Source of the DNA: Azospirillum sp. B510
GTDB lineage: Bacteria > Pseudomonadota > Alphaproteobacteria > Azospirillales > Azospirillaceae
Direction: 5' to 3'
NCBI RefSeq assembly: GCF_000010725.1
Contig: NC_013854.1
Location: 1,641,001-1,705,000 of the forward strand
DNA: 64,000 nucleotides
The notes beneath the pieces were generated by a model, which made no database searches, was not told the DNA's origin, and saw nothing but the letters and a program-made list of their open reading frames with translations. This document shows, piece by piece, positions 1-64,000 of this stretch. Position 1 is the stretch's first letter. Every line of letters starts with the position of its first letter. Made by a program: the position numbers and the translations under genes.

Positions 1-1763
1 TCCGCCGGGATCATGCCGAGCGAGCAGAGCAGGTCGAGCAGTGGGCGAAGCTGTAGAGTGGCGCCCGGCATGTTGCTGTCGATCAGCCGGCTTTGCGTCG
101 CGCGCAGCAGGCGCAGCACCCCCTCCGCCCGTTCGGCATAGCGGCCGAGCCAATAGAGGCCATCGGCGACGCGGCTGGGCAGGTCGTTGGCGGACGGGCG
201 GGCGCCGCTGGCGGTCGGTTCGATCGCCAGGGCCGGACGCGGCTGGCTGGAGGCGCTGTCCGCCCGCCGGGGCGCCAGGATCCAGGTGTCCTTGCTGCCG
301 CCGCCGCTCTGCATCGACACCACCAGCCGGCCGGATTCGCTGGACACGCGGGTCAGCCCGCCGGGCATCACCGCATAGCCGCCGCTGGGGGTGGCGCAGA
401 GGAAGACGCGGAGGACCAGCGGACGCGGCTGGAGCCGGCCATCCTGCCAGACCGGCGCGGTCGACAGCGCCATCTGTTCCTGCGCCACGAAATACCAGGG
501 GCGCCGCTTGATCCGTTCGACCAGGGCGGACCGCTCCGCCGCCGACAGCTGGGCGCCGAAGATCGGCTCGAAGGACAGGGACGGGAAGGCCGGCTTGATC
601 ACCAGCCCGTCGAGATGGTCGATGACATAGGCGCGCTCGGCATCATTGCCGCACCACCAGCTGGCGACGCCGGGCAGCCGCAGCTCCTCCCCCAGCAGGT
701 GGCGGCACAGCGTCGGCAGCGACGATTTCATCGCCATCGATTCCATCAGGCCGGAGCCGAGCGCGTTCGCCATCACCACATTGCCGGCCCGCACCGCCTC
801 GATCAACCCGGCGACGCCGAGCGAACTGTCGGCCCGCATCTCCAACGGGTCGGCGAAATCGGCATCGAGTCGGCGCAGGATGACGTCGACCTGTTCCAGC
901 CCGGACAGCGTTTTCAGATAGACCGTGCGGTCGCGCACCGTCAGATCCGCCCCCTCCACCAGCGTCAGGCCGAGATAACGGGCGAGATAGACATGCTCGA
1001 AATAGGTCTCGTTGTAGGGGCCGGGGGTCAACAGCACGACACGCGGCAACCGGCCGCCTCCCGCGCCGCCATGCCTCGGCGCGATGGAGAGCAGCGTCTC
1101 CTTGAAAGTGTCGAAGAAGCCGGTCAGCCGTTCCACCTGACAGTGGCGGAAGCTGTCGGGCAGCACCTTGGCGATGACCGCGCGGTTTTCCAGGGCGTAG
1201 CCGCTGCCGCTGGGCGCCTGGGTGCGGTCGGACAGCGCCCACCAGCGGCCGTCCGGCGCGCGGGCGAGATCGACGGCGTAGAAATGCAGGTGGACGTCGT
1301 TCGGTACCCGGATGCCATGGACCGCGCGGCGGAAACCGGGGTCGGCATGGATCACCGACGGCGGCAGCCGGCCATAGCGGGTCAGCGTCTGCGGTCCATA
1401 AAGGTCGGTCAGGATGGCGTTCAGCAGCGAGGCGCGCTGGATCAGTCCCGATTCGATGGCCTTCCACTCATGGGCCGGCAGCAGCAACGGCATCATGTCG
1501 AGCGGCCAGGGCCGCTCCATGCCGTTGGGGTCGCCATAGATGTTGTAGGTGACGCCGTTCTGGTGGAGAAGCCGGCGCGCCTCCTCCCACCGCTGCGCCA
1601 TCTGCCCGGCGTCGAGCGGCCCGAGCGAACTCATGAAGGTCTGCCAGTGCGGCCGCAGCCGGCCCTGGCCGTTCACCATCTCGTCATAGACCTGCCCCGA
1701 CCCATAGCCGATCGCATCGGCCTCGCCGAACAGCGATCCCTGGGTGAAGGGGACCGGCGGCAT
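1..1763 (-). CDS. Circularly permuted type 2 ATP-grasp / alpha-E fusion protein (3' part missing)
   Basis: Reading the minus strand gives one uninterrupted frame. The N-terminal part has family-typical stretches such as 'GSLFGEADAIGYGSGQVYDE' and 'RVVLLTPGPYNETYFEHVYL' of circularly permuted ATP-grasp (DUF404/407) proteins. The C-terminal part has the alpha-E signature 'VADGLYWLGRYAERAEG' (around bases 110-160). The frame runs off the left edge, so the C-terminus is missing; about 587 residues are visible of a family usually near 830. The ATG at 1763 was chosen because the conserved sequence starts just after it; a TTG at 1817 is possible, and a stop lies upstream of that. Family knowledge: these proteins pair with DUF2126 transglutaminases and are predicted to ligate peptides, with unknown products. 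The DUF2126 partner lies at 6525-9878, on the same strand. Confidence 0.9.
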   Translation of the reverse strand, partial: MPPVPFTQGSLFGEADAIGYGSGQVYDEMVNGQGRLRPHWQTFMSSLGPLDAGQMAQRWEEARRLLHQNGVTYNIYGDPNGMERPWPLDMMPLLLPAHEWKAIESGLIQRASLLNAILTDLYGPQTLTRYGRLPPSVIHADPGFRRAVHGIRVPNDVHLHFYAVDLARAPDGRWWALSDRTQAPSGSGYALENRAVIAKVLPDSFRHCQVERLTGFFDTFKETLLSIAPRHGGAGGGRLPRVVLLTPGPYNETYFEHVYLARYLGLTLVEGADLTVRDRTVYLKTLSGLEQVDVILRRLDADFADPLEMRADSSLGVAGLIEAVRAGNVVMANALGSGLMESMAMKSSLPTLCRHLLGEELRLPGVASWWCGNDAERAYVIDHLDGLVIKPAFPSLSFEPIFGAQLSAAERSALVERIKRRPWYFVAQEQMALSTAPVWQDGRLQPRPLVLRVFLCATPSGGYAVMPGGLTRVSSESGRLVVSMQSGGGSKDTWILAPRRADSASSQPRPALAIEPTASGARPSANDLPSRVADGLYWLGRYAERAEGVLRLLRATQSRLIDSNMPGATLQLRPLLDLLCSLGMIPA

Positions 1764-2100
1764 CCCGGAAAGGGCGGCGGATGCCGGCGGACGGAAGGGC
1801 TGATCGGGCTGTGACAAGGTCGGACTGGTGCGTATTGCCTATGAAGGAAGCAACAGTCTGAACGTCCCCGCCCGGCGATGCAAGGCTGGTGGCCCTGGAA
1901 TCCATCCGAAAGAGGAAAGATTCCGTCGCGATGCGTTTTGCCGATGCCGGCTCGACGATCCTTTCCGGCCATCAGAAAAGGCGGCGCCACACGGGGCGCC
2001 ACTCTCCGCTTATCCCATCACGCAACGTTTCCGGAAACGCCGCTCCGATGACCGGCGGCGATCATACTGGAAAGCCTATTGCTCATTGCTTAAAATTTTA
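1764..2100. other. Intergenic region upstream of the ATP-grasp gene, left flank of IS5 element
   Basis: I see no convincing gene here. The stretch becomes AT-rich near 2065-2100 and ends in the trinucleotide TTA that is repeated at the other side of the insertion sequence. It must hold the promoter of the ATP-grasp gene (minus strand) and, before the insertion, the upstream part of the autotransporter promoter region. Confidence 0.5.
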
Positions 2101-3033
2101 GAGCCTGACCCGAAAAGAATTGAGTGATTTCAGTCTCTTGTGATTCGATCGATGTTGCGAAGCATGACGAATGACAAGACAATGTGGACTGAAATCACCC
2201 GAGCGCAGTATCAGCGAAAAGGATTGAGGTATTCAAGCGACACGACGGACGCGGAGTGGGCGGTGCTCGAACCACTCCTCCCGGCGGCTCGACGCTTGGG
2301 ACGGCCGCGAACGGTCAACGTGCGCGAGATCGTGAACGGCATCCTCTTTCTGGCGACCTCCGGGTGCCAGTGGCGGCAACTGCCGAAGGATTTCCCGCCG
2401 ATGACGACGGTCCAGCGCTATTTCTACCGCTGGCGCGACGATGGGACCTGGGAGACGATCAATCACGCCTTGGTGGCGATGGTTCGGGAAAGCATGGGAC
2501 GGGAGGCCAGCCCGACAGCGGGGGTGATCGACAGCCAGTCGGTCAAGACGACGGAAGCAGGTGGCCCCCGTGGCTACGACGCGGGCAAGTGCATCAAGGG
2601 GCGCAAGCGGCATGTGTTGACCGACACCAATGGCTTGCTGGTCGCCGCCATCGTTCATGCCGCCGACATCCAGGACCGTGATGGCGCCCCGGCGCTCCTC
2701 GCCTCCGTTCGCACGCTCTTCCCCTGGCTTCGCCACGTCTTCGCGGACGGCGGCTACGCTGGACCCAAGCTGGAAACCGCTTTGGCTCAGATCGGGACAT
2801 GGACTCTGGAGATCGTCAAGCGGTCCGACGCCGCCAAAGGCTTTGAACTGCTGCCTCGGCGGTGGGTCGTTGAGCGTACAATCGCTTGGCTTAACCGCAA
2901 TCGCCGCCTCGCCAAGGACTTCGAGGCCACCGTCGAGAGTGCCGTCGCATGGGTCTTCATCGCCAGCGTCAAACTGCTCTCAAGACGGGTGGCTCGAACA
3001 TAGACACAGCTTTGCCGATTCCGAGTCGGACTC
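2101..3033 (+). mobile_element. IS5-family insertion sequence, intact, with TTA target duplication
   Basis: The element is 933 bp. The left end begins GAGCCTGACCCGAAAA. The reverse complement of the right end begins GAGTCCGACTCGGAA, so the terminal inverted repeats are imperfect. TTA flanks it at 2098-2100 and 3034-3036, a 3-bp target duplication of the TNA type known for the IS427/IS1031 groups of the IS5 family. The transposase frame is open end to end, so the copy may be active. It sits between two divergent genes and disrupts neither coding region. Confidence 0.85.
2182..3003 (+). CDS. IS5-family transposase (DDE)
   Basis: A 273-residue transposase beginning MWTEITRAQYQRKGLRYSS, the usual N-terminus for IS427-like enzymes; an in-frame ATG further upstream at 2140 is less likely. 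DDE residues are visible: D in 'GVIDSQSVKT', D in 'FADGGYAGPK', and E in 'RWVVERTIAWLNRNRRLAKD', with the family's arginine/lysine pattern after the glutamate. The N-terminal DUF4096-like part contains 'SGCQWRQLPKDFPP', also typical. An 11-bp inverted repeat (2124-2134 and 2188-2198) brackets the start codon and could fold in the mRNA. No frameshift or internal stop is visible. Confidence 0.93.
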   Translation: MWTEITRAQYQRKGLRYSSDTTDAEWAVLEPLLPAARRLGRPRTVNVREIVNGILFLATSGCQWRQLPKDFPPMTTVQRYFYRWRDDGTWETINHALVAMVRESMGREASPTAGVIDSQSVKTTEAGGPRGYDAGKCIKGRKRHVLTDTNGLLVAAIVHAADIQDRDGAPALLASVRTLFPWLRHVFADGGYAGPKLETALAQIGTWTLEIVKRSDAAKGFELLPRRWVVERTIAWLNRNRRLAKDFEATVESAVAWVFIASVKLLSRRVART

Positions 3034-3086
3034 TTAGAAAATTCACTGATACGCAAATATATTTGTTTTTTGAATGCGTAATTTTT

Positions 3087-3104
3087 CTGTCATAGGCCTT
3101 TTGT
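3087..3104 (+). promoter_or_regulatory. Possible Pho box upstream of the phosphatase autotransporter
   Basis: CTGTCAT at 3087-3093 matches the PhoB half-site exactly. It is followed after 4 bp by CTTTTGT (4 of 7) and preceded after 4 bp by GCGTAAT (4 of 7), so the 7+4 phasing of Pho boxes is kept. The start codon it would serve is 58 bp downstream and encodes a phosphatase, which makes phosphate control plausible. Only one half-site is strong. Confidence 0.35.
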
Positions 3105-3161
3105 ATAGGTCATGCGCTTTCCAAAAAACCGAGAAAGTAATTCTTTACAGCATGGTGAGCC

Positions 3162-6100
3162 ATGAAGGGCCGTAGCCTTACGCTTTTGCTCGCGACGGGA
3201 ACATTCGCTTTTCCCGCCATGGTGGGCGCTCAGCAGATCCCGACCTCTCCTTCCGTCACCTTCAAGAACAGCACGTCGGCAAGCGTCGGTACGGACCTGT
3301 ACCGCCTCTCGGACAGCTATCTGAATCTGATTCAGAATCGTCCCGACGTCATGCTTCAGAACTATCAGACCGTCGTCACCATGACCCAGTCGCGCACCGA
3401 TGCGCAGACGCTGGCAGCGGTGCATGACGATCGGACGTCGCAGGCCTACAGCATCCTGAACGGTCTTGGGCCGCTGACGTCCTTCTACATGACGGGGGCG
3501 GGAGCGTCGGCGTCGGGCAACGCGCCGCAAAGCCTGACGCCCACCAGCTACGCCCCGGCGACGCTCAGCGATTTCGCGAACAACATCAATTACCTGAACA
3601 ATGCCAGCGCCGGCACCACCAAATTCGGCAACGGCACGGCGACGCCGCTGGCGAGCGCCGTCAATTTCATCGACAATATCGCCCGCGCGAACGGCTCGAC
3701 CGAACCGACCAAGCGCACCTTCTCGCGCTACCAGGGTCCCAATCCCGCCATCGATCCGCTCGATGCGCGCTTCAACAACTACAACGCGGTGACCAATCGC
3801 GGCGGCCTGTCAACCGCCGACACCGCGAACATCGTGGTTCCCGGCTATTATTCCTCCTTCACCCTGCCGGCGCCCTACGCGAACACCACGGAATGGGCGC
3901 GGGGCTTCACCGTCACCCAGGCGCGGATCGACGCCAACGGCGGCAACCGCATCACGGCGCCGAACATCGGCAGCTTCGATTCGGCGGGCAACTTCACGCC
4001 GGCCACCTTCGGTGTCGGCGATTTCGTTCCGGGCATCGGGGCCGCCCCGCGCCCCTATCGCGTGCGCGGCGATGTCAATACGCCGACGCTGCTGCGGCAG
4101 GTCATCAACTCGACCAACCCGTATGGTGACGGGTCGATGCCGAGCGGCCACACCAATTCGGCCTACATGCAGTCGCTGGCCACCGCGTTCCTGGTTCCGC
4201 AGCGTGGGCAGCAGCTGTTCACCCGCGCGTCGGAGCTCGGCAACGACCGTATCCTGTCGGGCATGCACTCGCCGCTCGACGTGATGGGCGGGCGCATGCA
4301 GGCGACCGCCGTGGTGGCGACCAACATCTACAATGCCCTCTACGATGCGAACGGCAATCGCGTGGATTGGACGAATCCGGCCAACGCCAACGCCAACGCC
4401 GTCTTCAAGGCCGTCAACGAGACCCAGGCCTATCTGGCGCAGGCCTGCGGCGCCGCCAGCGTCGGCGCCTGCCTGCAAGCCGCCGGCACCAGTGGCGATT
4501 CCTTCGCCAACGCCGCGCAGAACAAGGCCGACTACACCGCGCGCCTGACCTACGGCTTCCAGCCCATCGGCCCGGTCCGCGCGATGACCGACGCCGAGGT
4601 TCCGGTTCAGGCGCAGGTCCTGCTGCTGACCCGCTTCCCCTACCTGACCGACGCGCAACGCACGTCGGTGCTGGCCAGCACCGGCCTGCCGTCGGGATAC
4701 CCGCTGCTCAGCGGCAACAGCTGGGACGGCTGGGGGCGGATCAACCTCTATTCCGCCTATGACGGCTTCGGGTCGCTGAACGGCCAGACGGTCGTGACGA
4801 TGGACGCGTCGCAGGGCGGCTTCAACGCGGCCGACACCTGGGCCAACGACATCGGCGGCAGCGGTGGCCTGACCAAGGCCGGCACCGGCTCGCTGACCCT
4901 GACCGGCGCCAACAGCTATACCGGGCCGACCATCGTCAACGGCGGCACCCTGGTGGTGAATGGCAGCCTGGCCTCCACGGTCACCGTCAACGCGAGCGGC
5001 CTGCTGAAGGGCCGCGGCACCGTCGGCGGGCTGACCGTCGGCAATGGCGGTGCCGTGGCTCCCGGCAATTCCATCGGCACCATGGTGGTGTCGGGCAACG
5101 TCACCTTCCTGACCGGCTCCACCTATCAGGTCGAAGCCAACGCCGCCGGCCAGTCGGACCAGATCATCGCCAGCGGCAGCGCCACCATCCAGGGCGGCAC
5201 CGTCCAGGCCCTGGCCGACAGCGGTGTCTACGCCGCGCGCACCCGCTACCGTGTTCTCACCGCCAATGGCGGGGTGAGCGGGCGTTTCTCCGGCGTCACC
5301 TCCAACCTCGCCTTCCTGACCCCGGCGCTCAGCTATGACGCCACCGGCGTCAACCTGACGCTCGCCCGCAACGACGTCTCCTTCGCCTCGGTCGCCGGCA
5401 CGCCGAACGGCGTCGCCGTCGCCAACGCGGCGCAGTCCCTGCCGATCGGCGACACGGTTGGCGACGCGGTCGGGTCGCTCAGCGCCGCCGGCGCGCGGAC
5501 GGCGTTCAACGCCCTGTCCGGCGAAATCCATGCGGACATCGCCGCGGCCGGCTTCACCACGGCGACGCTGACGCGTGATGCCGTGCTGGAGCGCGCCCAG
5601 GCGATCGCCACCCAGAAGCCGGACGAGAAGGAACGCGCCACTTTCTGGACGCGCGCGCTCGGCTCGTTCGGGAGCGGCGGCGCCACGGGCAACGCCGGCC
5701 ACCTGTCGCGCGACAGCTCGGGCCTGATGCTGGGCGGCGATCTGCCGGTCGCCAGCGGCATCCGGGTTGGTGCCGCCGGCGGTTACACCAGCAGCCGTCT
5801 GGGGCTGGACGAGCGTCAATCCAGCGGCACCGTCCGCAGCGGCTTCGCCACGGTCTACGCCGTGGGTTCGGTCGACGCGCTGCAACTGCGTGGCGGCGCC
5901 TCCTATGCCTGGAACGAGAACCGCGTCCAGCGCACGGTCGCCTTCCCCGGCTTCGCCGAGGCGGAGCGCGCGAATTACGACGGTTCCACCCTCCAGGGCT
6001 TCGGCGAGGTCGGTTATCGTCTGCCGGTCGGCGGCGTCCAGCTCGAACCGGTGGTCGGCGGTTCGCTGGTCCGGGTCAGCACCCGCTCCTTCACCGAGAA

Positions 6101-6461
6101 TGGCGGCGCCGCCCGGCTTTCCGGCGACTCCCGCGACTATGATCTGGGAACCAGCACGATCGGCCTGCGCGGGTCGGCCGCTCTGGCCGATCTCGGCGTC
6201 GACCTGCCGCTCTCGGTGCGGGCGATGGCGGGCTGGACGCACACTTACGGCGACGTGACGCCGGAGGCGCGGCTGTCCTTCGTCTCCGGCGGCAACGCCT
6301 TCCAGGTGTCCGGCACCCCGATCGCGCGCGATCAGGCCGTCACCTCGCTCGGCGTCTCCTACGCCATCGGCGATGTGACCGCCACCGCCGGCTATGGCGG
6401 CACGTTCGGTGGCCACAACCGGGACCAGCAGGTCAAAGGCGAGCTGACGCTGCGCTTCTGA
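3162..6461 (+). CDS. Autotransporter with PAP2-type acid phosphatase passenger
   Basis: The 1099-residue product has an N-terminal signal peptide ending near 'VGA-QQIP'. The passenger carries a PAP2/class A acid phosphatase core: 'MPSGHTN' (about 326-332) and 'DRILSGMHSPLD' (about 362-373), matching PSGH and R-x5-H-x3-D. The lysine of the first PAP2 motif is not obvious; only an 'RPYR' segment is seen before PSGH. An autotransporter-associated repeat follows at about 565-605 ('GTGSLTLTGANSYTGPTIVN'). A C-terminal beta-barrel from about residue 824 ends in '...LTLRF' with the terminal phenylalanine expected of outer-membrane proteins. Inference: a phosphatase exported by type V secretion to the cell surface or released, perhaps for phosphate scavenging. 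It is monocistronic, with a strong terminator after it. Confidence 0.88.
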   Translation: MKGRSLTLLLATGTFAFPAMVGAQQIPTSPSVTFKNSTSASVGTDLYRLSDSYLNLIQNRPDVMLQNYQTVVTMTQSRTDAQTLAAVHDDRTSQAYSILNGLGPLTSFYMTGAGASASGNAPQSLTPTSYAPATLSDFANNINYLNNASAGTTKFGNGTATPLASAVNFIDNIARANGSTEPTKRTFSRYQGPNPAIDPLDARFNNYNAVTNRGGLSTADTANIVVPGYYSSFTLPAPYANTTEWARGFTVTQARIDANGGNRITAPNIGSFDSAGNFTPATFGVGDFVPGIGAAPRPYRVRGDVNTPTLLRQVINSTNPYGDGSMPSGHTNSAYMQSLATAFLVPQRGQQLFTRASELGNDRILSGMHSPLDVMGGRMQATAVVATNIYNALYDANGNRVDWTNPANANANAVFKAVNETQAYLAQACGAASVGACLQAAGTSGDSFANAAQNKADYTARLTYGFQPIGPVRAMTDAEVPVQAQVLLLTRFPYLTDAQRTSVLASTGLPSGYPLLSGNSWDGWGRINLYSAYDGFGSLNGQTVVTMDASQGGFNAADTWANDIGGSGGLTKAGTGSLTLTGANSYTGPTIVNGGTLVVNGSLASTVTVNASGLLKGRGTVGGLTVGNGGAVAPGNSIGTMVVSGNVTFLTGSTYQVEANAAGQSDQIIASGSATIQGGTVQALADSGVYAARTRYRVLTANGGVSGRFSGVTSNLAFLTPALSYDATGVNLTLARNDVSFASVAGTPNGVAVANAAQSLPIGDTVGDAVGSLSAAGARTAFNALSGEIHADIAAAGFTTATLTRDAVLERAQAIATQKPDEKERATFWTRALGSFGSGGATGNAGHLSRDSSGLMLGGDLPVASGIRVGAAGGYTSSRLGLDERQSSGTVRSGFATVYAVGSVDALQLRGGASYAWNENRVQRTVAFPGFAEAERANYDGSTLQGFGEVGYRLPVGGVQLEPVVGGSLVRVSTRSFTENGGAARLSGDSRDYDLGTSTIGLRGSAALADLGVDLPLSVRAMAGWTHTYGDVTPEARLSFVSGGNAFQVSGTPIARDQAVTSLGVSYAIGDVTATAGYGGTFGGHNRDQQVKGELTLRF

Positions 6462-6477
6462 CCAGTCCCGACGTAAA

Positions 6478-6512
6478 AAGAGGGCGGCGGAGCATCACTC
6501 CGCCGCCCTCTT
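6478..6512. terminator. Bidirectional intrinsic terminator
   Basis: AAGAGGGCGGCGGAG (6478-6492) pairs perfectly with CTCCGCCGCCCTCTT (6498-6512) around a CATCA loop. A-rich sequence lies before and T-rich sequence after, so it can terminate both the autotransporter (+) and the convergent transglutaminase gene (-). Confidence 0.9.
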
Positions 6513-6524
6513 TCTTCATTCCCG

Positions 6525-9500
6525 TCACCCCCGCCGCAGATCCAGGGTCATCGGGAATTGCGGGTTGCGCTCCTCCATGGGGGTGTCCATCGGGCCGGGG
6601 GTGTGGCCGAAGGGGAAGAAGCGGGCCAGACGGCGCCCCTCCGCCTCGTTGGCGTTGACCGGGAAGGTCTCGTAATTGCGGCCGCCCGGATGCATGACGT
6701 GATAGGTGCAGCCGCCGATCGACCGTCCGGCCCAGCTGTCGAGGATGTCGAAGATCAGCGGGGTGTGGACCGGAATCGTCGGATGCAGGCAGGAGGGCGG
6801 CTGCCACGCGCGGTACCGCACGCCGCCGACGAACTCACCCTCCACCCCGGTCGGGATCAGCGGCACGCGCCGGCCGTTGCAGGTGATGACGTGGCGGGCG
6901 TCGATCAGGCCGGTGACGCGGACCTGCACCCGCTCGACCGAACTGTCGACATAGCGCACGGTGCCGCCGCCGCCCGGCTCCTCGCCCAGGACATGCCAGG
7001 GCTCCAGCGCCATCCGCAGCTCCATGGTGATGCCGCGCTGGCTGACATGGCCATAGACCGGGAAGCGGAAGTTGAGGTGCGGCGCGAACCAGCCGTCCTC
7101 CAGCGCATAGCCATGGTCGCGCAGATCCTGCAACACGTCGGCCATGTCCTGCTGGACGAAGTGGGGCAGCATGAAGCGGTCGTGCAGGTCCGTGCCCCAG
7201 CGCACCAGCCGGCCCTTGTAGGGATGCTTCCAGAAGCGGGCGACCAGCGCCCGCATCAGCAGCTGCTGGGTCAGGCTCATCTCCGCATGCGGCGGCATCT
7301 CGAAGGCGCGGAACTCGACAAGGCCGAGCCGGCCGGTCGAGCTGTCCGGCGAATAGAGCTTGTCGATGCAGAATTCCGCCCGGTGGGTGTTGCCCTGCAC
7401 GTCGACCAGCAGGTTGCGCAGCACCCGGTCGACCAGCCAGGGCGGGCAGTTGCCGCCGGCCGCCGCCTGATCGATCTGGTTGAAGGCGATCTCCAGCTCA
7501 TAAAGCTGGTCGTCGCGCGCCTCGTCCACGCGCGGCGCCTGGCTGGTCGGGCCGATGAACAGGCCGGAGAAGACGTAGGACAGGGCAGGGTGGTTCTGCC
7601 AGTAGGTGATCAGGCTGCGCAGCAGGTCGGGCCGGCGCAGGAAGGGGCTGTCGGCGGCGGTGGCGCCGCCCATCACCACATGGTTGCCGCCGCCGGTGCC
7701 GCAATGGCGCCCGTCGATCATGAACTTCTCCGCCCCCAGGCGGGACTGGCGCGCATCCTCGTAGAGCGCTATGGTGTTGCGCACCAGATCGTCCCAGCTG
7801 TGGGCCGGGTGGATGTTCACCTCGATCACGCCCGGATCCGGGGTGACGGCCATCGAGTTCAGGCGCGGATCCTTCGGCGGCTGGTAGCCTTCGATGACGA
7901 CCGGCATGTCGAGCTCGACCGCCGTCGCCTCGATCTCCGCCAGCATCGCCAGATAATCCTCCAGCGTGCTCATCGGCGGCATGAACAGGTGCAGGCGGCC
8001 GTTGCGCGCCTCGCAGGTCAGCGCGGTGCGGACGATCCACCACGCCGACTTGCCCTCCTCCGGCAGTTCGTCGCGCACCTCAGCCATGATGCGCTGGCGC
8101 TGGGCGATGCGCTTGTCGGTGTGGACGCCGCGGTCGGCATCCTGGACCGCGCCGCGGATTTCCCGGCGGCGCTGCACCGGATGCGGGGGCAGGGGGCCGC
8201 GCTCCTCGAACGGGTCGGTCTCCCAGCCATAGGGATAGTCGCTCTTCGACACCCAGGGCAGCGAGCCGATGGGCAGACGGTAGCCGACCGGGCTGTCGCC
8301 GGGGATCAGCAGCAGCCTTTCCTGGCGCAGCGGCCAGGTGCTGGACAGCCAGACCGGGCCCTGCTGGGTCATGCGGCGGTTGATCGGCAGGGCGAAGCCG
8401 ACCGGTTCGGCCAGCCCGCGGGTGAAGACGCGGGCCAGCCGCTCGCGCTCCTCCTTGTCGTCCAGCTTGCTGTTCAGCGGGTCGACGTTGACGGGGAGCT
8501 GCGATTCCTTGCGCAGGTAGTGCCAGGGATCCTCATAGGCGCCGAGCACCAGATTGGGATCGAGGCCCAACCGCTTGGCCAAGGCCACCAGGAAGATGCC
8601 GGCATCCTGGGCGGTGTGGCCGTAATCGGTGTCCTCGCGCGCCAGCAGGTCGCTGTTGGCCCACAGCGCCTCGCCGTCACGGCGCCAGTAGAGCGTCATC
8701 GCCCAGCGCGGCAGCGATTCGCCGGGATACCATTTACCCTGGCCGAAATGCAGCAGCCCGCCGGGGGCGAAGCGCGCCATCAGCCGGTGGATCAGGTCGG
8801 CGGCCATCCTGCGCTTTTGCGGACCCAGCGCCGTCGTGTTCCACTCGGCCCCATCCATGTCGTCGATGGAGACGAAGGTCGGCTCGCCGCCCATGGTCAG
8901 GCGGACATCCTCGGTCTTCAGATCCTCGTCGACCCGGTGGCCGAGCGCCTCGATGGCGGCCCATTGCTGCGGGGTGTAGGGCTTGGTGACGCGCGGCGCC
9001 TCGTAGATGCGGGTGACCGACATCTCATGGCCGAAATCGACCTCCGCCTCGTCGACGAGGCCGGAGATCGGGGCGGCGGAGGACGCGTCGGGCGTGCAGG
9101 CCAGCGGGATATGGCCTTCTCCCGCCAGCAGGCCGGAGGTGGGGTCGAGTCCGACCCAGCCGGCGCCGGGCAGGAACACCTCGGTCCAGGCATGCAGGTC
9201 GGTGAAGTCGCTTTCCGGGCCGGAAGGGCCGTCCAGCGCCTTCTGGTCGGCGGTCAACTGGATCAGGTAGCCGGAGACGAAGCGGGCGGCGAGACCCAGA
9301 TTGCGCAGGATCTGCACCAGCAGCCAGGCCGAATCGCGGCAGGACCCGGTGCGCTTGGTCAGCGTCTCGGCGCAGCTCTGGATGCCCGGCTCCATCCGGA
9401 TGACATAGCCGATGTCCTGCTGGAGCTGCTGATTGACCCGGACCAGGAAATCGATGGTCGGCGTCTTGTCCCGCGGGATCGCCTGGAGATAGGCGGCCAG

Positions 9501-9878
9501 CTCCGGACCCGGCTCCTCCGTTTCCAGATAGGGGCGCAGCTCGCGCTGCAACCAGTCCTCATAGGCGAAGGGGATGTGGTTGGCCTTCTCCTCGAGGAAG
9601 AAGTCGAAGGGGTTGATCGCGGCGATCTCGGCGACCAGATCGACCTCGACGATGAATTCGCGCGTCTTTTCCGGGAAGACGAAGCGGGCCTGGAAGTTCG
9701 ACTGCGGATCCTGCTGCCAGTTGAGGAAATGCTGCTTCGGCGTGACCTTCAGGGAATAGCTGAGGATCGGTGTCCGGCAATGGGGAGCCGGGCGCAGCCG
9801 GATGATCTGCGGGCCGAGGGAGACCGGCCGGTCGTAGCGATAGATCGTCTTGTGGTTCAGCGCGACGTGGATCGCCAT
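6525..9878 (-). CDS. Transglutaminase-like / DUF2126 family protein
   Basis: A 1117-residue protein, the normal length for this family. The start at 9878 (MAIHVALNHKTIYRYDRPV) follows a GGAGG-rich site and matches the usual N-terminus; in-frame ATGs further upstream would add unconserved sequence. The N-terminal third is a bacterial transglutaminase-like domain with Cys180 ('GSCRDSAW'), His229 ('LHAWTEVF') and Asp245 ('LDPTSG'). The remaining two thirds are DUF2126, with typical segments 'MGGEPTFVSIDDMDGAEWNT' and 'GRHCGTGGGNHVVMGG'. The substrate is unknown. Family knowledge places it with CP-ATP-grasp/alpha-E proteins in predicted peptide synthesis and processing; that partner is at 1-1763 on the same strand, with an IS and an autotransporter in between. 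Confidence 0.93.
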   Translation of the reverse strand: MAIHVALNHKTIYRYDRPVSLGPQIIRLRPAPHCRTPILSYSLKVTPKQHFLNWQQDPQSNFQARFVFPEKTREFIVEVDLVAEIAAINPFDFFLEEKANHIPFAYEDWLQRELRPYLETEEPGPELAAYLQAIPRDKTPTIDFLVRVNQQLQQDIGYVIRMEPGIQSCAETLTKRTGSCRDSAWLLVQILRNLGLAARFVSGYLIQLTADQKALDGPSGPESDFTDLHAWTEVFLPGAGWVGLDPTSGLLAGEGHIPLACTPDASSAAPISGLVDEAEVDFGHEMSVTRIYEAPRVTKPYTPQQWAAIEALGHRVDEDLKTEDVRLTMGGEPTFVSIDDMDGAEWNTTALGPQKRRMAADLIHRLMARFAPGGLLHFGQGKWYPGESLPRWAMTLYWRRDGEALWANSDLLAREDTDYGHTAQDAGIFLVALAKRLGLDPNLVLGAYEDPWHYLRKESQLPVNVDPLNSKLDDKEERERLARVFTRGLAEPVGFALPINRRMTQQGPVWLSSTWPLRQERLLLIPGDSPVGYRLPIGSLPWVSKSDYPYGWETDPFEERGPLPPHPVQRRREIRGAVQDADRGVHTDKRIAQRQRIMAEVRDELPEEGKSAWWIVRTALTCEARNGRLHLFMPPMSTLEDYLAMLAEIEATAVELDMPVVIEGYQPPKDPRLNSMAVTPDPGVIEVNIHPAHSWDDLVRNTIALYEDARQSRLGAEKFMIDGRHCGTGGGNHVVMGGATAADSPFLRRPDLLRSLITYWQNHPALSYVFSGLFIGPTSQAPRVDEARDDQLYELEIAFNQIDQAAAGGNCPPWLVDRVLRNLLVDVQGNTHRAEFCIDKLYSPDSSTGRLGLVEFRAFEMPPHAEMSLTQQLLMRALVARFWKHPYKGRLVRWGTDLHDRFMLPHFVQQDMADVLQDLRDHGYALEDGWFAPHLNFRFPVYGHVSQRGITMELRMALEPWHVLGEEPGGGGTVRYVDSSVERVQVRVTGLIDARHVITCNGRRVPLIPTGVEGEFVGGVRYRAWQPPSCLHPTIPVHTPLIFDILDSWAGRSIGGCTYHVMHPGGRNYETFPVNANEAEGRRLARFFPFGHTPGPMDTPMEERNPQFPMTLDLRRG

Positions 9879-10098
9879 TGAAAACCCCGCCTCCATGCCT
9901 GTTCGATGATGATCGCGCCCCGGTTCGCTCCGAAGTCGCCGCGACAACGGTAGCACCGAAAAATCCGCCCCGACAGAGCGCCCCGGTGCCGACCCTACCG
10001 CAGTTGCGAAAAAGTCACGAAATTGCCGATGACGCGCACTGCGCCTTTCTTCCGTTCGCGTTACCCATTATATCCTAAGCGATCAGGCTATCGCTGCG

Positions 10099-11058
10099 GT
10101 GGGGACTCGCGTCTGGATGGTGTCGGTGGCGGCTTCTTCGGTCATGGGCGGCGGCCGCGGTTCGGGCGGCATGGAGGACGCCGGATTCGGCGGCGCCGGA
10201 CGGGGGGTCGTCACTGGGAAATACTTCAATTTCAAGCCGTTGCCGCCGCCGGCCGACATGCTTGGCAACCCGCTGGTGGTGCCCAACCTGCCGACGCACA
10301 AGCTGCCGAAGGAAACCTTCGGCAGCCGGCTCAAGCGGTTTCTCGCCCGGATGAATCTGGGCAGCCAGTCGGCGGACACCCGGCTGCGCTGGAAGCTGCA
10401 CGACACGATCCAGGCGACCATGGCGTCGCTGTCTCCCGCCGTCACGCTGGTGGCGGAAAAGCGCGCACCGGCGAAGCGCCGGAAGCTGTCGGTTCCCGTC
10501 GTCGTCGTCCGCCACCCCTATCACCTGCGCCATGTGTTCGAAATGCTGCCGACCATCCCCGACGGGCTGGCGGCGGAACGGCGGTTCCTCGAGCTTCTGA
10601 TGACCCGCGCGCTGAAGCGCTATGGCGAGCAGATGACCTTGCTGAAGGGCAGCGCCTTCTCCTTCGAGCATGAGGCGCGCGAATATTTTTTCGCCGGCTT
10701 CCGGTTGGAAAGGCAGATCAAGAAAGTCAACAATCCGGACGAGCGCTTCGCCGCGCTCCAGGCGGTCTACACCAACTATTTCCATGGACGGAATTACTAT
10801 TACTTCGCTCTGCTGCGGCGGGAAAAGCTGGCGGCCGACAACAAGCTGTTCATGCTGTTCGCCCGCGCCGTCTATTTCATGGCGCGGATCGACTGGAACG
10901 GCGAACTGTTGGACAAGCCGAACCCGCGCATGCTGCCGCGCCGCGACGACATGATGTTTTTCGTCGAGCGTGACAAGTCGGTCGTGACACGCTATCGCAG
11001 CGACCAGGATTTCCAGCGTCAGGTCAAGGCCGTGCTGGAAGCCTTCCAGGCCTCGTGA
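10099..11058 (+). CDS. Uncharacterised protein
   Basis: I do not recognise the family. The product is about 319 residues if the GTG at 10099 is used, but ATGs at 10117, 10144 and 10171 are also possible and none has a clear ribosome site. The N-terminal 40 residues are glycine-rich and probably disordered or not translated. From about residue 90 the protein is basic and helical, with many aromatic residues ('NYFHGRNYYYFALLRREKL') and no membrane segment or signal peptide. It is divergent from the transglutaminase gene and 31 bp upstream of an LprI-like gene, so the two may be co-transcribed. Coding is supported by the third-position GC pattern and by the clean fit between neighbours. Confidence 0.65.
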   Translation: MGTRVWMVSVAASSVMGGGRGSGGMEDAGFGGAGRGVVTGKYFNFKPLPPPADMLGNPLVVPNLPTHKLPKETFGSRLKRFLARMNLGSQSADTRLRWKLHDTIQATMASLSPAVTLVAEKRAPAKRRKLSVPVVVVRHPYHLRHVFEMLPTIPDGLAAERRFLELLMTRALKRYGEQMTLLKGSAFSFEHEAREYFFAGFRLERQIKKVNNPDERFAALQAVYTNYFHGRNYYYFALLRREKLAADNKLFMLFARAVYFMARIDWNGELLDKPNPRMLPRRDDMMFFVERDKSVVTRYRSDQDFQRQVKAVLEAFQAS

Positions 11059-11089
11059 CATTCCGCTTTCCCACCCAAGGTTTCCCGCG

Positions 11090-11953
11090 ATGCGCGTTCT
11101 GTCCCTGGCCGGTGGCCTCCTTGCCGCCGGTTCCCTGTTCGCGATCATGGCCGCGGTTCCGGCCCTTTCGGCTCCGGCGGACGGTTCCCTCACAAATCCC
11201 GGCCCGATCGAATCCACGGCGCCCGATTGCGACGCGGCCGAGACGCCGATGGCGCAGCTGGTCTGCCGCGACCCGAAGCTGGCGGCCGCCGGCGCCGCGC
11301 TGGACGATGCGCTGGCGGCGCTGGGGACCACGACCGATGACGCCGGCCGTGCGGCGATCGGGGACAGCCAGACCGTCTGGCGGGCGCGGCGGGACGAGGC
11401 GTGCCCGGTGTCCGCCGCCGACCTTGCCGACGCGAAATCGGTCAAGACGCGCACCGACTGCCTGATGCGGGTGATCCGCCAGCGTACGGCGGCGCTGGAG
11501 GCGGAGCGCCAGGCCCGGTCGCGCCCGGTCGCCGACATGCCGTTGACGGTCACCGGCGCCGCCGCCCGCCAGTTCGCCGCCCCCCAGCAGCAGATGGCGC
11601 CGTTCAACCGCAAGGTGGCGCTGTCGACGCTGGCCGGCCGCTGGGGCAAGGCCGATCCGAACGACCGCACCGCCATCGATGATTGCCGAAGCTCCTATCT
11701 GGAGATCGGTGCGGACCGTGGCGTGCACGCGGTGGATACGCGCCTGCCGCCCTTCCCGTTGGAGGGCACGCTGACGGCCGACGGCGACCCGGTGCAGGGG
11801 ATCGACCTGCTGGCGGCCGGTCCGGTGGAGGGGACGCCGCCCCGGCTGGCCACCCTGCGGCTGCTGCCGGCCGATTCGCCGCGCTTCGACCGGCTGCTCC
11901 TGCGACTGGAGCCGCCGGCGACCTTCGCGGCGGAGTTCCTGCGCTGCCGCTAA
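11090..11953 (+). CDS. Secreted protein with LprI-like (DUF1311) domain
   Basis: 287 residues with an N-terminal signal peptide (hydrophobic 'LLAAGSLFAIMAAVPALSAPA'). Residues about 40-130 carry the LprI/DUF1311 pattern of spaced cysteines: 'DCDAAETPMAQLVCRDPKL', then 'RRDEACP' and 'RTDCLMRVI'. In the characterised mycobacterial LprI this fold inhibits lysozyme; that role here is only an analogy. The C-terminal half (about 170-287), with 'DDCRSSYLEIGADRGVHAV' and a terminal 'LRCR', is not recognised. The gene follows the uncharacterised gene closely and overlaps the convergent epimerase gene by 4 bp. Confidence 0.75.
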   Translation: MRVLSLAGGLLAAGSLFAIMAAVPALSAPADGSLTNPGPIESTAPDCDAAETPMAQLVCRDPKLAAAGAALDDALAALGTTTDDAGRAAIGDSQTVWRARRDEACPVSAADLADAKSVKTRTDCLMRVIRQRTAALEAERQARSRPVADMPLTVTGAAARQFAAPQQQMAPFNRKVALSTLAGRWGKADPNDRTAIDDCRSSYLEIGADRGVHAVDTRLPPFPLEGTLTADGDPVQGIDLLAAGPVEGTPPRLATLRLLPADSPRFDRLLLRLEPPATFAAEFLRCR

Positions 11954-12846
11954 AGCCGTGACGGCAGGAAACGGACGGTCATCGACAGCCGCTCCCCCGG
12001 CGGCAGGGCGATCACGCCGGCGCCGGGTTCCTGCGGGCGGTTCAGCGCGTCGGTCATGTGGGTGACCGGCTCCAGGCACAGATAGGGCTCTCCCGCGGGC
12101 GCATAGACGATCAGATGTCCGACCGGACCGTCGGCCAGCATTGTCAGACGGATCCGCTCCTGCGGACGGTCCAGCGTCGCGGCGCCGCTCCAGCCGGTGA
12201 AGCCGTTGTCCAGCGCCACATGATCCATCGTCACGCCATGGCGGAAGTCCCAGGCCGCAGGCAGCGGACGCTTCCGGCAGGGCAGGATGGAGTCGTCATT
12301 CTCCCATACCGTGAGGACGTCGGCGGTCACGCGGCTGCCCGGTGTCTTCACGAAATAGGGGTGCAGTCCCAGTCCGGCCGGCATGTCGCCGTCCGACTCG
12401 TTGACGAGGTCGAGCGTCACGGTCAGCCCGTCATCGTCCAGCGCCATCGTCTGCGTCGCGCGATAGCTCCAGGGCCAGTCGTCGGCCCGATGGCTGAATC
12501 CCATGCGCAGGGCGTCGTCGGCGATGGCCTCGACGGTCCACGGGGTGGACCAGCCATGACCATGGATCCGGTGCGGTGATCCCGGATCGGTCGCCAGCGC
12601 GATCTTGCGCCCCTGGAAGACGAACCGCCCGCCGCCGATGCGGTTGGAGAAGGGAACCAGAGGAAAACAGGCCATGTCCGGCGCGAAATCGCCGGCCAGC
12701 GCGCGGGGGGAGGTGGGCCGGAACAGATCGACCGGGCCGTCGGCCGTCGACAGGCTCCAACTCGCCAGCGCACCGCCGCAGCGCGGGGCCACGGTAAGGG
12801 TCATCATCCGGTGCCGCAACGCGCAGATGGTGCCAGTCTCGATCAT
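11950..12846 (-). CDS. Aldose 1-epimerase family protein
   Basis: 298 residues, in the range for galactose mutarotase-like enzymes. Typical motifs are present: 'FSNRIGGGRF', 'HRIHGHGWSTPW' with the histidine region, 'GLGLHPYF' with the second catalytic histidine, and 'CLEPVTHMTDALNRP' with the catalytic glutamate. The expected role is interconversion of alpha and beta anomers of hexoses in the cytoplasm; the exact sugar cannot be told. It starts at 12846 and is transcribed alone toward the LprI-like gene. It probably belongs to the DUF4432/aldose epimerase superfamily branch common in proteobacteria. Confidence 0.88.
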   Translation of the reverse strand: MIETGTICALRHRMMTLTVAPRCGGALASWSLSTADGPVDLFRPTSPRALAGDFAPDMACFPLVPFSNRIGGGRFVFQGRKIALATDPGSPHRIHGHGWSTPWTVEAIADDALRMGFSHRADDWPWSYRATQTMALDDDGLTVTLDLVNESDGDMPAGLGLHPYFVKTPGSRVTADVLTVWENDDSILPCRKRPLPAAWDFRHGVTMDHVALDNGFTGWSGAATLDRPQERIRLTMLADGPVGHLIVYAPAGEPYLCLEPVTHMTDALNRPQEPGAGVIALPPGERLSMTVRFLPSRL

Positions 12847-13144
12847 GCGGTTCCCCCATTGTCAGCGCCCCGGTTTTTTATCGCACATGCGAAGACCGAA
12901 GGGAAACACCACTGTCGATGATTAAGGTCGACGATCCGGCTTCGACACAATTCGTACGATTTTGATGAAAAATTCGCGCATCATACACCCGTCATTTACC
13001 CTCGCTGCGCAACGATGCTCCTCCGGCTTGGCCCCAAGGCCGGCGGGGAGTCGCCGACGCGGTCCGGCCGCTGTCTGTTGTCCAGTCGTCCATTGCCCAG
13101 TCGTCCATCATCCCGCCGCCCATCACCCCTAGGAAAGGTCCGGA
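12847..13144. other. Intergenic region between divergent epimerase and kinase genes
   Basis: About 300 bp without a gene. It contains an AT-richer stretch near 12880-12990 suited to promoters in both directions, and a short tandem repeat array at 13082-13126 just before the ribosome site of the kinase gene. Confidence 0.6.
13082..13126 (+). repeat. Three 15-bp tandem repeats in the 5' leader of the kinase gene
   Basis: The unit CCAGTCGTCCATTGC is followed by CCAGTCGTCCATCAT and a degenerate third copy CCCGCCGCCCATCAC. The first two share 12 leading bases exactly and the third matches the second at 11 of 15. The array ends 18 bp before the GTG start. Confidence 0.7.
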
Positions 13145-15823
13145 GTGTCCAGCCACCAGTCCAACCGTGCGATGCAGACACCGTCACCGGCCATGGTCGC
13201 GCTGGACGAGGCGGAGATGTGTGCCGCGTTGCCGGATTACCATGCGCTGCCGGCGCGGCTGGTGATCGGAACGGTGCTGCGCTCGTACCTCGACACCCTG
13301 CTGTTGACACCGACGGAACTGATCCATCTGGCCAAGCCGCTGAAGGCCTGCCTGGAACAGGGATCATTGGTCGAAGCCTCCATCACCCGTGTCTCAGCGG
13401 TCCAGGCGCGCGCGCCGGGACAGGCGCAGCAGGCGCGCCGCACCGCCATCCGTGCCGCGGTCGACGAAAGCTGGGCCAAGGCGCGTACCGCCCAGGCGGC
13501 CTTCTCCAGCATGCCACGGGGGCGGGCGCCGGTGGATTGGCTGCTGTCCCAGGGGCCGAAGTCGCCAACCGGCGACGCGGAGTACGACTTGCGGGTCGCG
13601 CTCAGCCTGGAACTGCTGGAGATCAAGAACTGGACCGGCAAGCTGGACCGCCTGCTGGAACTGCACCAGTGGGACCGGGGCGAGCGGCTGGCCGCCGCCA
13701 TTGATGGGGTGATCGGCGACATCCTTGCCTCATCCGCCGCCGGCGCGGACCTGTTCGGGGCCAATCTGCTGCCCGGATCGCTGCTTTCCACCTTTTGCGA
13801 CCTGCTGTTCGGGCGCGTCGGCATGGACGCCTTCGGACCGAACCGTGTCGGTGTGCTGAACGCCCTGTTCCGGCAGGGCAAGCTGCCCCAGGCCAAGGCC
13901 GCCGTCCTCGACCGCATCCGCCGCCAATTGAAGGCGCCCCAGCCCCTGGGCCGCGGCGCCTTCGACCAGGAGGCGGAGATGTTGAAGACGCTGGTCGGAC
14001 ACCTGCTGACCCGCGACGGTCTGGTCGGTGGTGCCGCGATGGCCGACGCCTTGACGATTCGCTATTCGCGCCGGCTTGAGCAGGGCGGGGCCAGCGCCTA
14101 TCGCCGCTCCATCGTCGGGCTCGGCGAAGGGCAATCGGATCTGATCTGCCGGATCCATTACCTGACCCGGGTCGCCGCGGCCCCGGCGGCCGAGCGCCAT
14201 GCCGACGAGATCCTCGCCTCGCTGGATGCGGCGGTCTGCAACGAGCTGCTGATCGAGAACATGCTGGTGCAGACGCCCGACACGGCTCTGCTGGAGCGTG
14301 ATTTCTCCCGCGCGCTGGCGGCCATCCGCTCGGCCCCCCTGCCGGGCGAGTCCTGCGAACGGATCGCCGCCCGTGCCGAACGGTCCGTCGATGATTACGT
14401 CAAGACCGGCCAGCTCGCCGTCCGGCTTAAGCAGGTGGAGCCGGTTCAACGCCGCCGGATCGTCCGCCTGGCGGAGGTCGCCTGTTCCGGCCTGATCCGG
14501 GAGGACGGCGCCTTGCCGCTGATGCGCCAGCTCATCCTGGAAACCGTCCGCCAGCCGCAATTCCAGGCGGAGCTTGCCCAGCCCGAGAGCGAGGTCGCCC
14601 AGGCCGAAGTGCGCCGTCTCCTGGAGTTGCTGGACCGGCTGCGTCAAATGGCCACGACGCCCGCGCCGCCACCCTCTCCGTTGCCCTCTCCGCCGCCAGC
14701 CCTGACTCCATCCCTGCCGGCCACCATCGAGGTGGCGTTCCCGCAACAGCGGAGCCCGTCGCCCGGCGGCATGCGCGGTGCCGAGACCGTTCTCCATCCC
14801 GTCAGCCGGCAAATCGCCGGTGCGCCGGCCAAGGCCGCCATCCCGGCCGCGGGCGTATCCGGCCTGTGCGCGAACTGCTACGCCGTCCAGGACGCGTCAG
14901 GGACCTGCGCCGCCTGCGGCTATCCCGCGAGGTCCGACAACCGGCCGGGGGTGCATCTGGAGCCGGGAACGCTGCTGCATGGCCGCTACCGGGCCGGGCG
15001 CGTGCTGGGGCAGGGGGGATTCGGCGCCACCTATCTGGGGTGGGACGACCGGCTGCGGGTGAAGGTGGCGATCAAGGAATATTACCCGGCGAACCTGATC
15101 GCCCGGCTTCCCAACGCCGCCGCCGTCTCTCCCTTCTCCGAGGAACATGCGGAAACCTTCGCCGCCGGCCTGGAGAAATTCCTGGAGGAGGCGCGGACGC
15201 TCGCGCGCCTGCGCGACGTGCGCGAGATCGTCGGCGTCCAGGATTTCTTCGAGGAGAACGGCACCGCCTATCTGGTCATGGAGCTGCTGGAAGGCCGCAC
15301 CATGAAGAAATATCTGGGCGATTGCGGCGGCCGGATCGATGTGAAGCGGACCCTGTCGTTGCTGATGCCGATCGCCAAGGCGTTGCAGGCGATCCATGAC
15401 CAGGGGCTGATCCACCGCGACATCAGCCCGGACAACATCTTCCTGACCAATGGCGGCGACCGCAAGCTGCTGGATTTCGGCGCCGCGCGGCAGACCGCCC
15501 GTCCGGGCGCCGGCCTGACCGTGATCCTCAAGCCGGGCTATGCCCCGCCCGAACAATATTCCAACGAGGGCCGGCAAGGTCCCTGGTCGGATGTCTATGC
15601 GCTCTGCGCCACGATCTATCTGGCGCTGACCGGCCGCACCCCGCCCGACGCCACGGCGCGCTTCATGAACGACAAGGTGCCGAAGCCGTCCGAGCTGGGG
15701 GTGACGCTGTCGCCGGGGTTTGAAAAGGTGCTGCTGGCGGGCCTCGCCATGCGCTGGCAGGAACGGCCGCAATCGATGAAGGATCTGCTGCGCGCCATGA
15801 CCAATGCGCTGACCGCCGGCTGA
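13145..15823 (+). CDS. Large protein with C-terminal Ser/Thr protein kinase domain
   Basis: 892 residues from a GTG at 13145, preceded by AGGAAAGG; an ATG at 13172 is an alternative. The first ~500 residues are helical and not recognised. A low-complexity Pro/Ser stretch follows at about 502-525. A zinc-ribbon-like C-x2-C-x9-C-x2-C ('CANCYAVQDASGTCAACGYP') sits at about 575. The kinase domain runs from about 602 to 885: glycine loop 'VLGQGGFGATYLGW', lysine in 'VKVAIKEYYP', 'LIHRDISPDNIFL', 'LLDFGAAR' and 'PPEQYSNEG', so the catalytic residues are intact. The HRDISPDN form (S for the usual K) occurs in a known bacterial subgroup. No transmembrane segment is seen, so the protein is likely cytoplasmic. 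Targets are unknown. Confidence 0.88.
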   Translation: MSSHQSNRAMQTPSPAMVALDEAEMCAALPDYHALPARLVIGTVLRSYLDTLLLTPTELIHLAKPLKACLEQGSLVEASITRVSAVQARAPGQAQQARRTAIRAAVDESWAKARTAQAAFSSMPRGRAPVDWLLSQGPKSPTGDAEYDLRVALSLELLEIKNWTGKLDRLLELHQWDRGERLAAAIDGVIGDILASSAAGADLFGANLLPGSLLSTFCDLLFGRVGMDAFGPNRVGVLNALFRQGKLPQAKAAVLDRIRRQLKAPQPLGRGAFDQEAEMLKTLVGHLLTRDGLVGGAAMADALTIRYSRRLEQGGASAYRRSIVGLGEGQSDLICRIHYLTRVAAAPAAERHADEILASLDAAVCNELLIENMLVQTPDTALLERDFSRALAAIRSAPLPGESCERIAARAERSVDDYVKTGQLAVRLKQVEPVQRRRIVRLAEVACSGLIREDGALPLMRQLILETVRQPQFQAELAQPESEVAQAEVRRLLELLDRLRQMATTPAPPPSPLPSPPPALTPSLPATIEVAFPQQRSPSPGGMRGAETVLHPVSRQIAGAPAKAAIPAAGVSGLCANCYAVQDASGTCAACGYPARSDNRPGVHLEPGTLLHGRYRAGRVLGQGGFGATYLGWDDRLRVKVAIKEYYPANLIARLPNAAAVSPFSEEHAETFAAGLEKFLEEARTLARLRDVREIVGVQDFFEENGTAYLVMELLEGRTMKKYLGDCGGRIDVKRTLSLLMPIAKALQAIHDQGLIHRDISPDNIFLTNGGDRKLLDFGAARQTARPGAGLTVILKPGYAPPEQYSNEGRQGPWSDVYALCATIYLALTGRTPPDATARFMNDKVPKPSELGVTLSPGFEKVLLAGLAMRWQERPQSMKDLLRAMTNALTAG

Positions 15824-15842
15824 ACCGTGAGAACCACCAATG

Positions 15843-15876
15843 AAAAAAAGGGACCGGAAAACCGGTCCCTTTTTTT
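15843..15876. terminator. Strong bidirectional intrinsic terminator
   Basis: Seven A residues plus GGGACCGG (15843-15857), an AAAA loop, then CCGGTCCC and seven T residues (15862-15876) form a perfect 15-bp hairpin. It lies between the convergent kinase and cyclophilin genes and can serve both. Confidence 0.95.
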
Positions 15877-15908
15877 CGATCGGATGTGGCCGCGCCGTTA
15901 CGTGACGT

Positions 15909-16478
<570 letters not shown>

Positions 16479-16691
16479 GCGAAACACTCCGATGAGCTGA
16501 AATCCGCGAAGCGGACCATAGGGGAAAAGCGTCGGAATGCAAAGCCGCCCTGGCGAAATGAGCGTCTGTATGGCCGATCCGCCAAAAGTCACGGATGAAG
16601 GCCGCTTGTCCGGCTGTTCATCCGGCCGTGGGCATGGCAAGCCGGTCTCCTTGGATGTGCCGTTGGATAAGATGGGAAGAGGAGGCGCGGT

Positions 16692-18377
16692 GTGAGGCTG
16701 GGGCGGGCGATAGCGGGAAGCACGGCGATCGCGATGACGCTCGGTGTCGTCGGGCTGGGCGCGGCGATCCTGGCCGGTCCGGCGCTGATCAGCGGTTTCG
16801 CCGCTCAGGCTCTGCGGGACGCCGGCTTCACCGGTGCCGTCGTGACCGTCATCCATCCGCGCATCGCCGATGGCTGGCGCGGCCTGCGGCTGGAATTCAC
16901 CGGCGACAGCGGCCCGCTGGAGGCCGCCGCCGCGGCGCGGGACCTGCCGATGTCCGGGCGGATCACCCTGTCGGGCGCGCTGGTGGCGGGGATTGATGGC
17001 GCGGCGGTGACGATCACGCCGGACGGTTGCCTGTCCGCCACGGCGCAGCGGCTGATCGCCACCGGACAATCGTTGGAACTGCCGCAGGGTGCCGAGCTGT
17101 GCGCCATACCGGATGGCCCGCTTCTGCGCTGGTCGCCCGATACCCTCTCCGTCGCGGCGGATCTGCGGGTGCCGCGCCTCGATGTTCCGGCCAGTGGGCA
17201 GCGTGCCGAAGAGATGGCGCTGCGGCTGGAACAGGATGAGCGGCAACGGCGGGCCGACGCCACGGTCGGACGGCTGATCAGCACGGCCAAGCCGGCACCC
17301 GTCGTCCCGCTCGCCGTCATGCTGCGGGCGGAGCAGGCGTTGCGGGCCGGGGCGGGCGACGGGCCTTGGACGATCGACGGCAGCGCCAAGGGCGCCGACG
17401 GACTTCTCTCCGTTACCCTGGCCGGCGATTTCGATCCGGCCACCGGGTTGGGAAAACTCGACGCGGTGGTGAAGCCGGTCCGGCTCGCTCCGGGCGGCCC
17501 CGGCCTTGCCGCCGTTTCGCCCCTCGCGGCGACCTATCTGGAAAAGGCGTCCGGCACCCTGTCGGGCAAGGCGACGCTGGCCTGGAGCGCCAAGGGCCTG
17601 ACCACAACCGGGCGCGCCACGGTGAAGGGGCTCGCCGGTGCCGCCGGGCCGGTGACGGTCGCCGCCGTCGATGGCACGGTCGCCCTGTCCAGCCTGTCGC
17701 CGCCGGTGATTCCCGCCGGGCAGAAGCTGTCCGTCGGCCTGCTCGATGTCGGCATTCCGCTGACCGACGGCACGCTGCTGTTCGGCTATGGCCGCGACCG
17801 GCGGCTGGACGTGGACCGGGCCGAATGGCGCTGGGCCGGCGGTCTGCTGCGCGCCGACCCGTTCGAACTGGCACCCGGCAAGCCAAAGGGAACCGTCACC
17901 CTGCATGCCGAGGGCATCGATGCGGCCAAGCTGCTGGACCTGATCGCGGTCGACGGGCTGGCGGCGACCGGCAGCCTGTCCGGCTCCCTGCCGGTGGTTT
18001 TCGCCGACGACATGGTGACGGTGGATGGCGGCGTGCTGGAGGCCACGGCCCCCGGCACGCTGCGCTACGATCCCGAAAAGCCGCCCGCCGCGCTGACCGG
18101 GGAGGAGGGCAGCCCGACCGCCATGCTGATGGGCGCGCTGACCGACTTCCATTATGACAGCCTGCGGATCACCATCGACGGGCGGGCCGGTGGCGACCTC
18201 AGCGCCGGCTTCTCGCTGCGCGGCGCCAACCCGTCATTCTACGATGGCTATCCGGTTGCCCTTAACCTTAAGCTGTCTGGTGCGCTCGACCGGATTCTGC
18301 GCCAGAACCTCGACGTCTACCGGATCACCGACAGGCTGCGGGACCGGATGACCGGCTCCGACCAGAAGGACCAATGA
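16692..18377 (+). CDS. ydbH: YdbH family AsmA-like protein (intermembrane lipid transport)
   Basis: 561 residues from a GTG at 16692 with a GAGGAGGC ribosome site. One N-terminal membrane anchor (about residues 7-35) is followed by a long soluble region rich in alternating beta-strand sequence, as in AsmA-like bridge proteins. The C-terminal part ('ALTDFHYDSLRITIDGRAGG', 'LKLSGALDRILRQN') resembles the YdbH C-terminus. It is shorter than the ~880-residue E. coli protein. The decisive evidence is context: the next two genes are YnbE and YdbL types, each overlapping by 4 bp. In E. coli, YdbH acts with YhdP and TamB in moving phospholipids to the outer membrane. Confidence 0.85.
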   Translation: MRLGRAIAGSTAIAMTLGVVGLGAAILAGPALISGFAAQALRDAGFTGAVVTVIHPRIADGWRGLRLEFTGDSGPLEAAAAARDLPMSGRITLSGALVAGIDGAAVTITPDGCLSATAQRLIATGQSLELPQGAELCAIPDGPLLRWSPDTLSVAADLRVPRLDVPASGQRAEEMALRLEQDERQRRADATVGRLISTAKPAPVVPLAVMLRAEQALRAGAGDGPWTIDGSAKGADGLLSVTLAGDFDPATGLGKLDAVVKPVRLAPGGPGLAAVSPLAATYLEKASGTLSGKATLAWSAKGLTTTGRATVKGLAGAAGPVTVAAVDGTVALSSLSPPVIPAGQKLSVGLLDVGIPLTDGTLLFGYGRDRRLDVDRAEWRWAGGLLRADPFELAPGKPKGTVTLHAEGIDAAKLLDLIAVDGLAATGSLSGSLPVVFADDMVTVDGGVLEATAPGTLRYDPEKPPAALTGEEGSPTAMLMGALTDFHYDSLRITIDGRAGGDLSAGFSLRGANPSFYDGYPVALNLKLSGALDRILRQNLDVYRITDRLRDRMTGSDQKDQ

Positions 18378-18664
18378 CCGCCACCATGGTGACCAGATTT
18401 CCGCCCGCCAAATCGCCGCCTTCGACCTCCTCGTCCGCGAGCCTGACGGCCCTCCTGCTGCTGTCGGCGCTGGTGAGCGCCTGCGCACCGACGGTGAAGA
18501 TCGAGGCGCCCGACAAACCGATCGAGATCAACCTGAACGTCCGCATCGAGCAGGAGGTGCGGGTCAAGCTGGAACGCGACGTCGACGACACCATCCGCAA
18601 CGATCCCGCCCTGTTCGGCCTGCCGGCCGGGGCCGCGCCCTCTTCGGCGAAGGGGAGGAAATGA
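18374..18664 (+). CDS. ynbE: YnbE-like lipoprotein
   Basis: 96 residues with a hydrophobic leader and lipobox-like 'LVSAC' (Cys at about 37). The mature part 'APTVKIEAPDKPIEINLNV' continues into 'RIEQEVRVKLERDVDD', the YnbE pattern. In E. coli, YnbE is an outer-membrane lipoprotein that works with YdbH as the far-side partner of the bridge. The start ATG overlaps the ydbH stop (ATGA). Residues before the leader ('MTATMVTRFPPAKSPPS') are longer than usual, so a downstream start is possible. A proline/alanine tail follows the conserved part. Confidence 0.88.
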   Translation: MTATMVTRFPPAKSPPSTSSSASLTALLLLSALVSACAPTVKIEAPDKPIEINLNVRIEQEVRVKLERDVDDTIRNDPALFGLPAGAAPSSAKGRK

Positions 18665-19035
18665 TGACGAGCGAGTTCCTAAACCGCCGACAGGCTGGCC
18701 GGCTGCTCCTGTCGGCACTGGCCGCCGGGCTGCTGGCATGGTCCACCCTGCCGCGGCTGGCCCTTGCCCAGGATGCGCTGGCCGATGCCAAGGCCGCCGG
18801 CCAGTTGGGCGAGCGGCCGGACGGGATGGTAGGGGTGGTTCCCGGCGCTCCCGCCTCGGCGCAGGCGCTGGCGCAGCAGGTGAACGTCCAGCGGCTGGCC
18901 CGCTACCAGGAGATCGCCAAGGGCAACGGCACGGCGCTCGACAAGGTTCAGGCGGTCGCCGGCCAGCAACTCATCGACCGCACCCCGGCGGGCCAGTTCG
19001 TGATGACCGCCGCCGGCCAGTGGCAGCGCAAGTGA
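18661..19035 (+). CDS. ydbL: YdbL family (DUF1318) periplasmic protein
   Basis: 124 residues with an N-terminal signal peptide containing 'RRQAGRLLLSALAAGLLAWS', possibly Tat-like because of the RR pair, then the DUF1318 pattern 'LADAKAAGQLGERPDGMVGV' and 'IAKGNGTALDKVQAVAGQQL'. In E. coli, YdbL binds YdbH and modulates the YdbH-YnbE interaction. ATG at 18661 overlaps the ynbE stop; a second ATG directly follows at 18664. It is the third gene of the operon and overlaps the next gene by 4 bp (GTGA). Confidence 0.9.
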   Translation: MMTSEFLNRRQAGRLLLSALAAGLLAWSTLPRLALAQDALADAKAAGQLGERPDGMVGVVPGAPASAQALAQQVNVQRLARYQEIAKGNGTALDKVQAVAGQQLIDRTPAGQFVMTAAGQWQRK

Positions 19036-21083
19036 CCTCCTCGCCCATGCTCGGCCGGGGTGCCATCGTCGACCTGCGCCGCCAGCTGATCGCCAAGCCC
19101 GGCGACGGCACGTTGCTCTCGGCCCTGTTCGCGGCGCTCGACAGCCTGGAACAGGCCGGCACGCCGGAAGAGGCGGTGGCCCGCTCCAACCTCGGCGAGG
19201 CGTCCCGGCGCCAGGGCCGCCTCGCCGAGGCGGAGGCCCATCACCGCAAGGCCTTGGAGTGGCTGCCGGATTTCGGCGGCAACCACTATAATTGGGGCGT
19301 GACCCTTCAGGCCCTCGGCCGCCCGGCGGAGGCCGCCGCCGCCTATGGCGAGGCCGCAAGGCTGATGCCGCATTTCGCCCCGGCCCCTTGCAACCAGGGC
19401 GTCCTGCTGCGCGAGCTGGGCCGTTTGGACGAGGCGGAAGCGCCGCTGCGCCGCGCTCTCGGGATTGATCCGGCGCTGGTGCCGGCCCGGCTGGCGATGG
19501 CTGCGCTTCACCGCGACCGTGGCGACCTCGACCGGGCGACGGCCGGCTTCCGCCTTTGCCTGTGCCTGCGGCCCGATCTGGCGGAGGGGCAGGCGAACCT
19601 CGCCCTGACGCTGAAGGAGCGCGGACAGCGCGGAGGCCCGGCGACGGATGCCGCGGCGAGCATCGCCGGCTTCGAGCGGGCTTTGCGCATCGGCTTGCCC
19701 GATGCGGGCGGCGTGCTGGCGCAGCTGGTGCAGCAGCGCCGCCATCTCTGCCGTTGGGACGGGCTGGCGGCGTTGTCGGGGCGGCTGGTCGAACTGGTGC
19801 GCGAAGGGCGGACCCAGCAGGTCCATCCCTGGATCTTCCTCGGCGAAGGGGCGGGGCCGGCGCTGGAGCGCGCCTGCGCCGAACGTTATGCCGCCTGGAG
19901 GACAAGCGGCGTCAAGCCCGCCTTTCCGTCGCGCTCCGCCGCCGGGCCCGCCGACGGACCGAAGCTGCGAATCGGCTATCTCTCGGCCGATTTCCATGAA
20001 CACGCCACCGCCGTGCTGATCGCCGAACTGGTCGAACGGCACGACCGCGGGCGGTTCGAGATCGTCGGCTGCTCCTACGGCCCCGACGATGGCGGGCCGT
20101 CGCGCCGGCGGCTGCTCGCCGGATTCGACCGTTTCCTCGACCTGTCCGGCCAGACGGACGAGGCGGCGGCCCAGTCGATCCATCAGGCCGGCATCGACAT
20201 CCTCGTCGACCTGAAGGGCCACACCCAGAACGCCCGTCCCGGCATCGCCGCCCGTCGGCCGGCGCCGGTCCAGGCGCAATGGCTGGGCTATCCCGGCACG
20301 CTGGGCAGTCCGGCCATCGATTATGTCATCGCCGACCCGGTGGTCGTGCCGGCCGATCAGCAGCGCTTCTACAGCGAGCGCATCGTCCATTTGCCCGACA
20401 GCTACCAGCCGAACGACCGCCGGCGGAGGATCGGTCCGGTGCCGGAACGGGCGGATTGCGGATTGCCGGCCGATGGCGTCGTCTTCTGCGCCTTCAACGC
20501 CTCCTACAAGATCGGGCCGGAGCTGTTCGGCCGCTGGTGCCGGATTCTCGAAGGCGTGCCGGGATCGATGCTGTGGCTGCTGGAGGGGCCGGCGGAGGTC
20601 GCGCTCAACCTGCGGCGCGCGGCGTCGGCGCGCGGCGTGGCGCCGGAGCGGCTGGTCTTCGCCCCGCGCCTGCCCGGTCCCGATCATCTGGCGCGCCACC
20701 GGCTGGCCGATCTGTTTCTCGATTCAAGCCCGGTCGGCGCCCACACCACGGCCAGCGATGCGCTGTGGGCCGGGTTGCCGGTGCTGACGGTGCCCGGCCG
20801 CACCTTCGCCGGCCGGGTCGCCGCCAGCCTGCTGCGCGCGGTCGACCTGCCGGAGCTGGTGCTGCCGGATTGGGATGCCTACGAGGCGACGGCACGGCGT
20901 CTCGCCGGCCAGCCGGCGGAGCTTGCGGCGCTGCGGCTGCGGCTGGAACGGGGGCGCGACACCGCCCCACTGTTCGATACTGACCGTTTCGCCCGTTCCA
21001 TCGAAGTGGCCTATGCGGCCATGTGGTCCATGCACCGGGCCGGGGAGCCGCCGCGCGGTTTCGCCGTTCCGCCTCAGGGATAG
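19032..21083 (+). CDS. TPR protein with GT41 (O-GlcNAc transferase-like) glycosyltransferase domain
   Basis: 683 residues from a GTG at 19032 that overlaps the ydbL stop; an ATG at 19047 is the alternative. Residues about 50-190 hold at least four TPR units ('AEAHHRKALEWLPDFGGNHY', 'GVTLQALGRPAEAAAAYGEA', and following ones). The C-terminal ~380 residues are a GT41/SPINDLY-type domain: 'LRIGYLSADFHEHATAVLI', 'DILVDLKGHTQNARPGIAA', 'PVQAQWLGYPGTLGSPAIDY', 'FNASYKIGPELFGRW', 'TASDALWAGLPVLTVPGRTF'. Family knowledge: transfer of sugar from a UDP-sugar to protein Ser/Thr. The acceptor is unknown, and flagellin or surface proteins are only guesses. No signal peptide, so cytoplasmic. Placement in the ydbH operon is unusual. 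Confidence 0.9.
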   Translation: MTSSPMLGRGAIVDLRRQLIAKPGDGTLLSALFAALDSLEQAGTPEEAVARSNLGEASRRQGRLAEAEAHHRKALEWLPDFGGNHYNWGVTLQALGRPAEAAAAYGEAARLMPHFAPAPCNQGVLLRELGRLDEAEAPLRRALGIDPALVPARLAMAALHRDRGDLDRATAGFRLCLCLRPDLAEGQANLALTLKERGQRGGPATDAAASIAGFERALRIGLPDAGGVLAQLVQQRRHLCRWDGLAALSGRLVELVREGRTQQVHPWIFLGEGAGPALERACAERYAAWRTSGVKPAFPSRSAAGPADGPKLRIGYLSADFHEHATAVLIAELVERHDRGRFEIVGCSYGPDDGGPSRRRLLAGFDRFLDLSGQTDEAAAQSIHQAGIDILVDLKGHTQNARPGIAARRPAPVQAQWLGYPGTLGSPAIDYVIADPVVVPADQQRFYSERIVHLPDSYQPNDRRRRIGPVPERADCGLPADGVVFCAFNASYKIGPELFGRWCRILEGVPGSMLWLLEGPAEVALNLRRAASARGVAPERLVFAPRLPGPDHLARHRLADLFLDSSPVGAHTTASDALWAGLPVLTVPGRTFAGRVAASLLRAVDLPELVLPDWDAYEATARRLAGQPAELAALRLRLERGRDTAPLFDTDRFARSIEVAYAAMWSMHRAGEPPRGFAVPPQG

Positions 21084-21799
21084 GCGCAGCGGTCGGCGGT
21101 GACCTCGACGAAGGAGCGCTGGGCGGCGGCGATGGTGAAGCGATATTCGGCGTTGTCGACCACCAGCGACTGGTGCAGCGGCAGCACGCCGCTGACCGTG
21201 GTGCCCTTGCCGGCCATGCCGGTGATGCGGATGGTCACCGGCTGCCCCGGATCGAACCAACTTTCGGCGTTGCCCTGCTGGTTGTGGGCGGATTGCCCCT
21301 CGCCGGTCACGGTCACCGTGCCGTTGCCGAAGGTCACGCCGCGCGCTCCCCCTTTCAGCAGCGGCGTGCTGAGCGTGAAGCGCTTGGTGTCGGTCGGCTG
21401 GCAGTTGCGCGGAACCTGGGCCTGCGAGATGACGAAGGCGAGGCGGTTGGCGTCGAGCCCGCCCTTCAGCCGTTCCGCGACCTGCTGCGTCAGCTTGGCG
21501 AGATCGCCGGTCGGCACCTCGCGCTGGAGGCGGCCTTCCAGTTCGCCGACGCGCGCCTCGGCGGTGCGGGCTGCATGCTGCATCTGGCTGGCCAGCAGCT
21601 CCAGCTCCGCCTTCTGGCGCGACAGGGTGGCGATCTCCTCGCGCAGGGTCACGTCGCGTCCCTTCAGCTGCTCGATGCCCATCTGATAGGAAAACAGCCC
21701 GATGCCGAGCACCAGCGCGGCCAGCAGCGCGACCTTCACCACGCCCGCCCTTACGCGTTTGCGGTAGCGTCTTTCGTAGTCGTAACGTCCCAGGGTCAT
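21074..21799 (-). CDS. Uncharacterised single-pass membrane protein with coiled coil
   Basis: 241 residues. A basic N-terminus ('RYDYERRYRKRVRAG') is followed by one membrane segment (about 20-42), a heptad-rich coiled coil (about 45-105) and a beta-rich periplasmic domain. That topology resembles DUF6776-type and PilN/MshJ-like proteins, but I do not recognise the family with confidence. Two cysteines ('PRNCQP' and the terminal 'DRCAYP') could form a disulfide. It overlaps the convergent glycosyltransferase gene by 10 bp and is divergent from the GmhB-like gene. Confidence 0.75.
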   Translation of the reverse strand: MTLGRYDYERRYRKRVRAGVVKVALLAALVLGIGLFSYQMGIEQLKGRDVTLREEIATLSRQKAELELLASQMQHAARTAEARVGELEGRLQREVPTGDLAKLTQQVAERLKGGLDANRLAFVISQAQVPRNCQPTDTKRFTLSTPLLKGGARGVTFGNGTVTVTGEGQSAHNQQGNAESWFDPGQPVTIRITGMAGKGTTVSGVLPLHQSLVVDNAEYRFTIAAAQRSFVEVTADRCAYP

Positions 21800-21973
21800 G
21801 ATGTCGGTCGCGGCAGGCTGTCTTGTCCGACCTCAATGGCTAACGGCAACGGCCAAGGGATGCAACCCCTTGACCGCTGCCGACATGCGGTTCCCCTTTG
21901 CTCCGGTCGGCATTTTGCCGCATCCTGGCGCGAAGATCGCGCAGAGTGCCGAGAAACATTTCAGGACGCAGCC

Positions 21974-22540
21974 TTGCCCTATCCCGCCCTGTTCCTTGAT
22001 CGCGATGGCGTGGTGAATGTCGATCACGGATACGCCGTCACCCATCACCGGTTCGCGTTCATGGATGGCATCTTCGATCTGACAAGGCTGGCGGTGGATC
22101 GCGGCTATCGCGTGGTGATCGTCACCAATCAGGCCGGGATCGCCCACGGAGATTTCACCGAAGCCGAGTTTCTTCGCTTCACCGATTGGATGGTCGGTGA
22201 GTTCCATCGGCACGGGGGGGACATCGCCGGCGTGTTTCACAGTCCTTTTCACAACGACGGCGTTCTGCCCGCCTATGCGCGCGACAGCTTCTGGAGAAAG
22301 CCAGCGCCCGGCATGATTCTGGAAGCGGCCCGGAGACTCGACCTCGACTTGTCGAAATCGATCCTTGTCGGCGATCAGGCGACCGACATGCAGGCCGCGG
22401 CCAGGGCCGGGATCGGAAGAAGAGTGCTGCTGGGCCACCGGCCGGAGCAGGCGGCCGATCACGTTGTCGACCACCTGCGGGATGTGACGCCCTTCCTTAC
22501 TGGCTGGTCGGGCCACCACCACCCAGGAAGCTGGCGTTGA
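21974..22540 (+). CDS. gmhB: HAD-IIIA phosphatase, D-glycero-D-manno-heptose 1,7-bisphosphate phosphatase-like
   Basis: About 188 residues if translation starts at the TTG at 21974, preceded by AGGA at 21963; no better start is in frame near it. HAD motifs: 'ALFLDRDGVVNVDHGY' (DxD), 'VVIVTNQAGIA', 'RKPAPGM' and 'SILVGDQATDMQAA'. The length and the VTNQAGI/RKPAPGM spacing fit GmhB, which removes the C7 phosphate during ADP-heptose synthesis for LPS. The zinc-binding cysteines of GmhB/HisB-N are missing: the corresponding stretch reads 'HSPFHNDGVLPAYARDSF'. The substrate is therefore less certain. It overlaps the convergent lptD gene by 44 bp, a neighbour that fits an LPS role. Confidence 0.78.
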   Translation: MPYPALFLDRDGVVNVDHGYAVTHHRFAFMDGIFDLTRLAVDRGYRVVIVTNQAGIAHGDFTEAEFLRFTDWMVGEFHRHGGDIAGVFHSPFHNDGVLPAYARDSFWRKPAPGMILEAARRLDLDLSKSILVGDQATDMQAAARAGIGRRVLLGHRPEQAADHVVDHLRDVTPFLTGWSGHHHPGSWR

Positions 22541-24893
22541 TGCCGGGGCTCTTGAATTCGCCGACATTTTTGAAGACCAGCCGGAAGAAGATGGTGTTTC
22601 CATCCTTTTCACCGGTTGTGCTGATGGTGTAGTCGCGCTGGGCGACGGTCTGGAACACCAGACATTCGTCATTATAGCTGAGCACCGCTTGGCTGGAACG
22701 GGGTCCCGGCTGCGGTTCCATCGCCTGCGTATGGGTGATGCCGATGCCCCAATGATCGGTGAACTGGGACGACAAGCCGAAAGTGGCCTGCTCCACCCGG
22801 TTGCGGGTCTGGGCATTGCGGGTTGTCGTCTGGTCGACATAGGTGTAGGAGGTCGACAACCGCAGCAACGGGAAACCGGCCGACGCGTTGAGTGAATGAC
22901 GGCGCGGGCGGAACGTATCGTGGTCGATGCGGAAACCGTAATTCACGTCGAGCCAGTCGGCGGGCCGCAGGTCCAGGCGCCCGACATAGTCGGAGACGCG
23001 GTTCTGTAGCCCGGTATCACCGGTGAAGCCGGCACTGCTGTCGCTGAGCCGCAGGCTCTGGCCCAGGAAGAGGGCGCCTGATCCCTGATTATAACCATAG
23101 ATCGCGGTGCGCAGGCCGTAGGTGAAGCGCATGCCGTCGTCCAGCCGGTCGATACCGGTGAAGCGGTTGGGTTGCAGCAGATTCACGTCGTCGAATTCGA
23201 CGTCCAGGCTGTCTTCGTTCGGGAAGATGCGGTTGTTGGGCAGCTTCGGCGCGAAGGTCAGCTGAGTGACCGGCTCCACCAGTTGCGACGAGCTGTCGCC
23301 GTAGCGGACGAACGGATAGCGGATGGTCGCCTGCCCCTGCGGGAAGAAGCGGAAGCGGCCGATGTTGTCAGCACCCTTGGTCGTCGGGTCGGCCGAATTG
23401 AACTGTTGGGCGGTATAGCCGGCGACCAGCACGCTGCCCGACAGGGTGGTGATGAAGCCGGCGTTGGAGACGATGTTGCGCTCCCACCCCGGTTGCATCA
23501 TGACGCGCTGGGTGTCGGGCCCGGCATTCTTAAGGCGCGTCACCGCCAGCAAGTTGGTGTCGAACGACCAGCGCCCGCCCAACAGGCTGCCCGGCTCGCC
23601 AAGGGCGTTGTATTGGGCATAGGGCAGGGTGACCGGCTCGGGGACATTGTTCCCGTACCGCATGTCCTGGAAGCTGTAGCCGGTGATCGCCGCATAGTTC
23701 CGGCCGCGGAAGCCCTCGACATAGGCCTTGCTGGTCAGATAATCGTCGCGGAAATCATAGTAGCGCCGCAGGAAGGTCGGGTCGGTGGCGCGCTTGATGT
23801 CGAAGCCGGCGCGCCAGGTGTCGTCGATGTCGAACAGGCCGCGCGCCGCGATATAGCCACGGTTACGCGTCTCCTTCGGCACGGTCTTGCTGTTGGCGAC
23901 GTCACCGCGGGTGATGGCACCCTCCAGTTCCAGCCGTCCGTTCTCGAACCGCTTGCGGTACTGGCCGCCGAGCAGCGGTCCCTGCCTCGAATAATAATTC
24001 AGATCGAAGGTGGCGTCCTGGTCCGGCGCGATGTCCCAGTAATAGTGGGTCTTGAGGATCGCGCCGAGATTGGAGTTGTTGCCGAAGGACGGGGTCAGGA
24101 AGCCGCTCTTGCGATCGACCGACGGATCGGGATGCGACAGGTAGGGCGTGTAGGCGACGGGAATGCCGAAGATCTCCATCGTCGCGTCGCGATAACGGAC
24201 CTCATGCTCCTCGTTGTCGTGCACGATGCGCACGGCGCGGATCTGCCAGAGCGGCGGCCGGGTCGGGTCCTCCTTGCACAGGTCGCAAGGGCTGTAGACG
24301 CCGCGGTTGACGCGCGTCAGGCGGCCCTCGCGCCGCTCGCCCTCATTGCCGGCCATGCGGCCGTTGTCGGTCATCAGGACGCGGATGTTCTCGATGAACA
24401 CGTCCTTCAAATCGTCGGTCAGTTCGGCATAGTCGGCGAACACGATGTCGCCAGACGGCTCCACCAGCCGAATCTTGCCGGTGGCGATCACCACCTTGGT
24501 CTTTTGATTGTAGGTTATCTTGTCGGCGCGGACGCTGCGCTTGCCCTGGGCGAGCTCGACATTGCCGCTGGCGGTGACGAGGCTGTTCACCTCGTCGAAG
24601 GTGACCTGATCGGCGGTCAGCAGGACGGGGTCCTGCTTGGATCCGGCTTCCGCGCCGGTCGCCTGGGGGGCCGGTGTGCCCGGCTTGGTTCCGGGAAGCG
24701 GCGACTGGGACGGTTTGACGGCTGGCTTTACCGGCGCCTGGGACGGCGACTGGGCATTGGCCGAATCCGGAATGGCCAAATCCACTGCGGCGACCCCACA
24801 CGCCACCATCAGCCCGACGATGCCGGAGCGCAGGATGGGAGAGACGGCGGTCGGAGCGTTGGCGCGGGCGCGCCGGGAGACGTGCTTGGGCAT
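22497..24893 (-). CDS. lptD: LPS-assembly protein LptD
   Basis: 798 residues from the ATG at 24893 (MPKHVSRRAR). A signal peptide precedes 'NAQSPSQAPVKP' and a short Pro/Lys linker. The periplasmic OstA/LptA-like jellyroll begins near 'PVLLTADQVTFDEVNSLVTA'. The C-terminal barrel contains 'TPYLSHPDPSVDRKSGFLTP', 'YYWDIAPDQDATFDLNYYSR' and 'GIGITHTQAMEPQPGPRSSQ', all familiar in LptD. A cysteine pair 'CDLCKE' is seen after the jellyroll. It inserts LPS into the outer leaflet together with LptE. The gene stands alone instead of with the common surA-pdxA-ksgA neighbours. Confidence 0.95.
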   Translation of the reverse strand: MPKHVSRRARANAPTAVSPILRSGIVGLMVACGVAAVDLAIPDSANAQSPSQAPVKPAVKPSQSPLPGTKPGTPAPQATGAEAGSKQDPVLLTADQVTFDEVNSLVTASGNVELAQGKRSVRADKITYNQKTKVVIATGKIRLVEPSGDIVFADYAELTDDLKDVFIENIRVLMTDNGRMAGNEGERREGRLTRVNRGVYSPCDLCKEDPTRPPLWQIRAVRIVHDNEEHEVRYRDATMEIFGIPVAYTPYLSHPDPSVDRKSGFLTPSFGNNSNLGAILKTHYYWDIAPDQDATFDLNYYSRQGPLLGGQYRKRFENGRLELEGAITRGDVANSKTVPKETRNRGYIAARGLFDIDDTWRAGFDIKRATDPTFLRRYYDFRDDYLTSKAYVEGFRGRNYAAITGYSFQDMRYGNNVPEPVTLPYAQYNALGEPGSLLGGRWSFDTNLLAVTRLKNAGPDTQRVMMQPGWERNIVSNAGFITTLSGSVLVAGYTAQQFNSADPTTKGADNIGRFRFFPQGQATIRYPFVRYGDSSSQLVEPVTQLTFAPKLPNNRIFPNEDSLDVEFDDVNLLQPNRFTGIDRLDDGMRFTYGLRTAIYGYNQGSGALFLGQSLRLSDSSAGFTGDTGLQNRVSDYVGRLDLRPADWLDVNYGFRIDHDTFRPRRHSLNASAGFPLLRLSTSYTYVDQTTTRNAQTRNRVEQATFGLSSQFTDHWGIGITHTQAMEPQPGPRSSQAVLSYNDECLVFQTVAQRDYTISTTGEKDGNTIFFRLVFKNVGEFKSPGINASFLGGGGPTSQ

Positions 24894-25048
24894 GTTGGAA
24901 CGATTGGGGGAAGCGAAAGCCCAAGTCAACGGTTTCAAGGCGCGTCGGCGGGCAATGTCACCGCGTCGCGTCGCCCCCTGTGGCAACGCTGCCGCAGCCG
25001 CCGCGGCCGGAGGGGCGGCGGGGGCTGCGACAGTTCATCCATTCCCTC

Positions 25049-26470
25049 TCAAACGATCCGGAAGTTCTTGAACTGCCAGGGATCATCCTCGTCGATGTCC
25101 TCCGGGAACAGGACATTGCGGTCCTGCAAGGGAGTCCAGTCGCCATAGGCGCCGACGACCTCGCCCAGATAGGGGGTGGCGATGTCCAGCACCCGGCGGA
25201 AGTCCACCTCGTCCGGTTCGACCACGCCCCGATTCGGGTTCTCCAGCGTCCAGATGATGCCGCCCAGCACGGTGGAGGTCACCTGCATCGAGGTTGCGTT
25301 GTTGTAGGGAGCGAGCGACCTTGCGGTATCGATGTCGAGCCGCGAACCATACCAGTAGGCGCCCTTGGCATGGCCCATCAGCAGCACGCCAAGCTCGTCC
25401 ATGCCGCCGGTGATCTCATGCATCATCAGCCGCTGTTCGGCCTGCATGTTGAAGTTCTTGCCGGCCAGCTCGTGCAGCGACATCACCGCGTCGTCGCAGG
25501 GGTGGTAGGCATAGTGGCAGGTCGGGCGGTAGACGACGCGGTCGCCGTCGCGCACCGTGAAATAGTCGGAAATCGAGATGGCCTCGCTGTGGGTGATGAG
25601 GAAGCCGTGGAACGGCCCCTCCAGCGGGGTCCAGGTGCGCACGCGCGTGGCCGCACCCGGCCGCATCAGATAGATGGCGGCATCGCAACCGAATTCGTGC
25701 CGGCGCCCGTCGGACGGCAGTCCCTTCTCGTGGGTGCCCCAGCCGAGTTCGGCCGGCTGGCAGCCTTCGCCGACGAAACCGTCGATCGACCAGGTGTTGA
25801 CGAATTCGCCGATCTGCTTGGGCTGGTTCGACACCTGGGTGTCGCGCTCCGCCACATGGATGGTCTTGATGCCCAGCTTCTGCGCCAGCCGGCCCCAGCC
25901 GTCGCGGTCGGTCGGAATCTCGGTCGCGACGCCGGTGTCGGCGGCGATGTTCAGCAGCGCCTGCTTGACGAAATGCGAGACCAGACCCGGATTCGCGCCA
26001 TGGGTGATCAGCGCGGTCGGACCGCCCTCATACCGGCCGCGCAGCGCCAGCGCCGATTCGCGCAGGGCGTAGTTGGAGCGCAGCGACGGCGACAGGCTGG
26101 AATCGGTGTAGCCGCCCGCCCACGGTTCGGTGCAGGTGTCAGTATAGAAGGCGCCGACCCGCTGGCAGAATTCGATCAACGCGATCGACGAGACGTCGAC
26201 CGACAGGTTGACCAGAAAATCGCCCTTGTCGATCAGCGGCTTCAGAATCTGGAAGAAATTGTCGTTGTCGAGCGGGTTGTTATGGAAGGCGACGCCGTAA
26301 AGCTCGGCCTCCTCGCGTCCGCGCTCCTCGGCGGTGACGATGGTGATCCGGTCAGCCGTAAGTCCGTCGATATGACGGAGAAGCAGTGGCAAAACACCCT
26401 GGCCAATCGAACCGAATCCAACGATGACCATGCGGCCTGTGAACGTGCAGAGCTTCGTGTCCAGGGCCAT
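25049..26470 (-). CDS. hss: Homospermidine synthase
   Basis: 473 residues, the usual length. The N-terminal NAD-binding motif 'VIVGFGSIGQGVLPLLLRHI' and 'NLSVDVSSIALIEFCQRVGA', 'CTEPWAGGYTD', 'ITHGANPGLVSHFVKQAL' and 'DYFTVRDGDRVVYRPTCHYA' are characteristic of bacterial homospermidine synthase. The enzyme makes sym-homospermidine from putrescine with NAD+ as a hydride carrier. The ornithine decarboxylase 143 bp upstream on the same strand would supply putrescine. A GGGGAG ribosome site lies about 10 bases before the ATG. The gap allows a separate promoter, but a shared transcript is likely. Confidence 0.96.
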   Translation of the reverse strand: MALDTKLCTFTGRMVIVGFGSIGQGVLPLLLRHIDGLTADRITIVTAEERGREEAELYGVAFHNNPLDNDNFFQILKPLIDKGDFLVNLSVDVSSIALIEFCQRVGAFYTDTCTEPWAGGYTDSSLSPSLRSNYALRESALALRGRYEGGPTALITHGANPGLVSHFVKQALLNIAADTGVATEIPTDRDGWGRLAQKLGIKTIHVAERDTQVSNQPKQIGEFVNTWSIDGFVGEGCQPAELGWGTHEKGLPSDGRRHEFGCDAAIYLMRPGAATRVRTWTPLEGPFHGFLITHSEAISISDYFTVRDGDRVVYRPTCHYAYHPCDDAVMSLHELAGKNFNMQAEQRLMMHEITGGMDELGVLLMGHAKGAYWYGSRLDIDTARSLAPYNNATSMQVTSTVLGGIIWTLENPNRGVVEPDEVDFRRVLDIATPYLGEVVGAYGDWTPLQDRNVLFPEDIDEDDPWQFKNFRIV

Positions 26471-26613
26471 GATTTTTTGTCTCCCCGAGGTAGTTTAGGC
26501 CAACGACATAGGCCGGCGCTCCCGCCCACTTCGGAGAAGGGGAAACGGGACGCACCGGACCGTTGAATGTTACGGATGTCTTTACGCTTTATCCACAGAA
26601 ACCAGCTTCGCCT

Positions 26614-27897
26614 TCACGCGGCGCAGGAGCGAAGCTGGTAACCGGGCGTGGCGAGCAGGGGGGCGTCCGACACTTCGACGACGCGCGCCTGGTCGAACCC
26701 GTTGAAGGCGGTGCGCAGGCAGGAGCCATAGGCACCGAGCTGTCCCAGCTCGATCCAGTCGCCGGCCTTGACGTCGGCCGGCAGGATGAAGGGGCCGGCC
26801 ATCTTGTCGGCGCTGTCGCAGGTCGGGCCGTAGAAGCTGAAGGCCGCCTCGCCGTTGTCGCCCATCGCCTCGAACGGGCGGATCAGCCGGGCCGGAAAGC
26901 GGAAGCCGGGCACGCCGGCATCCGACAGGGCACCATAGACGCCGTCATTGATGAACAGCTCGTCGCCGCGCCGCTTCACCACCTGCACCACCAGCGAGAC
27001 GCCGGGGGCGACCAGCGCGCGGCCGGGCTCGCACCACAGGCGGCAGTGCGACGGCAGGTCGATGGACGCGACGCCGCGGGCGATGGCGGCCATGAAGTCG
27101 CCGAGCGGCGGCGGGGTGACGCCGGGATAGGACACCGGAAAACCACCGCCGACATCCAGCATGTCGATGGCGACGCCGCTTTCGGCGATGACATAGCCGG
27201 CCAGCGCGATGGCGCGCTCATAGGCCGACGGGTCGAGCATCTGCGAGCCGACATGGAAGGACAGCCCGACCTTCGGCGCCACCGCGCGGGCGGCGCGCAG
27301 CAGCTCCACCGCGTCGGTCAGGGAGGCGCCGAACTTGCCGGACAGGTCATAGACGGCGTTGCCCTTCGGCAGGGCGAGGCGGATGACCAGACCGAGGTCG
27401 GCGGCGTTGCCGCTCTCCTCAAGGATCTTGGTCAGCTCCTCCTGGCTGTCGAGCACGAAATCGCGCACGCCATATTGATGGTAGGCGTTGCGGATGGCCT
27501 GACGGCCCTTGACCGGGTGCATGTAATGCAGCACGGCGTCGGGAAACATCTGGCGGATCAGGCGGATCTCGCCGGGAGAGGCGACGTCGAAATGGCGCAC
27601 CCCGCCGGCCCACAGGGCGCGCAGCACCGCCGGCTCCGGGTTGCATTTCACGGCATAGAGCACGTCGCCGCCACGGCCGACCGCATCGGCGGCTTCGGTG
27701 AAGGCGGCCAGGAAGCTGTCGGCGGTGTCGGCCAGGACGCCGGGGCGGATGCAGTGCATCGGCTCTTCCGGGCGGTGCAGGGCGACGGCCTGGGCCACGG
27801 TGGACCGGCGGCCGCTGGCCAGCGAAACGGCGCTGCTGTCGTTCAGGCCGACGCGGCGCAGCGGGGTGACGGCGGAACGGGAACGCAGGAAACCCAT
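26614..27897 (-). CDS. Ornithine decarboxylase (type III fold, PLP-dependent)
   Basis: 427 residues. The PLP lysine is in 'YAVKCNPEP' (Lys84). Other conserved parts are 'HVGSQMLDP', 'LDVGGGFPVSYPG' (the phosphate-binding glycines), 'WCEPGRALVAPG' and 'YGPTCDSADKMAG' with the active-site cysteine. This is the eukaryote-like ornithine (or lysine/ornithine) decarboxylase of alphaproteobacteria. It makes putrescine, which the downstream homospermidine synthase would use. The start ATG at 27897 has AGGAG 7 bases upstream. A long structured leader precedes it and suggests control at the RNA level. Confidence 0.94.
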   Translation of the reverse strand: MGFLRSRSAVTPLRRVGLNDSSAVSLASGRRSTVAQAVALHRPEEPMHCIRPGVLADTADSFLAAFTEAADAVGRGGDVLYAVKCNPEPAVLRALWAGGVRHFDVASPGEIRLIRQMFPDAVLHYMHPVKGRQAIRNAYHQYGVRDFVLDSQEELTKILEESGNAADLGLVIRLALPKGNAVYDLSGKFGASLTDAVELLRAARAVAPKVGLSFHVGSQMLDPSAYERAIALAGYVIAESGVAIDMLDVGGGFPVSYPGVTPPPLGDFMAAIARGVASIDLPSHCRLWCEPGRALVAPGVSLVVQVVKRRGDELFINDGVYGALSDAGVPGFRFPARLIRPFEAMGDNGEAAFSFYGPTCDSADKMAGPFILPADVKAGDWIELGQLGAYGSCLRTAFNGFDQARVVEVSDAPLLATPGYQLRSCAA

Positions 27898-28051
27898 GGC
27901 GCACTCCTATCCCCGGACGGCGACATCAGGCCGGTCCGGTGAGCAGACGGCGATCCCCGAGCCGCACCACGAAGCGGCCAGCACGGAGCTTGGGCGCGGG
28001 TGGCGCAGCGGAATCGCCGATTGATCGGATTTTGAAGGGGGGGGGAGACGG

Positions 28052-28074
28052 AAAAAGCCGGTGCGAGCAGCGGC
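28052..28074 (-). terminator. Possible weak intrinsic terminator / attenuator
   Basis: On the minus strand GCCG (28074-28071) pairs with CGGC (28060-28057) around a 10-base loop and is followed by five T (28056-28052). It lies directly after the leader stem, where an attenuator would be expected. The stem is short. Confidence 0.3.
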
Positions 28075-28078
28075 CCCG

Positions 28079-28140
28079 GGCTGTGAAGCTCCAGGCAACA
28101 GCGCGTCGTTTACCGGCTAGAAAGCTACCGTCTCACAGCC
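28079..28140 (-). ncRNA. Candidate cis-regulatory RNA stem (speF-like)
   Basis: On the minus strand GGCTGTGA (28140-28133) pairs perfectly with TCACAGCC (28086-28079). It encloses a smaller hairpin CGG-TAG-CTTT-CTA-G-CCG and the single-stranded-looking GTAAACGACGCGC. The arrangement is that of a small structured leader element. Confidence 0.5.
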
Positions 28141-28160
28141 CCACCGTGGGCAGCGTACAT
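28125..28160 (-). CDS. Possible leader peptide of 11 residues
   Basis: Reads M-Y-A-A-H-G-G-A-V-R-R then TAG. GGGAGG lies 5 bases before its ATG, a very good ribosome site. The last two sense codons are AGA CGG, two arginines with AGA rare in such GC-rich genomes. These codons overlap the upper arm of the stem formed by 28133-28140, so a ribosome held there would prevent that stem. The position, 228 bases before the decarboxylase start, fits a regulatory uORF. Conservation is unknown. Confidence 0.45.
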   Translation of the reverse strand: MYAAHGGAVRR

Positions 28161-28372
28161 ACTGACCTCCCTCTCGGGACCGACCCACTGGAATGGTCGG
28201 TTCTGCCAAAAAGGACGCGGTACGTCGTAGCATAACCACAGAGGGCCATAGGCACGTGCGGGTGCGTCGTGCCGTTTGATTTACGCTTTTCCGCCCGTGA
28301 TTCAAGTGAATTTTTTGGGGCGGGAAGCGGGCGGGACCGGGGCGATGCCGGCGGGACGGGCGGGAGAAGATG

Positions 28373-28936
28373 TCAGGCGGTCTTTGCCGCGGCTGTCTCG
28401 AACGGCGGGAAGCGGGCGGCGATGCTGTCGCCGGTCGGACGTGCAACCCAGCCATTCGCTAGCATGAAGAAGCGGATGGTCGTGAAGCGGGGCTGCCGGC
28501 CCATGTCGAACCAATGCGGCGTACCGGCGGGAACGCTCAACAGGTCGCCCGCTTCGCAGACCACGCGGAAAACCCGGTTGCTGACGTGGATGTGGAAGGC
28601 GCCGGCCCCCTCGACGAAAAAGCGCGCCTCATCCTCGTCATGGGTATGCTCATCGAGGAATTTGGCGCGCAGATCGGCGACGCCCTCGGTCTGCGGGGTG
28701 ACGCGCACCACGTCGACGGTGCGGTAACGGCGGGCGGCCTTCAACCGCTCGATCGGGTCGGCATAGGCCGCCAGCACCGTTGCGCCGTCGGCGGAGGCGG
28801 GCAGGGGGACGTCGGCCGCCCAGCGCTCGAACAGGATGCCGTTATGGGCCAGATGCCCGGTCATCAGCGCGGGGTCGGCGGTGCTCAATTCCGGCCGATG
28901 GGCGTCGTTCTCCAAATAGACGGTCAGGTGACTCAC
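28373..28936 (-). CDS. mtnD: Acireductone dioxygenase
   Basis: 187 residues from a GTG at 28936 with a GGGAG site upstream. Metal ligands of the cupin are clear: His97, His99 and Glu103 in 'EHTHDEDEARFF', and His141 in 'VPAGTPHWFD'. The enzyme oxidises acireductone to 2-keto-4-methylthiobutyrate in the methionine salvage pathway (the Fe form). The Ni form gives an off-pathway product. No other salvage gene is adjacent. It lies upstream of, and on the same strand as, the polyamine genes, with the long leader between them. Confidence 0.94.
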   Translation of the reverse strand: MSHLTVYLENDAHRPELSTADPALMTGHLAHNGILFERWAADVPLPASADGATVLAAYADPIERLKAARRYRTVDVVRVTPQTEGVADLRAKFLDEHTHDEDEARFFVEGAGAFHIHVSNRVFRVVCEAGDLLSVPAGTPHWFDMGRQPRFTTIRFFMLANGWVARPTGDSIAARFPPFETAAAKTA

Positions 28937-29032
28937 GAACGCGCACTCCCGTCGGTTGCCCTGAGACAGCCTGATACTCGGGATTGGGCAACGCAAGAAG
29001 CCGAATCGCGGACGCGACCTTTCATCGCACCA

Positions 29033-30241
29033 TCAGCGACTGCGCTGCAACCCGGCCGTCACCCCAACCGCGACCGCAAGCAACAGCCCGACGAAGGCGG
29101 CCACCCCGGTCCAGCCGAGGCCGTGCCAGAACAGCCCGCCGAGCGTCCCGGCCAAGGTCGACCCCAGATAGTAGCAGAACAGGTAGATCGACGAGGCCTG
29201 TCCCCTCGCCACCGCCGCCCGCCGGCCGATCCAGGCCGATACGATGGAATGGGCGCCGAAGAAGGCGAAGGTGAACAGGGCGATGCCGGGAGCGATGGCG
29301 ACCAGGCTGTCGACCTCCATCAGCCCAAGCCCGGCCACCATCAGCGCCACCGCCGCCGCCAGCGTGCGGTTCGACCCGAACCGGCCCGACCAGCCGCCGA
29401 ACAGCGGCGAGCTGACGACGCCGAAGCTGTAGACCAGGAACACCGCCCCGACGATCGCCGGCCGCAGCCCGAAGGGCGGCTCGCTCAGGCGGAAGCCGAT
29501 ATAGTTGAAGACGGTGACGAATCCGCCCATCAGCAGGAAGCCCAGCGAGAACAGTCCGAGCAGCGCGGGGTCGGTCAGCAGCCCGCGCCATGCCCGCGCC
29601 AGCGCCGGCAGGCCGGCGGCGCGGCGGACGAAATGACGCGACGGCGGCAGGGCGACCCAGACGGTGACCGCCGCCGCCAGCGCCAGCGCCCCGACCACCC
29701 CCACCGCCAGCCTCCAGCTGCCGAGATCGGTGACGACGGCGGTCAGCACCCGGCCGGACATGCCGCCGATGGCGGTACCGCCGATATAGAGCCCCATGGC
29801 GACCCCGGCCGATTTCGGATCGACCTCCTCGGAGACATAGGCCATCGCCACGGCGGGCAGGCCGCTCAGCGCCAAGCCCTCCAGCGCCCGCACGGCCAGG
29901 AAACCGCGCCAGTCCGGCATCAGGGCGCCGACGATGCCGAGCAGTCCGGCGCCGAGCAGGGCGGCCACCATCACCGGCTTGCGGCCGATCCCGTCGGAGA
30001 TGGCGCCGGCCACCAGTAGGGCCACCGCCAGCACGCCGGTGGTCAGCGACAGCGACAGGCTGGATTCGGCCGGCGACACCCCGAATTCCCGCACGAAGTC
30101 GGGAAGAAGCGGCTGCACGCAATAGAGGGTGGCGAAGGTGGAGAAGCCGGCGACGAACAGGATGCGGCTGGCGCGGCGATAGGCGGGGGTGCCGGCCTGA
30201 AGATAGGCGGGCTCGGCACCGGTCTCGATCTCGTCGCGCAC
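29033..30241 (-). CDS. MFS transporter (DHA-type, YnfM-like)
   Basis: 402 residues from a GTG at 30241 with GGGAG before it. Twelve hydrophobic segments are recognisable, with the MFS loop motif '[18 protein letters not shown]' between helices 2 and 3. The protein resembles YnfM/AraJ-type drug-H+ antiporters of the inner membrane. The substrate cannot be inferred from the neighbours. The next gene on the plus strand, serS, is divergent. Confidence 0.88.
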
Positions 30242-30456
30242 GCTTCCCGGCTCCCGTTCTGATCGTCAGGCGACATTGCCCCGCCGCGCCCGTGCATTCC
30301 AACAGCCGCCTGGGCGCAGCCGCCATGCCGTCCGCGCAGGGATGCGCGCCGGAGGAACGCGGGACGTATGGCGATACCGGACCCTTGGCGCACTGGACCT
30401 TGGCCGGGCCGCGCCGTATAACCAGTGCCCCACACAATTCGTTGATTGTTCGAGCC

Positions 30457-31728
30457 ATGCACGACCTTCGCGCCATCCGTGAGAATCCCGAAGCCTTCGA
30501 CCGCGGCCTCGGCCGCCGGGGACTGGCGCCGATGTCGTCCTCTCTGCTCGACCTCGACGGCCGCCGCCGCGCCGCGCAGACCCAGATGCAGGAGATGCAG
30601 GCCCGCCGGAATGAGGCGGCGAAGGAGATCGGCCTCGCCAAGCGCGAGGGGCGCGACGCCCAGCCGATCCTCGACGAGATGGCGACCCTGAAGGACCGCC
30701 TGCCCCAGGTGGAGGAGGACGAGCGCTCGCTCGGCGCCGAGTTGGACGCCATCCTGGCGGGCCTGCCCAACATCCCGGCCGACGACGTTCCCCTCGGTAA
30801 GGACGAAACCGAGAATGTCGAGGTCCGCCGCTGGGGCACCCCGGCCAACATCGCCAACCCCAAGCAGCACTACGAGCTGGGCGAGGCGCTGGGCCTGATG
30901 GATTTCGAGGCGGCGGCCCGCATGTCCGGCGCCCGCTTTACAGTGTTGAAGGGCGGGCTGGCACGCCTGGAACGGGCGCTCGCCGACTTCATGCTGGACA
31001 TCCACACGTCGGAGCATGGCTTCACCGAGATCGCCCCGCCGCTGATGGTGCGCGACACCGCCCTGTTCGGCACCGGCCAGCTGCCCAAGTTCGAGGAGGA
31101 TCTGTTCAAGACCACCGCCAGCGACCATTACCTGATCCCGACGAGCGAGGTGCCGCTGACCAATCTGGTCAACGACCAGATCGTCGCGGCGGAGGAGCTG
31201 CCGCTGCGCTACACCGCGCTGACCCCCTGCTTCCGCGCGGAAGCCGGATCGGCCGGGCGCGACACCCGCGGCATGATCCGCCAGCACCAGTTCTGGAAGG
31301 TGGAGATGGTCGCCATCACCGCGCCGGACCAGTCGGAGGACGAGCACCAGCGCATGACCCGCTGCGCCGAGACGATCCTGGAGCGGCTGGGCCTGCCCTA
31401 CCGCACCATCGTTCTGTGCACCGGCGACATGGGCTTCTCCTCGCGCAAGACCTATGACGTCGAGGTGTGGCTGCCCGGCCAGAACGCCTACCGCGAGATC
31501 TCCAGCGTGTCCAATTGCGGCGATTTCCAGGCGCGGCGGATGAAGGCCCGTTGCCGTGCCAAGGGCGAGAAGCAAACCCAATTCGTCCATACCCTCAACG
31601 GATCGGGTGTGGCGGTCGGGCGCTGCCTGATCGCGGTGCTGGAGAACTACCAGCAGCCCGACGGTTCGATCCTGGTTCCGGAAGCGCTCCGCCCCTACAT
31701 GCGCGGAGTGGAGAGGATTTCGATTTGA
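30457..31728 (+). CDS. serS: Seryl-tRNA synthetase
   Basis: 423 residues starting [20 protein letters not shown]. The N-terminal coiled-coil arm is followed by class II motifs: '[10 protein letters not shown]' (motif 1 region), '[20 protein letters not shown]' (motif 2) and '[17 protein letters not shown]' (motif 3). It charges tRNA-Ser with serine. Its stop overlaps the surE start by one base (TGATG), so serS-surE-pcm-lipoprotein form one operon. A plus-strand start further upstream is excluded because it would add unconserved residues. Confidence 0.97.
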
Positions 31729-32510
31729 TGTTCACCCTGCCGCTCGACCTGTCCCGGGCCCGGATCCTCGTCACCAACGACGACGGCATCCATGCCCAGG
31801 GTTTGAAGGTCCTGGAAGCCATCGCCCGCGAACTGTCCGACGATGTCTGGGTCGTGGCGCCGGAGATGGAGCAGTCGGCGGCCAGCCATTCGCTGACCAT
31901 CAACCGGCCGCTGCGCCTGCGCAAGCTGGACGAACGCCGCTACACCGTCGACGGCACCCCGACCGATTGCGTGCTGCTGGCGGTCAACCATGTGATGAAG
32001 GACGCCCGCCCGACGCTGGTCCTGTCCGGCGTCAACCAGGGCTCCAACATCGGCGAGGACGTGACCTATTCCGGCACCATCGCCGCGGCGATGGAGGCGA
32101 CGCTGCTGAACGTCCCGGCCATCGCCATGAGCCAGCATTACGAGACCGGCCAGCCGATCGACTGGTCCGCCGCCGCCGCCCATGGCGCCGCCGTGGTGCG
32201 CAAGGCGGTGACGGTTCCCTGGCCGAGGAACGTGCTGCTGAACGTCAATTTCCCGGCCCGCCCGGCCGCGGAGGTGACCGGCATCCAGGTGGTGCGCCAC
32301 GGCAAGCGCAAGATCGGCGACGAGCTGTTCGAGCGCGTCGACCCGCGCGGCAAGCCCTATATCTGGATCGGCACGCTGCGCGGCGAGGCCGACGTGGCGG
32401 ACGACACCGACATCCATGTCGTGTTCAACGGCGGCATCTCGGTGACGCCGGTCTATCTCGACCTCACCCACACGCCGACGCTCCAGACGTTGAGGCAGGC
32501 CTTCGTGTGA
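31728..32510 (+). CDS. surE: 5'/3'-nucleotidase SurE
   Basis: 260 residues. 'RILVTNDDGIHAQG' has the two metal-binding aspartates (18, 19). 'APEMEQSAASHSLTI' and 'LSGVNQGSNIGEDVTYSGTI' are further SurE signatures. It dephosphorylates nucleoside monophosphates in the cytoplasm and is linked to stationary-phase survival in E. coli. The arrangement surE-pcm-NlpD-like lipoprotein is conserved across proteobacteria. Confidence 0.97.
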   Translation: MFTLPLDLSRARILVTNDDGIHAQGLKVLEAIARELSDDVWVVAPEMEQSAASHSLTINRPLRLRKLDERRYTVDGTPTDCVLLAVNHVMKDARPTLVLSGVNQGSNIGEDVTYSGTIAAAMEATLLNVPAIAMSQHYETGQPIDWSAAAAHGAAVVRKAVTVPWPRNVLLNVNFPARPAAEVTGIQVVRHGKRKIGDELFERVDPRGKPYIWIGTLRGEADVADDTDIHVVFNGGISVTPVYLDLTHTPTLQTLRQAFV

Positions 32511-33160
32511 CCTACAACCCGCGCAAGATCCGCTTGCTCATGGCCCTTCGCGGGGCCGGCGTCACCGACACCAGGGTGTTGGCGGCGATCGAGCGGATCC
32601 CGCGCGAGCTGTTCGTTCCCGACGCCTTCCAGGACCGCGCCTGGGAGGATGTGGCGCTGCCCATCGATCTCGGCCAGACCATCAGCCAGCCGCTGGTGGT
32701 CGGGCTGATGACCCAGGCGCTGGAGCCGCATCCGCGGCATCTGGTGCTGGAGGTCGGCACCGGCTCCGGCTATCAGGCGGCGGTGCTGTCGCGGCTGTGC
32801 CGGCGCGTCTTCACCGTCGAGCGGCTCAAGCCGCTTCTGCGCGAGGCGGAGGCGCGTTTCCAGGCGCTGGGCATCCACACCATCACCACGCGGCTCGGCG
32901 ACGGGACGCGGGGCTGGTCGGAACAGGCTCCCTTCGCGCGCATACTGGTCACGGCCGCCGGTGGGCCCGAGCCGCCAAAAGACTTGACGGATCAACTCGC
33001 CGTTGGTGGTGTCATGGTCATTCCGTTGGGGACCGATCACCGCGACCAGAGGGTCGTGCGTTTCCGGCGCTCCGAAGCTGGCCTTATCCGGGAGGACCTG
33101 TGGCCCGTCCGTTTCGTTCCGCTGCTGTCCGACCCGCCGCAACCGGTCCGTTCCGCATGA
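32507..33160 (+). CDS. pcm: Protein-L-isoaspartate O-methyltransferase
   Basis: 217 residues from a GTG at 32507 that overlaps the surE stop (GTGA). The SAM-binding motif 'LVLEVGTGSGYQAAVLSRL' and 'DLGQTISQPLVVGLMTQAL' are diagnostic. It repairs isoaspartyl residues in aged proteins by methylation. It is third in the operon and overlaps the next start by 4 bp (ATGA). Confidence 0.97.
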   Translation: MTYNPRKIRLLMALRGAGVTDTRVLAAIERIPRELFVPDAFQDRAWEDVALPIDLGQTISQPLVVGLMTQALEPHPRHLVLEVGTGSGYQAAVLSRLCRRVFTVERLKPLLREAEARFQALGIHTITTRLGDGTRGWSEQAPFARILVTAAGGPEPPKDLTDQLAVGGVMVIPLGTDHRDQRVVRFRRSEAGLIREDLWPVRFVPLLSDPPQPVRSA

Positions 33161-34488
33161 ACCCTGCATTCCCCAAGACCGGGCGCCCCAAGACCGGGCG
33201 CTTCCTGTCCGCGCTCGTCCTGTCCACCGCCATGCTGGCGCTCGGCGCCTGTGACCGGGTGGGCGGCCTGGCCCCCTTCACCCATGTCTCCGACGTGCCG
33301 GACTCAGCCGGCGGCGCCATCACCGTGCAGAAGGGCGACAGCGCCTACAGCCTGTCGCGCCGCTACAATGTGCCGCTGCGCGACCTGATCGACGCCAACA
33401 AGCTGACCCCGCCCTATCGGCTGGAGATCGGCCAGAGGCTGCTGCTGCCGACCTCGCGCCAGTACATCGTGCAGAAGGGCGACAGCCTCTACAGCATCTC
33501 GCGGATGTACAATGTCGATGTCAGCGAGCTGACCCGGCTGAACAACCTGACCCCGCCCTACGCGGTGCAGGTGGGCCAGCCCCTGCGCCTGCCGGGCGGC
33601 ACCGACGGCAGCGGCACCATGGTGGCCGCCGGTGGCGCCACGGGGGCCGCCGTTCCGCTGACGCCGCCCCAGACGCCGCCACAGGGCACCCCGGCCGGCC
33701 GCGGATCGGTGCAGGCGGCGGAGCTGCCGCCGCCGGGCGCGTCCGCCGCCGCCGGAGCCGCCTCTTCGGGAAGCATCGCCGCCACGCCACTGCCGCCGCC
33801 GGCGAAGCCGGGCTCGGCGGCGGAAGCGCCGCCGGCCGCCGGCTCTCCCGCCGCGTCCGGCGACACGGCCTATCAGCCCGGTCAGGCCCCGACCATGCTG
33901 CGGCCGCCCGCCAACAAGCCGACGCCGCTCGTCGCACCGGCCGCCGCTCCCGCAGCGGCGGCGGCTCCGCCGCCCGCCGCGCCCCAGCAGCAGGAGGTTG
34001 CCGCCGCCGCTCCGCCGAAACCGGCGGAACCGAAGGCCGAGGTCGGCGCCCCGCCGCCGCGCGGCGGCGCCCGTTTCCTGTGGCCGGTGAAGGGCAAGCT
34101 GATCTCCGGCTATGGGCCGAAGCCGGACGGGCTGCACAATGACGGGCTGAACATCGCGGCCCCCAAGGGCGCCGCCGTGGTCGCCGCCGACAACGGCGTC
34201 GTCGCCTATGCCGGCAACGAGCTGCGCGGCTTCGGCAACCTGCTGCTGTTGAAGCATTCCGACGGCTGGATCACCGCCTATGCCCATCTCGACAAGATCG
34301 AGGTGGAGCGCGGCGCCACGGTGAAGCGGGGGCAGGTGATCGCCCGGGTCGGCCAGACCGGCGGCGTCTCCTCGCCCCAGCTGCATTTCGAGCTGCGCAA
34401 GGGCAGCCAAGCCGTCGACCCGAATGACCAGATGGACCGCAAGGTCAGCGAAGGGACTTCCCGAGGCGCCCAGCCAGGTCCTGGATGA
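33157..34488 (+). CDS. LysM / M23-like (NlpD-type) lipoprotein
   Basis: 443 residues. A signal peptide with lipobox 'LALGAC' marks a lipoprotein. Two LysM domains follow (about 55-100 with 'VQKGDSAYSLSRRYNVP', about 103-150 with 'VQKGDSLYSISRMYNVD'), then a ~150-residue Pro/Ala-rich linker and a C-terminal M23 domain. In that domain the first zinc motif is changed ('LHNDGLNIAAP' instead of H-x3-D) while 'QLHFELR' is kept, so catalysis is doubtful. Degenerate LytM proteins such as NlpD and EnvC activate cell-wall amidases at division. The place after surE-pcm supports the NlpD assignment. Its 3' end overlaps the convergent DUF815 gene by 44 bp. Confidence 0.92.
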   Translation: MNPAFPKTGRPKTGRFLSALVLSTAMLALGACDRVGGLAPFTHVSDVPDSAGGAITVQKGDSAYSLSRRYNVPLRDLIDANKLTPPYRLEIGQRLLLPTSRQYIVQKGDSLYSISRMYNVDVSELTRLNNLTPPYAVQVGQPLRLPGGTDGSGTMVAAGGATGAAVPLTPPQTPPQGTPAGRGSVQAAELPPPGASAAAGAASSGSIAATPLPPPAKPGSAAEAPPAAGSPAASGDTAYQPGQAPTMLRPPANKPTPLVAPAAAPAAAAAPPPAAPQQQEVAAAAPPKPAEPKAEVGAPPPRGGARFLWPVKGKLISGYGPKPDGLHNDGLNIAAPKGAAVVAADNGVVAYAGNELRGFGNLLLLKHSDGWITAYAHLDKIEVERGATVKRGQVIARVGQTGGVSSPQLHFELRKGSQAVDPNDQMDRKVSEGTSRGAQPGPG

Positions 34489-35365
34489 ATTGCCAAGCCA
34501 CCCGGCCGGACCGGCTTCCGCGCGTGACCGACCATTCGACGGCCTCGGCGCGCAGCCGGTCCTCCGGGATGTCCAGGCCGAAATGGCGGACATAGCCCTC
34601 GATCATCGCGAAATAGGTGTCCTGGTCGCAGTTGTGGAAGCCCAGCCACAGACCGAAGCGGTCGGACAGCGACACCTTCTCCTCCACCGCCTCCGCCGGG
34701 TTGATTGCGGTGGAGCGCTCGTTCTCGATCATGTCGCGCGGCATCAGGTGGCGGCGGTTGGAGGTGGCATAGAACACCACATTGTCCGGCCGTCCCTCGA
34801 TCCCGCCGTCCAGCACCGCCTTCAGCGACTTGTAATGGGCGTCGTCATGGTCGAAGGACAGATCGTCGCAGAACAGGATGAAGCGGCGGGATTCACCCTT
34901 CAGCCCCTCGCCCTTCAGCCGGGTCAGCAGGCGGGGCAGGGTGGGGATGTCCTCCCGGTGGATTTCCACCAGCGCCAGTTCGCCCGGCCGTTCCAGACAG
35001 ATCGCGGCGTGGGCGGCCTTGACCAGGGAGCTCTTGCCGGTGCCGCGCGCGCCCCACAGCAGGGCGTTGTTGGCCGGCAGCCCGGCGGCGAAACGGCGGG
35101 TGTTGTCCAGCAGGATCTCGCGCTGCCGCTCGATTCCCTGCAACAGCATGATGTCGACGCGGTTGACAACCGGCACCGCTTCCAGCCGGTCGGGATCGGG
35201 ATGCCAGACGAAGGCGTCCGCAGCGCCGAAATCCAGCGGCCGGTCCGGCGGCGGCGCCAGACGTTCCAGCGCCTCGGCGATGCGGGTCAGCAGGGGGACG
35301 AGCGCCTGCTCGGCACCGGACTTATCGCCATGGCGTTTGCCGGAGTTTTTTTTTGAGTGCGACAT
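34445..35365 (-). CDS. DUF815 family AAA-type ATPase
   Basis: 306 residues from the ATG at 35365; another ATG at 35398 is possible and neither has a strong ribosome site. Walker A 'GARGTGKSSLVKA' (about 105-117) and Walker B 'FILFCDDLSFDHDD' (about 150-163) are clear. 'YATSNRRHLMPRDMIENERS' and 'EKVSLSDRFGLWLGFHNCDQ' are hallmarks of DUF815. Its function is unknown beyond ATP binding. Long T runs on the plus strand encode lysine clusters near the N-terminus ('SKKNSGKRHGDK'). It is convergent with the NlpD-like gene. Confidence 0.92.
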   Translation of the reverse strand: MSHSKKNSGKRHGDKSGAEQALVPLLTRIAEALERLAPPPDRPLDFGAADAFVWHPDPDRLEAVPVVNRVDIMLLQGIERQREILLDNTRRFAAGLPANNALLWGARGTGKSSLVKAAHAAICLERPGELALVEIHREDIPTLPRLLTRLKGEGLKGESRRFILFCDDLSFDHDDAHYKSLKAVLDGGIEGRPDNVVFYATSNRRHLMPRDMIENERSTAINPAEAVEEKVSLSDRFGLWLGFHNCDQDTYFAMIEGYVRHFGLDIPEDRLRAEAVEWSVTRGSRSGRVAWQFIQDLAGRLGKSLR

Positions 35366-35591
35366 GAGTTTCCGGAATTTTTTTTCTGGATGTTCCATGG
35401 AAAGCGGGTGCCCGCGCAGCCATCTTTCCGACGCCCTCGCACCGTAGCACAGCGGGACAGGCGCACAAGCCGTGGCCGCCCGGCGGATCGCGGCGCATCA
35501 CCATTGCATCCCGGTCATGGGCGGCTATAGTCGCGGCGTCCCGGCGGAACGCCGATCCGGTGCCGAGACCAAACCTGTAAGGAGCTTCCAG

Positions 35592-36017
35592 ATGTTCGTT
35601 TCGACGGCTTATGCACAGACGGCGGCCCCGGCTGGCGGCGGCGGTGACATGCTCGTCCAGTTCGCGCCGCTGATCCTGATCTTCGTCGTCTTCTACTTCC
35701 TGCTGATCCGTCCGCAGCAGAAGAAGATGAAGGAGCATAAGGCGATGCTGTCGGCCATCCGCCGCGGCGACCGCGTCGTGACCGGCGGCGGCATCATCGG
35801 CATCGTCACCAAGGTCGGCACCGACGATGAGATCACCGTCGAGATCGCGGAGAATGTCCGCGTGCGCTGCCTGCGCTCCACCGTCAATCTGGTGCTCGCC
35901 AAGACCGAACCGGCCGGCAAGTCCGGCGGCGACGCCGCCCCGGCTTCCGAGGGCGAGGCCAAGCCGGCCGACGCCCCCGCCGCCGGCGGCATCGGCAAGC
36001 TGTTCGGCCGCAAGTAA
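35592..36017 (+). CDS. yajC: Preprotein translocase subunit YajC
   Basis: 141 residues. One membrane segment (about 20-42, 'FAPLILIFVVFYFLLIRPQQ') is followed by the conserved 'KKMKEHKAMLSAIRRGDRVV' and 'TGGGIIGIV' region. The tail is rich in Ala/Pro. It associates with SecDF. AAGGAG at 35578 gives a strong ribosome site, and TATAGT near 35525 could be the -10 box. The first gene of yajC-secD-secF. Confidence 0.95.
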   Translation: MFVSTAYAQTAAPAGGGGDMLVQFAPLILIFVVFYFLLIRPQQKKMKEHKAMLSAIRRGDRVVTGGGIIGIVTKVGTDDEITVEIAENVRVRCLRSTVNLVLAKTEPAGKSGGDAAPASEGEAKPADAPAAGGIGKLFGRK

Positions 36018-36141
36018 GCCGCAGCCGGGCCCCTCTTCAGCGGGTCGGCCCGAAGGCGCTTCCCGTCCGACCCGGCCGGTCGCCCCGATCGGTGGCGGAC
36101 CGGTCGCCCGGATCGGGTGTCTGATCGGATTCGAGTGACGC

Positions 36142-37740
36142 ATGCTCTATTTTTCGCGCTGGAAGATTTACATGATCCTGGCGACCTGCCTCGCCGGGTT
36201 CATCCTGATTCTGCCCAACTTCCTGGGCCGCGACACGCTGGCGGCTCTGCCGTCCTGGTACGCCAACACCCGGGTGTCACTGGGGCTCGACCTGCGCGGC
36301 GGATCGCATCTGTTGCTCGAGGTCGACATGGCCACCGTCATCCGTGACCGGGTGGAGGGTCTGGTCGACGGCGCGCGGCAGCAGCTGCGCACCGCCAATG
36401 TCGGCTACACCGCGCTGAACGCCGGCGAGCGCTCGCTCACCGTCCAGCTGCGCGACCCGGCCCAGGCAGACGAGGCGGTGAAGGCGCTGCGCCAGCTGTC
36501 CAGCCCGGTCGGGCGGTCGGCGCTGGGCGTCGGTCAGCCCGATCTCGACGTGACCGTCAATGGCGGCACCGTCACCCTGGCTCTCAGCGAGGTCGCGCTC
36601 CGCGACCGCGCCACCCAGGCGATCGAGCAATCGATCGAGATCGTCCGCCGACGCATCGACGAGACCGGCGTCAACGAGCCGACCATCGCCCGCCAGGGCA
36701 ACGACCGCATCCTGGTCCAGCTGCCCGGCGTCGAGGATCCCGACCGCATCAAGCGGCTGCTCGGCACCACCGCCAAGATGACCTTCCGGCTGGTCGACGT
36801 GAACGCCGATCCCAGCACCGGCCGCGCCCCTCCGGGGTCGGAGATCCTGCCGTCGGCCGAGGGCGACCGCTACCAGTCCAAATACGTCATCCGCAAGAAG
36901 GTCGAGGTCGACGGCGCCACGTTGCAGAACGCGTCTGCCGGCACCAACCCGCAGACCGGCGAGTGGGTGGTGAATTTCGAATTCAACAGCGCCGGCGCCA
37001 ACCGCTTCGCCGAAGTGACCAAGCAGAATGTCGGGCGGCCCTTCGCCATCGTGCTCGACAACAAGGTCATCAGCGCGCCGGTCATCCGCGAGCCGATCAC
37101 CGGCGGCCGCGGCCAGATCAGCGGCAATTTCACCGCCGCCAACGCCAACGACCTCGCCGTGCTGCTGCGCGCCGGCGCCCTGCCGGCCCCGCTGAAGGTG
37201 ATCGAGGAGCGGACCGTCGGCCCCGACCTGGGCGCCGATTCGATCCGCGCCGGTCTGACCGCCGTCGTCGTCGGCTTCGTGATGGTCTGCATCTACATGA
37301 TCGCCAGCTACGGACTGTTCGGCGCCTTCGCCTGCTCGGCTCTGTTCGTCAATCTGGTGCTGACGCTGGCGGCGCTGTCGCTCCTGCACGCCACGCTGAC
37401 GCTGCCGGGCATCGCCGGCGTCCTGTTGTCGCTGGGTCTGGCGGTTGACGCCAACATCCTGATCAACGAGCGCATCCGCGAGGAGACGAAGAAGGGCCGC
37501 GGGGTCTTCGCCTCGATGGAGGCCGGCTTCAGCCGCGCCTACAGCACCATCGTCGACAGCAACCTGACGACGGCCATCAAGATGGCGCTGCTGTTCATCT
37601 TCGGCACCGGCACCATCAAGGGCTTCGCCGTCACCATCACCTTCGGCATCCTCATCTCCATGTTCACCGCGACGGTGCTCGTGCGCCTGATGATGGTGAC
37701 CTGGCTTCGCCGGACCCGTCCGGCGGCGTTGCCGGTCTGA
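36142..37740 (+). CDS. secD: Protein translocase subunit SecD
   Basis: 532 residues. A first membrane helix, then the periplasmic P1 domain from 'GLDLRGGSHLLLEVDMATV', and a C-terminal five-helix block with 'GLTAVVVGFVMVCIYMIASY' and 'SLGLAVDANILINERIREE'. With SecF it uses proton motive force to pull secreted proteins through SecYEG. Length and order are standard. It lies 124 bp after yajC and 11 bp before secF. Confidence 0.97.
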   Translation: MLYFSRWKIYMILATCLAGFILILPNFLGRDTLAALPSWYANTRVSLGLDLRGGSHLLLEVDMATVIRDRVEGLVDGARQQLRTANVGYTALNAGERSLTVQLRDPAQADEAVKALRQLSSPVGRSALGVGQPDLDVTVNGGTVTLALSEVALRDRATQAIEQSIEIVRRRIDETGVNEPTIARQGNDRILVQLPGVEDPDRIKRLLGTTAKMTFRLVDVNADPSTGRAPPGSEILPSAEGDRYQSKYVIRKKVEVDGATLQNASAGTNPQTGEWVVNFEFNSAGANRFAEVTKQNVGRPFAIVLDNKVISAPVIREPITGGRGQISGNFTAANANDLAVLLRAGALPAPLKVIEERTVGPDLGADSIRAGLTAVVVGFVMVCIYMIASYGLFGAFACSALFVNLVLTLAALSLLHATLTLPGIAGVLLSLGLAVDANILINERIREETKKGRGVFASMEAGFSRAYSTIVDSNLTTAIKMALLFIFGTGTIKGFAVTITFGILISMFTATVLVRLMMVTWLRRTRPAALPV

Positions 37741-37751
37741 GAGGTCTCACG

Positions 37752-38708
37752 ATGTTCCATCTCCGCCTCGTCCCCGACAACACCAAGATCCCGTTCATGA
37801 ACGGCCGCATCGCCGGCCTCGTCGTGTCGGCGATCCTGTCGATCGCATCCGTCATCCTGTTCTTCCACCCCGGCCTGAATTACGGCATCGACTTTCGCGG
37901 CGGCATCGTCATCGAAGCCCGCACCCCGCAGGCCGCCGACTTCTCGTCTTTGCGCCACACCCTGTCCGGCCTTGGCATGGGACAGGTGGCGTTGCAGGAG
38001 TTCGGGTCGCCGCAGGACGTGCTGATCCGTCTGGAGCGCCAGCCCGGCGACGATGCCGCCCAGCAGGTGGCGGCCGACAAGGTGCGCAACACCCTGGCCC
38101 AGGCGGTGCCGGGCACCCAGGTGCGCCGCGTCGAAGCGGTCGGCGCCTCGGTCAGCGGCGAGCTGTTCGCCAACGGCATGCTGGCGCTCGGCCTCGCCAT
38201 GCTGGCGATGCTGGTCTACATCTGGTTCCGCTTCGAATGGCAGTTCGGTTTCGGCGCGGTGGTGACGCTGATCCTCGACATCACCAAGATCATCGGCTTC
38301 TACGCCGTCACCGACATCCAGTTCAACCTGACGGCCGTGGCGGCGATCCTGACCGTGATGGGCTATTCGGTGAACGACAAGGTCGTCGTCTATGACCGCA
38401 TGCGCGAGAATCTGCGCATCTACAAGAAGATGCCGCTGCGCGACCTGATCGACCTGTCGATCAACGAGACGCTGAACCGCACCGTCGGCACCTCGGTCTG
38501 CACATTGCTGTCGATCATCCCGCTGGCGCTGTTCGGTGGTGAGGCGCTACAGGACTTCGGCATCGTGCTGATCTTTGGCATTGTCCTTGCGACCAGCTCG
38601 TCGGTGTTCATCGCCGCCCCCATCTTGCTGTTCCTTGGCGAGAACCGTCTGCGGCGCGGCGCTCCCGATGCCGCCTCGGCGGGCAACACCCCGGCGACCA
38701 CGCCGTAA
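37752..38708 (+). CDS. secF: Protein translocase subunit SecF
   Basis: 318 residues. Six membrane helices with 'NYGIDFRGGIVIEART' after the first, 'LTAVAAILTVMGYSVNDKVV' with the conserved glycine/asparagine, and 'VVYDRMRENL'. It is the partner of SecD at the membrane. The C-terminus is a short Ala/Pro tail. Transcribed with yajC and secD. Confidence 0.97.
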   Translation: MFHLRLVPDNTKIPFMNGRIAGLVVSAILSIASVILFFHPGLNYGIDFRGGIVIEARTPQAADFSSLRHTLSGLGMGQVALQEFGSPQDVLIRLERQPGDDAAQQVAADKVRNTLAQAVPGTQVRRVEAVGASVSGELFANGMLALGLAMLAMLVYIWFRFEWQFGFGAVVTLILDITKIIGFYAVTDIQFNLTAVAAILTVMGYSVNDKVVVYDRMRENLRIYKKMPLRDLIDLSINETLNRTVGTSVCTLLSIIPLALFGGEALQDFGIVLIFGIVLATSSSVFIAAPILLFLGENRLRRGAPDAASAGNTPATTP

Positions 38709-38735
38709 GGCCGCGCGGGAACAGGAGAAGGCAGC

Positions 38736-39113
38736 ATGAGCGACATCATGCCGATGATCCCGTCGGACCGTCAGGTCATCGACGGCTATGGACCGGGGCA
38801 ATTCTGCATTTCCAGTCAATGGCGCGTCGGCGCGGTGATCGTGCTGCCGGACCGCACCCTGCCGTGGGAGGCGACCGACGTCGCCTCCCTGTCGGTGGAT
38901 GATTTCGGTCCCGTTCTGAGTGCCGAGCCGAAGGTGGAGATCCTGCTGCTCGGCACCGGTCCCACCATGCGGATGATCCCGAAGGCTCTGCGCCAGTCCT
39001 TGCGCGAGCGGGGCGTGGTGACGGAGCTGATGGACAGCCGCGCGGTATGCCGCACCTACAATGTGCTTCTGGCCGAAGGCCGGCGGGTGGCGGCGGCGAT
39101 GCTGCCGGTGTAG
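38736..39113 (+). CDS. Mth938-like (DUF498/NDUFAF3 family) protein
   Basis: 125 residues with 'IDGYGPGQFCISSQWRVGAV', 'EILLLGTGPTMRMIPKALRQ' and 'VCRTYNVLLAEGRRVAAAML', as in the Mth938/DUF498 fold. The human relative NDUFAF3 helps assemble respiratory complex I. In alphaproteobacteria the gene is often next to secDF. It lies 27 bp after secF, followed by a strong terminator, so it ends the operon. Confidence 0.92.
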   Translation: MSDIMPMIPSDRQVIDGYGPGQFCISSQWRVGAVIVLPDRTLPWEATDVASLSVDDFGPVLSAEPKVEILLLGTGPTMRMIPKALRQSLRERGVVTELMDSRAVCRTYNVLLAEGRRVAAAMLPV

Positions 39114-39138
39114 GCGAGCATCCGTCCTGTACAAACGA

Positions 39139-39169
39139 CAAAGGCGCCCTTTCGGGCGCCTTTGCGTTT
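39139..39169. terminator. Bidirectional intrinsic terminator
   Basis: CAAAGGCGCCC (39139-39149) and GGGCGCCTTTG (39154-39164) form a perfect 11-bp stem around TTTC and are followed by CGTTTTT. It lies between the convergent yajC operon and sodB. Confidence 0.93.
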
Positions 39170-39190
39170 TTCAACCTTCGACGGGAAGAC

Positions 39191-39784
39191 TTACGCGGCC
39201 AGCTGCTCGGCGGCGAAATCCCAGTTGGCGAGGTTGTCGATGACCGCCTTGACGAAATCGGCGCGGCGGTTCTGGAAATCGACGTAATAGGCATGCTCCC
39301 ACACGTCGATGGTGAACAGCGGCTTGTGGCCGTGCGCCAGCGGGGTGTCGGCGTTGCCGGTCTTGCCGACCTTCAGCTTGTCGCCGTCCAGGTACAGCCA
39401 GGCCCAGCCGGAGCCGAACTGGGTCAGGGCGGCCTGGGTCAGCTCTTCCTTGAACTTCTCGACGCTGCCGAAGTCGGCGACGATGCGCTGCTCCAGGGCG
39501 GCCGGGATCTTGCCGCCGTCCTTCTTCAGGCACTGCCAGAAGAAGGTGTGGTTCCACACCTGGGCGGCGTTGTTGAAGATGCCGACCTTGGAGGCGTCGC
39601 CGGCGGCGGCCTTGATGACCTCCTCCAGGCTGGCGTCGGCCAGCGGGGTGTCCTTGGTCAGGTTGTTCAGGTTGGTGACGTAGGTCTGGTGGTGCTTGTC
39701 ATGGTGCAGGTGCAGGGTCTCCGACGAGATGTACGGAGCCAGAGCGTCGTACGCATACGGAAGCGGCGGAAGTTCGAACGCCAT
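39191..39784 (-). CDS. sodB: Iron superoxide dismutase
   Basis: 197 residues. Metal ligands are visible: His27 in 'LHLHHDKHHQTYV', the histidine of 'VWNHTFFWQ', and D/H in 'IDVWEHAYYVDFQ'. 'NNAAQVWNHTFFW' with the glutamine before VW marks the iron type. It converts superoxide to peroxide and oxygen in the cytoplasm. The stop of hpnE lies only 5 bases before the ATG, so a promoter for sodB must lie inside hpnE, or sodB is read through from the hopanoid operon. Confidence 0.97.
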   Translation of the reverse strand: MAFELPPLPYAYDALAPYISSETLHLHHDKHHQTYVTNLNNLTKDTPLADASLEEVIKAAAGDASKVGIFNNAAQVWNHTFFWQCLKKDGGKIPAALEQRIVADFGSVEKFKEELTQAALTQFGSGWAWLYLDGDKLKVGKTGNADTPLAHGHKPLFTIDVWEHAYYVDFQNRRADFVKAVIDNLANWDFAAEQLAA

Positions 39785-39789
39785 TTGAT

Positions 39790-41190
39790 TTACCCTCTCT
39801 TCTTTGATTGTCCTTCCGGGCCGGGCCTTGCGAGCACGGCACCTCCGTCCGTCCAAATAGGCCGATGACGGAAGCTTGTGAAGGCCGGAAACGGTCCCGA
39901 ACGCCTTATAGGGTTATTTCCGCTCGACAAAGTTGCTTCGGCCGCCCGGTTTCCCGAGCGCACGGCGGCCTCCAAGGTGGCGGGAAGTCCCGTTTCCGTC
40001 CAATCGCCGGCCAGCATCAGGTTCGTCCAGAGCGTGCGCGGTCCGGGGCGGCGCGCGACCGATTCGGGGGACTGGTCGGGGGTCGCCCGCCGCTCCTTCA
40101 CCACGCGGAAGGGTGGAATCGGGTCCCCGAGTCGCGGTGCCGGAGCCAGATGAGGAACGATCTCGGCCCATAGCCGGCCGGCGATCTCTTCCGCCGGCAG
40201 CCCGGCCAGCGCGTCGGCGTCGCTGACGGTGACCGACAGAAGGTCGCCGCGGACGAACAGCCATTCCGCGGTCCCGCCGATCAGCCCGACGAAGGGAAAC
40301 CCGCCCGGCAGCCGCACCGGTGCCTCCAGCCGGACATGCAGGTTGACGATGGCCGCTCCCGGCGGCGGTACCGTCAGGCCCGGCACCAGCCGCTCGGCGC
40401 TCCAGGCCGGGGCGGCGAGGATCACGCTGTCGAAGGGACCGAGCGCCACCGCCTCGCCGCCGGCCGAGAAGCCGGCCACCCGGTCCTCCGCAAAGGTCAG
40501 TCCCTCGACCCGCGCGCCGAGACGCAGACCGGCCCCGGCGTCCCTTAACAGGGCCAAGGCCGGATCGACGAAGGCGGCGGAGAGGCCGCGCGGCGCCAGC
40601 ACCGGCCGGCAAGCGGTCTCGCCGCGCAGCAGCGTCTCGCGCAACACGGCGCCGAACAGACGGGCGGAGACCCGCTCCGCCGGCCCGTTGAGGGCGGAGA
40701 CCGCCAGCGGACGCCACAGCGGCGCGAACAGCCGCCCGGTGGGAGACAGGCGGTCGGCGACCGCCTGGCCGCTGCCGGCGGTCAGGCAGCGCAGGGCGGC
40801 GAGATAATCGAGGGGGCGGCTGCCGGGCACCCGCCGGGCCGGATCGAGCAGCCACAGCCCGCCGGGACGCAGCGTCCAGCATGCGCCGTCGCGCAGGTCC
40901 AGGAAGGGGAAGGCCGCCGGCCGCAGCTCCTCCAGAGCATCGGCGCCGCCGGTCCGCCGGGCATAATCGAGCAGCGCCCGATTGCCGCTGAGCACCAGAT
41001 GGTTGCCGTTGTCGATCGAACGGCCGAGCGTGGCGTCATGGAAGCTGCGGCAGCGCCCGCCGGCCTGCGGCGCCTGCTCATGGAGCGTCACGCGCCGGCC
41101 CGCCTCCACGAGCCGGACGGCGGCGGCGAGCCCGGCCAGCCCGGCGCCGACGACATGAACGAGCCCCGCTTCCGCCCCCGCCTCCGGCAT
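39790..41190 (-). CDS. hpnE: Hydroxysqualene dehydroxylase HpnE
   Basis: 466 residues from the ATG at 41190 (overlaps the hpnD stop as ATGA). FAD/NAD(P)-binding N-terminus 'VHVVGAGLAGLAAAVRLVEA' and 'APQAGGRCRSFHD', and the C-terminal amine-oxidase-like 'LMLAGDWTETGLPATLEAAV'. It reduces hydroxysqualene to squalene, the last step from farnesyl diphosphate in the HpnCDE route. About 40 residues follow the conserved end, longer than usual; the tail is basic and probably not functional. Confidence 0.95.
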   Translation of the reverse strand: MPEAGAEAGLVHVVGAGLAGLAAAVRLVEAGRRVTLHEQAPQAGGRCRSFHDATLGRSIDNGNHLVLSGNRALLDYARRTGGADALEELRPAAFPFLDLRDGACWTLRPGGLWLLDPARRVPGSRPLDYLAALRCLTAGSGQAVADRLSPTGRLFAPLWRPLAVSALNGPAERVSARLFGAVLRETLLRGETACRPVLAPRGLSAAFVDPALALLRDAGAGLRLGARVEGLTFAEDRVAGFSAGGEAVALGPFDSVILAAPAWSAERLVPGLTVPPPGAAIVNLHVRLEAPVRLPGGFPFVGLIGGTAEWLFVRGDLLSVTVSDADALAGLPAEEIAGRLWAEIVPHLAPAPRLGDPIPPFRVVKERRATPDQSPESVARRPGPRTLWTNLMLAGDWTETGLPATLEAAVRSGNRAAEATLSSGNNPIRRSGPFPAFTSFRHRPIWTDGGAVLARPGPEGQSKKRG

Positions 41191-42125
41191 CAGATGGCCG
41201 GGGGAAGGCCGAGCATGCAGCGCAGCGCCACCCACGCGCTTTCGCGCCGTCCCACCCGCACGCGGGCGTGAAGGTCGCGCCAGCCGCCAGCCCGCAGGCG
41301 CCGCAACAGCCGGTGATACAGCACCATCATCGCGGTGGCCGCCCACAGCGAGCCGCGCGCCTGTCCGGCGATGGCGGCCCGCGCCTCGGCGAAGCGGGTC
41401 TCGGCGAGATCGGCCATGGCCTCGCAGGCCCTGGGCAGGGCGGGATGGGCCAGCACCTCGGCCGGGCGATCGTCATCGATGCCGGCGGTCCGCAAAATCT
41501 CGCGCGGCAGGTACAGCCGGCCCAGCCCGGCGTCCTCGGCCAGATCGCGCAGGATGTTGGTCAGTTGCAGGGCTTCGCCCAATGCCAGGGCGAAGCGTTC
41601 GGTGGCGGGGTCGGCGCGATGGAACACCCGGATCGCCAGCATGCCGACAGCCCCGGCGACACGCCGGCAATAGAGCCGCAGGGTATCGAGATCGGGCGCC
41701 GGCATGCCGCGGGAACCGTGATCCTCCGCGGCGACATCCATCGCCATGCCGTCGATCAGCGCCTCCAGCTCAGCCCTGGGCAGGCCATAGCGGTCGATGG
41801 CGCCCTTCAGCGCGGCGGTCAGCGGAGTGTTGGGAGCGCCGCCGGCATAAAGGTCGCGGATGTCGCGGCGCCATCCATCCAGAGCCGCCCGCTTGGCTGT
41901 GGGCTCCCCCGGCTCGTCGGCGATGTCGTCGATGCGGCGGCAGAAGGCGTAGATGGCGAACATCGCCGCCCGCTTCGACGCCGGCAGCAGGCGCATCGGC
42001 CAATAGAAGGTGCTGCCCGATTTCGCGGCCACGCTGGTCGCCGTATCGGGCGCCTTTCCATCCGGCGAGATCGTGGATACCGGTAGCGGGGCCGTCTCCA
42101 GCGGCGGAGGGGTCATCTGTCGCAT
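41190..42125 (-). CDS. hpnD: Presqualene diphosphate synthase HpnD
   Basis: 311 residues. Trans-isoprenyl-synthase fold with aspartate-rich motif 'FCRRIDDIADEPGEP' and second motif 'TNILRDLAEDAGLGRLYLPR'. It condenses two farnesyl diphosphates to presqualene diphosphate. The first ~35 residues are unconserved, so an internal start is possible. It lies in the order hpnC-hpnD-hpnE, typical of hopanoid producers. Confidence 0.95.
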   Translation of the reverse strand: MRQMTPPPLETAPLPVSTISPDGKAPDTATSVAAKSGSTFYWPMRLLPASKRAAMFAIYAFCRRIDDIADEPGEPTAKRAALDGWRRDIRDLYAGGAPNTPLTAALKGAIDRYGLPRAELEALIDGMAMDVAAEDHGSRGMPAPDLDTLRLYCRRVAGAVGMLAIRVFHRADPATERFALALGEALQLTNILRDLAEDAGLGRLYLPREILRTAGIDDDRPAEVLAHPALPRACEAMADLAETRFAEARAAIAGQARGSLWAATAMMVLYHRLLRRLRAGGWRDLHARVRVGRRESAWVALRCMLGLPPAI

Positions 42126-42185
42126 CCTGGACGTTGCACATCGCGACGGGCCGGCATTGCGTGTCGCGATGTGAGGCCAGGGAGT

Positions 42186-43058
42186 TTAGGCGGCGGAGAA
42201 GCTGCGCGCCAGCCCCCGCGCCACCGCCGCCAGCTTGTGATGCGCGCCGAGCGTGACCCGCGCCTTCATCGGATCGCGTGATTTCAAGCGCCTGGCCAGC
42301 GATTCGGCAAGGCTGAGGATCACCGCCGCCTCCATCCGGAGGCCACGGTGCCGGATCAGGCCGGGCAAGGCCGCCGCACGTTCCAGCAGCCGGTCGGTCT
42401 GCTCAAGCGCCTGATCGAAGATGACGCGCAGGCGGGCGTCGCTTTCGACCTCCACGAGACGTTCGACACTGATCCCGGTTTCGTCGAACCAGGCGAGCGG
42501 GATGTAGCAGCGGCCGAGCTGCGTCCAATCCTCCCGCGCGTCCTGTAGATGGTTCAGCACCTGCAGGGCGGAGCACAGCGCGTCCGAGGCCGGTCCCGCC
42601 GCCGCCCCCTCGCCGTGCAGGTCCAGCAGATAGCGGCCGACCGGATTGGCGGAGAAGCGGCAGTAGAGGAGCAGGTCGCTCCAGCTGTGGCAGCGGGCGC
42701 CGACAGAATCGCGGCGGAAGGCGCGCAGGATCTGGCGGGCGTGGCGGTCGCTGACACCGGTCTTCTGCAAGCTCTCCTTGAGGTCGATCGCCGGCTTCAG
42801 ATAGGCGTGCTTGGCCTGACCCGAGGTCAGCGCCCGTTCCAACGCCTCCAGATAGGCCAGCTTGGTCTCCGGTTCGAGATCGGGATCGTCGGCGATGTCG
42901 TCGGCCAGACGCACGAAGCGGTAGAAGGCGATCACATGCGGACGCAGATGCTTGGGGATCAGGCGGGACGCGACCGGGAAATTCTCCCCCGCCTCGTCCT
43001 TGCGTGCGACCGGACCGGTCTTGCGGGGTTTCGTCTGGGCGATGTTGAAATCCGTCAT
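42186..43058 (-). CDS. hpnC: Hydroxysqualene synthase HpnC
   Basis: 290 residues from the ATG at 43058. Motifs 'FYRFVRLADDIADDPD' and 'LNHLQDAREDWTQLGRCYIP' of squalene/phytoene synthases. 'GENFPVASRLIPKHLRPHV' at the N-terminus is characteristic of HpnC. It turns presqualene diphosphate into hydroxysqualene. It is the first gene of the operon; 60 bp separate it from hpnD. No squalene-hopene cyclase is in the window. Confidence 0.95.
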   Translation of the reverse strand: MTDFNIAQTKPRKTGPVARKDEAGENFPVASRLIPKHLRPHVIAFYRFVRLADDIADDPDLEPETKLAYLEALERALTSGQAKHAYLKPAIDLKESLQKTGVSDRHARQILRAFRRDSVGARCHSWSDLLLYCRFSANPVGRYLLDLHGEGAAAGPASDALCSALQVLNHLQDAREDWTQLGRCYIPLAWFDETGISVERLVEVESDARLRVIFDQALEQTDRLLERAAALPGLIRHRGLRMEAAVILSLAESLARRLKSRDPMKARVTLGAHHKLAAVARGLARSFSAA

Positions 43059-43182
43059 GGGATCCCTGCCTGCTGCGCGTCGGGGCTGGCGGTGCGACCG
43101 TGTGTGCTTCATATAGGCGTGACAACAGGCTTTGGCCCGTCCTTACAATCGCTCCTCCCCTCTTTTTCCAATCGGGCATCCC

Positions 43183-44037
43183 ATGGTGAAGGCTGCGACC
43201 GACCTGTCCTATTGCGGACGGGAGGTTCGGAAATATGACAACGACCACTTTCTGGCAGGTCTGTTCACCCCCGCCGACAAGCGCGAGGCGACCTTCGCGC
43301 TGTACGCCTTCAACATCGAAATCGCGAAGACGCGCGAGGTGGTGAGCGAACCGATCCTGGGCCAGATGCGGCTACAATTCTGGCGCGATGGCATCGAGTC
43401 CGTCTATGGGGAGGGACCCGTACCACGCCATGAGGTGATGGAGCCGCTGGCCCAGGCCGCGCGCGGGCTGGGGTTGAGCCGCGCCCTGTTCGACCGGCTG
43501 GTCGACGCGCGGGAGGCCGACCTCGACGACACGCCGCCGGCCGATCTGGCCTGTCTGGTCAATTATGCCGAGGTCACCGGGGCGCCGCTGGTCCAGCTGG
43601 CGCTGGAGATCCTGGGCGTGCGCGAAGCGGCGGCGATGGCGGCCGGACGTCATGTCGGCATCGCCTATGCCCTGTCCGGCATCCTGCGGGCGGTGCCCTT
43701 CCTCGCCCGCCAGCACCGGCAGCGCCTGCCCGATGACCTGATGCGGCGCCATGGCGCCAGGAGCGAGGATCTGTTCGCCGGCCGCTCGACACCCGGACTG
43801 CGCCCCGTGGTGGCGGAGGTCGCCGCCGTCGCCCGCAAGCATCTGGCCGAGGCCCGCGCGCTGCGCCGCGAGGTGCCGAAGGCGGCGGTGCCGGCGCTGC
43901 TGCCGGCCGCCCTGGCCGACCTGCATCTGGACGTGATCGCGCGGGAGGGCAACGACCTGTTCGCCCCCCGCGTGCTGCTGACGAACCCGTTCCGCCAGAT
44001 CAGGCTGGGCTGGGCGGCGATACGCGGGCGCTATTGA
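43183..44037 (+). CDS. NDUFAF6-like phytoene-synthase-fold protein
   Basis: 284 residues from the ATG at 43183. It resembles squalene/phytoene synthases, but the aspartate-rich motifs are lost. Where the first should be it reads 'FNIEIAKTREVVSEPILGQM' then 'RLQFWRD', the pattern of the mitochondrial complex I assembly factor NDUFAF6 and its alphaproteobacterial homologues. Inference: a non-catalytic relative that helps respiratory complex I. It is divergent from hpnC, so two paralogous families lie back to back. Confidence 0.82.
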   Translation: MVKAATDLSYCGREVRKYDNDHFLAGLFTPADKREATFALYAFNIEIAKTREVVSEPILGQMRLQFWRDGIESVYGEGPVPRHEVMEPLAQAARGLGLSRALFDRLVDAREADLDDTPPADLACLVNYAEVTGAPLVQLALEILGVREAAAMAAGRHVGIAYALSGILRAVPFLARQHRQRLPDDLMRRHGARSEDLFAGRSTPGLRPVVAEVAAVARKHLAEARALRREVPKAAVPALLPAALADLHLDVIAREGNDLFAPRVLLTNPFRQIRLGWAAIRGRY

Positions 44038-44038
44038 G

Positions 44039-44464
44039 ATGGCGGCGGTTGGGCCGGGGGCTGTCCGGGGCCTGAACCATCTGACGCTGGCGGTCACGGA
44101 TTTGGAACGATCGCTCGGATTCTATCGCGACCTGCTGGGGATGTCCGTCCGTGCACGCTGGAGCGATGGCGCCTATCTGGAGGCGGGGGCGCTCTGGCTC
44201 TGCCTGTCGGTCGATCCGAAGGCGGGCGAGGCGGTGCGCCGCGATTACACGCACATCGCCTTCGATGTCGCGCCGGACGATTTTCCGGCGCTGTCCGGTA
44301 CCGTCGCCCAGGCGGCGCCGGTTTGGAAGGACAACCGCAGCGAGGGCCTATCCCTCTATGTGCTCGATCCCGACGGCCATCGGGTCGAGCTGCATGTCGG
44401 CGATCTGGCCAGCCGGCTCGACCATTACCGGCGGCGGATGCCGCCGGGCATGATCATCGATTAG
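44039..44464 (+). CDS. FosA-like glutathione transferase / glyoxalase family protein
   Basis: 141 residues starting 1 bp after the previous stop. 'GLNHLTLAVTDLERSLGFYR' (His14), 'DYTHIAFDV' (His72) and 'DPDGHRVELHVGDL' (Glu118) give the three metal ligands of FosA. 'WKDNRSEGLSLYVLDPDG' also fits. FosA adds glutathione to fosfomycin. Chromosomal FosA-like proteins are common and resistance is not proven here. Probably co-transcribed with the NDUFAF6-like gene. Confidence 0.88.
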   Translation: MAAVGPGAVRGLNHLTLAVTDLERSLGFYRDLLGMSVRARWSDGAYLEAGALWLCLSVDPKAGEAVRRDYTHIAFDVAPDDFPALSGTVAQAAPVWKDNRSEGLSLYVLDPDGHRVELHVGDLASRLDHYRRRMPPGMIID

Positions 44465-44471
44465 GCCGTGT

Positions 44472-45815
44472 TCAGTCCTTCAGCCAACCGTCCAGGTCGG
44501 AAAGCGCGCGGCGGGTGTAGGCCAGCTTGCGGTCGCGCCCGCGGATCTTGTCGTCCACCGGCGGGAACAGGCCGAAATTGACGTTCATCGGCTGGTAGGT
44601 CTCGGCCTCGGCCCCGCCGGTGATGTGGCCGAGGATGGCGCCGAGCGCGGTGGTCATCGGCGGCGTGCTGATCTCCTGCCCGAGACGCTCGGCGGCGGCG
44701 AAGCGGCCGGCGAGCAGGCCGACCGCGGCACTCTCGACATAGCCCTCGCAGCCGGTGACCTGACCGGCGAAGCGCAGGCGCGGCAGCGACTTCAGCCGCA
44801 GGGCGCCATCCAGAATGCGCGGGCTGTTCAGGAAGGTGTTGCGGTGCATGCCGCCGAGCCGGGCGAACTCGGCGTTCTCCAAGCCGGGGATCATGCGGAA
44901 GATGCGCGCCTGTTCGGCATGGCGCAGCTTGGTCTGGAAACCGACGAGGTTGTAGAGCGTGCCCAGCGCATTGTCCTGGCGCAACTGGACCACGGCATAG
45001 GGACGGCGTTCCGGCTTGTGCGGGTTGGTCAGGCCGACCGGCTTCATCGGGCCGTAGCGCAGGGTGTCGACGCCGCGTTCCGCCATCACCTCGATCGGCA
45101 GGCAGCCTTCGAAGTAGGGGGTGTTCTTCTCCCACTCCTTGAAGTCGATCTTCTCGCCCTCGATCAGGGCGGCGATGAAGGCGCGGTACTCGTCCTTCTC
45201 GAAGGCGCAGTTGATGTAGTCCTTGCCGGTGCCGCCGGGGCCTGGCTTGTCATAGCGCGACTGGAACCACGCCTTCGACAGGTCGATGCTCTCCAGATAG
45301 ACGATGGGGGCGATGGCGTCGAAGAAGGCCAGCGAGTCCTCGCCGGTCTGGGAGCGCACCGCCTCCGCCAGGGCCGGGGAGGTGAGGGGGCCGGTGGCGA
45401 CGATGACGCTGTCCCACTCCTCCGGTGGCAGGCCGGCGACCTCGCCGCGCTCGATGGTGATCAGGGGATGGGTCGACACCGCCTCCGTCACCGAATCGGC
45501 GAAGCCGTCGCGGTCCATGGCCAGCGCGCCGCCGGCCGGCACCTTGTGCGCATCGGCGCAGCGCAGGATCAGCGAGCCGCAACGCCGCATCTCCTCATGC
45601 AGCAGACCGACCGCGTTGTACTCGGCATCGTCCGACCGGAAGGAGTTGGAGCAGACCAGTTCCGCCAGCTTTTCGGTGCTGTGCGCCTCGGTCTTGCGGA
45701 CGGGCCGCATCTCGTGCAGCACGACGGGGATGCCGCGCGAGGCGAGCTGCCAGGCGGCTTCGGACCCGGCGAGACCGCCGCCGATGACATGGACGGGGCG
45801 AAGGGTGTCGGTCAT
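44472..45815 (-). CDS. trmFO: Methylenetetrahydrofolate-tRNA-(uracil-5-)-methyltransferase TrmFO
   Basis: 447 residues. '[20 protein letters not shown]' is the FAD-binding N-terminus; '[20 protein letters not shown]', '[17 protein letters not shown]', '[20 protein letters not shown]' and '[12 protein letters not shown]' are diagnostic. It makes 5-methyluridine at position 54 of tRNAs with methylene-THF and FADH2. Only 7 bp separate it from the convergent fosA-like gene. Confidence 0.97.
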
Positions 45816-45927
45816 TGGACTTCCAGGACGCTGTGCGAAGAACTGACGGATCAGGGGCGGGTTATGGCGCTCCGCATCACGAAAATCCAGGATTCAGTGA
45901 GACGGGCCGGGGATCACCCGATCCCGG

Positions 45928-45954
45928 TCACCGGTTCCTTGCGGAAACCGGTGA
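45928..45954 (-). terminator. Hairpin between lysR and trmFO
   Basis: TCACCGGTT (45928-45936) pairs with AACCGGTGA (45946-45954), a perfect 9-bp stem downstream of the LysR gene. There is no clear T run on the minus strand, so a true terminator is uncertain. Confidence 0.3.
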
Positions 45955-45996
45955 TGGCCTTTTCCGCAGCGGTGAGTTCGATCGGCCCAATGCCCG

Positions 45997-46899
45997 TCAT
46001 CCGGCCAGCACCGCCCGCATGCGCGGGGCCATATGGTCGAGGAAAGCGCGGACACGGCGCGGCGCGCGATCGCGGCCGGTATAGACGGCGTGGATTTCCT
46101 CGGTATCGACCAGCGCATCCTCCAGCACCGCCACCAGCCGCCCCTCCCGCAGGTCGTCGCGGACATGATAGTCGGCCAGCCGCGCCAGCCCGAGCCCCAG
46201 CAGCGCCATATGGCGCACCGTCTCGCCATTGTTGGCCAGGATGCGGGTCGGCACTTCGCGGTCGACCAGACGTCCGCCTGATTTCAACGGCCAGACCGCG
46301 GCGGCGCGGCGGAAGTTGAAGCCCAGGCAATCATGCGCCTCCAGGTCGGCGGCGCTCATCGGCACGCCCCTGCGCTCCAGATAGGCGGGGGAGGCGACGA
46401 TCAGCCGCCGCACCACGCCCAGCCGCTGGGCCAGCAGCGCGGAATCGCTCAAGGGGCCGGCGCGGAAGGCGACATCGACGCGGGCGGCATAGAGGTCGAC
46501 CACCTCGTCGGTCATCGTAACGTCCAGCGTGATGCCGGGGTGGGCGTGCAGGAACTCGGGCAGCAGCGGCAGCAGGCAATGCTGGCCGAAGGGAACGGAG
46601 GCGTTGACGCGGATCAGGCCGGTCGGCGCGCGGGCGCCGCCGGCGACCTCCGCATCGAGCGCATCCAGCTCGCCAAGCAGGGCCGCCGCCCGTTCGCGGT
46701 ACAGGTCTCCCTCCACGGTCAGGCGCAGCTTGCGGGTCGACCGCTCGACCAGGCGGACGCCCAGCCGTTCCTCCAGCCGGCTGACCAGCTTCGCGGTGGA
46801 TGACGGCGTCATGCCGACGTCGCGGCCGGTGGCGCTGAAGCTGCCTTGGGCGGCAACCCTCAGGAAAACACGCATTTCCCAGGCGCGTGGATCGCTCAC
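45997..46899 (-). CDS. LysR-type transcriptional regulator
   Basis: 300 residues. N-terminal HTH with 'FLRVAAQGSFSATGRDVGMT' and 'SRLEERLGVRLVERSTRKLR', then a periplasmic-binding-like effector domain with 'GLIRVNASVPFGQHCLLPLL'. The form is that of the group near AaeR/DsdC-like drug-efflux regulators. It is divergent from an MFS gene and probably controls it. The inducer is unknown. Confidence 0.93.
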   Translation of the reverse strand: MSDPRAWEMRVFLRVAAQGSFSATGRDVGMTPSSTAKLVSRLEERLGVRLVERSTRKLRLTVEGDLYRERAAALLGELDALDAEVAGGARAPTGLIRVNASVPFGQHCLLPLLPEFLHAHPGITLDVTMTDEVVDLYAARVDVAFRAGPLSDSALLAQRLGVVRRLIVASPAYLERRGVPMSAADLEAHDCLGFNFRRAAAVWPLKSGGRLVDREVPTRILANNGETVRHMALLGLGLARLADYHVRDDLREGRLVAVLEDALVDTEEIHAVYTGRDRAPRRVRAFLDHMAPRMRAVLAG

Positions 46900-46919
46900 C
46901 TCGTCCTCTCCGTTCCAGT

Positions 46920-46938
46920 CTTGTCGCTGAATGACAAG
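46920..46938. promoter_or_regulatory. Palindrome, probable LysR operator
   Basis: CTTGTC and GACAAG form perfect 6-bp arms around the 7-bp spacer GCTGAAT in the 132-bp gap between the divergent LysR and MFS genes. Confidence 0.45.
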
Positions 46939-47031
46939 ATCATGCGAATGTCCCAGGCATTCCCGTTCCAGACTTTATGGCGCACATCGTCCTCCCAGCA
47001 CAGTCCTTTCCCTGGAACGGAGCGTTTCCAA

Positions 47032-48213
47032 ATGCCTCTCGCACTGCTGGCGCTGGCGATCAGCGCCTACGCGATCGGGACGACGGAGTTCGTCATCGTC
47101 GGCCTGCTTCCCACCGTCGCCGGCGATCTGAATGTCAGCCTGCCGATGGCGGGCCTGGTGGTCAGCGTCTATGCGCTGGGCGTCACCATCGGCGCGCCGG
47201 TTTTGACCGCGCTGACCGGCGGGGTTCCGCGCAAGCCCCTTCTGCTGGGATTGATGGGCATGTTCGTCGCCGGCAATCTGCTGGCCGGCATCAGCCCCAA
47301 TTACGAGACGCTTCTGGTCGCGCGGGTGCTGAGCGCCTTCGCCCATGGCGTCTTCTTTTCGGTCGGTTCGACCATCGCCGCCGATCTGGTGCCGGAGGAT
47401 CGGCGCGCCTCCGCCATCGCCATGATGTTTTCCGGCCTGACCATCGCCATCGTCACCGGCGTGCCGTTGGGCACCTGGATCGGCCAGACCTTCGGCTGGC
47501 GCTCCACCTTCCTGGCGGTGTCGGCGCTTGGCGTCATCGGCGGGCTCGGTGTCGCGGTCCTGGTGCCGGCACGGCTCAGCCAGCCGGCCGCCGCCGGGCT
47601 GGGCGCACAGGTGGGGGTGCTGGCGAAGCCCAGGCTGCTGCTGGCCTTCGCGATCACCGCGCTCGGCTATGGCGGCACCTTCGTCGCCTTCACCTTCCTG
47701 GCGCCGATCCTGGAGACGATCACCGGATTCTCCAACTCCACCGTCAGTCTGGTGCTGGTGCTCTATGGTGCCGCCATCGCCGTCGGCAACATCGTCGGCG
47801 GCCGGCTCGCCAACCGTCGACCGGTCCGGGCGCTGGCCTGGCTGTTCGCCTTGCAGGCGCTCGTCCTGGTCGTCTTCACCTTCACCGCCGACGCCAAGAT
47901 CCCGGCGCTGGTCACGTTGGCCGGCATGGGCGCGCTGGCCTTCGCCAATGTTCCGGGTTTGCAGCTCTATGTCGTCCAACTGGCGCAACGCCATGCGCCG
48001 GGAGCGGTCGATGTCGCCTCTGCCTTGAACATCGCCGCCTTCAACCTTGGGATCGCGGCGGGCGCCTTCTTCGGTGGGCAGGTGGTGTCCTCCCCGCTCG
48101 GTCTCGGCGCGACCCCCTGGGTCGGCGGGCTGTTCGTGCTGGGCGGCCTGATCCTGACCCTGGCCAGCGGCGCGCTGGACCGGCGGGAACGGAGGGGACT
48201 GGCCGCCGGCTAG
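47032..48213 (+). CDS. MFS efflux transporter (AraJ-like, DHA1)
   Basis: 393 residues from the ATG at 47032 with CGGAG upstream. Starts 'MPLALLALAISAYAIGTTEF' and continues 'VIVGLLPTVAGDL', the typical AraJ/NepI/YdhP N-terminus, with twelve hydrophobic segments. Its place opposite a LysR regulator suggests inducible efflux of a small molecule. It overlaps the convergent methyltransferase gene by 4 bp. Confidence 0.93.
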   Translation: MPLALLALAISAYAIGTTEFVIVGLLPTVAGDLNVSLPMAGLVVSVYALGVTIGAPVLTALTGGVPRKPLLLGLMGMFVAGNLLAGISPNYETLLVARVLSAFAHGVFFSVGSTIAADLVPEDRRASAIAMMFSGLTIAIVTGVPLGTWIGQTFGWRSTFLAVSALGVIGGLGVAVLVPARLSQPAAAGLGAQVGVLAKPRLLLAFAITALGYGGTFVAFTFLAPILETITGFSNSTVSLVLVLYGAAIAVGNIVGGRLANRRPVRALAWLFALQALVLVVFTFTADAKIPALVTLAGMGALAFANVPGLQLYVVQLAQRHAPGAVDVASALNIAAFNLGIAAGAFFGGQVVSSPLGLGATPWVGGLFVLGGLILTLASGALDRRERRGLAAG

Positions 48214-48974
48214 ACCGGGTCGGCCTCCAGCGTCAGCGTGTCGAGCAGGAAGCTGCCGTCGTCGGTGATGTCGAAATGGCTGCGGACCTCGGCCGACGCG
48301 GCACGCTGGAGCGAGCGGATGGTCTGGGCATGGAGGTCCGGCGTGCGGGTGCGGGCGGTCCAGACCGGGAATTCCATCCGCAGGCGGCGCGGGGTCAGCG
48401 ATCGCACCGCGAACCCGGCGCGGGCCAATGCCGCCATCCATTCCGCCGCCGTATAGTTGCGGACGTGGGACGGATCGCGCAGCACCTCCACCACCTGGAG
48501 ATGGGTGTCCAGCATGGCGGGGGCAGGGGCGATGCAATCGATGAAGACGGCCGTGCCGCCGGGCGCCAGAACCCGCCGCGCTTCGCGCAGTCCGGCTTCG
48601 AAATCCCGCCAGTGATGGGCGGTGAAACGGCAGAGCAGGATGTCGAAGCGGCCATCCTCGAAGGGCAGCCGTTCGGCCGGAGCCTGCCGGGTGGCGATGT
48701 TGGTCAGGCCGCGTTCCGCCGCGTTGCGGGCGACCGCCTCCAGCATCTCCGGCGTCAGGTCCACCGCCACGACCTCCGCCACATGGGGGGCGGCGCGGTA
48801 GCTGACATGGCCGCCACCGCAGCCCAAATCCAGCACGCGGGCATCGGAGCGGCCGCGCAGCCCCTGTTCGATCTGGTCGAGGTCGGCGCCCCCGGCATGG
48901 ACGGCGCTGGTGACATAGGCATCGGCGCGCGGGCCGTAATTATCGGCGACGACGCCATGATGGCTTCGGGTCAT
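48210..48974 (-). CDS. Class I SAM-dependent methyltransferase
   Basis: 254 residues from the ATG at 48974. Motif I 'DARVLDLGCGGGHVSYRAAP', 'VAVDLTPEMLEAVARNAAER' and 'GRFDILLCRFTAHHWRDFEA' are typical of UbiE/methyltransferase-11 proteins. The substrate is unknown. It is divergent from an XRE-family regulator. Confidence 0.92.
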   Translation of the reverse strand: MTRSHHGVVADNYGPRADAYVTSAVHAGGADLDQIEQGLRGRSDARVLDLGCGGGHVSYRAAPHVAEVVAVDLTPEMLEAVARNAAERGLTNIATRQAPAERLPFEDGRFDILLCRFTAHHWRDFEAGLREARRVLAPGGTAVFIDCIAPAPAMLDTHLQVVEVLRDPSHVRNYTAAEWMAALARAGFAVRSLTPRRLRMEFPVWTARTRTPDLHAQTIRSLQRAASAEVRSHFDITDDGSFLLDTLTLEADPV

Positions 48975-49037
48975 GGACTGGCTTTCCTGTGGCTTGAGGG
49001 CCGCCGTGTGGCGGACCGGACGAACGTGACGCCATCC

Positions 49038-49064
49038 ATAACCCGGTACAAGATGGGTGGTTAT
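49038..49064. promoter_or_regulatory. Possible operator in methyltransferase/XRE intergenic region
   Basis: ATAACC (49038-49043) and GGTTAT (49059-49064) form an inverted repeat in the 111-bp gap between the divergent genes. TAACCCGGTA and TATCCTGGTA form an imperfect direct repeat at the same place. Confidence 0.35.
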
Positions 49065-49085
49065 CCTGGTATAAAAACTGCCACC

Positions 49086-49946
49086 ATGATCCGCATACCC
49101 GCCTCCATCGATCCGGCCTCCACCGACCCGATTGTCGATCGCCGCCACCTGCTCGCCTCCTTTCTGCGCCGCCACCGCGAGCGGTTGACTCCAGCGGAAG
49201 TCGGCGTGCGAACCGGCTCCACCCGTCGCCGTACACCCGGCTTGCGGCGGGAGGAACTGGCGCAGCTCTGCGGCATCAGTCCAACTTGGTACACATGGCT
49301 GGAACAGGGGCGCGACGTCTCGGTCTCACCCGCAGCGCTGGCCCGTCTGGCAGAGGCGCTGCATCTGACCCCGGCCGAACGAACCTATCTGTTCGAACTG
49401 ACGCGCAAACGCGATCCGGACGCTCCGGCAACGGGGCGGGCGGACTGCCCAGCACCATCGCTGCTAGCCGCGTTGGCTGCTATGACCGCTCCAGCCTATC
49501 TCCTTGACCGGTCCTGGAACGCAGTCGGCTGGAATCCCCGGGCGGAACGACTGTTTTCCGGCTGGCTAGCCGGCGCCGAGAAGAATCTGCTGCGCTATGT
49601 CTTCCTCGATCCGTCGGCTCGAGATTTCATCCAGGATTGGGAGAATCGCGGTCGCAGGCTGGTGGCGGAGTTCCGCGCGGAAGCGGCCCGGTATCCTGAC
49701 GATGCGATACTCCAGCAGCTGGTCGACGGGTTGCGGCGGAGCAGCCCGCTGTTTGCCACGTTGTGGGAGGATCAGAGCGTTCTGGAGCGCGAGGGTGGCC
49801 TGCGCGGCTTCAATCATCCGCAGGATGGCGCGCTGACATTGGAACAGGTGACCCTGCGTCCCGGCGACCGATCTTCCTACACGTTGGTCATGCTGGTCGA
49901 ACCATCCGGGAATGAGAGCGCGGAGTTCCGCGAAGCAGGCCACTGA
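49086..49946 (+). CDS. XRE-family regulator with MmyB-like ligand-binding domain
   Basis: 286 residues from the ATG at 49086. HTH part 'RRTPGLRREELAQLCGISPT' then 'WYTWLEQGRDVSVSPAALAR'. The C-terminal MmyB-like domain has 'APAYLLDRSWNAVGWNPRAE' and 'LRGFNHPQDGALTLEQVTLR'. Such regulators often control the divergent gene, here the methyltransferase. The ligand may be a fatty acid or another small molecule, by analogy to MmyB-domain proteins. Confidence 0.92.
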   Translation: MIRIPASIDPASTDPIVDRRHLLASFLRRHRERLTPAEVGVRTGSTRRRTPGLRREELAQLCGISPTWYTWLEQGRDVSVSPAALARLAEALHLTPAERTYLFELTRKRDPDAPATGRADCPAPSLLAALAAMTAPAYLLDRSWNAVGWNPRAERLFSGWLAGAEKNLLRYVFLDPSARDFIQDWENRGRRLVAEFRAEAARYPDDAILQQLVDGLRRSSPLFATLWEDQSVLEREGGLRGFNHPQDGALTLEQVTLRPGDRSSYTLVMLVEPSGNESAEFREAGH

Positions 49947-50175
49947 CCGGGCGGTCCTTTCCGTTTGCGGCGATCACCGACGGCTAATGACCCTATTTTT
50001 GGAACTTTCTGTTGTCGCCCATTGCGTAAAAATGCGCGCGCATGTTTTCTTAATCCTATGATTGTGCTACTCTTGAGGTGATCGTCTTCCAGCTTGAAGG
50101 GGGGCTGGCGACCATTCGCATGAGTGACACGCACCGAGCTGGGCATCGACATAACACGAAATCAGGGGAAGACCT
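49947..50175. other. Intergenic, AT-richer promoter region of the RTX gene
   Basis: The 229 bp before the RTX gene are lower in GC than the neighbourhood and include TGCGCGCGCA near 50030-50045. I see no gene. The start codon at 50176 has AGGGGAAG before it. Confidence 0.4.
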
Positions 50176-51360
50176 ATGGCGCGCTTTGTCGCGGGTAGCA
50201 CATCTGCGGTTAACACTGACAATATCTACATATCAGATCTTCTATTTTCACAAATAACAAATACAACAAACAATTTTATTTCCGTGAACTACGGGGGTGG
50301 GGCAACCACCGAATTCTATGGAAATTTTGTATACAATTCAACGGGCTCCAGCGTGGTGGGAGGGACGATCACCGCCATACGCTCACTCTCGAACGGCACG
50401 CTGAGCTATACTATCGATGATTTGTCGATTCCAGCAACCACCTTCCTCGGATGGTTGTCCAGTTCCCGGAACGACACCGCACGCTCCACGATCTTGTCCG
50501 GTTCCGACATCATGTACGGATCGGATTTTAATGACACGATTCGGGGGTATTCGGGGAACGATACTATTTTTGGTGGTGGCGGGTCGGACCTGCTGGATGG
50601 CGGGGCTGGAAACAACTACATCGATGGTGGTTCTGGTGACGACACCGTCCAACGTCACTCGACCGCGGCGTCCAGCACCACCTTCAGCTATGGCGGGTCC
50701 GTCTATGTCTATGACTCGAACGGCTACGACCAACTGACCGGGGTTGAATACATTCGCTTTACGGACCGGACGGTCGCCACCTCCGGCGTTTCCGCGTTCG
50801 ACCCGATGTCTTATCTGGCGGCAAATTCCGACCTTGCGGCGGCGTTCGGCGCGAACAGGACGGCTGCGCTGAACCATTACCTGAACTCCGGCATCCGCGA
50901 ACGCCGGTCGGTGACATTCGACGCCGCAAGCTACCTTGCGGCCAACCAGGACCTCGCTGCGGCCTTCGGCGCGAACACCGAGGCGGCGACCCAGCATTAC
51001 ATCACCAACGGCAGGCTGGAGAATCGCAACACGACCTTCAATGCCATGAGTTATATCGCCGCGAATCCCGACCTCATCCAGGCCTTCGGGACCAACACCA
51101 CCGCTGCGGCGCTCCACTATGCAACTGTCGGGCGTCTGGAGAACCGCTCAGTCAACTTCAACGCAACGGCCTATTTGGCACGCTATTCCGATCTGCGCTC
51201 CGCGCTCGGCAGCCAGAATGAGGCCGCGGCCACCACCCACTACATCCTTTCGGGCTTCCGTGAGGGACGGTCGGGCGCTCCGCTGACCTCCACCACCACG
51301 CGCATCGCAGCGCCGTTCATGCCTAACGAGGCTTCACCGGCTCTGGCGGCAGCGGTGTAG
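50176..51360 (+). CDS. RTX-type calcium-binding secreted protein with four 40-residue repeats
   Basis: 394 residues. No N-terminal signal peptide, as expected for type I secretion. RTX nonapeptides lie at about 109-155 ('GSDFNDTIRGYSGNDTIFGG', 'GSDLLDGGAGNNYIDGGSGD'). From about 210 four tandem units of ~40 residues follow: 'FDPMSYLAANSDLAAAFGAN', 'FDAASYLAANQDLAAAFGAN', 'FNAMSYIAANPDLIQAFGTN' and 'FNATAYLARYSDLRSALGSQ', each with 'HY' and 'R' at fixed places. This repeat is found in other secreted Rhodospirillales proteins. The first half is Asn/Thr-rich with low-GC codons. Binding partner and enzyme activity are unknown; no transport genes are near. Confidence 0.85.
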   Translation: MARFVAGSTSAVNTDNIYISDLLFSQITNTTNNFISVNYGGGATTEFYGNFVYNSTGSSVVGGTITAIRSLSNGTLSYTIDDLSIPATTFLGWLSSSRNDTARSTILSGSDIMYGSDFNDTIRGYSGNDTIFGGGGSDLLDGGAGNNYIDGGSGDDTVQRHSTAASSTTFSYGGSVYVYDSNGYDQLTGVEYIRFTDRTVATSGVSAFDPMSYLAANSDLAAAFGANRTAALNHYLNSGIRERRSVTFDAASYLAANQDLAAAFGANTEAATQHYITNGRLENRNTTFNAMSYIAANPDLIQAFGTNTTAAALHYATVGRLENRSVNFNATAYLARYSDLRSALGSQNEAAATTHYILSGFREGRSGAPLTSTTTRIAAPFMPNEASPALAAAV

Positions 51361-51786
51361 GGGCGCGGACATAGACCAGACGGGCGGTCTTGCATTCTCC
51401 AGAATGTCGATCCGCCGGGGGGCCGCCCGTCACTACCGCCAGCGCATCGTGCCGGACGATGCCATTGACTCGATTCCGCGCCTAGAAAACGCGACCCCCC
51501 CAAAGGGCAGGTCATGATTTCGGCTATCCGGAAACAGGAAATTTGGCTGGGGCGCCAGGATTCTGCCCCAGTTTCATTAACCACTGACACGGCCTAGCGT
51601 TTGACCCACTCCATCCCGCTGCTGGGGAGGGAATTGTAGCGGAGAAATGTAGCAGAGCGTACAGCGACTGTTGTAACGGCGCAGGCCGCAGCGCCATGGA
51701 GTTATTGGTGTAGGGCTTCATCTTCTTGCAACACTTACCTCCAATTTGTATTCTCCTGATGTCCTAAATATTGCAGGTGGTACATC
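51361..51786. other. Non-coding region with island left boundary
   Basis: No gene is visible in these 426 bp. The stretch holds the left attachment site (51543-51563) and, to its right, three short near-direct repeats TGTAGCGGAG (51635), TGTAGCAGAG (51648) and TGTAACGGCG (51672). Confidence 0.7.
51543..51563 (-). repeat. attL: duplicated 3' end of tRNA-Gln
   Basis: 21 bp identical to 58276-58296, i.e. the last bases of the T arm, the acceptor strand and CCA of tRNA-Gln. With one mismatch the match extends 5 bp to the left (51538). The rest of the tRNA is absent here, so this is an attachment site and not a second tRNA gene. Confidence 0.9.
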
Positions 51787-52449
51787 GTGGTAGACCTTCT
51801 GGTGGGGAATCCTCCTTACGCAGGGCAAGTGAAGCCGGTTAAGCTCCCTGCCCACCTCCAAAAACTGGTCGACCTCCTGCCTTTGAATGTGCCAGTCCAC
51901 CGCTTGGCCGTTGCAGAAGCCTACGGCAAATCTAATTATGCCCGCCGCATCCGTAAGATCGTGGCCGAATACGGTTGGGTGATTGACCGAGAGCGCCGGG
52001 GAAATGGCTCGAATGATGATTGGTATATTCGCCGTTCGGAAGGCCCGGTGCGTCCTGCGTTCATCCGCCGCGAGGTGGCGCCCAAGGTTCGCAAGGTTAT
52101 CTACGATCGAGACGAGTGGGTCTGCCAAATGTGCGGCGTCGATGTCGGGGTAGAACAGGATCTCACGAAAGCTCAATGCGACCACAAGGTTCCTGCCGAG
52201 CGGGGTGGCCCGTCCACTCCCGTTAATCTCCAAACGCTCTGCCTTCAATGCAATCTGAAGAAGCGGCAGGCCTGCAAGCACTGTGATCTGCCGTCTTGCG
52301 ATCACTGTCCCTATGCGTTTCCCAGAAACTTCGAGAACTTGCTGGTTCTTCGACTTCCGAAGGATACTGCGAAGAAGCTGGCGGAGTTGGCAGATATCCA
52401 AGGAGTTCCGCCAGCAACCATTGTTACGCGGCTGATCGAGCAGTCATAA
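51787..52449 (+). CDS. HNH endonuclease, probable restriction partner of the adjacent methyltransferase
   Basis: 220 residues from a GTG at 51787 with AGGTGG before it. The N-terminal third resembles a winged helix ('VDLLPLNVPVHRLAVAEAYG', 'RRIRKIVAEYGWVIDRERRG'). The central HNH domain (about 105-165) has 'VCQMCG', 'AQCDHKVPAERGG' with the catalytic DH, 'VNLQTLCLQCNLKK' with N and the second CxxC. A further cysteine cluster 'CKHCDLPSCDHC' follows. The C-terminus 'RLPKDTAKKLAELADIQGVP' looks like a ribbon-helix-helix. Inference from the convergent cytosine methyltransferase (26-bp overlap): the nuclease of a type II-like system. Regulation or solitary function cannot be excluded. Codon use is less GC-rich than in the flanks. 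Confidence 0.78.
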   Translation: MVDLLVGNPPYAGQVKPVKLPAHLQKLVDLLPLNVPVHRLAVAEAYGKSNYARRIRKIVAEYGWVIDRERRGNGSNDDWYIRRSEGPVRPAFIRREVAPKVRKVIYDRDEWVCQMCGVDVGVEQDLTKAQCDHKVPAERGGPSTPVNLQTLCLQCNLKKRQACKHCDLPSCDHCPYAFPRNFENLLVLRLPKDTAKKLAELADIQGVPPATIVTRLIEQS

Positions 52450-53530
52450 CGTCGGTTTCGAACATGAGGGCAAGAACCGTTTCAGCTATTCGGCGAGCAA
52501 GCAGAACCGGGACGGCATTTCCGATCTGCTTTGCCGCCTGATAGTTGCTCCCGGCGAACTTGAAGTCGTCGGGGAATGTCTGAAGACGGGCACCTTCTCG
52601 TACCGTGATGGAGCGGTGGGCCTGCGGGTGAAGGTATCGACCCTTTTCGGGCTTGAGGAATTCAGTCCGGATAGTAAGTGCTGGTTGATCCCAAAGCAGC
52701 CTGCCCATTAGGTCGGCGCTGCCTCCGCTCTTTGGGTTCTTATTCTTCCAGCATGGTAGCTGGATTTCATCGGGGATGTTTTTCCGGTTGCCGCCGGGCG
52801 GGATTGCCTTGTATCGGCGGATGGACAATTCCGAGGCGTTTCGGAAATCATGACGATTGATATTGTTCGGTTCCAGCGGTAAATCGCCAATGGCATCCCT
52901 GACAGTCCGCCAAACCGGCTGCCCAAGAAGGTTCAGCTTTTGCTGGTGAGTAGGCATCGGGAGACGGGGCTTGCCGACACGACTGCCGATGATTATCGCC
53001 CTCTGTCGCTTCTGCGGCACGCCGAAATCGGCAGCGTGCAACACTGCATGGGCGAGTTGGTATCCAAGTCGAGCTGCTTCCCGTTGGATGCCTTCCCAGG
53101 CGAAATGCTTGAAGAAGTCCGGGACGTTCTCCACCACAAAGAGCTTGGGCTGGGCCTGTTCAACGCATCGCATGTACTCCGCCCACAGCCCGTTGCCTTC
53201 ATAACTCTTTTCGGTTGGCAGGCCATGAGTCTGTTTGCCGAGTCGGCTGAAGCCCTGGCAGGGAGGACCACCAATCACGACATCGGCCGCTGGAAAGCTC
53301 TCAATCTGCCGAATGTCCCCACAGATAATATGGTCTCCGAAGTTGAGCCGGTAGGTTTCAGCAGCGTGGCGGTCGTCGTCAATGGCGAAGACCGGGCGGA
53401 AACCAGCTTGTACAAACCCGAGCGTCAAGCCCCCCGCCCCGCAGAACAGGTCGATTAGTTTGGGGGGCGTTCCCGAGTCGGCTGTGGGCAGAGACGCCGA
53501 GTTGGCAGTTTTGAGGCTCATTTCATCCAT
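52424..53530 (-). CDS. DNA (cytosine-5-)-methyltransferase (Dcm-like)
   Basis: About 368 residues from the ATG at 53530; in-frame ATGs at 53551 and 53521 are alternatives. C5-methylase motifs in order: I 'LIDLFCGAGGLTLGFVQAGF', IV 'VVIGGPPCQGFSRLG' with the catalytic cysteine, VI 'LFVVENVPDF', VIII 'GVPQKRQRAIIIGSR', IX 'HRSITVREGARLQTFPDDF', X 'AAKQIGNAVPVLLAR'. A target-recognition region of ~100 residues lies between VIII and IX. It methylates cytosine in DNA; the site is unknown. It is divergent from vsr and overlaps the HNH gene tail to tail. Confidence 0.94.
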   Translation of the reverse strand: MDEMSLKTANSASLPTADSGTPPKLIDLFCGAGGLTLGFVQAGFRPVFAIDDDRHAAETYRLNFGDHIICGDIRQIESFPAADVVIGGPPCQGFSRLGKQTHGLPTEKSYEGNGLWAEYMRCVEQAQPKLFVVENVPDFFKHFAWEGIQREAARLGYQLAHAVLHAADFGVPQKRQRAIIIGSRVGKPRLPMPTHQQKLNLLGQPVWRTVRDAIGDLPLEPNNINRHDFRNASELSIRRYKAIPPGGNRKNIPDEIQLPCWKNKNPKSGGSADLMGRLLWDQPALTIRTEFLKPEKGRYLHPQAHRSITVREGARLQTFPDDFKFAGSNYQAAKQIGNAVPVLLARRIAETVLALMFETDVMTARSAA

Positions 53531-53559
53531 GCAAATCGCCGTTGCGCACACAATCTAAT

Positions 53560-53585
53560 GAACGTCCTGGGATCGGGAGACGTTC
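53560..53585. promoter_or_regulatory. Palindrome between methyltransferase and vsr
   Basis: GAACGTC (53560-53566) and GACGTTC (53579-53585) are perfect 7-bp arms with a 12-bp spacer, inside the short gap between the two divergent genes. It could be an operator that tunes both. Confidence 0.4.
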
Positions 53586-53609
53586 CGAAATTTACTATAT
53601 CGGGGTGGT

Positions 53610-54077
53610 GTGGCTCGCACACCCCCAAAGTCTTGGGGGCTGCAATTGGACATCTTTAGCTCGGAAAAGCGTAGCGCCATCATGAGCAGCATCCACGGGC
53701 GAGATACCAAGCCTGAGTTGCTGGTGCGTCGCTTTCTGCATAGCCGTGGACTGAGGTTTCGACTTCATGCGAAGACGCTACCGGGTTGCCCTGACCTAGT
53801 TTTTCCTGGTAGGCGTGTGGCTGTGTTCGTCCATGGGTGCTTTTGGCACGGGCATGAAGGATGCAGGAAAGCTCGGCTCCCAGCGACGAGGGAGGAGTTT
53901 TGGCGCCGTAAGATCGGACGGAATAGAGATAGGGATGCAGAAGTCCGCGCTGCTCTTGAAAGCATGGGCTGGCGGGTATTGGAGGTTTGGACCTGCGAAA
54001 CAAACCTGAACCGGCTGGAGTGTCTGTATAAGGACATCTGGTCCTCACCGACAGCTCATATCCGAAAGAAGATTTGA
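53610..54077 (+). CDS. vsr: Very short patch repair endonuclease Vsr
   Basis: 155 residues from a GTG at 53610. 'SEKRSAIMSSIHGRDTKPEL' at the N-terminus, 'LPGCPDLVFPGRRVAVFVHG' with catalytic Asp62, 'CFWHGHEGC' with the zinc/histidine residues, and 'EFWRRKIGRNRDRD' match Vsr. It nicks DNA at T:G mismatches that arise from deamination of 5-methylcytosine, so it should recognise the same site as the neighbouring methyltransferase. Divergent from that gene. Confidence 0.94.
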   Translation: MARTPPKSWGLQLDIFSSEKRSAIMSSIHGRDTKPELLVRRFLHSRGLRFRLHAKTLPGCPDLVFPGRRVAVFVHGCFWHGHEGCRKARLPATREEFWRRKIGRNRDRDAEVRAALESMGWRVLEVWTCETNLNRLECLYKDIWSSPTAHIRKKI

Positions 54078-54275
54078 GAGACTGATTTATAATACTCGGT
54101 GCGGCATATTTGTCCATAATACATCGGTCCATAATCCCATCCTCCACTGGCATGTAAAATTGGGAAGTTGACGGCGTGGTCTTTTGTCAGAGTTTTCCCA
54201 AAGTCCCGGCCATCTGTCCCACCCTTTTATCCTTGTCCTTCGTGAGTGAGGACTTGTTGCAATTCGGGTAACTAG
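54078..54275. other. Short low-GC intergenic region before IS1380 element
   Basis: Nothing gene-like is visible. It ends in CTAG (54272-54275), the left copy of the target duplication. Confidence 0.5.
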
Positions 54276-55888
54276 CCGCCTTTATTCACCAGGGTGGCGA
54301 GCGGTCTGGTCGCCGCGTTGAGATGATCAACGTTGGGCTGTATGGGCGCGCGTCGTCGGCCGCCGCGCTGACGGCGGCGTGACGGTGTCGGAGTTGGTGG
54401 TGGAGGGGATTGGGTGACGGCTGGGGCACGCTGCCCCGGTGCTCAGCAGATGAGCCGGGGCATGCGGCCGAGGGCGAGGTGGATGATCGCCTGATCAGGC
54501 GCGCTGGTCGGCAGGTGCACCTTGATCTGCGTCTTCATCTCCACGATACGCGCGGCGGTCTTCACCAAGCGCAGCCGCAAGGTGTCGAATTGCACCGTGC
54601 GCCAGCGGGAGCGTTTCGGCATCAGCGAGCGCAGGCTCCACAGCAGCCAGTACGCCCCGGCGTGCAGGAACAGGCGGAACTGGTTGGCCGTCGCCTTGGT
54701 GCAGGAGGTCCGGTCTGCGGCAAGGTGGGATTTCCAGGCTTTTATATGATTTTCCGCCTGTCCCCTCGCGCAATACAGGCCGGCATACAGCCAGCGACCC
54801 GTGCCGTGGCGTAGGTTGGTGACGATGAAGCGGCTGTCGGTGCCCTGGTCTCCTGCCTCGACGCGCGCGACGATGCGGCGGACCCGGCTCCAGGTGCTGG
54901 CCCCGTCATAGAATTCCTTGAAGCGGCGCACCTTGTCGGCTCCGGGCATGGCCTGGAAGCGCGCCGCGGTGCTGGCCTCCAGCGTGGTGACGTGACGGCG
55001 CAGTGTGCTGCTGGTCGGCAGACCGAGCACGTAGTCGAGCCCCTCCGCCTCGCACCAGTCCAGCACCTCCGGGCAGGCGTAATGGCCGTCGGCGCGCAGC
55101 AGGATCTCGGTCTTGGGCCAGTTTGCCCGAATGGCGCGGAGCAGGCGACGCAGGAAGGTCCGGATCTCCGTCCCCTTGGGCCGCTTGGCTGGGCGCAGCA
55201 CAGCGGTGACAAAGCGGCCGTTGCCGTCGAAGACAACGATGGGCTGGAAGCCGTACTCGTCATAATGGGCGTTGAACAGGCGCAACTGCTGACCGCCATG
55301 CACCGTGTCGAAGGTGTCGTCTACATCCAGCACGATGCGCTTGGGCACCTGGCGAAAGGACGCGCAGTAGAGATCGACCATGGCTCGGCCCATGCGCAGC
55401 AGTGCGCGGGTATCCGGCAGGTTCTCCAGGCGCGAGATGGTGGCTTGCGAGCAAAGGTCACGCTCGGACGGCAGGCGTTCCAGGGCCATCTTGAACAGCG
55501 GGTCGGAGCGTAGGCTGCCGGCGTCGTTGCCGTCCTCGTAGCCCGCCGCGATGGCCAGCAGGCGAAAGCCGATGATGTCGGCCAGCGAATGCACGGTGCG
55601 CGTTGGATCGCGCGGGTCCTCAATACAGGCGGCCAGCCGATCGGCAATCCGCAGCCGCTTCGCCACCTCCCGCAGCACCAGCAGCCCGCCATCGGAGGAC
55701 AGGCGGCCGCCATCAAAGCGCCCGATCACCGGCTTTCCAGCAACGGGTGACAGGCCGGGCAGCGGCAGGGTATGATCAACCATGGCGGGTGGGCGCTCCG
55801 GAAACGGCAGGAGTTGGCGTCAGCACCCAAATCCTACGGCCGCTCAACGGATGCCGCTACACCCGCCAACCCTCATGAATTTTCCCGG
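54276..55888 (-). mobile_element. IS1380-family insertion sequence with CTAG target duplication
   Basis: The 1613-bp element starts CCGCCTTTATTCACCAGGG and ends, in reverse complement, CCGGGAAAATTCATGAGGG; both ends continue into GGCG, so they form imperfect inverted repeats. CTAG flanks it on both sides (54272-54275, 55889-55892). The length and the 4-bp duplication are usual for IS1380. It inserted inside the island. Confidence 0.87.
54443..55783 (-). CDS. IS1380-family transposase
   Basis: 446 residues. DDE-type residues: D in 'IVLDVDDTFDTVHGGQQLRL', D in 'LLRADGHYACPEVLDW', E in 'YCARGQAENHIKAWKSHLAA'. N-terminal 'SSDGGLLVLREVAKRLRIAD' is common in the family. No internal stop is seen, so it could be active. 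GC content is higher than in the surrounding island genes. Confidence 0.95.
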   Translation of the reverse strand: MVDHTLPLPGLSPVAGKPVIGRFDGGRLSSDGGLLVLREVAKRLRIADRLAACIEDPRDPTRTVHSLADIIGFRLLAIAAGYEDGNDAGSLRSDPLFKMALERLPSERDLCSQATISRLENLPDTRALLRMGRAMVDLYCASFRQVPKRIVLDVDDTFDTVHGGQQLRLFNAHYDEYGFQPIVVFDGNGRFVTAVLRPAKRPKGTEIRTFLRRLLRAIRANWPKTEILLRADGHYACPEVLDWCEAEGLDYVLGLPTSSTLRRHVTTLEASTAARFQAMPGADKVRRFKEFYDGASTWSRVRRIVARVEAGDQGTDSRFIVTNLRHGTGRWLYAGLYCARGQAENHIKAWKSHLAADRTSCTKATANQFRLFLHAGAYWLLWSLRSLMPKRSRWRTVQFDTLRLRLVKTAARIVEMKTQIKVHLPTSAPDQAIIHLALGRMPRLIC

Positions 55889-55918
55889 CTAGGACTGAGG
55901 GCAGTCGTATTGATCTGG

Positions 55919-56278
55919 ATGTCGGTAGTGGTGTGGGTCATGCTCATAATTTCCATTGGGTTAGATGCTGATGATAGGGATCTACTCGGCGGTCTGGCGA
56001 CCGTGGTTGGGGTAGTGGCAGAGGAGAGGGGGAGGGCGGCAGTGGAGGTGAGTATGGGAAGACGATCCAACCACACATCCAGGGATTATTACGGCGCCAG
56101 GGGGGGGTATAAGGAGATAGCTCTGAAAATCGTCCTTCAGCATTGTAATCGAAAAAAAGTCAAAAAATTCTTCGCATTAGTATTCACTGGTGGGGATTGG
56201 TCCAAGCTTTCCTATGGGTGTTTTGAAATGTACGGAAATTTTCGTTTGACTGAACTGGAGGTCGTTGGTGGCCACTAA
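55919..56278 (+). CDS. Small hypothetical membrane protein
   Basis: 119 residues from the ATG at 55919 (an upstream in-frame extension would lie in the IS). One N-terminal hydrophobic segment ('MSVVVWVMLIISIGLDADD') is followed by a glycine/valine stretch and a basic, aromatic C-terminus ('NRKKVKKFFALVFTGGDW'). It is not recognised. It lies just right of the IS and upstream of nothing on its strand. It may be a real small gene or a remnant of one broken by the IS. Confidence 0.35.
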   Translation: MSVVVWVMLIISIGLDADDRDLLGGLATVVGVVAEERGRAAVEVSMGRRSNHTSRDYYGARGGYKEIALKIVLQHCNRKKVKKFFALVFTGGDWSKLSYGCFEMYGNFRLTELEVVGGH

Positions 56279-56456
56279 CCCCTATATGTCGATCAATAGG
56301 GGATGAAAAATCCGTTTTATTCCAATTATTTAGAATGTGTCGCGCGATAGGTTTTCCCGATTTTCCCGGAATTGCGCAGTTCGCCAGCTCAGTCCTGTTC
56401 TGTTTGGAAAATGATCACCAGATCCTTGCTCGCGAGTGCGCCGTACTCCCGTGAGG

Positions 56457-58172
56457 CTAATCGATATAAAGCCAGGAAAGGTCAAGGTCCGGGTTGATCT
56501 TGTCGATGGCTGCCTTGAGTTGAACAAGGTTGAAGCCCTTAGTGTAGCGAGCCGTCTCGCCCGTTCCTGCGTGCCCGACAAGGCTTTTTATGATGGGTTC
56601 GGGCACTTCGGCCCTCTGCATGAGGGTGATGGCTGTATGGCGAAACGAATGGAAGTCCAATTTGTCTTGGTATAGCCCAACATCTTTCCGATAGCGGGAA
56701 AACCACTTGGTAAAGGCATGGCCATAACGCTTATCAGCTCCACCTGGCTCAAGGCCCGGAAAGACTCTACGCTCGTGTCGATCTCGCAGGCCTGCGACAT
56801 ATTGAAGGAAACCGAGGCGCACAAGTTCGGTATGGATAGGAACTCGACGAATTGCGTTCCGATTTTTCACATGGCGGGGTGGTCTGGCGTTGATGTCGAA
56901 GAACCAAACGCCCTCCTCGTGACAAACGTCCTCCATGTGGAGCTGACATATCTCCTCCTCGCGCATGGCCGAGAATACGCCGATTAATGGCAGCCAGAAC
57001 TTCTCGTCCCGTTGAATGCAGGTGCCGGGTTTGGTGCGGCGGGCAGGCGATTGGCAGCCTCGCCAGAGCGTTGATGTGAACAGAGCTTGTAGGTCAGCTG
57101 GCGCCCACATATTGCGTTGCTGGTGGGCGGCGACGGTGCTGGGAAACTTGAAGCCGGTGAACAAGTTATCCGTAACATGCCCTCGGGTTTGTAACCATTC
57201 CCAGAGGGCGGACATGGCCGAGAAGTGCCGCTGAACGGTCCGAGCAGAGAGCGCATTCCCACGTATGTCGGCTGACGTAGCAGCACGGAGGCTGACGATT
57301 TTCTGAGGCGACATGCCACGATATTTGGCGGCCTTACCGTAATCGGCAGGAAGCTGATGGAGCATATCTTTGAACGCACCGGCATCGACCCTCCCATACT
57401 CGTTCACGGGTCGATCCCCAATGATGTCCAGAAACAGCTCAAAGGTCTTCTTCGCTTGGTTTCCGGACTGTGCCCGCCAGTGTTTGCTGTTTTCCCGGTC
57501 GCTGAGAAAGCTCGTGGTTAGTTCAGATAAGGCAGGCACCAGCTTTGATGCCGGCTTTGATGCCGGCTTTGGTGGTGGAGAAGGGATCGGAGCGGATTCC
57601 AGTGCTGCTCGGAGTAGTTTATCTCTAGGCTCGTAGTTGAAATCGCCCTCGTAACGAGCCCTTACTGCCTCAGCTACATCAATTCCCACCCGCAAGATGG
57701 CTTGGCGAACTTGGTCGATCTCCTCGGGGGAAAGCGTGTTCGTGAGTTTGTGCTTGTGCAGCATAGCTTCGGTAATAAAAGCCACACCGCGCAAGTCGTT
57801 GCGCGCTAATTCATTCTTCGATGATTTTGTAACTTCGGCATAATAGTTAACTCTCTGTTGGCGAGCTTCCTCAGGAATCGAGCCTAGTCTCAGTCGCCAA
57901 GTGTTTTCCTGATCCAGCACCTGCTCATAGAAGTCACGCACCAGCGACTCAATTTCTTCCTTGGATAGCATGGGGTCGCCGCGCACTGCCTCGAACAATC
58001 CTTCAGAGAGCAGGTATAGCCGACGTGAGCTCTGCTTTGCAGCCTGAATGTCGGAAGTTTCGAGGCTACGGACCAATTCGGTTCGCCCGATGCGACTTCT
58101 GAGTTCCTTGGGAACAGCCCGCCGGAAATGAAAAATAACGCCGCGTCGCACGACGTTGGGCAGGGTACGCAT
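56457..58172 (-). CDS. Tyrosine-type site-specific integrase of the island
   Basis: 571 residues from the ATG at 58172 (GGAG 8 bases upstream); a start at 58244 is possible. N-terminus 'MRTLPNVVRRGVIFHFRRAV' is of the DUF6538 type that often precedes integrases. Catalytic residues: Arg in 'FSAMREEEICQLHMED', H-x2-R in 'LDFHSFRHTAITLMQ', His in 'VGHAGTGETARYTKG' and Tyr in the same segment. Location 105 bp from the 3' end of tRNA-Gln and transcription away from it are typical for integrases of tRNA islands. Codon use is low in GC. Confidence 0.93.
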   Translation of the reverse strand: MRTLPNVVRRGVIFHFRRAVPKELRSRIGRTELVRSLETSDIQAAKQSSRRLYLLSEGLFEAVRGDPMLSKEEIESLVRDFYEQVLDQENTWRLRLGSIPEEARQQRVNYYAEVTKSSKNELARNDLRGVAFITEAMLHKHKLTNTLSPEEIDQVRQAILRVGIDVAEAVRARYEGDFNYEPRDKLLRAALESAPIPSPPPKPASKPASKLVPALSELTTSFLSDRENSKHWRAQSGNQAKKTFELFLDIIGDRPVNEYGRVDAGAFKDMLHQLPADYGKAAKYRGMSPQKIVSLRAATSADIRGNALSARTVQRHFSAMSALWEWLQTRGHVTDNLFTGFKFPSTVAAHQQRNMWAPADLQALFTSTLWRGCQSPARRTKPGTCIQRDEKFWLPLIGVFSAMREEEICQLHMEDVCHEEGVWFFDINARPPRHVKNRNAIRRVPIHTELVRLGFLQYVAGLRDRHERRVFPGLEPGGADKRYGHAFTKWFSRYRKDVGLYQDKLDFHSFRHTAITLMQRAEVPEPIIKSLVGHAGTGETARYTKGFNLVQLKAAIDKINPDLDLSWLYID

Positions 58173-58276
58173 GGCCTTTGCTCCAGTCCGACTGTAGCAG
58201 CCGATTGGAGCAAGCCGGGTCTGTGCCCTGTTGTTAGGCGACAAACCATAACGCAGTCAGTGTCTTGGGAGAAAGT

Positions 58277-58351
<75 letters not shown>

Positions 58352-58470
58352 ACCGGCGCGGCGATCTCTCGTATCGCCGGAAGGAGCGGCACCATAATCG
58401 GAAGCCCGGCTGAACGCAACAGCCTGTTTTCAGAAAATTTTCACCGCCGGAACCGGCCTGGCGCCGGGGC

Positions 58471-60579
58471 TCAGCGGCCCTCCCGCCGCCATGCCATCAA
58501 CAGCCCGCCCAGCACCAGGGCCAATACCGCCCCCACCGGCAACAGCGGAACATCGGTCACACCGGTCACCGTGTAATCGCCGTTGGCGCGCAGCCCGATC
58601 CAGCCCGGTCCGGTCTGGCCGCGGTCGGGCTGGGTGCGCCGCACCTCGATCCCTGGATTGGGTCCGTTGTCGGTATCGGTCACCCAGTGGATGCCGCCGC
58701 CGGTCGCGTCGGCCACCGGTTTCATGCGGTCGCCGGTGGACCGCACGTCGGCCAGTTCCGGCGTGTTCACCGCACCGACAACCGCCAGCGTCGTCCGCTC
58801 GCCGTCGGAGACACGATAGATGCCGGGTGCCCCCGCGGTCACCGTGGCGACGGCGCGGCCGCCGCGGTCGTCGGTCAATTGCAGCGTGCTGGTCCGGTCC
58901 GACGGATCGGTGATGGTGACCGCCCGCGGATCCCGGGTGAGGGAGCGGCGTTCGACCGTGATGCGGTTGCCGTCCACATGGGCGCGCAGGTCGTTCTCCT
59001 CCAGCTCCGGTTCCTTCATCAGCCAATGGGCAAGCCGGCGCAGAAGCTCCGCCTGCGGGCCGCCGCCCTCGAATCCGCGGCTCCACAGCCAGATCTGGTC
59101 GGAGGCGAGCTGCGCCACCCGGCCCTTGCCGACGCGGTCCAGCACCAGAAGCGGGCGGTTGTCAGCCCCCTGCATCACCACGGTGCCGCTGTTCGGCGTC
59201 ACATCCACCTGATGGAACCAGCGCCCCCAGGCCGGCGGCGCGTCCGGCCGGTCACCGGGAAGCCCGGCGGTCACCGGATGACGGCGGCCGACATCGGTGA
59301 CGGTCGGCAGGAAGGGGCGGTCCACCGTCTGGCCGCTGGGTGCCGCCGGCAGGATGGACCCCAGCGGCGTGCGGTAGAGCGACAGCGGGCCGGCATAGCC
59401 CTGGCCTGAGGTTTCCAGCAGGGCGCCACCCTTGCGGACATAATCGGCGATGTTCTCCAGATACATCTGCGGCAGCACCCCACGGCGGCGGTAGCGGTCG
59501 AAGATGATCAGGTCGAACTCGTCCAGCTTCACCTCGAACAGCTCGCGGATCGGGAAGGCGATCAGGGACAGCTCGCGGATCGGTGTGCCGTCCTGCTTCT
59601 CCGGCGGGCGCAGGATGGTGAAATGGACCAGATCGACAGCCGGGTCGGCCTTCAGCAGGTTGCGCCAGGTGCGCTCCCCGGCATGCGGCTCGCCGGAAAC
59701 CAGAAGCACGCGCAGCCGGTCGCGCACGCCGTTCACCACCACCGCCGCCCGGTTGTTGGCCAGCGTCAGCTCCTGTTTCGCCGCCTCCACCTCCAGCTCC
59801 AGGACATTCTGGCCGCCATGGGTGATCGGCAGGTCGATGCGGACGTCGCGGCCGACCGGCACGCGGACGGTGTTGGGGGGGCCGCCGTCCTGGCGCAGCG
59901 TCACCGCGGCGTCGGCCGACTGGCGGGCGGGCATGTCGTCCACCCGGATGGTCAGCTCGACCGGCTTGCCGACGATGCCGTAATTCGGCGCCTGCACGAT
60001 GGCGATGCGGCGGTCGCCCTCGTCGCGGTCGCCGGTCAGCAGCGTGTGGATCGGCCCGATGTCGGCCAGCTTGCCGGGGTTCCGCGGGACGTCATGCACC
60101 TGGCCGTCGGTGATGAAGACGGCGCCGGCCATGCGGCGGCGCGGCACGTCGGTCATGGCGCGGTTCAGCGCGTCGAACAGGTGGGTCTCGTTGATGGTGC
60201 CGCCGCTCCCGCCGCCCTCGGCGCTGCGGACGACGCGCAGTTCCAGATCGTCGAAGCGCTTCAGCCGCTCGATCAGCTGCTCCGCCGCCCGTTCGGTGCG
60301 GGCCCGGCGGTCGCCGATGGACTGGCTCGGCGAATCGTCGATCACCAGGACGGCGACATCCTTGATCGGCTCGCGCTTCTCCCGCACCAGCGAGGGGTTG
60401 ACCAGCGCCAGCGCCAGGACGGCGACCGCCAGCAGGCGCAGCCATGTGCCGCGCGCCCGCCGCAGCGCCGCGATCAGCACCACCAGCAGGGCGAAGCCGG
60501 CCAGGACGCCCAGCACCGGCCAGGGCAGCAGCGGCGCCAGCGCGACGGATAGTCCGGTGAGCAGATCGACGGGCATCAC
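58471..60579 (-). CDS. Large membrane protein with vWA-like and glutamine-amidotransferase-like parts (Bat operon)
   Basis: 702 residues. Two N-terminal membrane helices (about 8-58), a vWA-like region from 'IKDVAVLVIDDSPSQSIGDR', a later Rossmann-like region ('LRVLLVSGEPHAGERTWRNL', 'DLIIFDRYRRRGVLPQMYLE') and a C-terminal helix ('VGAVLALVLGGLLMAWRREG'). It is typical of the last gene in alphaproteobacterial DUF58-DUF4159-vWA operons. The function is unknown; related Bat proteins affect stress resistance. The start overlaps the upstream gene by 4 bp. Confidence 0.85.
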   Translation of the reverse strand: MMPVDLLTGLSVALAPLLPWPVLGVLAGFALLVVLIAALRRARGTWLRLLAVAVLALALVNPSLVREKREPIKDVAVLVIDDSPSQSIGDRRARTERAAEQLIERLKRFDDLELRVVRSAEGGGSGGTINETHLFDALNRAMTDVPRRRMAGAVFITDGQVHDVPRNPGKLADIGPIHTLLTGDRDEGDRRIAIVQAPNYGIVGKPVELTIRVDDMPARQSADAAVTLRQDGGPPNTVRVPVGRDVRIDLPITHGGQNVLELEVEAAKQELTLANNRAAVVVNGVRDRLRVLLVSGEPHAGERTWRNLLKADPAVDLVHFTILRPPEKQDGTPIRELSLIAFPIRELFEVKLDEFDLIIFDRYRRRGVLPQMYLENIADYVRKGGALLETSGQGYAGPLSLYRTPLGSILPAAPSGQTVDRPFLPTVTDVGRRHPVTAGLPGDRPDAPPAWGRWFHQVDVTPNSGTVVMQGADNRPLLVLDRVGKGRVAQLASDQIWLWSRGFEGGGPQAELLRRLAHWLMKEPELEENDLRAHVDGNRITVERRSLTRDPRAVTITDPSDRTSTLQLTDDRGGRAVATVTAGAPGIYRVSDGERTTLAVVGAVNTPELADVRSTGDRMKPVADATGGGIHWVTDTDNGPNPGIEVRRTQPDRGQTGPGWIGLRANGDYTVTGVTDVPLLPVGAVLALVLGGLLMAWRREGR

Positions 60580-63335
60580 TGGCCGAGCCTTTCCAGGATG
60601 GCGGGCACATGGACCTGATCGGCCTTGTAGTTGCCGGTCAGCGCGTACATCACGAGGTTGACGCCGAAGCGATAGGCCATCTCGCGCTGGCGCTCGCCGC
60701 CGGGAACCACCGCGAACAGCGGCTGGCCGTTGCGGCCGACCGCCCAGGCCGAGGCCCAGTCGTTGCCGCCGATGATGACGGAGGAGACGCCGTCATTGGC
60801 CGCTCCCTCCCGCGCTTCGAGCCAGAGCTGGCCGCCGGCGTAGCGGCCGGGGAAGTCGGTCAGCAGATAGAAGGACTTGCGCAAGACATGGTCCTGCGGC
60901 ACCGGCGCCAGCGGCGGAATGTCCAGCCCCTGAACCAGCCGTTGCAGCACGGCGGGGCCGCCGCCCGGCGCCTGGTCGCGGGTATCGAACAGGATGGTGC
61001 CGCCGTTGCGCATATAGTCGTTGACCCGCTGGCGCGCCTGATCGGACAGCGGCTTCTGGCGGTCGGACACCGGCCAATAGAGCAGGGGGTAGAAGGCCAG
61101 CTCGTCCTGCTCGGGATCGACGCCGACCGCACCGGCCGCCTCCACCGCCGTGCGCAGGCCGAGCACGCTGACCAGCCCCTCCAGCCCGGCCCGCGCGGTG
61201 TCGTCGACGCCGCTGTCGCCGGTCTGGACATAGGCGAGGTACGTCTCCTCCGTCACCTTGACCGCCTTGTCCAAATCGAGCGCCCGGTCCAGCGCCCTGG
61301 CCGGCTGCGGTGCCGCCGACAGCGCCAGGGCGAGCAGCAGCCCGGCCGCGGCCCCTCCCGCGCCACGCCGCAGGCCGGGCGGGCGCAGCAGGCCGCGCAG
61401 CGCCAGCGCGATCAGCAGATCGATGGACAGCAGGGCCAACGCCGCCGCCAGCAGCGACGGCTTCAGCGGAACCTCGCCACGCCCGCCATAGCCGTCGCGG
61501 CCGACGCCGGCCGGCAGCGGCGGCAGCGGGTCGATGGCGGTGACGGCGGCCGACAGGTTCAGGGCGCGTCGCGCGTCGTCGGTGCCGTAGAATCCCGGCG
61601 GATGGCGCGGCCCGATCACGTCGGCCCCGGCATTGCCGGGGATGGGAAAGACGGTGGGCGGCGGCGGAACCAGCCGGCCGATGCCGTCCAGCACCTCGAC
61701 CGGGTCGAGCGAGGCGGTGGAGGTGGCTCCCGTCACGCCACCGCTGAGCGCCACCAGACGGCGCAGCATGTCGACGAACAGGCCTGACAGCGGCAGGTTC
61801 GACCAGTCCGGGCTGGCGGTGGTGTGGACCAGCACGACCCAGCCGTCGCCGCGCTTCTGCGAGGTGACCAGCGGGGTGCCGTCGGCCAGCCGGGCCCAGG
61901 TGCGGTCGGCCAGATCCAGGGCCGGCTCGGCCAGCACCTGCCGGTTGACCTGGACATCGGCGGGAATGGTCAGGCCGTCGAAGGGGGATTTGGGCGGAAA
62001 GGGCTGGAGCCGCGCCGGCTCCGACCAGGACAGGGCGCCGCCCAGCGCGCGGTCGCCGATGCGCAGCCGCACCGGCACCAGCGTGTCGGCGTGCTGGGCC
62101 AGACGCGGGCCGGCGAAACGGACCAGGATGCCGCCCTTCCTCACCCAATCCTCGATGTCCTGCACCTCGGTGCCGGTCAGGGCGCCGATGTCGGACAGGA
62201 TCAGCACCGCCAGGTCCCGCTTCAGCAAATCCAGCGTCCCGCCGCGCCGCACCTCGTTGTAGGGCGACAGCGCGCGTTCGAGGTAATAGAGGTCGGACAG
62301 CAGCGGCTGGCTTTCCCCCTCCGACCGGCCGGAGACCAGACCGACGGGACGGCGGCGCCAGCGTTCGTCCAGCAGCACGGTGGCGCCGGCGGTGGTGTCG
62401 CCCTCCACCCGCAGGCTGGCGGCGTCGTTGCGCAGCTCGGTCGGTATGTCCAGCCTCACCTCCCGCGTCTTCTGGCCGGGCTCGAAAGACACGGTCTGGC
62501 GGGTCAGCAGCCGGCCGTCGGCGGCGGCGAGGCGGACGGTCACCGGCTCCGGCTTCGCGCCGTTGGCGCGGACGATGCGGGCGGTCAGCGCGGTCCCCTC
62601 GCTCGACGGCGGCAACAGCAGATGGGCGGGGCGATCAGCCGAATCATCGAGGACGTCGGCGGAGCCCAGCCGTTGCAGCGCGGCGGCCAGGGCGGCGGCC
62701 TGCCTGTCGCCGATGCCGTCGCTGAGCCACACCGCATGGATCGAACCAAGCCCATTGGCTTGGGCGGCCACCTGGGCCGTCACGGACTTCAGGGCATCGA
62801 GCGCCGCCGCCCGGTTGGTCGGCCAGGGCAGGGGGACCATCGCCTGGGCCAGGCGGCGGGCCTCCGGTGCCGGCAGGATGGCGCTGGCACGGATCGGCTG
62901 GCCATCGGCGGCGGGGATGGCGGGCGGGGCGGTGGGCAGCAGGATCACCGGGCGTTGCTGACGGTCGGCCTGGGCGATCAGCTCGTCCATCGTGCGCTTT
63001 CGGGTCGGCCAGTCGCGGCCGGCGGCCCAGCCATTGTCGACCACCAGCAGAAGCGGCCCGCCGCCCGGCAGCGCCGCGCGCGGGTTCAGCAGCGGCCCGG
63101 CCAGCGCCAGGATGATCAGCGCCGCCACGACAAGCCGCAGCAGCAGCAGCCACCAGGGGGTGCGGACCGGCGTCTCCTCCCGCGCGGTCAGGTCGCGCAG
63201 CAGGCGGATGGCGGGAAAACGGACGGCGCGCGGCGCCGGCGGCGTGACGCGCAGCAGCCACCACAGGACCGGCAGGGCGGCCAGTGCGGTCAAGATCCAG
63301 GGGGCGGCGAAGGCGATCGGTCCGAGACCCAGCAT
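60576..63335 (-). CDS. BatA / DUF4159 domain membrane protein
   Basis: 919 residues. The N-terminus 'FAAPWILTALAALPVLWWLL' and 'AVRFPAIRLLRDLTAREETP' is the BatA domain. A vWA-like middle follows ('LLLVVDNGWAAGRDWPTRKR'). A central pair of membrane helices lies near 'LLAAALALLSIDLLIALALR'. The C-terminal DUF4159 region has 'ELAFYPLLYWPVSDRQKPLS' and 'MRNGGTILFDTRDQAPGGGP'. Located with the DUF58 gene upstream and the vWA-like gene downstream. Confidence 0.9.
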   Translation of the reverse strand: MLGLGPIAFAAPWILTALAALPVLWWLLRVTPPAPRAVRFPAIRLLRDLTAREETPVRTPWWLLLLRLVVAALIILALAGPLLNPRAALPGGGPLLLVVDNGWAAGRDWPTRKRTMDELIAQADRQQRPVILLPTAPPAIPAADGQPIRASAILPAPEARRLAQAMVPLPWPTNRAAALDALKSVTAQVAAQANGLGSIHAVWLSDGIGDRQAAALAAALQRLGSADVLDDSADRPAHLLLPPSSEGTALTARIVRANGAKPEPVTVRLAAADGRLLTRQTVSFEPGQKTREVRLDIPTELRNDAASLRVEGDTTAGATVLLDERWRRRPVGLVSGRSEGESQPLLSDLYYLERALSPYNEVRRGGTLDLLKRDLAVLILSDIGALTGTEVQDIEDWVRKGGILVRFAGPRLAQHADTLVPVRLRIGDRALGGALSWSEPARLQPFPPKSPFDGLTIPADVQVNRQVLAEPALDLADRTWARLADGTPLVTSQKRGDGWVVLVHTTASPDWSNLPLSGLFVDMLRRLVALSGGVTGATSTASLDPVEVLDGIGRLVPPPPTVFPIPGNAGADVIGPRHPPGFYGTDDARRALNLSAAVTAIDPLPPLPAGVGRDGYGGRGEVPLKPSLLAAALALLSIDLLIALALRGLLRPPGLRRGAGGAAAGLLLALALSAAPQPARALDRALDLDKAVKVTEETYLAYVQTGDSGVDDTARAGLEGLVSVLGLRTAVEAAGAVGVDPEQDELAFYPLLYWPVSDRQKPLSDQARQRVNDYMRNGGTILFDTRDQAPGGGPAVLQRLVQGLDIPPLAPVPQDHVLRKSFYLLTDFPGRYAGGQLWLEAREGAANDGVSSVIIGGNDWASAWAVGRNGQPLFAVVPGGERQREMAYRFGVNLVMYALTGNYKADQVHVPAILERLGQ

Positions 63336-63389
63336 TGGCGCGTCTTCAACAGGGGGAAAGGCGGGGGGGTGGGAAGCTCGGCCGGCGCG

Positions 63390-64000
63390 TCACACCGCCT
63401 CCATCGCCATCGCGCCCCACAGGGTGAGCAGCGCGGATTGCGGCGAACGGTCGGTGCGGTGGACGGCGAAGCTCCAGCCGGCGGTGCGGGCCAGCGCCGC
63501 CAGGCCATCCTGCTGGGCCTTCAGCCGCTCGCGGTAGGCGTCGCGGACAGCCTCCACCCGGGGCACCAGGAGATTCTGTTCGCCCTCCATGCCACGGAAA
63601 TCGACACGGCCGTCATAGGGCAGCGTCTCTTCCGCCGGATCGAGGATCTGGACCAGATGGCCGCGCAGGCCGCGGCCCGACAGGCGGGAAACCGTGCCGT
63701 GAATCTCGGGCAGGGGCGACAGCAGGTCGCCGAACAGGACGGCCTGGGCATGGCGGGGCAGGGGCTCCACCCGTGGCAGCGGGTCCGGCGCGCTGGCGGC
63801 GCGCGGGTCGGTCATCAGCCGGGCGATGCGGTCGATGGCGGTCTTGCCATGGTCGGGGCGCACGCCGCTGTTCAGCAGGGCCACCCGCTCGCCGCCACGG
63901 GCCAGCAGGACGGCGGTGGCCAATGTCAGCAGATCCGCCCGCTCCCGCTTGGTCGGCAGACCGCCGGAGGAGCGGAAATCCATCGAGGCCGAGCGGTCGC
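63390..64000 (-). CDS. DUF58 domain protein (5' part missing)
   Basis: The frame is open to the right edge, so the N-terminus is outside. The visible 'RSASMDFRSSGGLPTKRERA' is the DUF58 core with the D-x-S-x-S-like MIDAS remnant. 'RVEAVRDAYRERLKAQQDGL' and 'WSFAVHRTDRSPQSALLTLW' follow, as in family members. It normally acts beside a MoxR ATPase, which would be expected just outside the window. It lies 54 bp before the BatA/DUF4159 gene. Confidence 0.92.
   Translation of the reverse strand, partial: DRSASMDFRSSGGLPTKRERADLLTLATAVLLARGGERVALLNSGVRPDHGKTAIDRIARLMTDPRAASAPDPLPRVEPLPRHAQAVLFGDLLSPLPEIHGTVSRLSGRGLRGHLVQILDPAEETLPYDGRVDFRGMEGEQNLLVPRVEAVRDAYRERLKAQQDGLAALARTAGWSFAVHRTDRSPQSALLTLWGAMAMEAV

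Follow-up and report, generated by a model that had tools for sequence, protein, structure and literature searches.

A predicted speF-type leader RNA with a sequestered ribosome site and a short upstream open reading frame ahead of an ornithine decarboxylase operon of Azospirillum sp. B510

The operon of ornithine decarboxylase and homospermidine synthase (ODC-hss) of Azospirillum sp. B510 would open with a divergent cis-regulatory RNA of the speF type, in which a polyamine-related signal gates a sequestered ribosome site and translation of an 11-codon upstream open reading frame (uORF) relays the signal to the operon. This reading of a window of 64,000 nucleotides (NC_013854.1, positions 1,641,001 to 1,705,000) is regarded as reasonably, though by no means firmly, probable. 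The first approximately 105 nt of the RNA, termed Domain I, would comprise a highly conserved P1/P2 part beside P3, a helix in which a U-rich anti-Shine-Dalgarno (anti-SD) strand is paired to the Shine-Dalgarno sequence (SD) of the uORF. The signal, for which either the RNA or a protein would be the sensor, would open or close P3, and the state of P3 would decide ribosome loading at the uORF site. Ribosomes that translate the uORF as far as its stop would then reshape or shield the approximately 220 nt that follow, for instance in that the pairing of AGCCGGU with ACCGGCU is prevented or Rho is held off, and the expression level of ODC-hss would thus be set by uORF translation. Transcription attenuation at a U run and peptide arrest by longer uORFs would be compatible additions. 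Comparison of loci shows the relation to speF, a conserved and covarying sequestration of the SD, conservation of the uORF, and re-use of the same SD for either a uORF or a decarboxylase according to lineage; translation of the uORF in the cell, the signal, the sign of the effect, and the coupling step are what we infer.

Azospirillum-like bacteria are known as plant-growth promoters. Of 45 genomes of the genus, 42 contain a closely similar ODC with 75% identity or more. In the window, the decarboxylase of 427 amino acids is encoded on the minus strand (26614..27897). Its matches to pyridoxal-dependent ornithine/lysine decarboxylases (PF02784, E 7.6e-38; PDB lysine/ornithine decarboxylase 5gjm, E 2.4e-48) bear out the gene assignment of an earlier note, which had been made from the letters of the window alone; against NCBIfam, matches stay below the curated cut-offs. 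The Pfam and PDB families fit the COG0019 label of this ODC type. A sequence resembling a ribosome site, GGAUAGGAG, precedes the ODC start (27904..27912, minus strand), and a homospermidine synthase of 473 amino acids follows downstream on the same strand (25049..26470; PDB homospermidine synthase, E 1.7e-172; PF16653 and PF03435).

Domain I extends from the GACGC 5' strand to the uORF start (28154..28274, minus strand) and is delimited by model R1, which was built from 39 of 61 distinct module sequences aligned by sequence alone (alignment A1). The match of R1 to the window leader (G000:C1:1669154-1669274; 125.2 bits, E 2e-26) is that of a sequence which is itself one of the 39. Scanning with RF00518, which the earlier note had proposed as a check, found nothing in the window above the gathering threshold; across the leader (27800-28420), no Rfam family reaches gathering, and speF (RF00518) is absent even at E<=10. 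With stricter filters, RF00518 is above cut-off in none of 82 genomes of the family and in 11 of 337 genomes of the class. R1, in turn, recovers all 13 fetched RF00518 matches (L032-L044; 11 above the Rfam cut-off) with E-values between 3.9e-8 and 5.7e-4. At E<=0.1, it finds 60 of the 80 named canonical-ODC loci, always on the sense strand and upstream; that the other 20 have no match counts against the favored explanation, as does a stray match on the opposite strand in L109 (E 0.0097). R1 matches number 82, spread over 62 of 385 genomes of the class; in a sample of the phylum, matches are found in nine of 299 genomes, all nine from the class of the window organism. Four matches were set aside, namely L170, in which no anchor was found, L188, G257:C173, and G447:C104. 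A sub-threshold RF00518 match within the family (G052, L031) was discarded, its contig differing from that of its ODC. Among eleven listed second decarboxylase copies, the five that were read (L090-L094) have no module.

The scores of R1 fall gradually into the leaders of Rhizobiales, among which Mesorhizobium locus L236 reaches 22.6 bits (E 0.0032); such weak scores likewise count against the favored explanation. Rfam recognizes two elements there, alpha-r45 at 866-1011 and speF at 1021-1165, 9 nt apart, and the weak R1 match (860-1068) lies across their boundary; L236 is the only one of 15 scanned R1-positive loci that RF00518 recognizes. Positions 866-1165 of L236 are perhaps one leader that has been catalogued twice. 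On the window leader, alpha-r45 (RF02347) gives the Rfam match with the highest bit score at E<=10, covering the 5' half of the module (28211..28267, minus strand); at 14.8 bits and E 1.4, with a gathering threshold of 40, this match is at chance level when taken alone. Sub-threshold alpha-r45 matches recur at the module in four of 12 other leaders (L080, L083, and L084, E 0.012-0.04; L157, E 2.1). These comparisons lead to the conclusion that the alpha-r45/speF leader has a compact and divergent relative in the window leader. The surmise of the earlier note that this might be speF motif RNA with an overlooked peptide is thereby supported, since R1 links the leader to RF00518 and the uORF is conserved. 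A further-reaching proposition, only tentative when its parts are taken jointly, would be that the alphaproteobacterial speF leader and alpha-r45 are halves of one ancient RNA of the polyamine regulon with a single ribosome site as output, which serves a short leader ORF, a longer peptide with a conserved C-terminus, or ODC itself. The leader peptide would be the working sensor or relay in many lineages outside the Rhizobiales, and alpha-r45 would be the attenuated 5' product.

The consensus structure of Domain I has, besides P1 (GACGC:GCGUC) and a small P2, an inner helix (CG.CGUGC:GC.ACG.CG) and P3, in which CUUUUU is paired with the purines of the SD beneath a covarying apical stem. In the window, the 5' strand of P1 is at 28264..28268 and its consensus partner at 28218-28214, while the anti-SD strand CUUUUUGG of P3 (helix 4) occupies 28206..28213, all on the minus strand. 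A pattern match alone identifies a terminator-like hairpin at 28214..28226 (minus strand), GACG-UACCG-CGUC, followed by a run of five U (28208-28212) that doubles as the anti-SD strand. In A1, 97.6% of the cells are paired, two-sided changes occur in eight of 29 pairs, and none of 500 shuffles reaches any of five measures. In alignment A4, whose 91 hand-picked loci were fitted to the model and are hence biased towards it, such changes are seen in 19 of 29 pairs, among them five of six in the anti-SD:SD helix 4. Conservation and covariation are strongest 5' of the uORF AUG. P3 matches part of the bulged 3' stem-loop of about 80 nt in the 2005 description of speF, the rest of which was compared by eye. 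When the free window leader is folded as a single sequence, the SD has a mean unpaired probability of 0.10; the same fold shifts the pairing of the SD by one position from the consensus register and lacks the consensus P1, both of which count against the favored explanation.

The uORF had been described in the earlier note as an 11-codon ORF with a strong ribosome site and an AGA CGG TAG end, and it is found exactly so at 28160-28125 on the minus strand. Its 11 codons and stop (AUGUACGCUGCCCACGGUGGGGCUGUGAGACGGUAG, 28125..28160) encode MYAAHGGAVRR, and the AGA and CGG codons ahead of UAG are at 28128..28133. The SD, GAGAGGGAGG (28166..28175, minus strand), is the 3' strand of P3 and leaves 5 nt between GGAGG and AUG; 227 nt separate the uORF stop from the ODC AUG. 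All 42 leaders of the same genus that were examined keep the uORF. Their penultimate codon is AGA throughout, never exchanged for another Arg codon, the last one is CGG in 39 and CCG in three, and UAG (38) and UAA (4) serve as stops. In other genera of the family, the uORF is kept in 31 of 33 loci, the two remaining ones being at a contig edge (L062) or having no leader (L089). Over 73 mutually related leaders, which comprise 50 distinct sequences across the first 60 nt, 46 of the 50 have their first frame 0 stop at codon 11 or 12; in the other four, it is at codons 17, 17, 28, and 31. UAG (28), UAA (16), and UGA (6) all occur as frame 0 stops. First stops in the non-zero frames are more scattered, with modes of frame 1 at 8 (19/50) and 0 (10/50). 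Because the frame 0 stop clusters while three stop codons are used and the other frames scatter, the start, the ribosome site, the approximate length, and the stop of the uORF are probably under selection, and its residues less so. Outside the genus, the peptides drift from MYAAHGGAVRR to MFAIGQRALER, MLDIGQKALVP, MLSTIKRAVKR, MNACFLGKAVRA, and MNAVMPKGAMLG, which counts against the favored explanation. The Arg-Arg end is nearly genus-bound, being present in 39 of 42 genus uORFs, in two of 30 from other family genera (two of 31 if L088, ending in Ser-Ala, is included), and in none of the 56 remaining loci, which belong to other families except for four second copies in genomes of the genus and family; L121, L128, and L144 had been left out before counting, as they are the same places as L097, L095, and L104. 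The leader alignment suggested in the earlier note thus upholds the ORF and AGA CGG within the genus, and Arg-Arg fails beyond it. Since AGA is invariant although a crude set of 30 window ORFs, with 14,632 codons in all, contains it only twice, slow decoding at this codon may contribute.

To judge from 146 loci classified by script, the ribosome site of the module serves different ends. A separate uORF follows it in 128 loci, in 119 with the main start located and in nine by ORF length alone; 14 loci run from the start codon at this site, or from one nearby, into the decarboxylase, and four are of other kinds. At least 11 loci run from the module SD into the decarboxylase (L106, L134, L138, L147, L156, L158, L165, L166, L173, L175, and L183), L111, L169, and L184 having been dropped from the 14 as their start may not be the module's own. 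In L106 and L107, the ODC start is directly 3' of the module. In nine loci (L134, L138, L147, L156, L158, L165, L166, L173, and L175), the uORF frame continues as an N-terminal extension of the decarboxylase, in the manner of a fusion; L132 is a related copy of such fused loci that has retained the stop. The genes behind the module comprise ODC of the Azospirillum type, canonical ODC, homospermidine-synthase-like genes, and a SpeD-SpeE operon (L159), so that polyamine genes lie downstream in most of the loci looked at; exceptions are L143, with a glutamine amidotransferase frame, and L155, without a Pfam match. The homospermidine-synthase-like genes were recognized by Pfam in L135, L145, L151, and L177 and by translation only in L152 and L157, and ODC lies behind such a gene in L151 (by Pfam) and L177 (by translation). 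The uORFs in leaders of this group comprise 14 codons, for example MNGHAPAPHPRTNR (L177) and MFGPVLAPPPRIER (L151). The 14-codon uORFs of L135, L145, L151, L152, and L177 are loosely related to one another, and those of L146 and L176, whose downstream gene was not seen, are similar. Because homospermidine-synthase-like and SpeD-SpeE genes have the same module, an end-product signal, and polyamine status rather than arginine, would be expected. The genome of the window contains the module once more (L161, G000:C1:700131-700260 within the region 698500-700400), ahead of an ODC of the canonical type; this second copy lacks the U run, and its uORF has 40 codons and ends in QSSIGGLSA.

Canonical ODCs of several lineages are preceded by uORFs of about 30-60 codons, which have common ends in groups or, in other cases, no such end. 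GR[EK]NPLSS is found near the C-terminus in L190, L191, L199, L201, and L142, PSSIG ends in L194-L197 and L200, SSMRAPD ends in L139, L149, L171, L172, and L193, and TSI or SSI ends in L160, L162, L189, L213, and L214, with the reservation that some loci are one record fetched twice, for example L149 and L193. In the five GR[EK]NPLSS loci, the codons of this motif differ at third positions only, the E/K codon excepted, the last codon being AGT in every case. In 14 of 15 uORF pairs, which were hand-picked, have sequences in common, and are not independent, pN/pS is below 1 (0.31-0.89); the pair L161-L247, with 1.18, counts against the favored explanation. By this substitution pattern, the longer uORFs look protein-coding. 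The GR[EK]NPLSS uORFs are candidates for a family of leader or arrest peptides. Two loci from genomes of family f119 (L105 and L108) have long uORFs ahead of an ODC of the window type, with the common C-terminus SFYLQLQH and otherwise different sequences; these may resemble enterobacterial SpeFL, a likeness that is given no weight. Loci of the Rhizobiales type have no common uORF at the equivalent place, which again counts against the favored explanation. A uORF starting from a conserved UUG was considered for these and rejected, as the ORFs found among 15 loci, three of which gave none, span 12-100 codons without a common end.

Behind the uORF, two pairings come into question. The earlier note had pointed to a perfect stem of 8 bp (28133-28140 with 28079-28086), which is present and extends to 9 bp (28133..28141 with 28078..28086, minus strand). 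In the 21 genus leaders used for the stem tests, out of 35 distinct ones, its outer four pairs are kept in 20 or all 21, while the inner five are unpaired in four to ten. Pairing and covariation of this stem beat most shuffles, nine to 80 of 500 reaching the observed values, and in the single-sequence fold, its probability is 0.00. As the core of an attenuator, the stem was therefore rejected, its outer pairs being kept and its inner ones not. The hairpin with five T, also noted earlier, corresponds to ACCGGCU (28062-28056), which runs into a stretch of five U in all (28056-28052; together 28052..28062, minus strand) and can pair with AGCCGGU behind the uORF stop (28112..28118, minus strand). 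The core of this pairing, AGCCGG:CCGGCU, is formed in 87.1% of the cells of the 21 genus leaders; covariation of AGCCGGU:ACCGGCU does not exceed that of shuffles in these leaders, nor does that of the local alternative GGGCU:AGCCC or that of GAGACGG:CCGUCUC, and the U run varies within the genus and is not kept. With assumed ribosome footprints, a ribosome placed in silico at the uORF stop lowers the probability of AGCCGGU:ACCGGCU from 0.99 to 0.00. With a ribosome on the uORF start and a transcript ending at the U run, this pairing has a probability of 0.52 and the 9-bp stem one of 0.46, and with a ribosome at the AGA codon of the shorter transcript, the former has 0.85. On the whole leader, it remains at 0.99 with the ribosome on the uORF start, which counts against the favored explanation. 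The pairings behind the uORF are weakly supported, which, like the variation in the U run of the terminator-like hairpin, counts against the favored explanation.

In a model of arginine-responsive attenuation that develops the interpretation of the earlier note, a ribosome pausing at AGA-CGG when charged tRNA-Arg is scarce would favor another downstream stem and thereby alter transcription or translation of ODC, as in the Salmonella speF leader. The invariant AGA and nearly invariant CGG of the genus, the rarity of AGA in the window, and the 9-bp stem that beats most shuffles all speak for it, as does the sensing of arginine by Salmonella orf34 through AGG-CGG (reported in a section of PMC6386406). 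The nearly genus-bound occurrence of Arg-Arg was the reason for rejecting it as the main reading; the poorly kept inner pairs of the stem and the presence of the module ahead of homospermidine-synthase-like and SpeD-SpeE genes also argue against it, and an AGA that is never swapped for another Arg codon would suit RNA pairing equally. Arginine attenuation is consequently held to be very unlikely. What the earlier note had observed is confirmed, and its interpretation is partly supported: a ribosome at the stop does alter folding in silico, and the Arg codons do not emerge as the site of control. Of the features whose loss beside a preserved stem it had named as adverse to its reading, ORF and ribosome site are kept and the Arg-Arg end is nearly genus-bound; the stem itself is kept in its outer pairs only.

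Another explanation would let the RNA act alone, as a riboswitch or a protein-binding leader affecting transcription or translation, with the uORF as a harmless by-product of an exposed site. The concentration of conservation and covariation upstream of the AUG fits this, and so does the drift of the peptide between genera; a frame 0 stop that stays near codons 11-12 with three stop codons in use, and long uORFs of which some vary almost solely at third positions near their C-termini, speak against a by-product, and this explanation is considered rather unlikely. Still less probability is given to transcription attenuation, compatible with the favored mechanism, in which the 5' hairpin and U run would terminate and release an alpha-r45-like sRNA, and read-through RNA would mask the ribosome site with the U run. 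The adjoining of alpha-r45 and speF in Mesorhizobium L236, with a weak R1 match spanning their boundary, and the terminator-like hairpin with U5 at 28226-28214 support it, as does expression of alpha-r45 apart from the speF leader in Bartonella (so described in a portion of PMC7717549); against it, L161 and similar copies without the U run keep both module and uORF. Arrest of the ribosome by the nascent uORF peptide on ornithine or polyamine would be reminiscent of SpeFL, the E. coli name of orf34. It would draw on the common C-termini GR[EK]NPLSS, PSSIG, and SSMRAPD of longer uORFs elsewhere and on the long uORF of the second copy in the window's genome. It is very unlikely; the peptide of the window has only 11 residues, in a sequence that is not kept across genera.

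The gating of a sequestered ribosome site by a polyamine-related signal may be set beside several known systems. The Salmonella speF ODC presumably belongs to a different ODC family from that of the window. Like the window leader, RF00518 speF has CGCACGUGCC, GCAACGACG, and an AGAGG strand opposite a U-rich one, and it lies upstream of COG0019 ODC in alphaproteobacteria (as given in part of PMC1273637); unlike it, the window type ends in an SD and an AUG uORF, serves another ODC clade, and escapes the Rfam model. For the A. tumefaciens speF RNA, Corbino et al. tried six metabolites and report no ligand among them (PMC1273637), which counts against the favored explanation; homospermidine is not one of the six. 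Later work describes the function of speF as unclear or, as in PMC11477304, finds no strict evidence of a riboswitch, and the word speF does not occur in PMC10853860. The hairpin of alpha-r45 RF02347 is the counterpart of the module's 5' half; in distinction from the window leader, to which its match is far below gathering, alpha-r45 is catalogued as an sRNA. In S. meliloti, smrC45 has been linked with the speF locus (PMC2573895).

Precedents for ODC leaders that are linked to uORFs are the odc1 uORF motif and Salmonella orf34. The odc1 motif (uORF-25-1), for which part of PMC8632094 contains reporter data in E. coli, likewise is an alphaproteobacterial ODC leader with a stem-sequestered ribosome-binding site and an 11-residue uORF; it differs in its UUG starts for both uORF and ODC, the 2 nt between them, and its conserved peptide, as outlined there, whereas the window has an AUG uORF that stops 227 nt ahead of the ODC AUG. 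Homology to odc1 was rejected, since R1 gives chance scores only, even unfiltered, on L119, which has paired UUG codons by eye and is itself without an odc1 match in Rfam 15. Salmonella orf34 resembles the window uORF in its position ahead of an ODC gene and its consecutive Arg codons, and differs in its length of 34 codons, in which the Arg codons that do the sensing are numbers 12-13; when orf34 is translated, termination by Rho is prevented (PMC6386406). Atypical B12 riboswitches of Mycobacterium also couple a structured RNA to uORF translation, with another RNA, ligand, and set of genes (from an excerpt of PMC11260477). Among the matches listed from the open-licence PMC literature, none besides odc1 concerns a uORF in a speF element. 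On this comparative picture, the speF element described in 2005 would become a concrete device, common to ODC, homospermidine-synthase-like, and SpeD-SpeE genes, in which the ribosome site is sequestered and drives either a leader ORF or the decarboxylase. The comparison links the separately catalogued alpha-r45 and speF, extends both to lineages not recognized by Rfam, and brings forward candidates for leader peptides, and control of polyamine production by speF becomes testable.

Immediately 5' of the module, an alignment of 30 genus leaders has a conserved block, CACTTGAA...GCGTAAAT (28279..28310, minus strand). A search for the sigma-70 consensus pattern gave no match in this block, which is possibly a candidate promoter. 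Further upstream of the leader and on the same strand, the gene at positions 28373-28996 matches acireductone dioxygenase (ARD, PF03079), an enzyme of methionine salvage.
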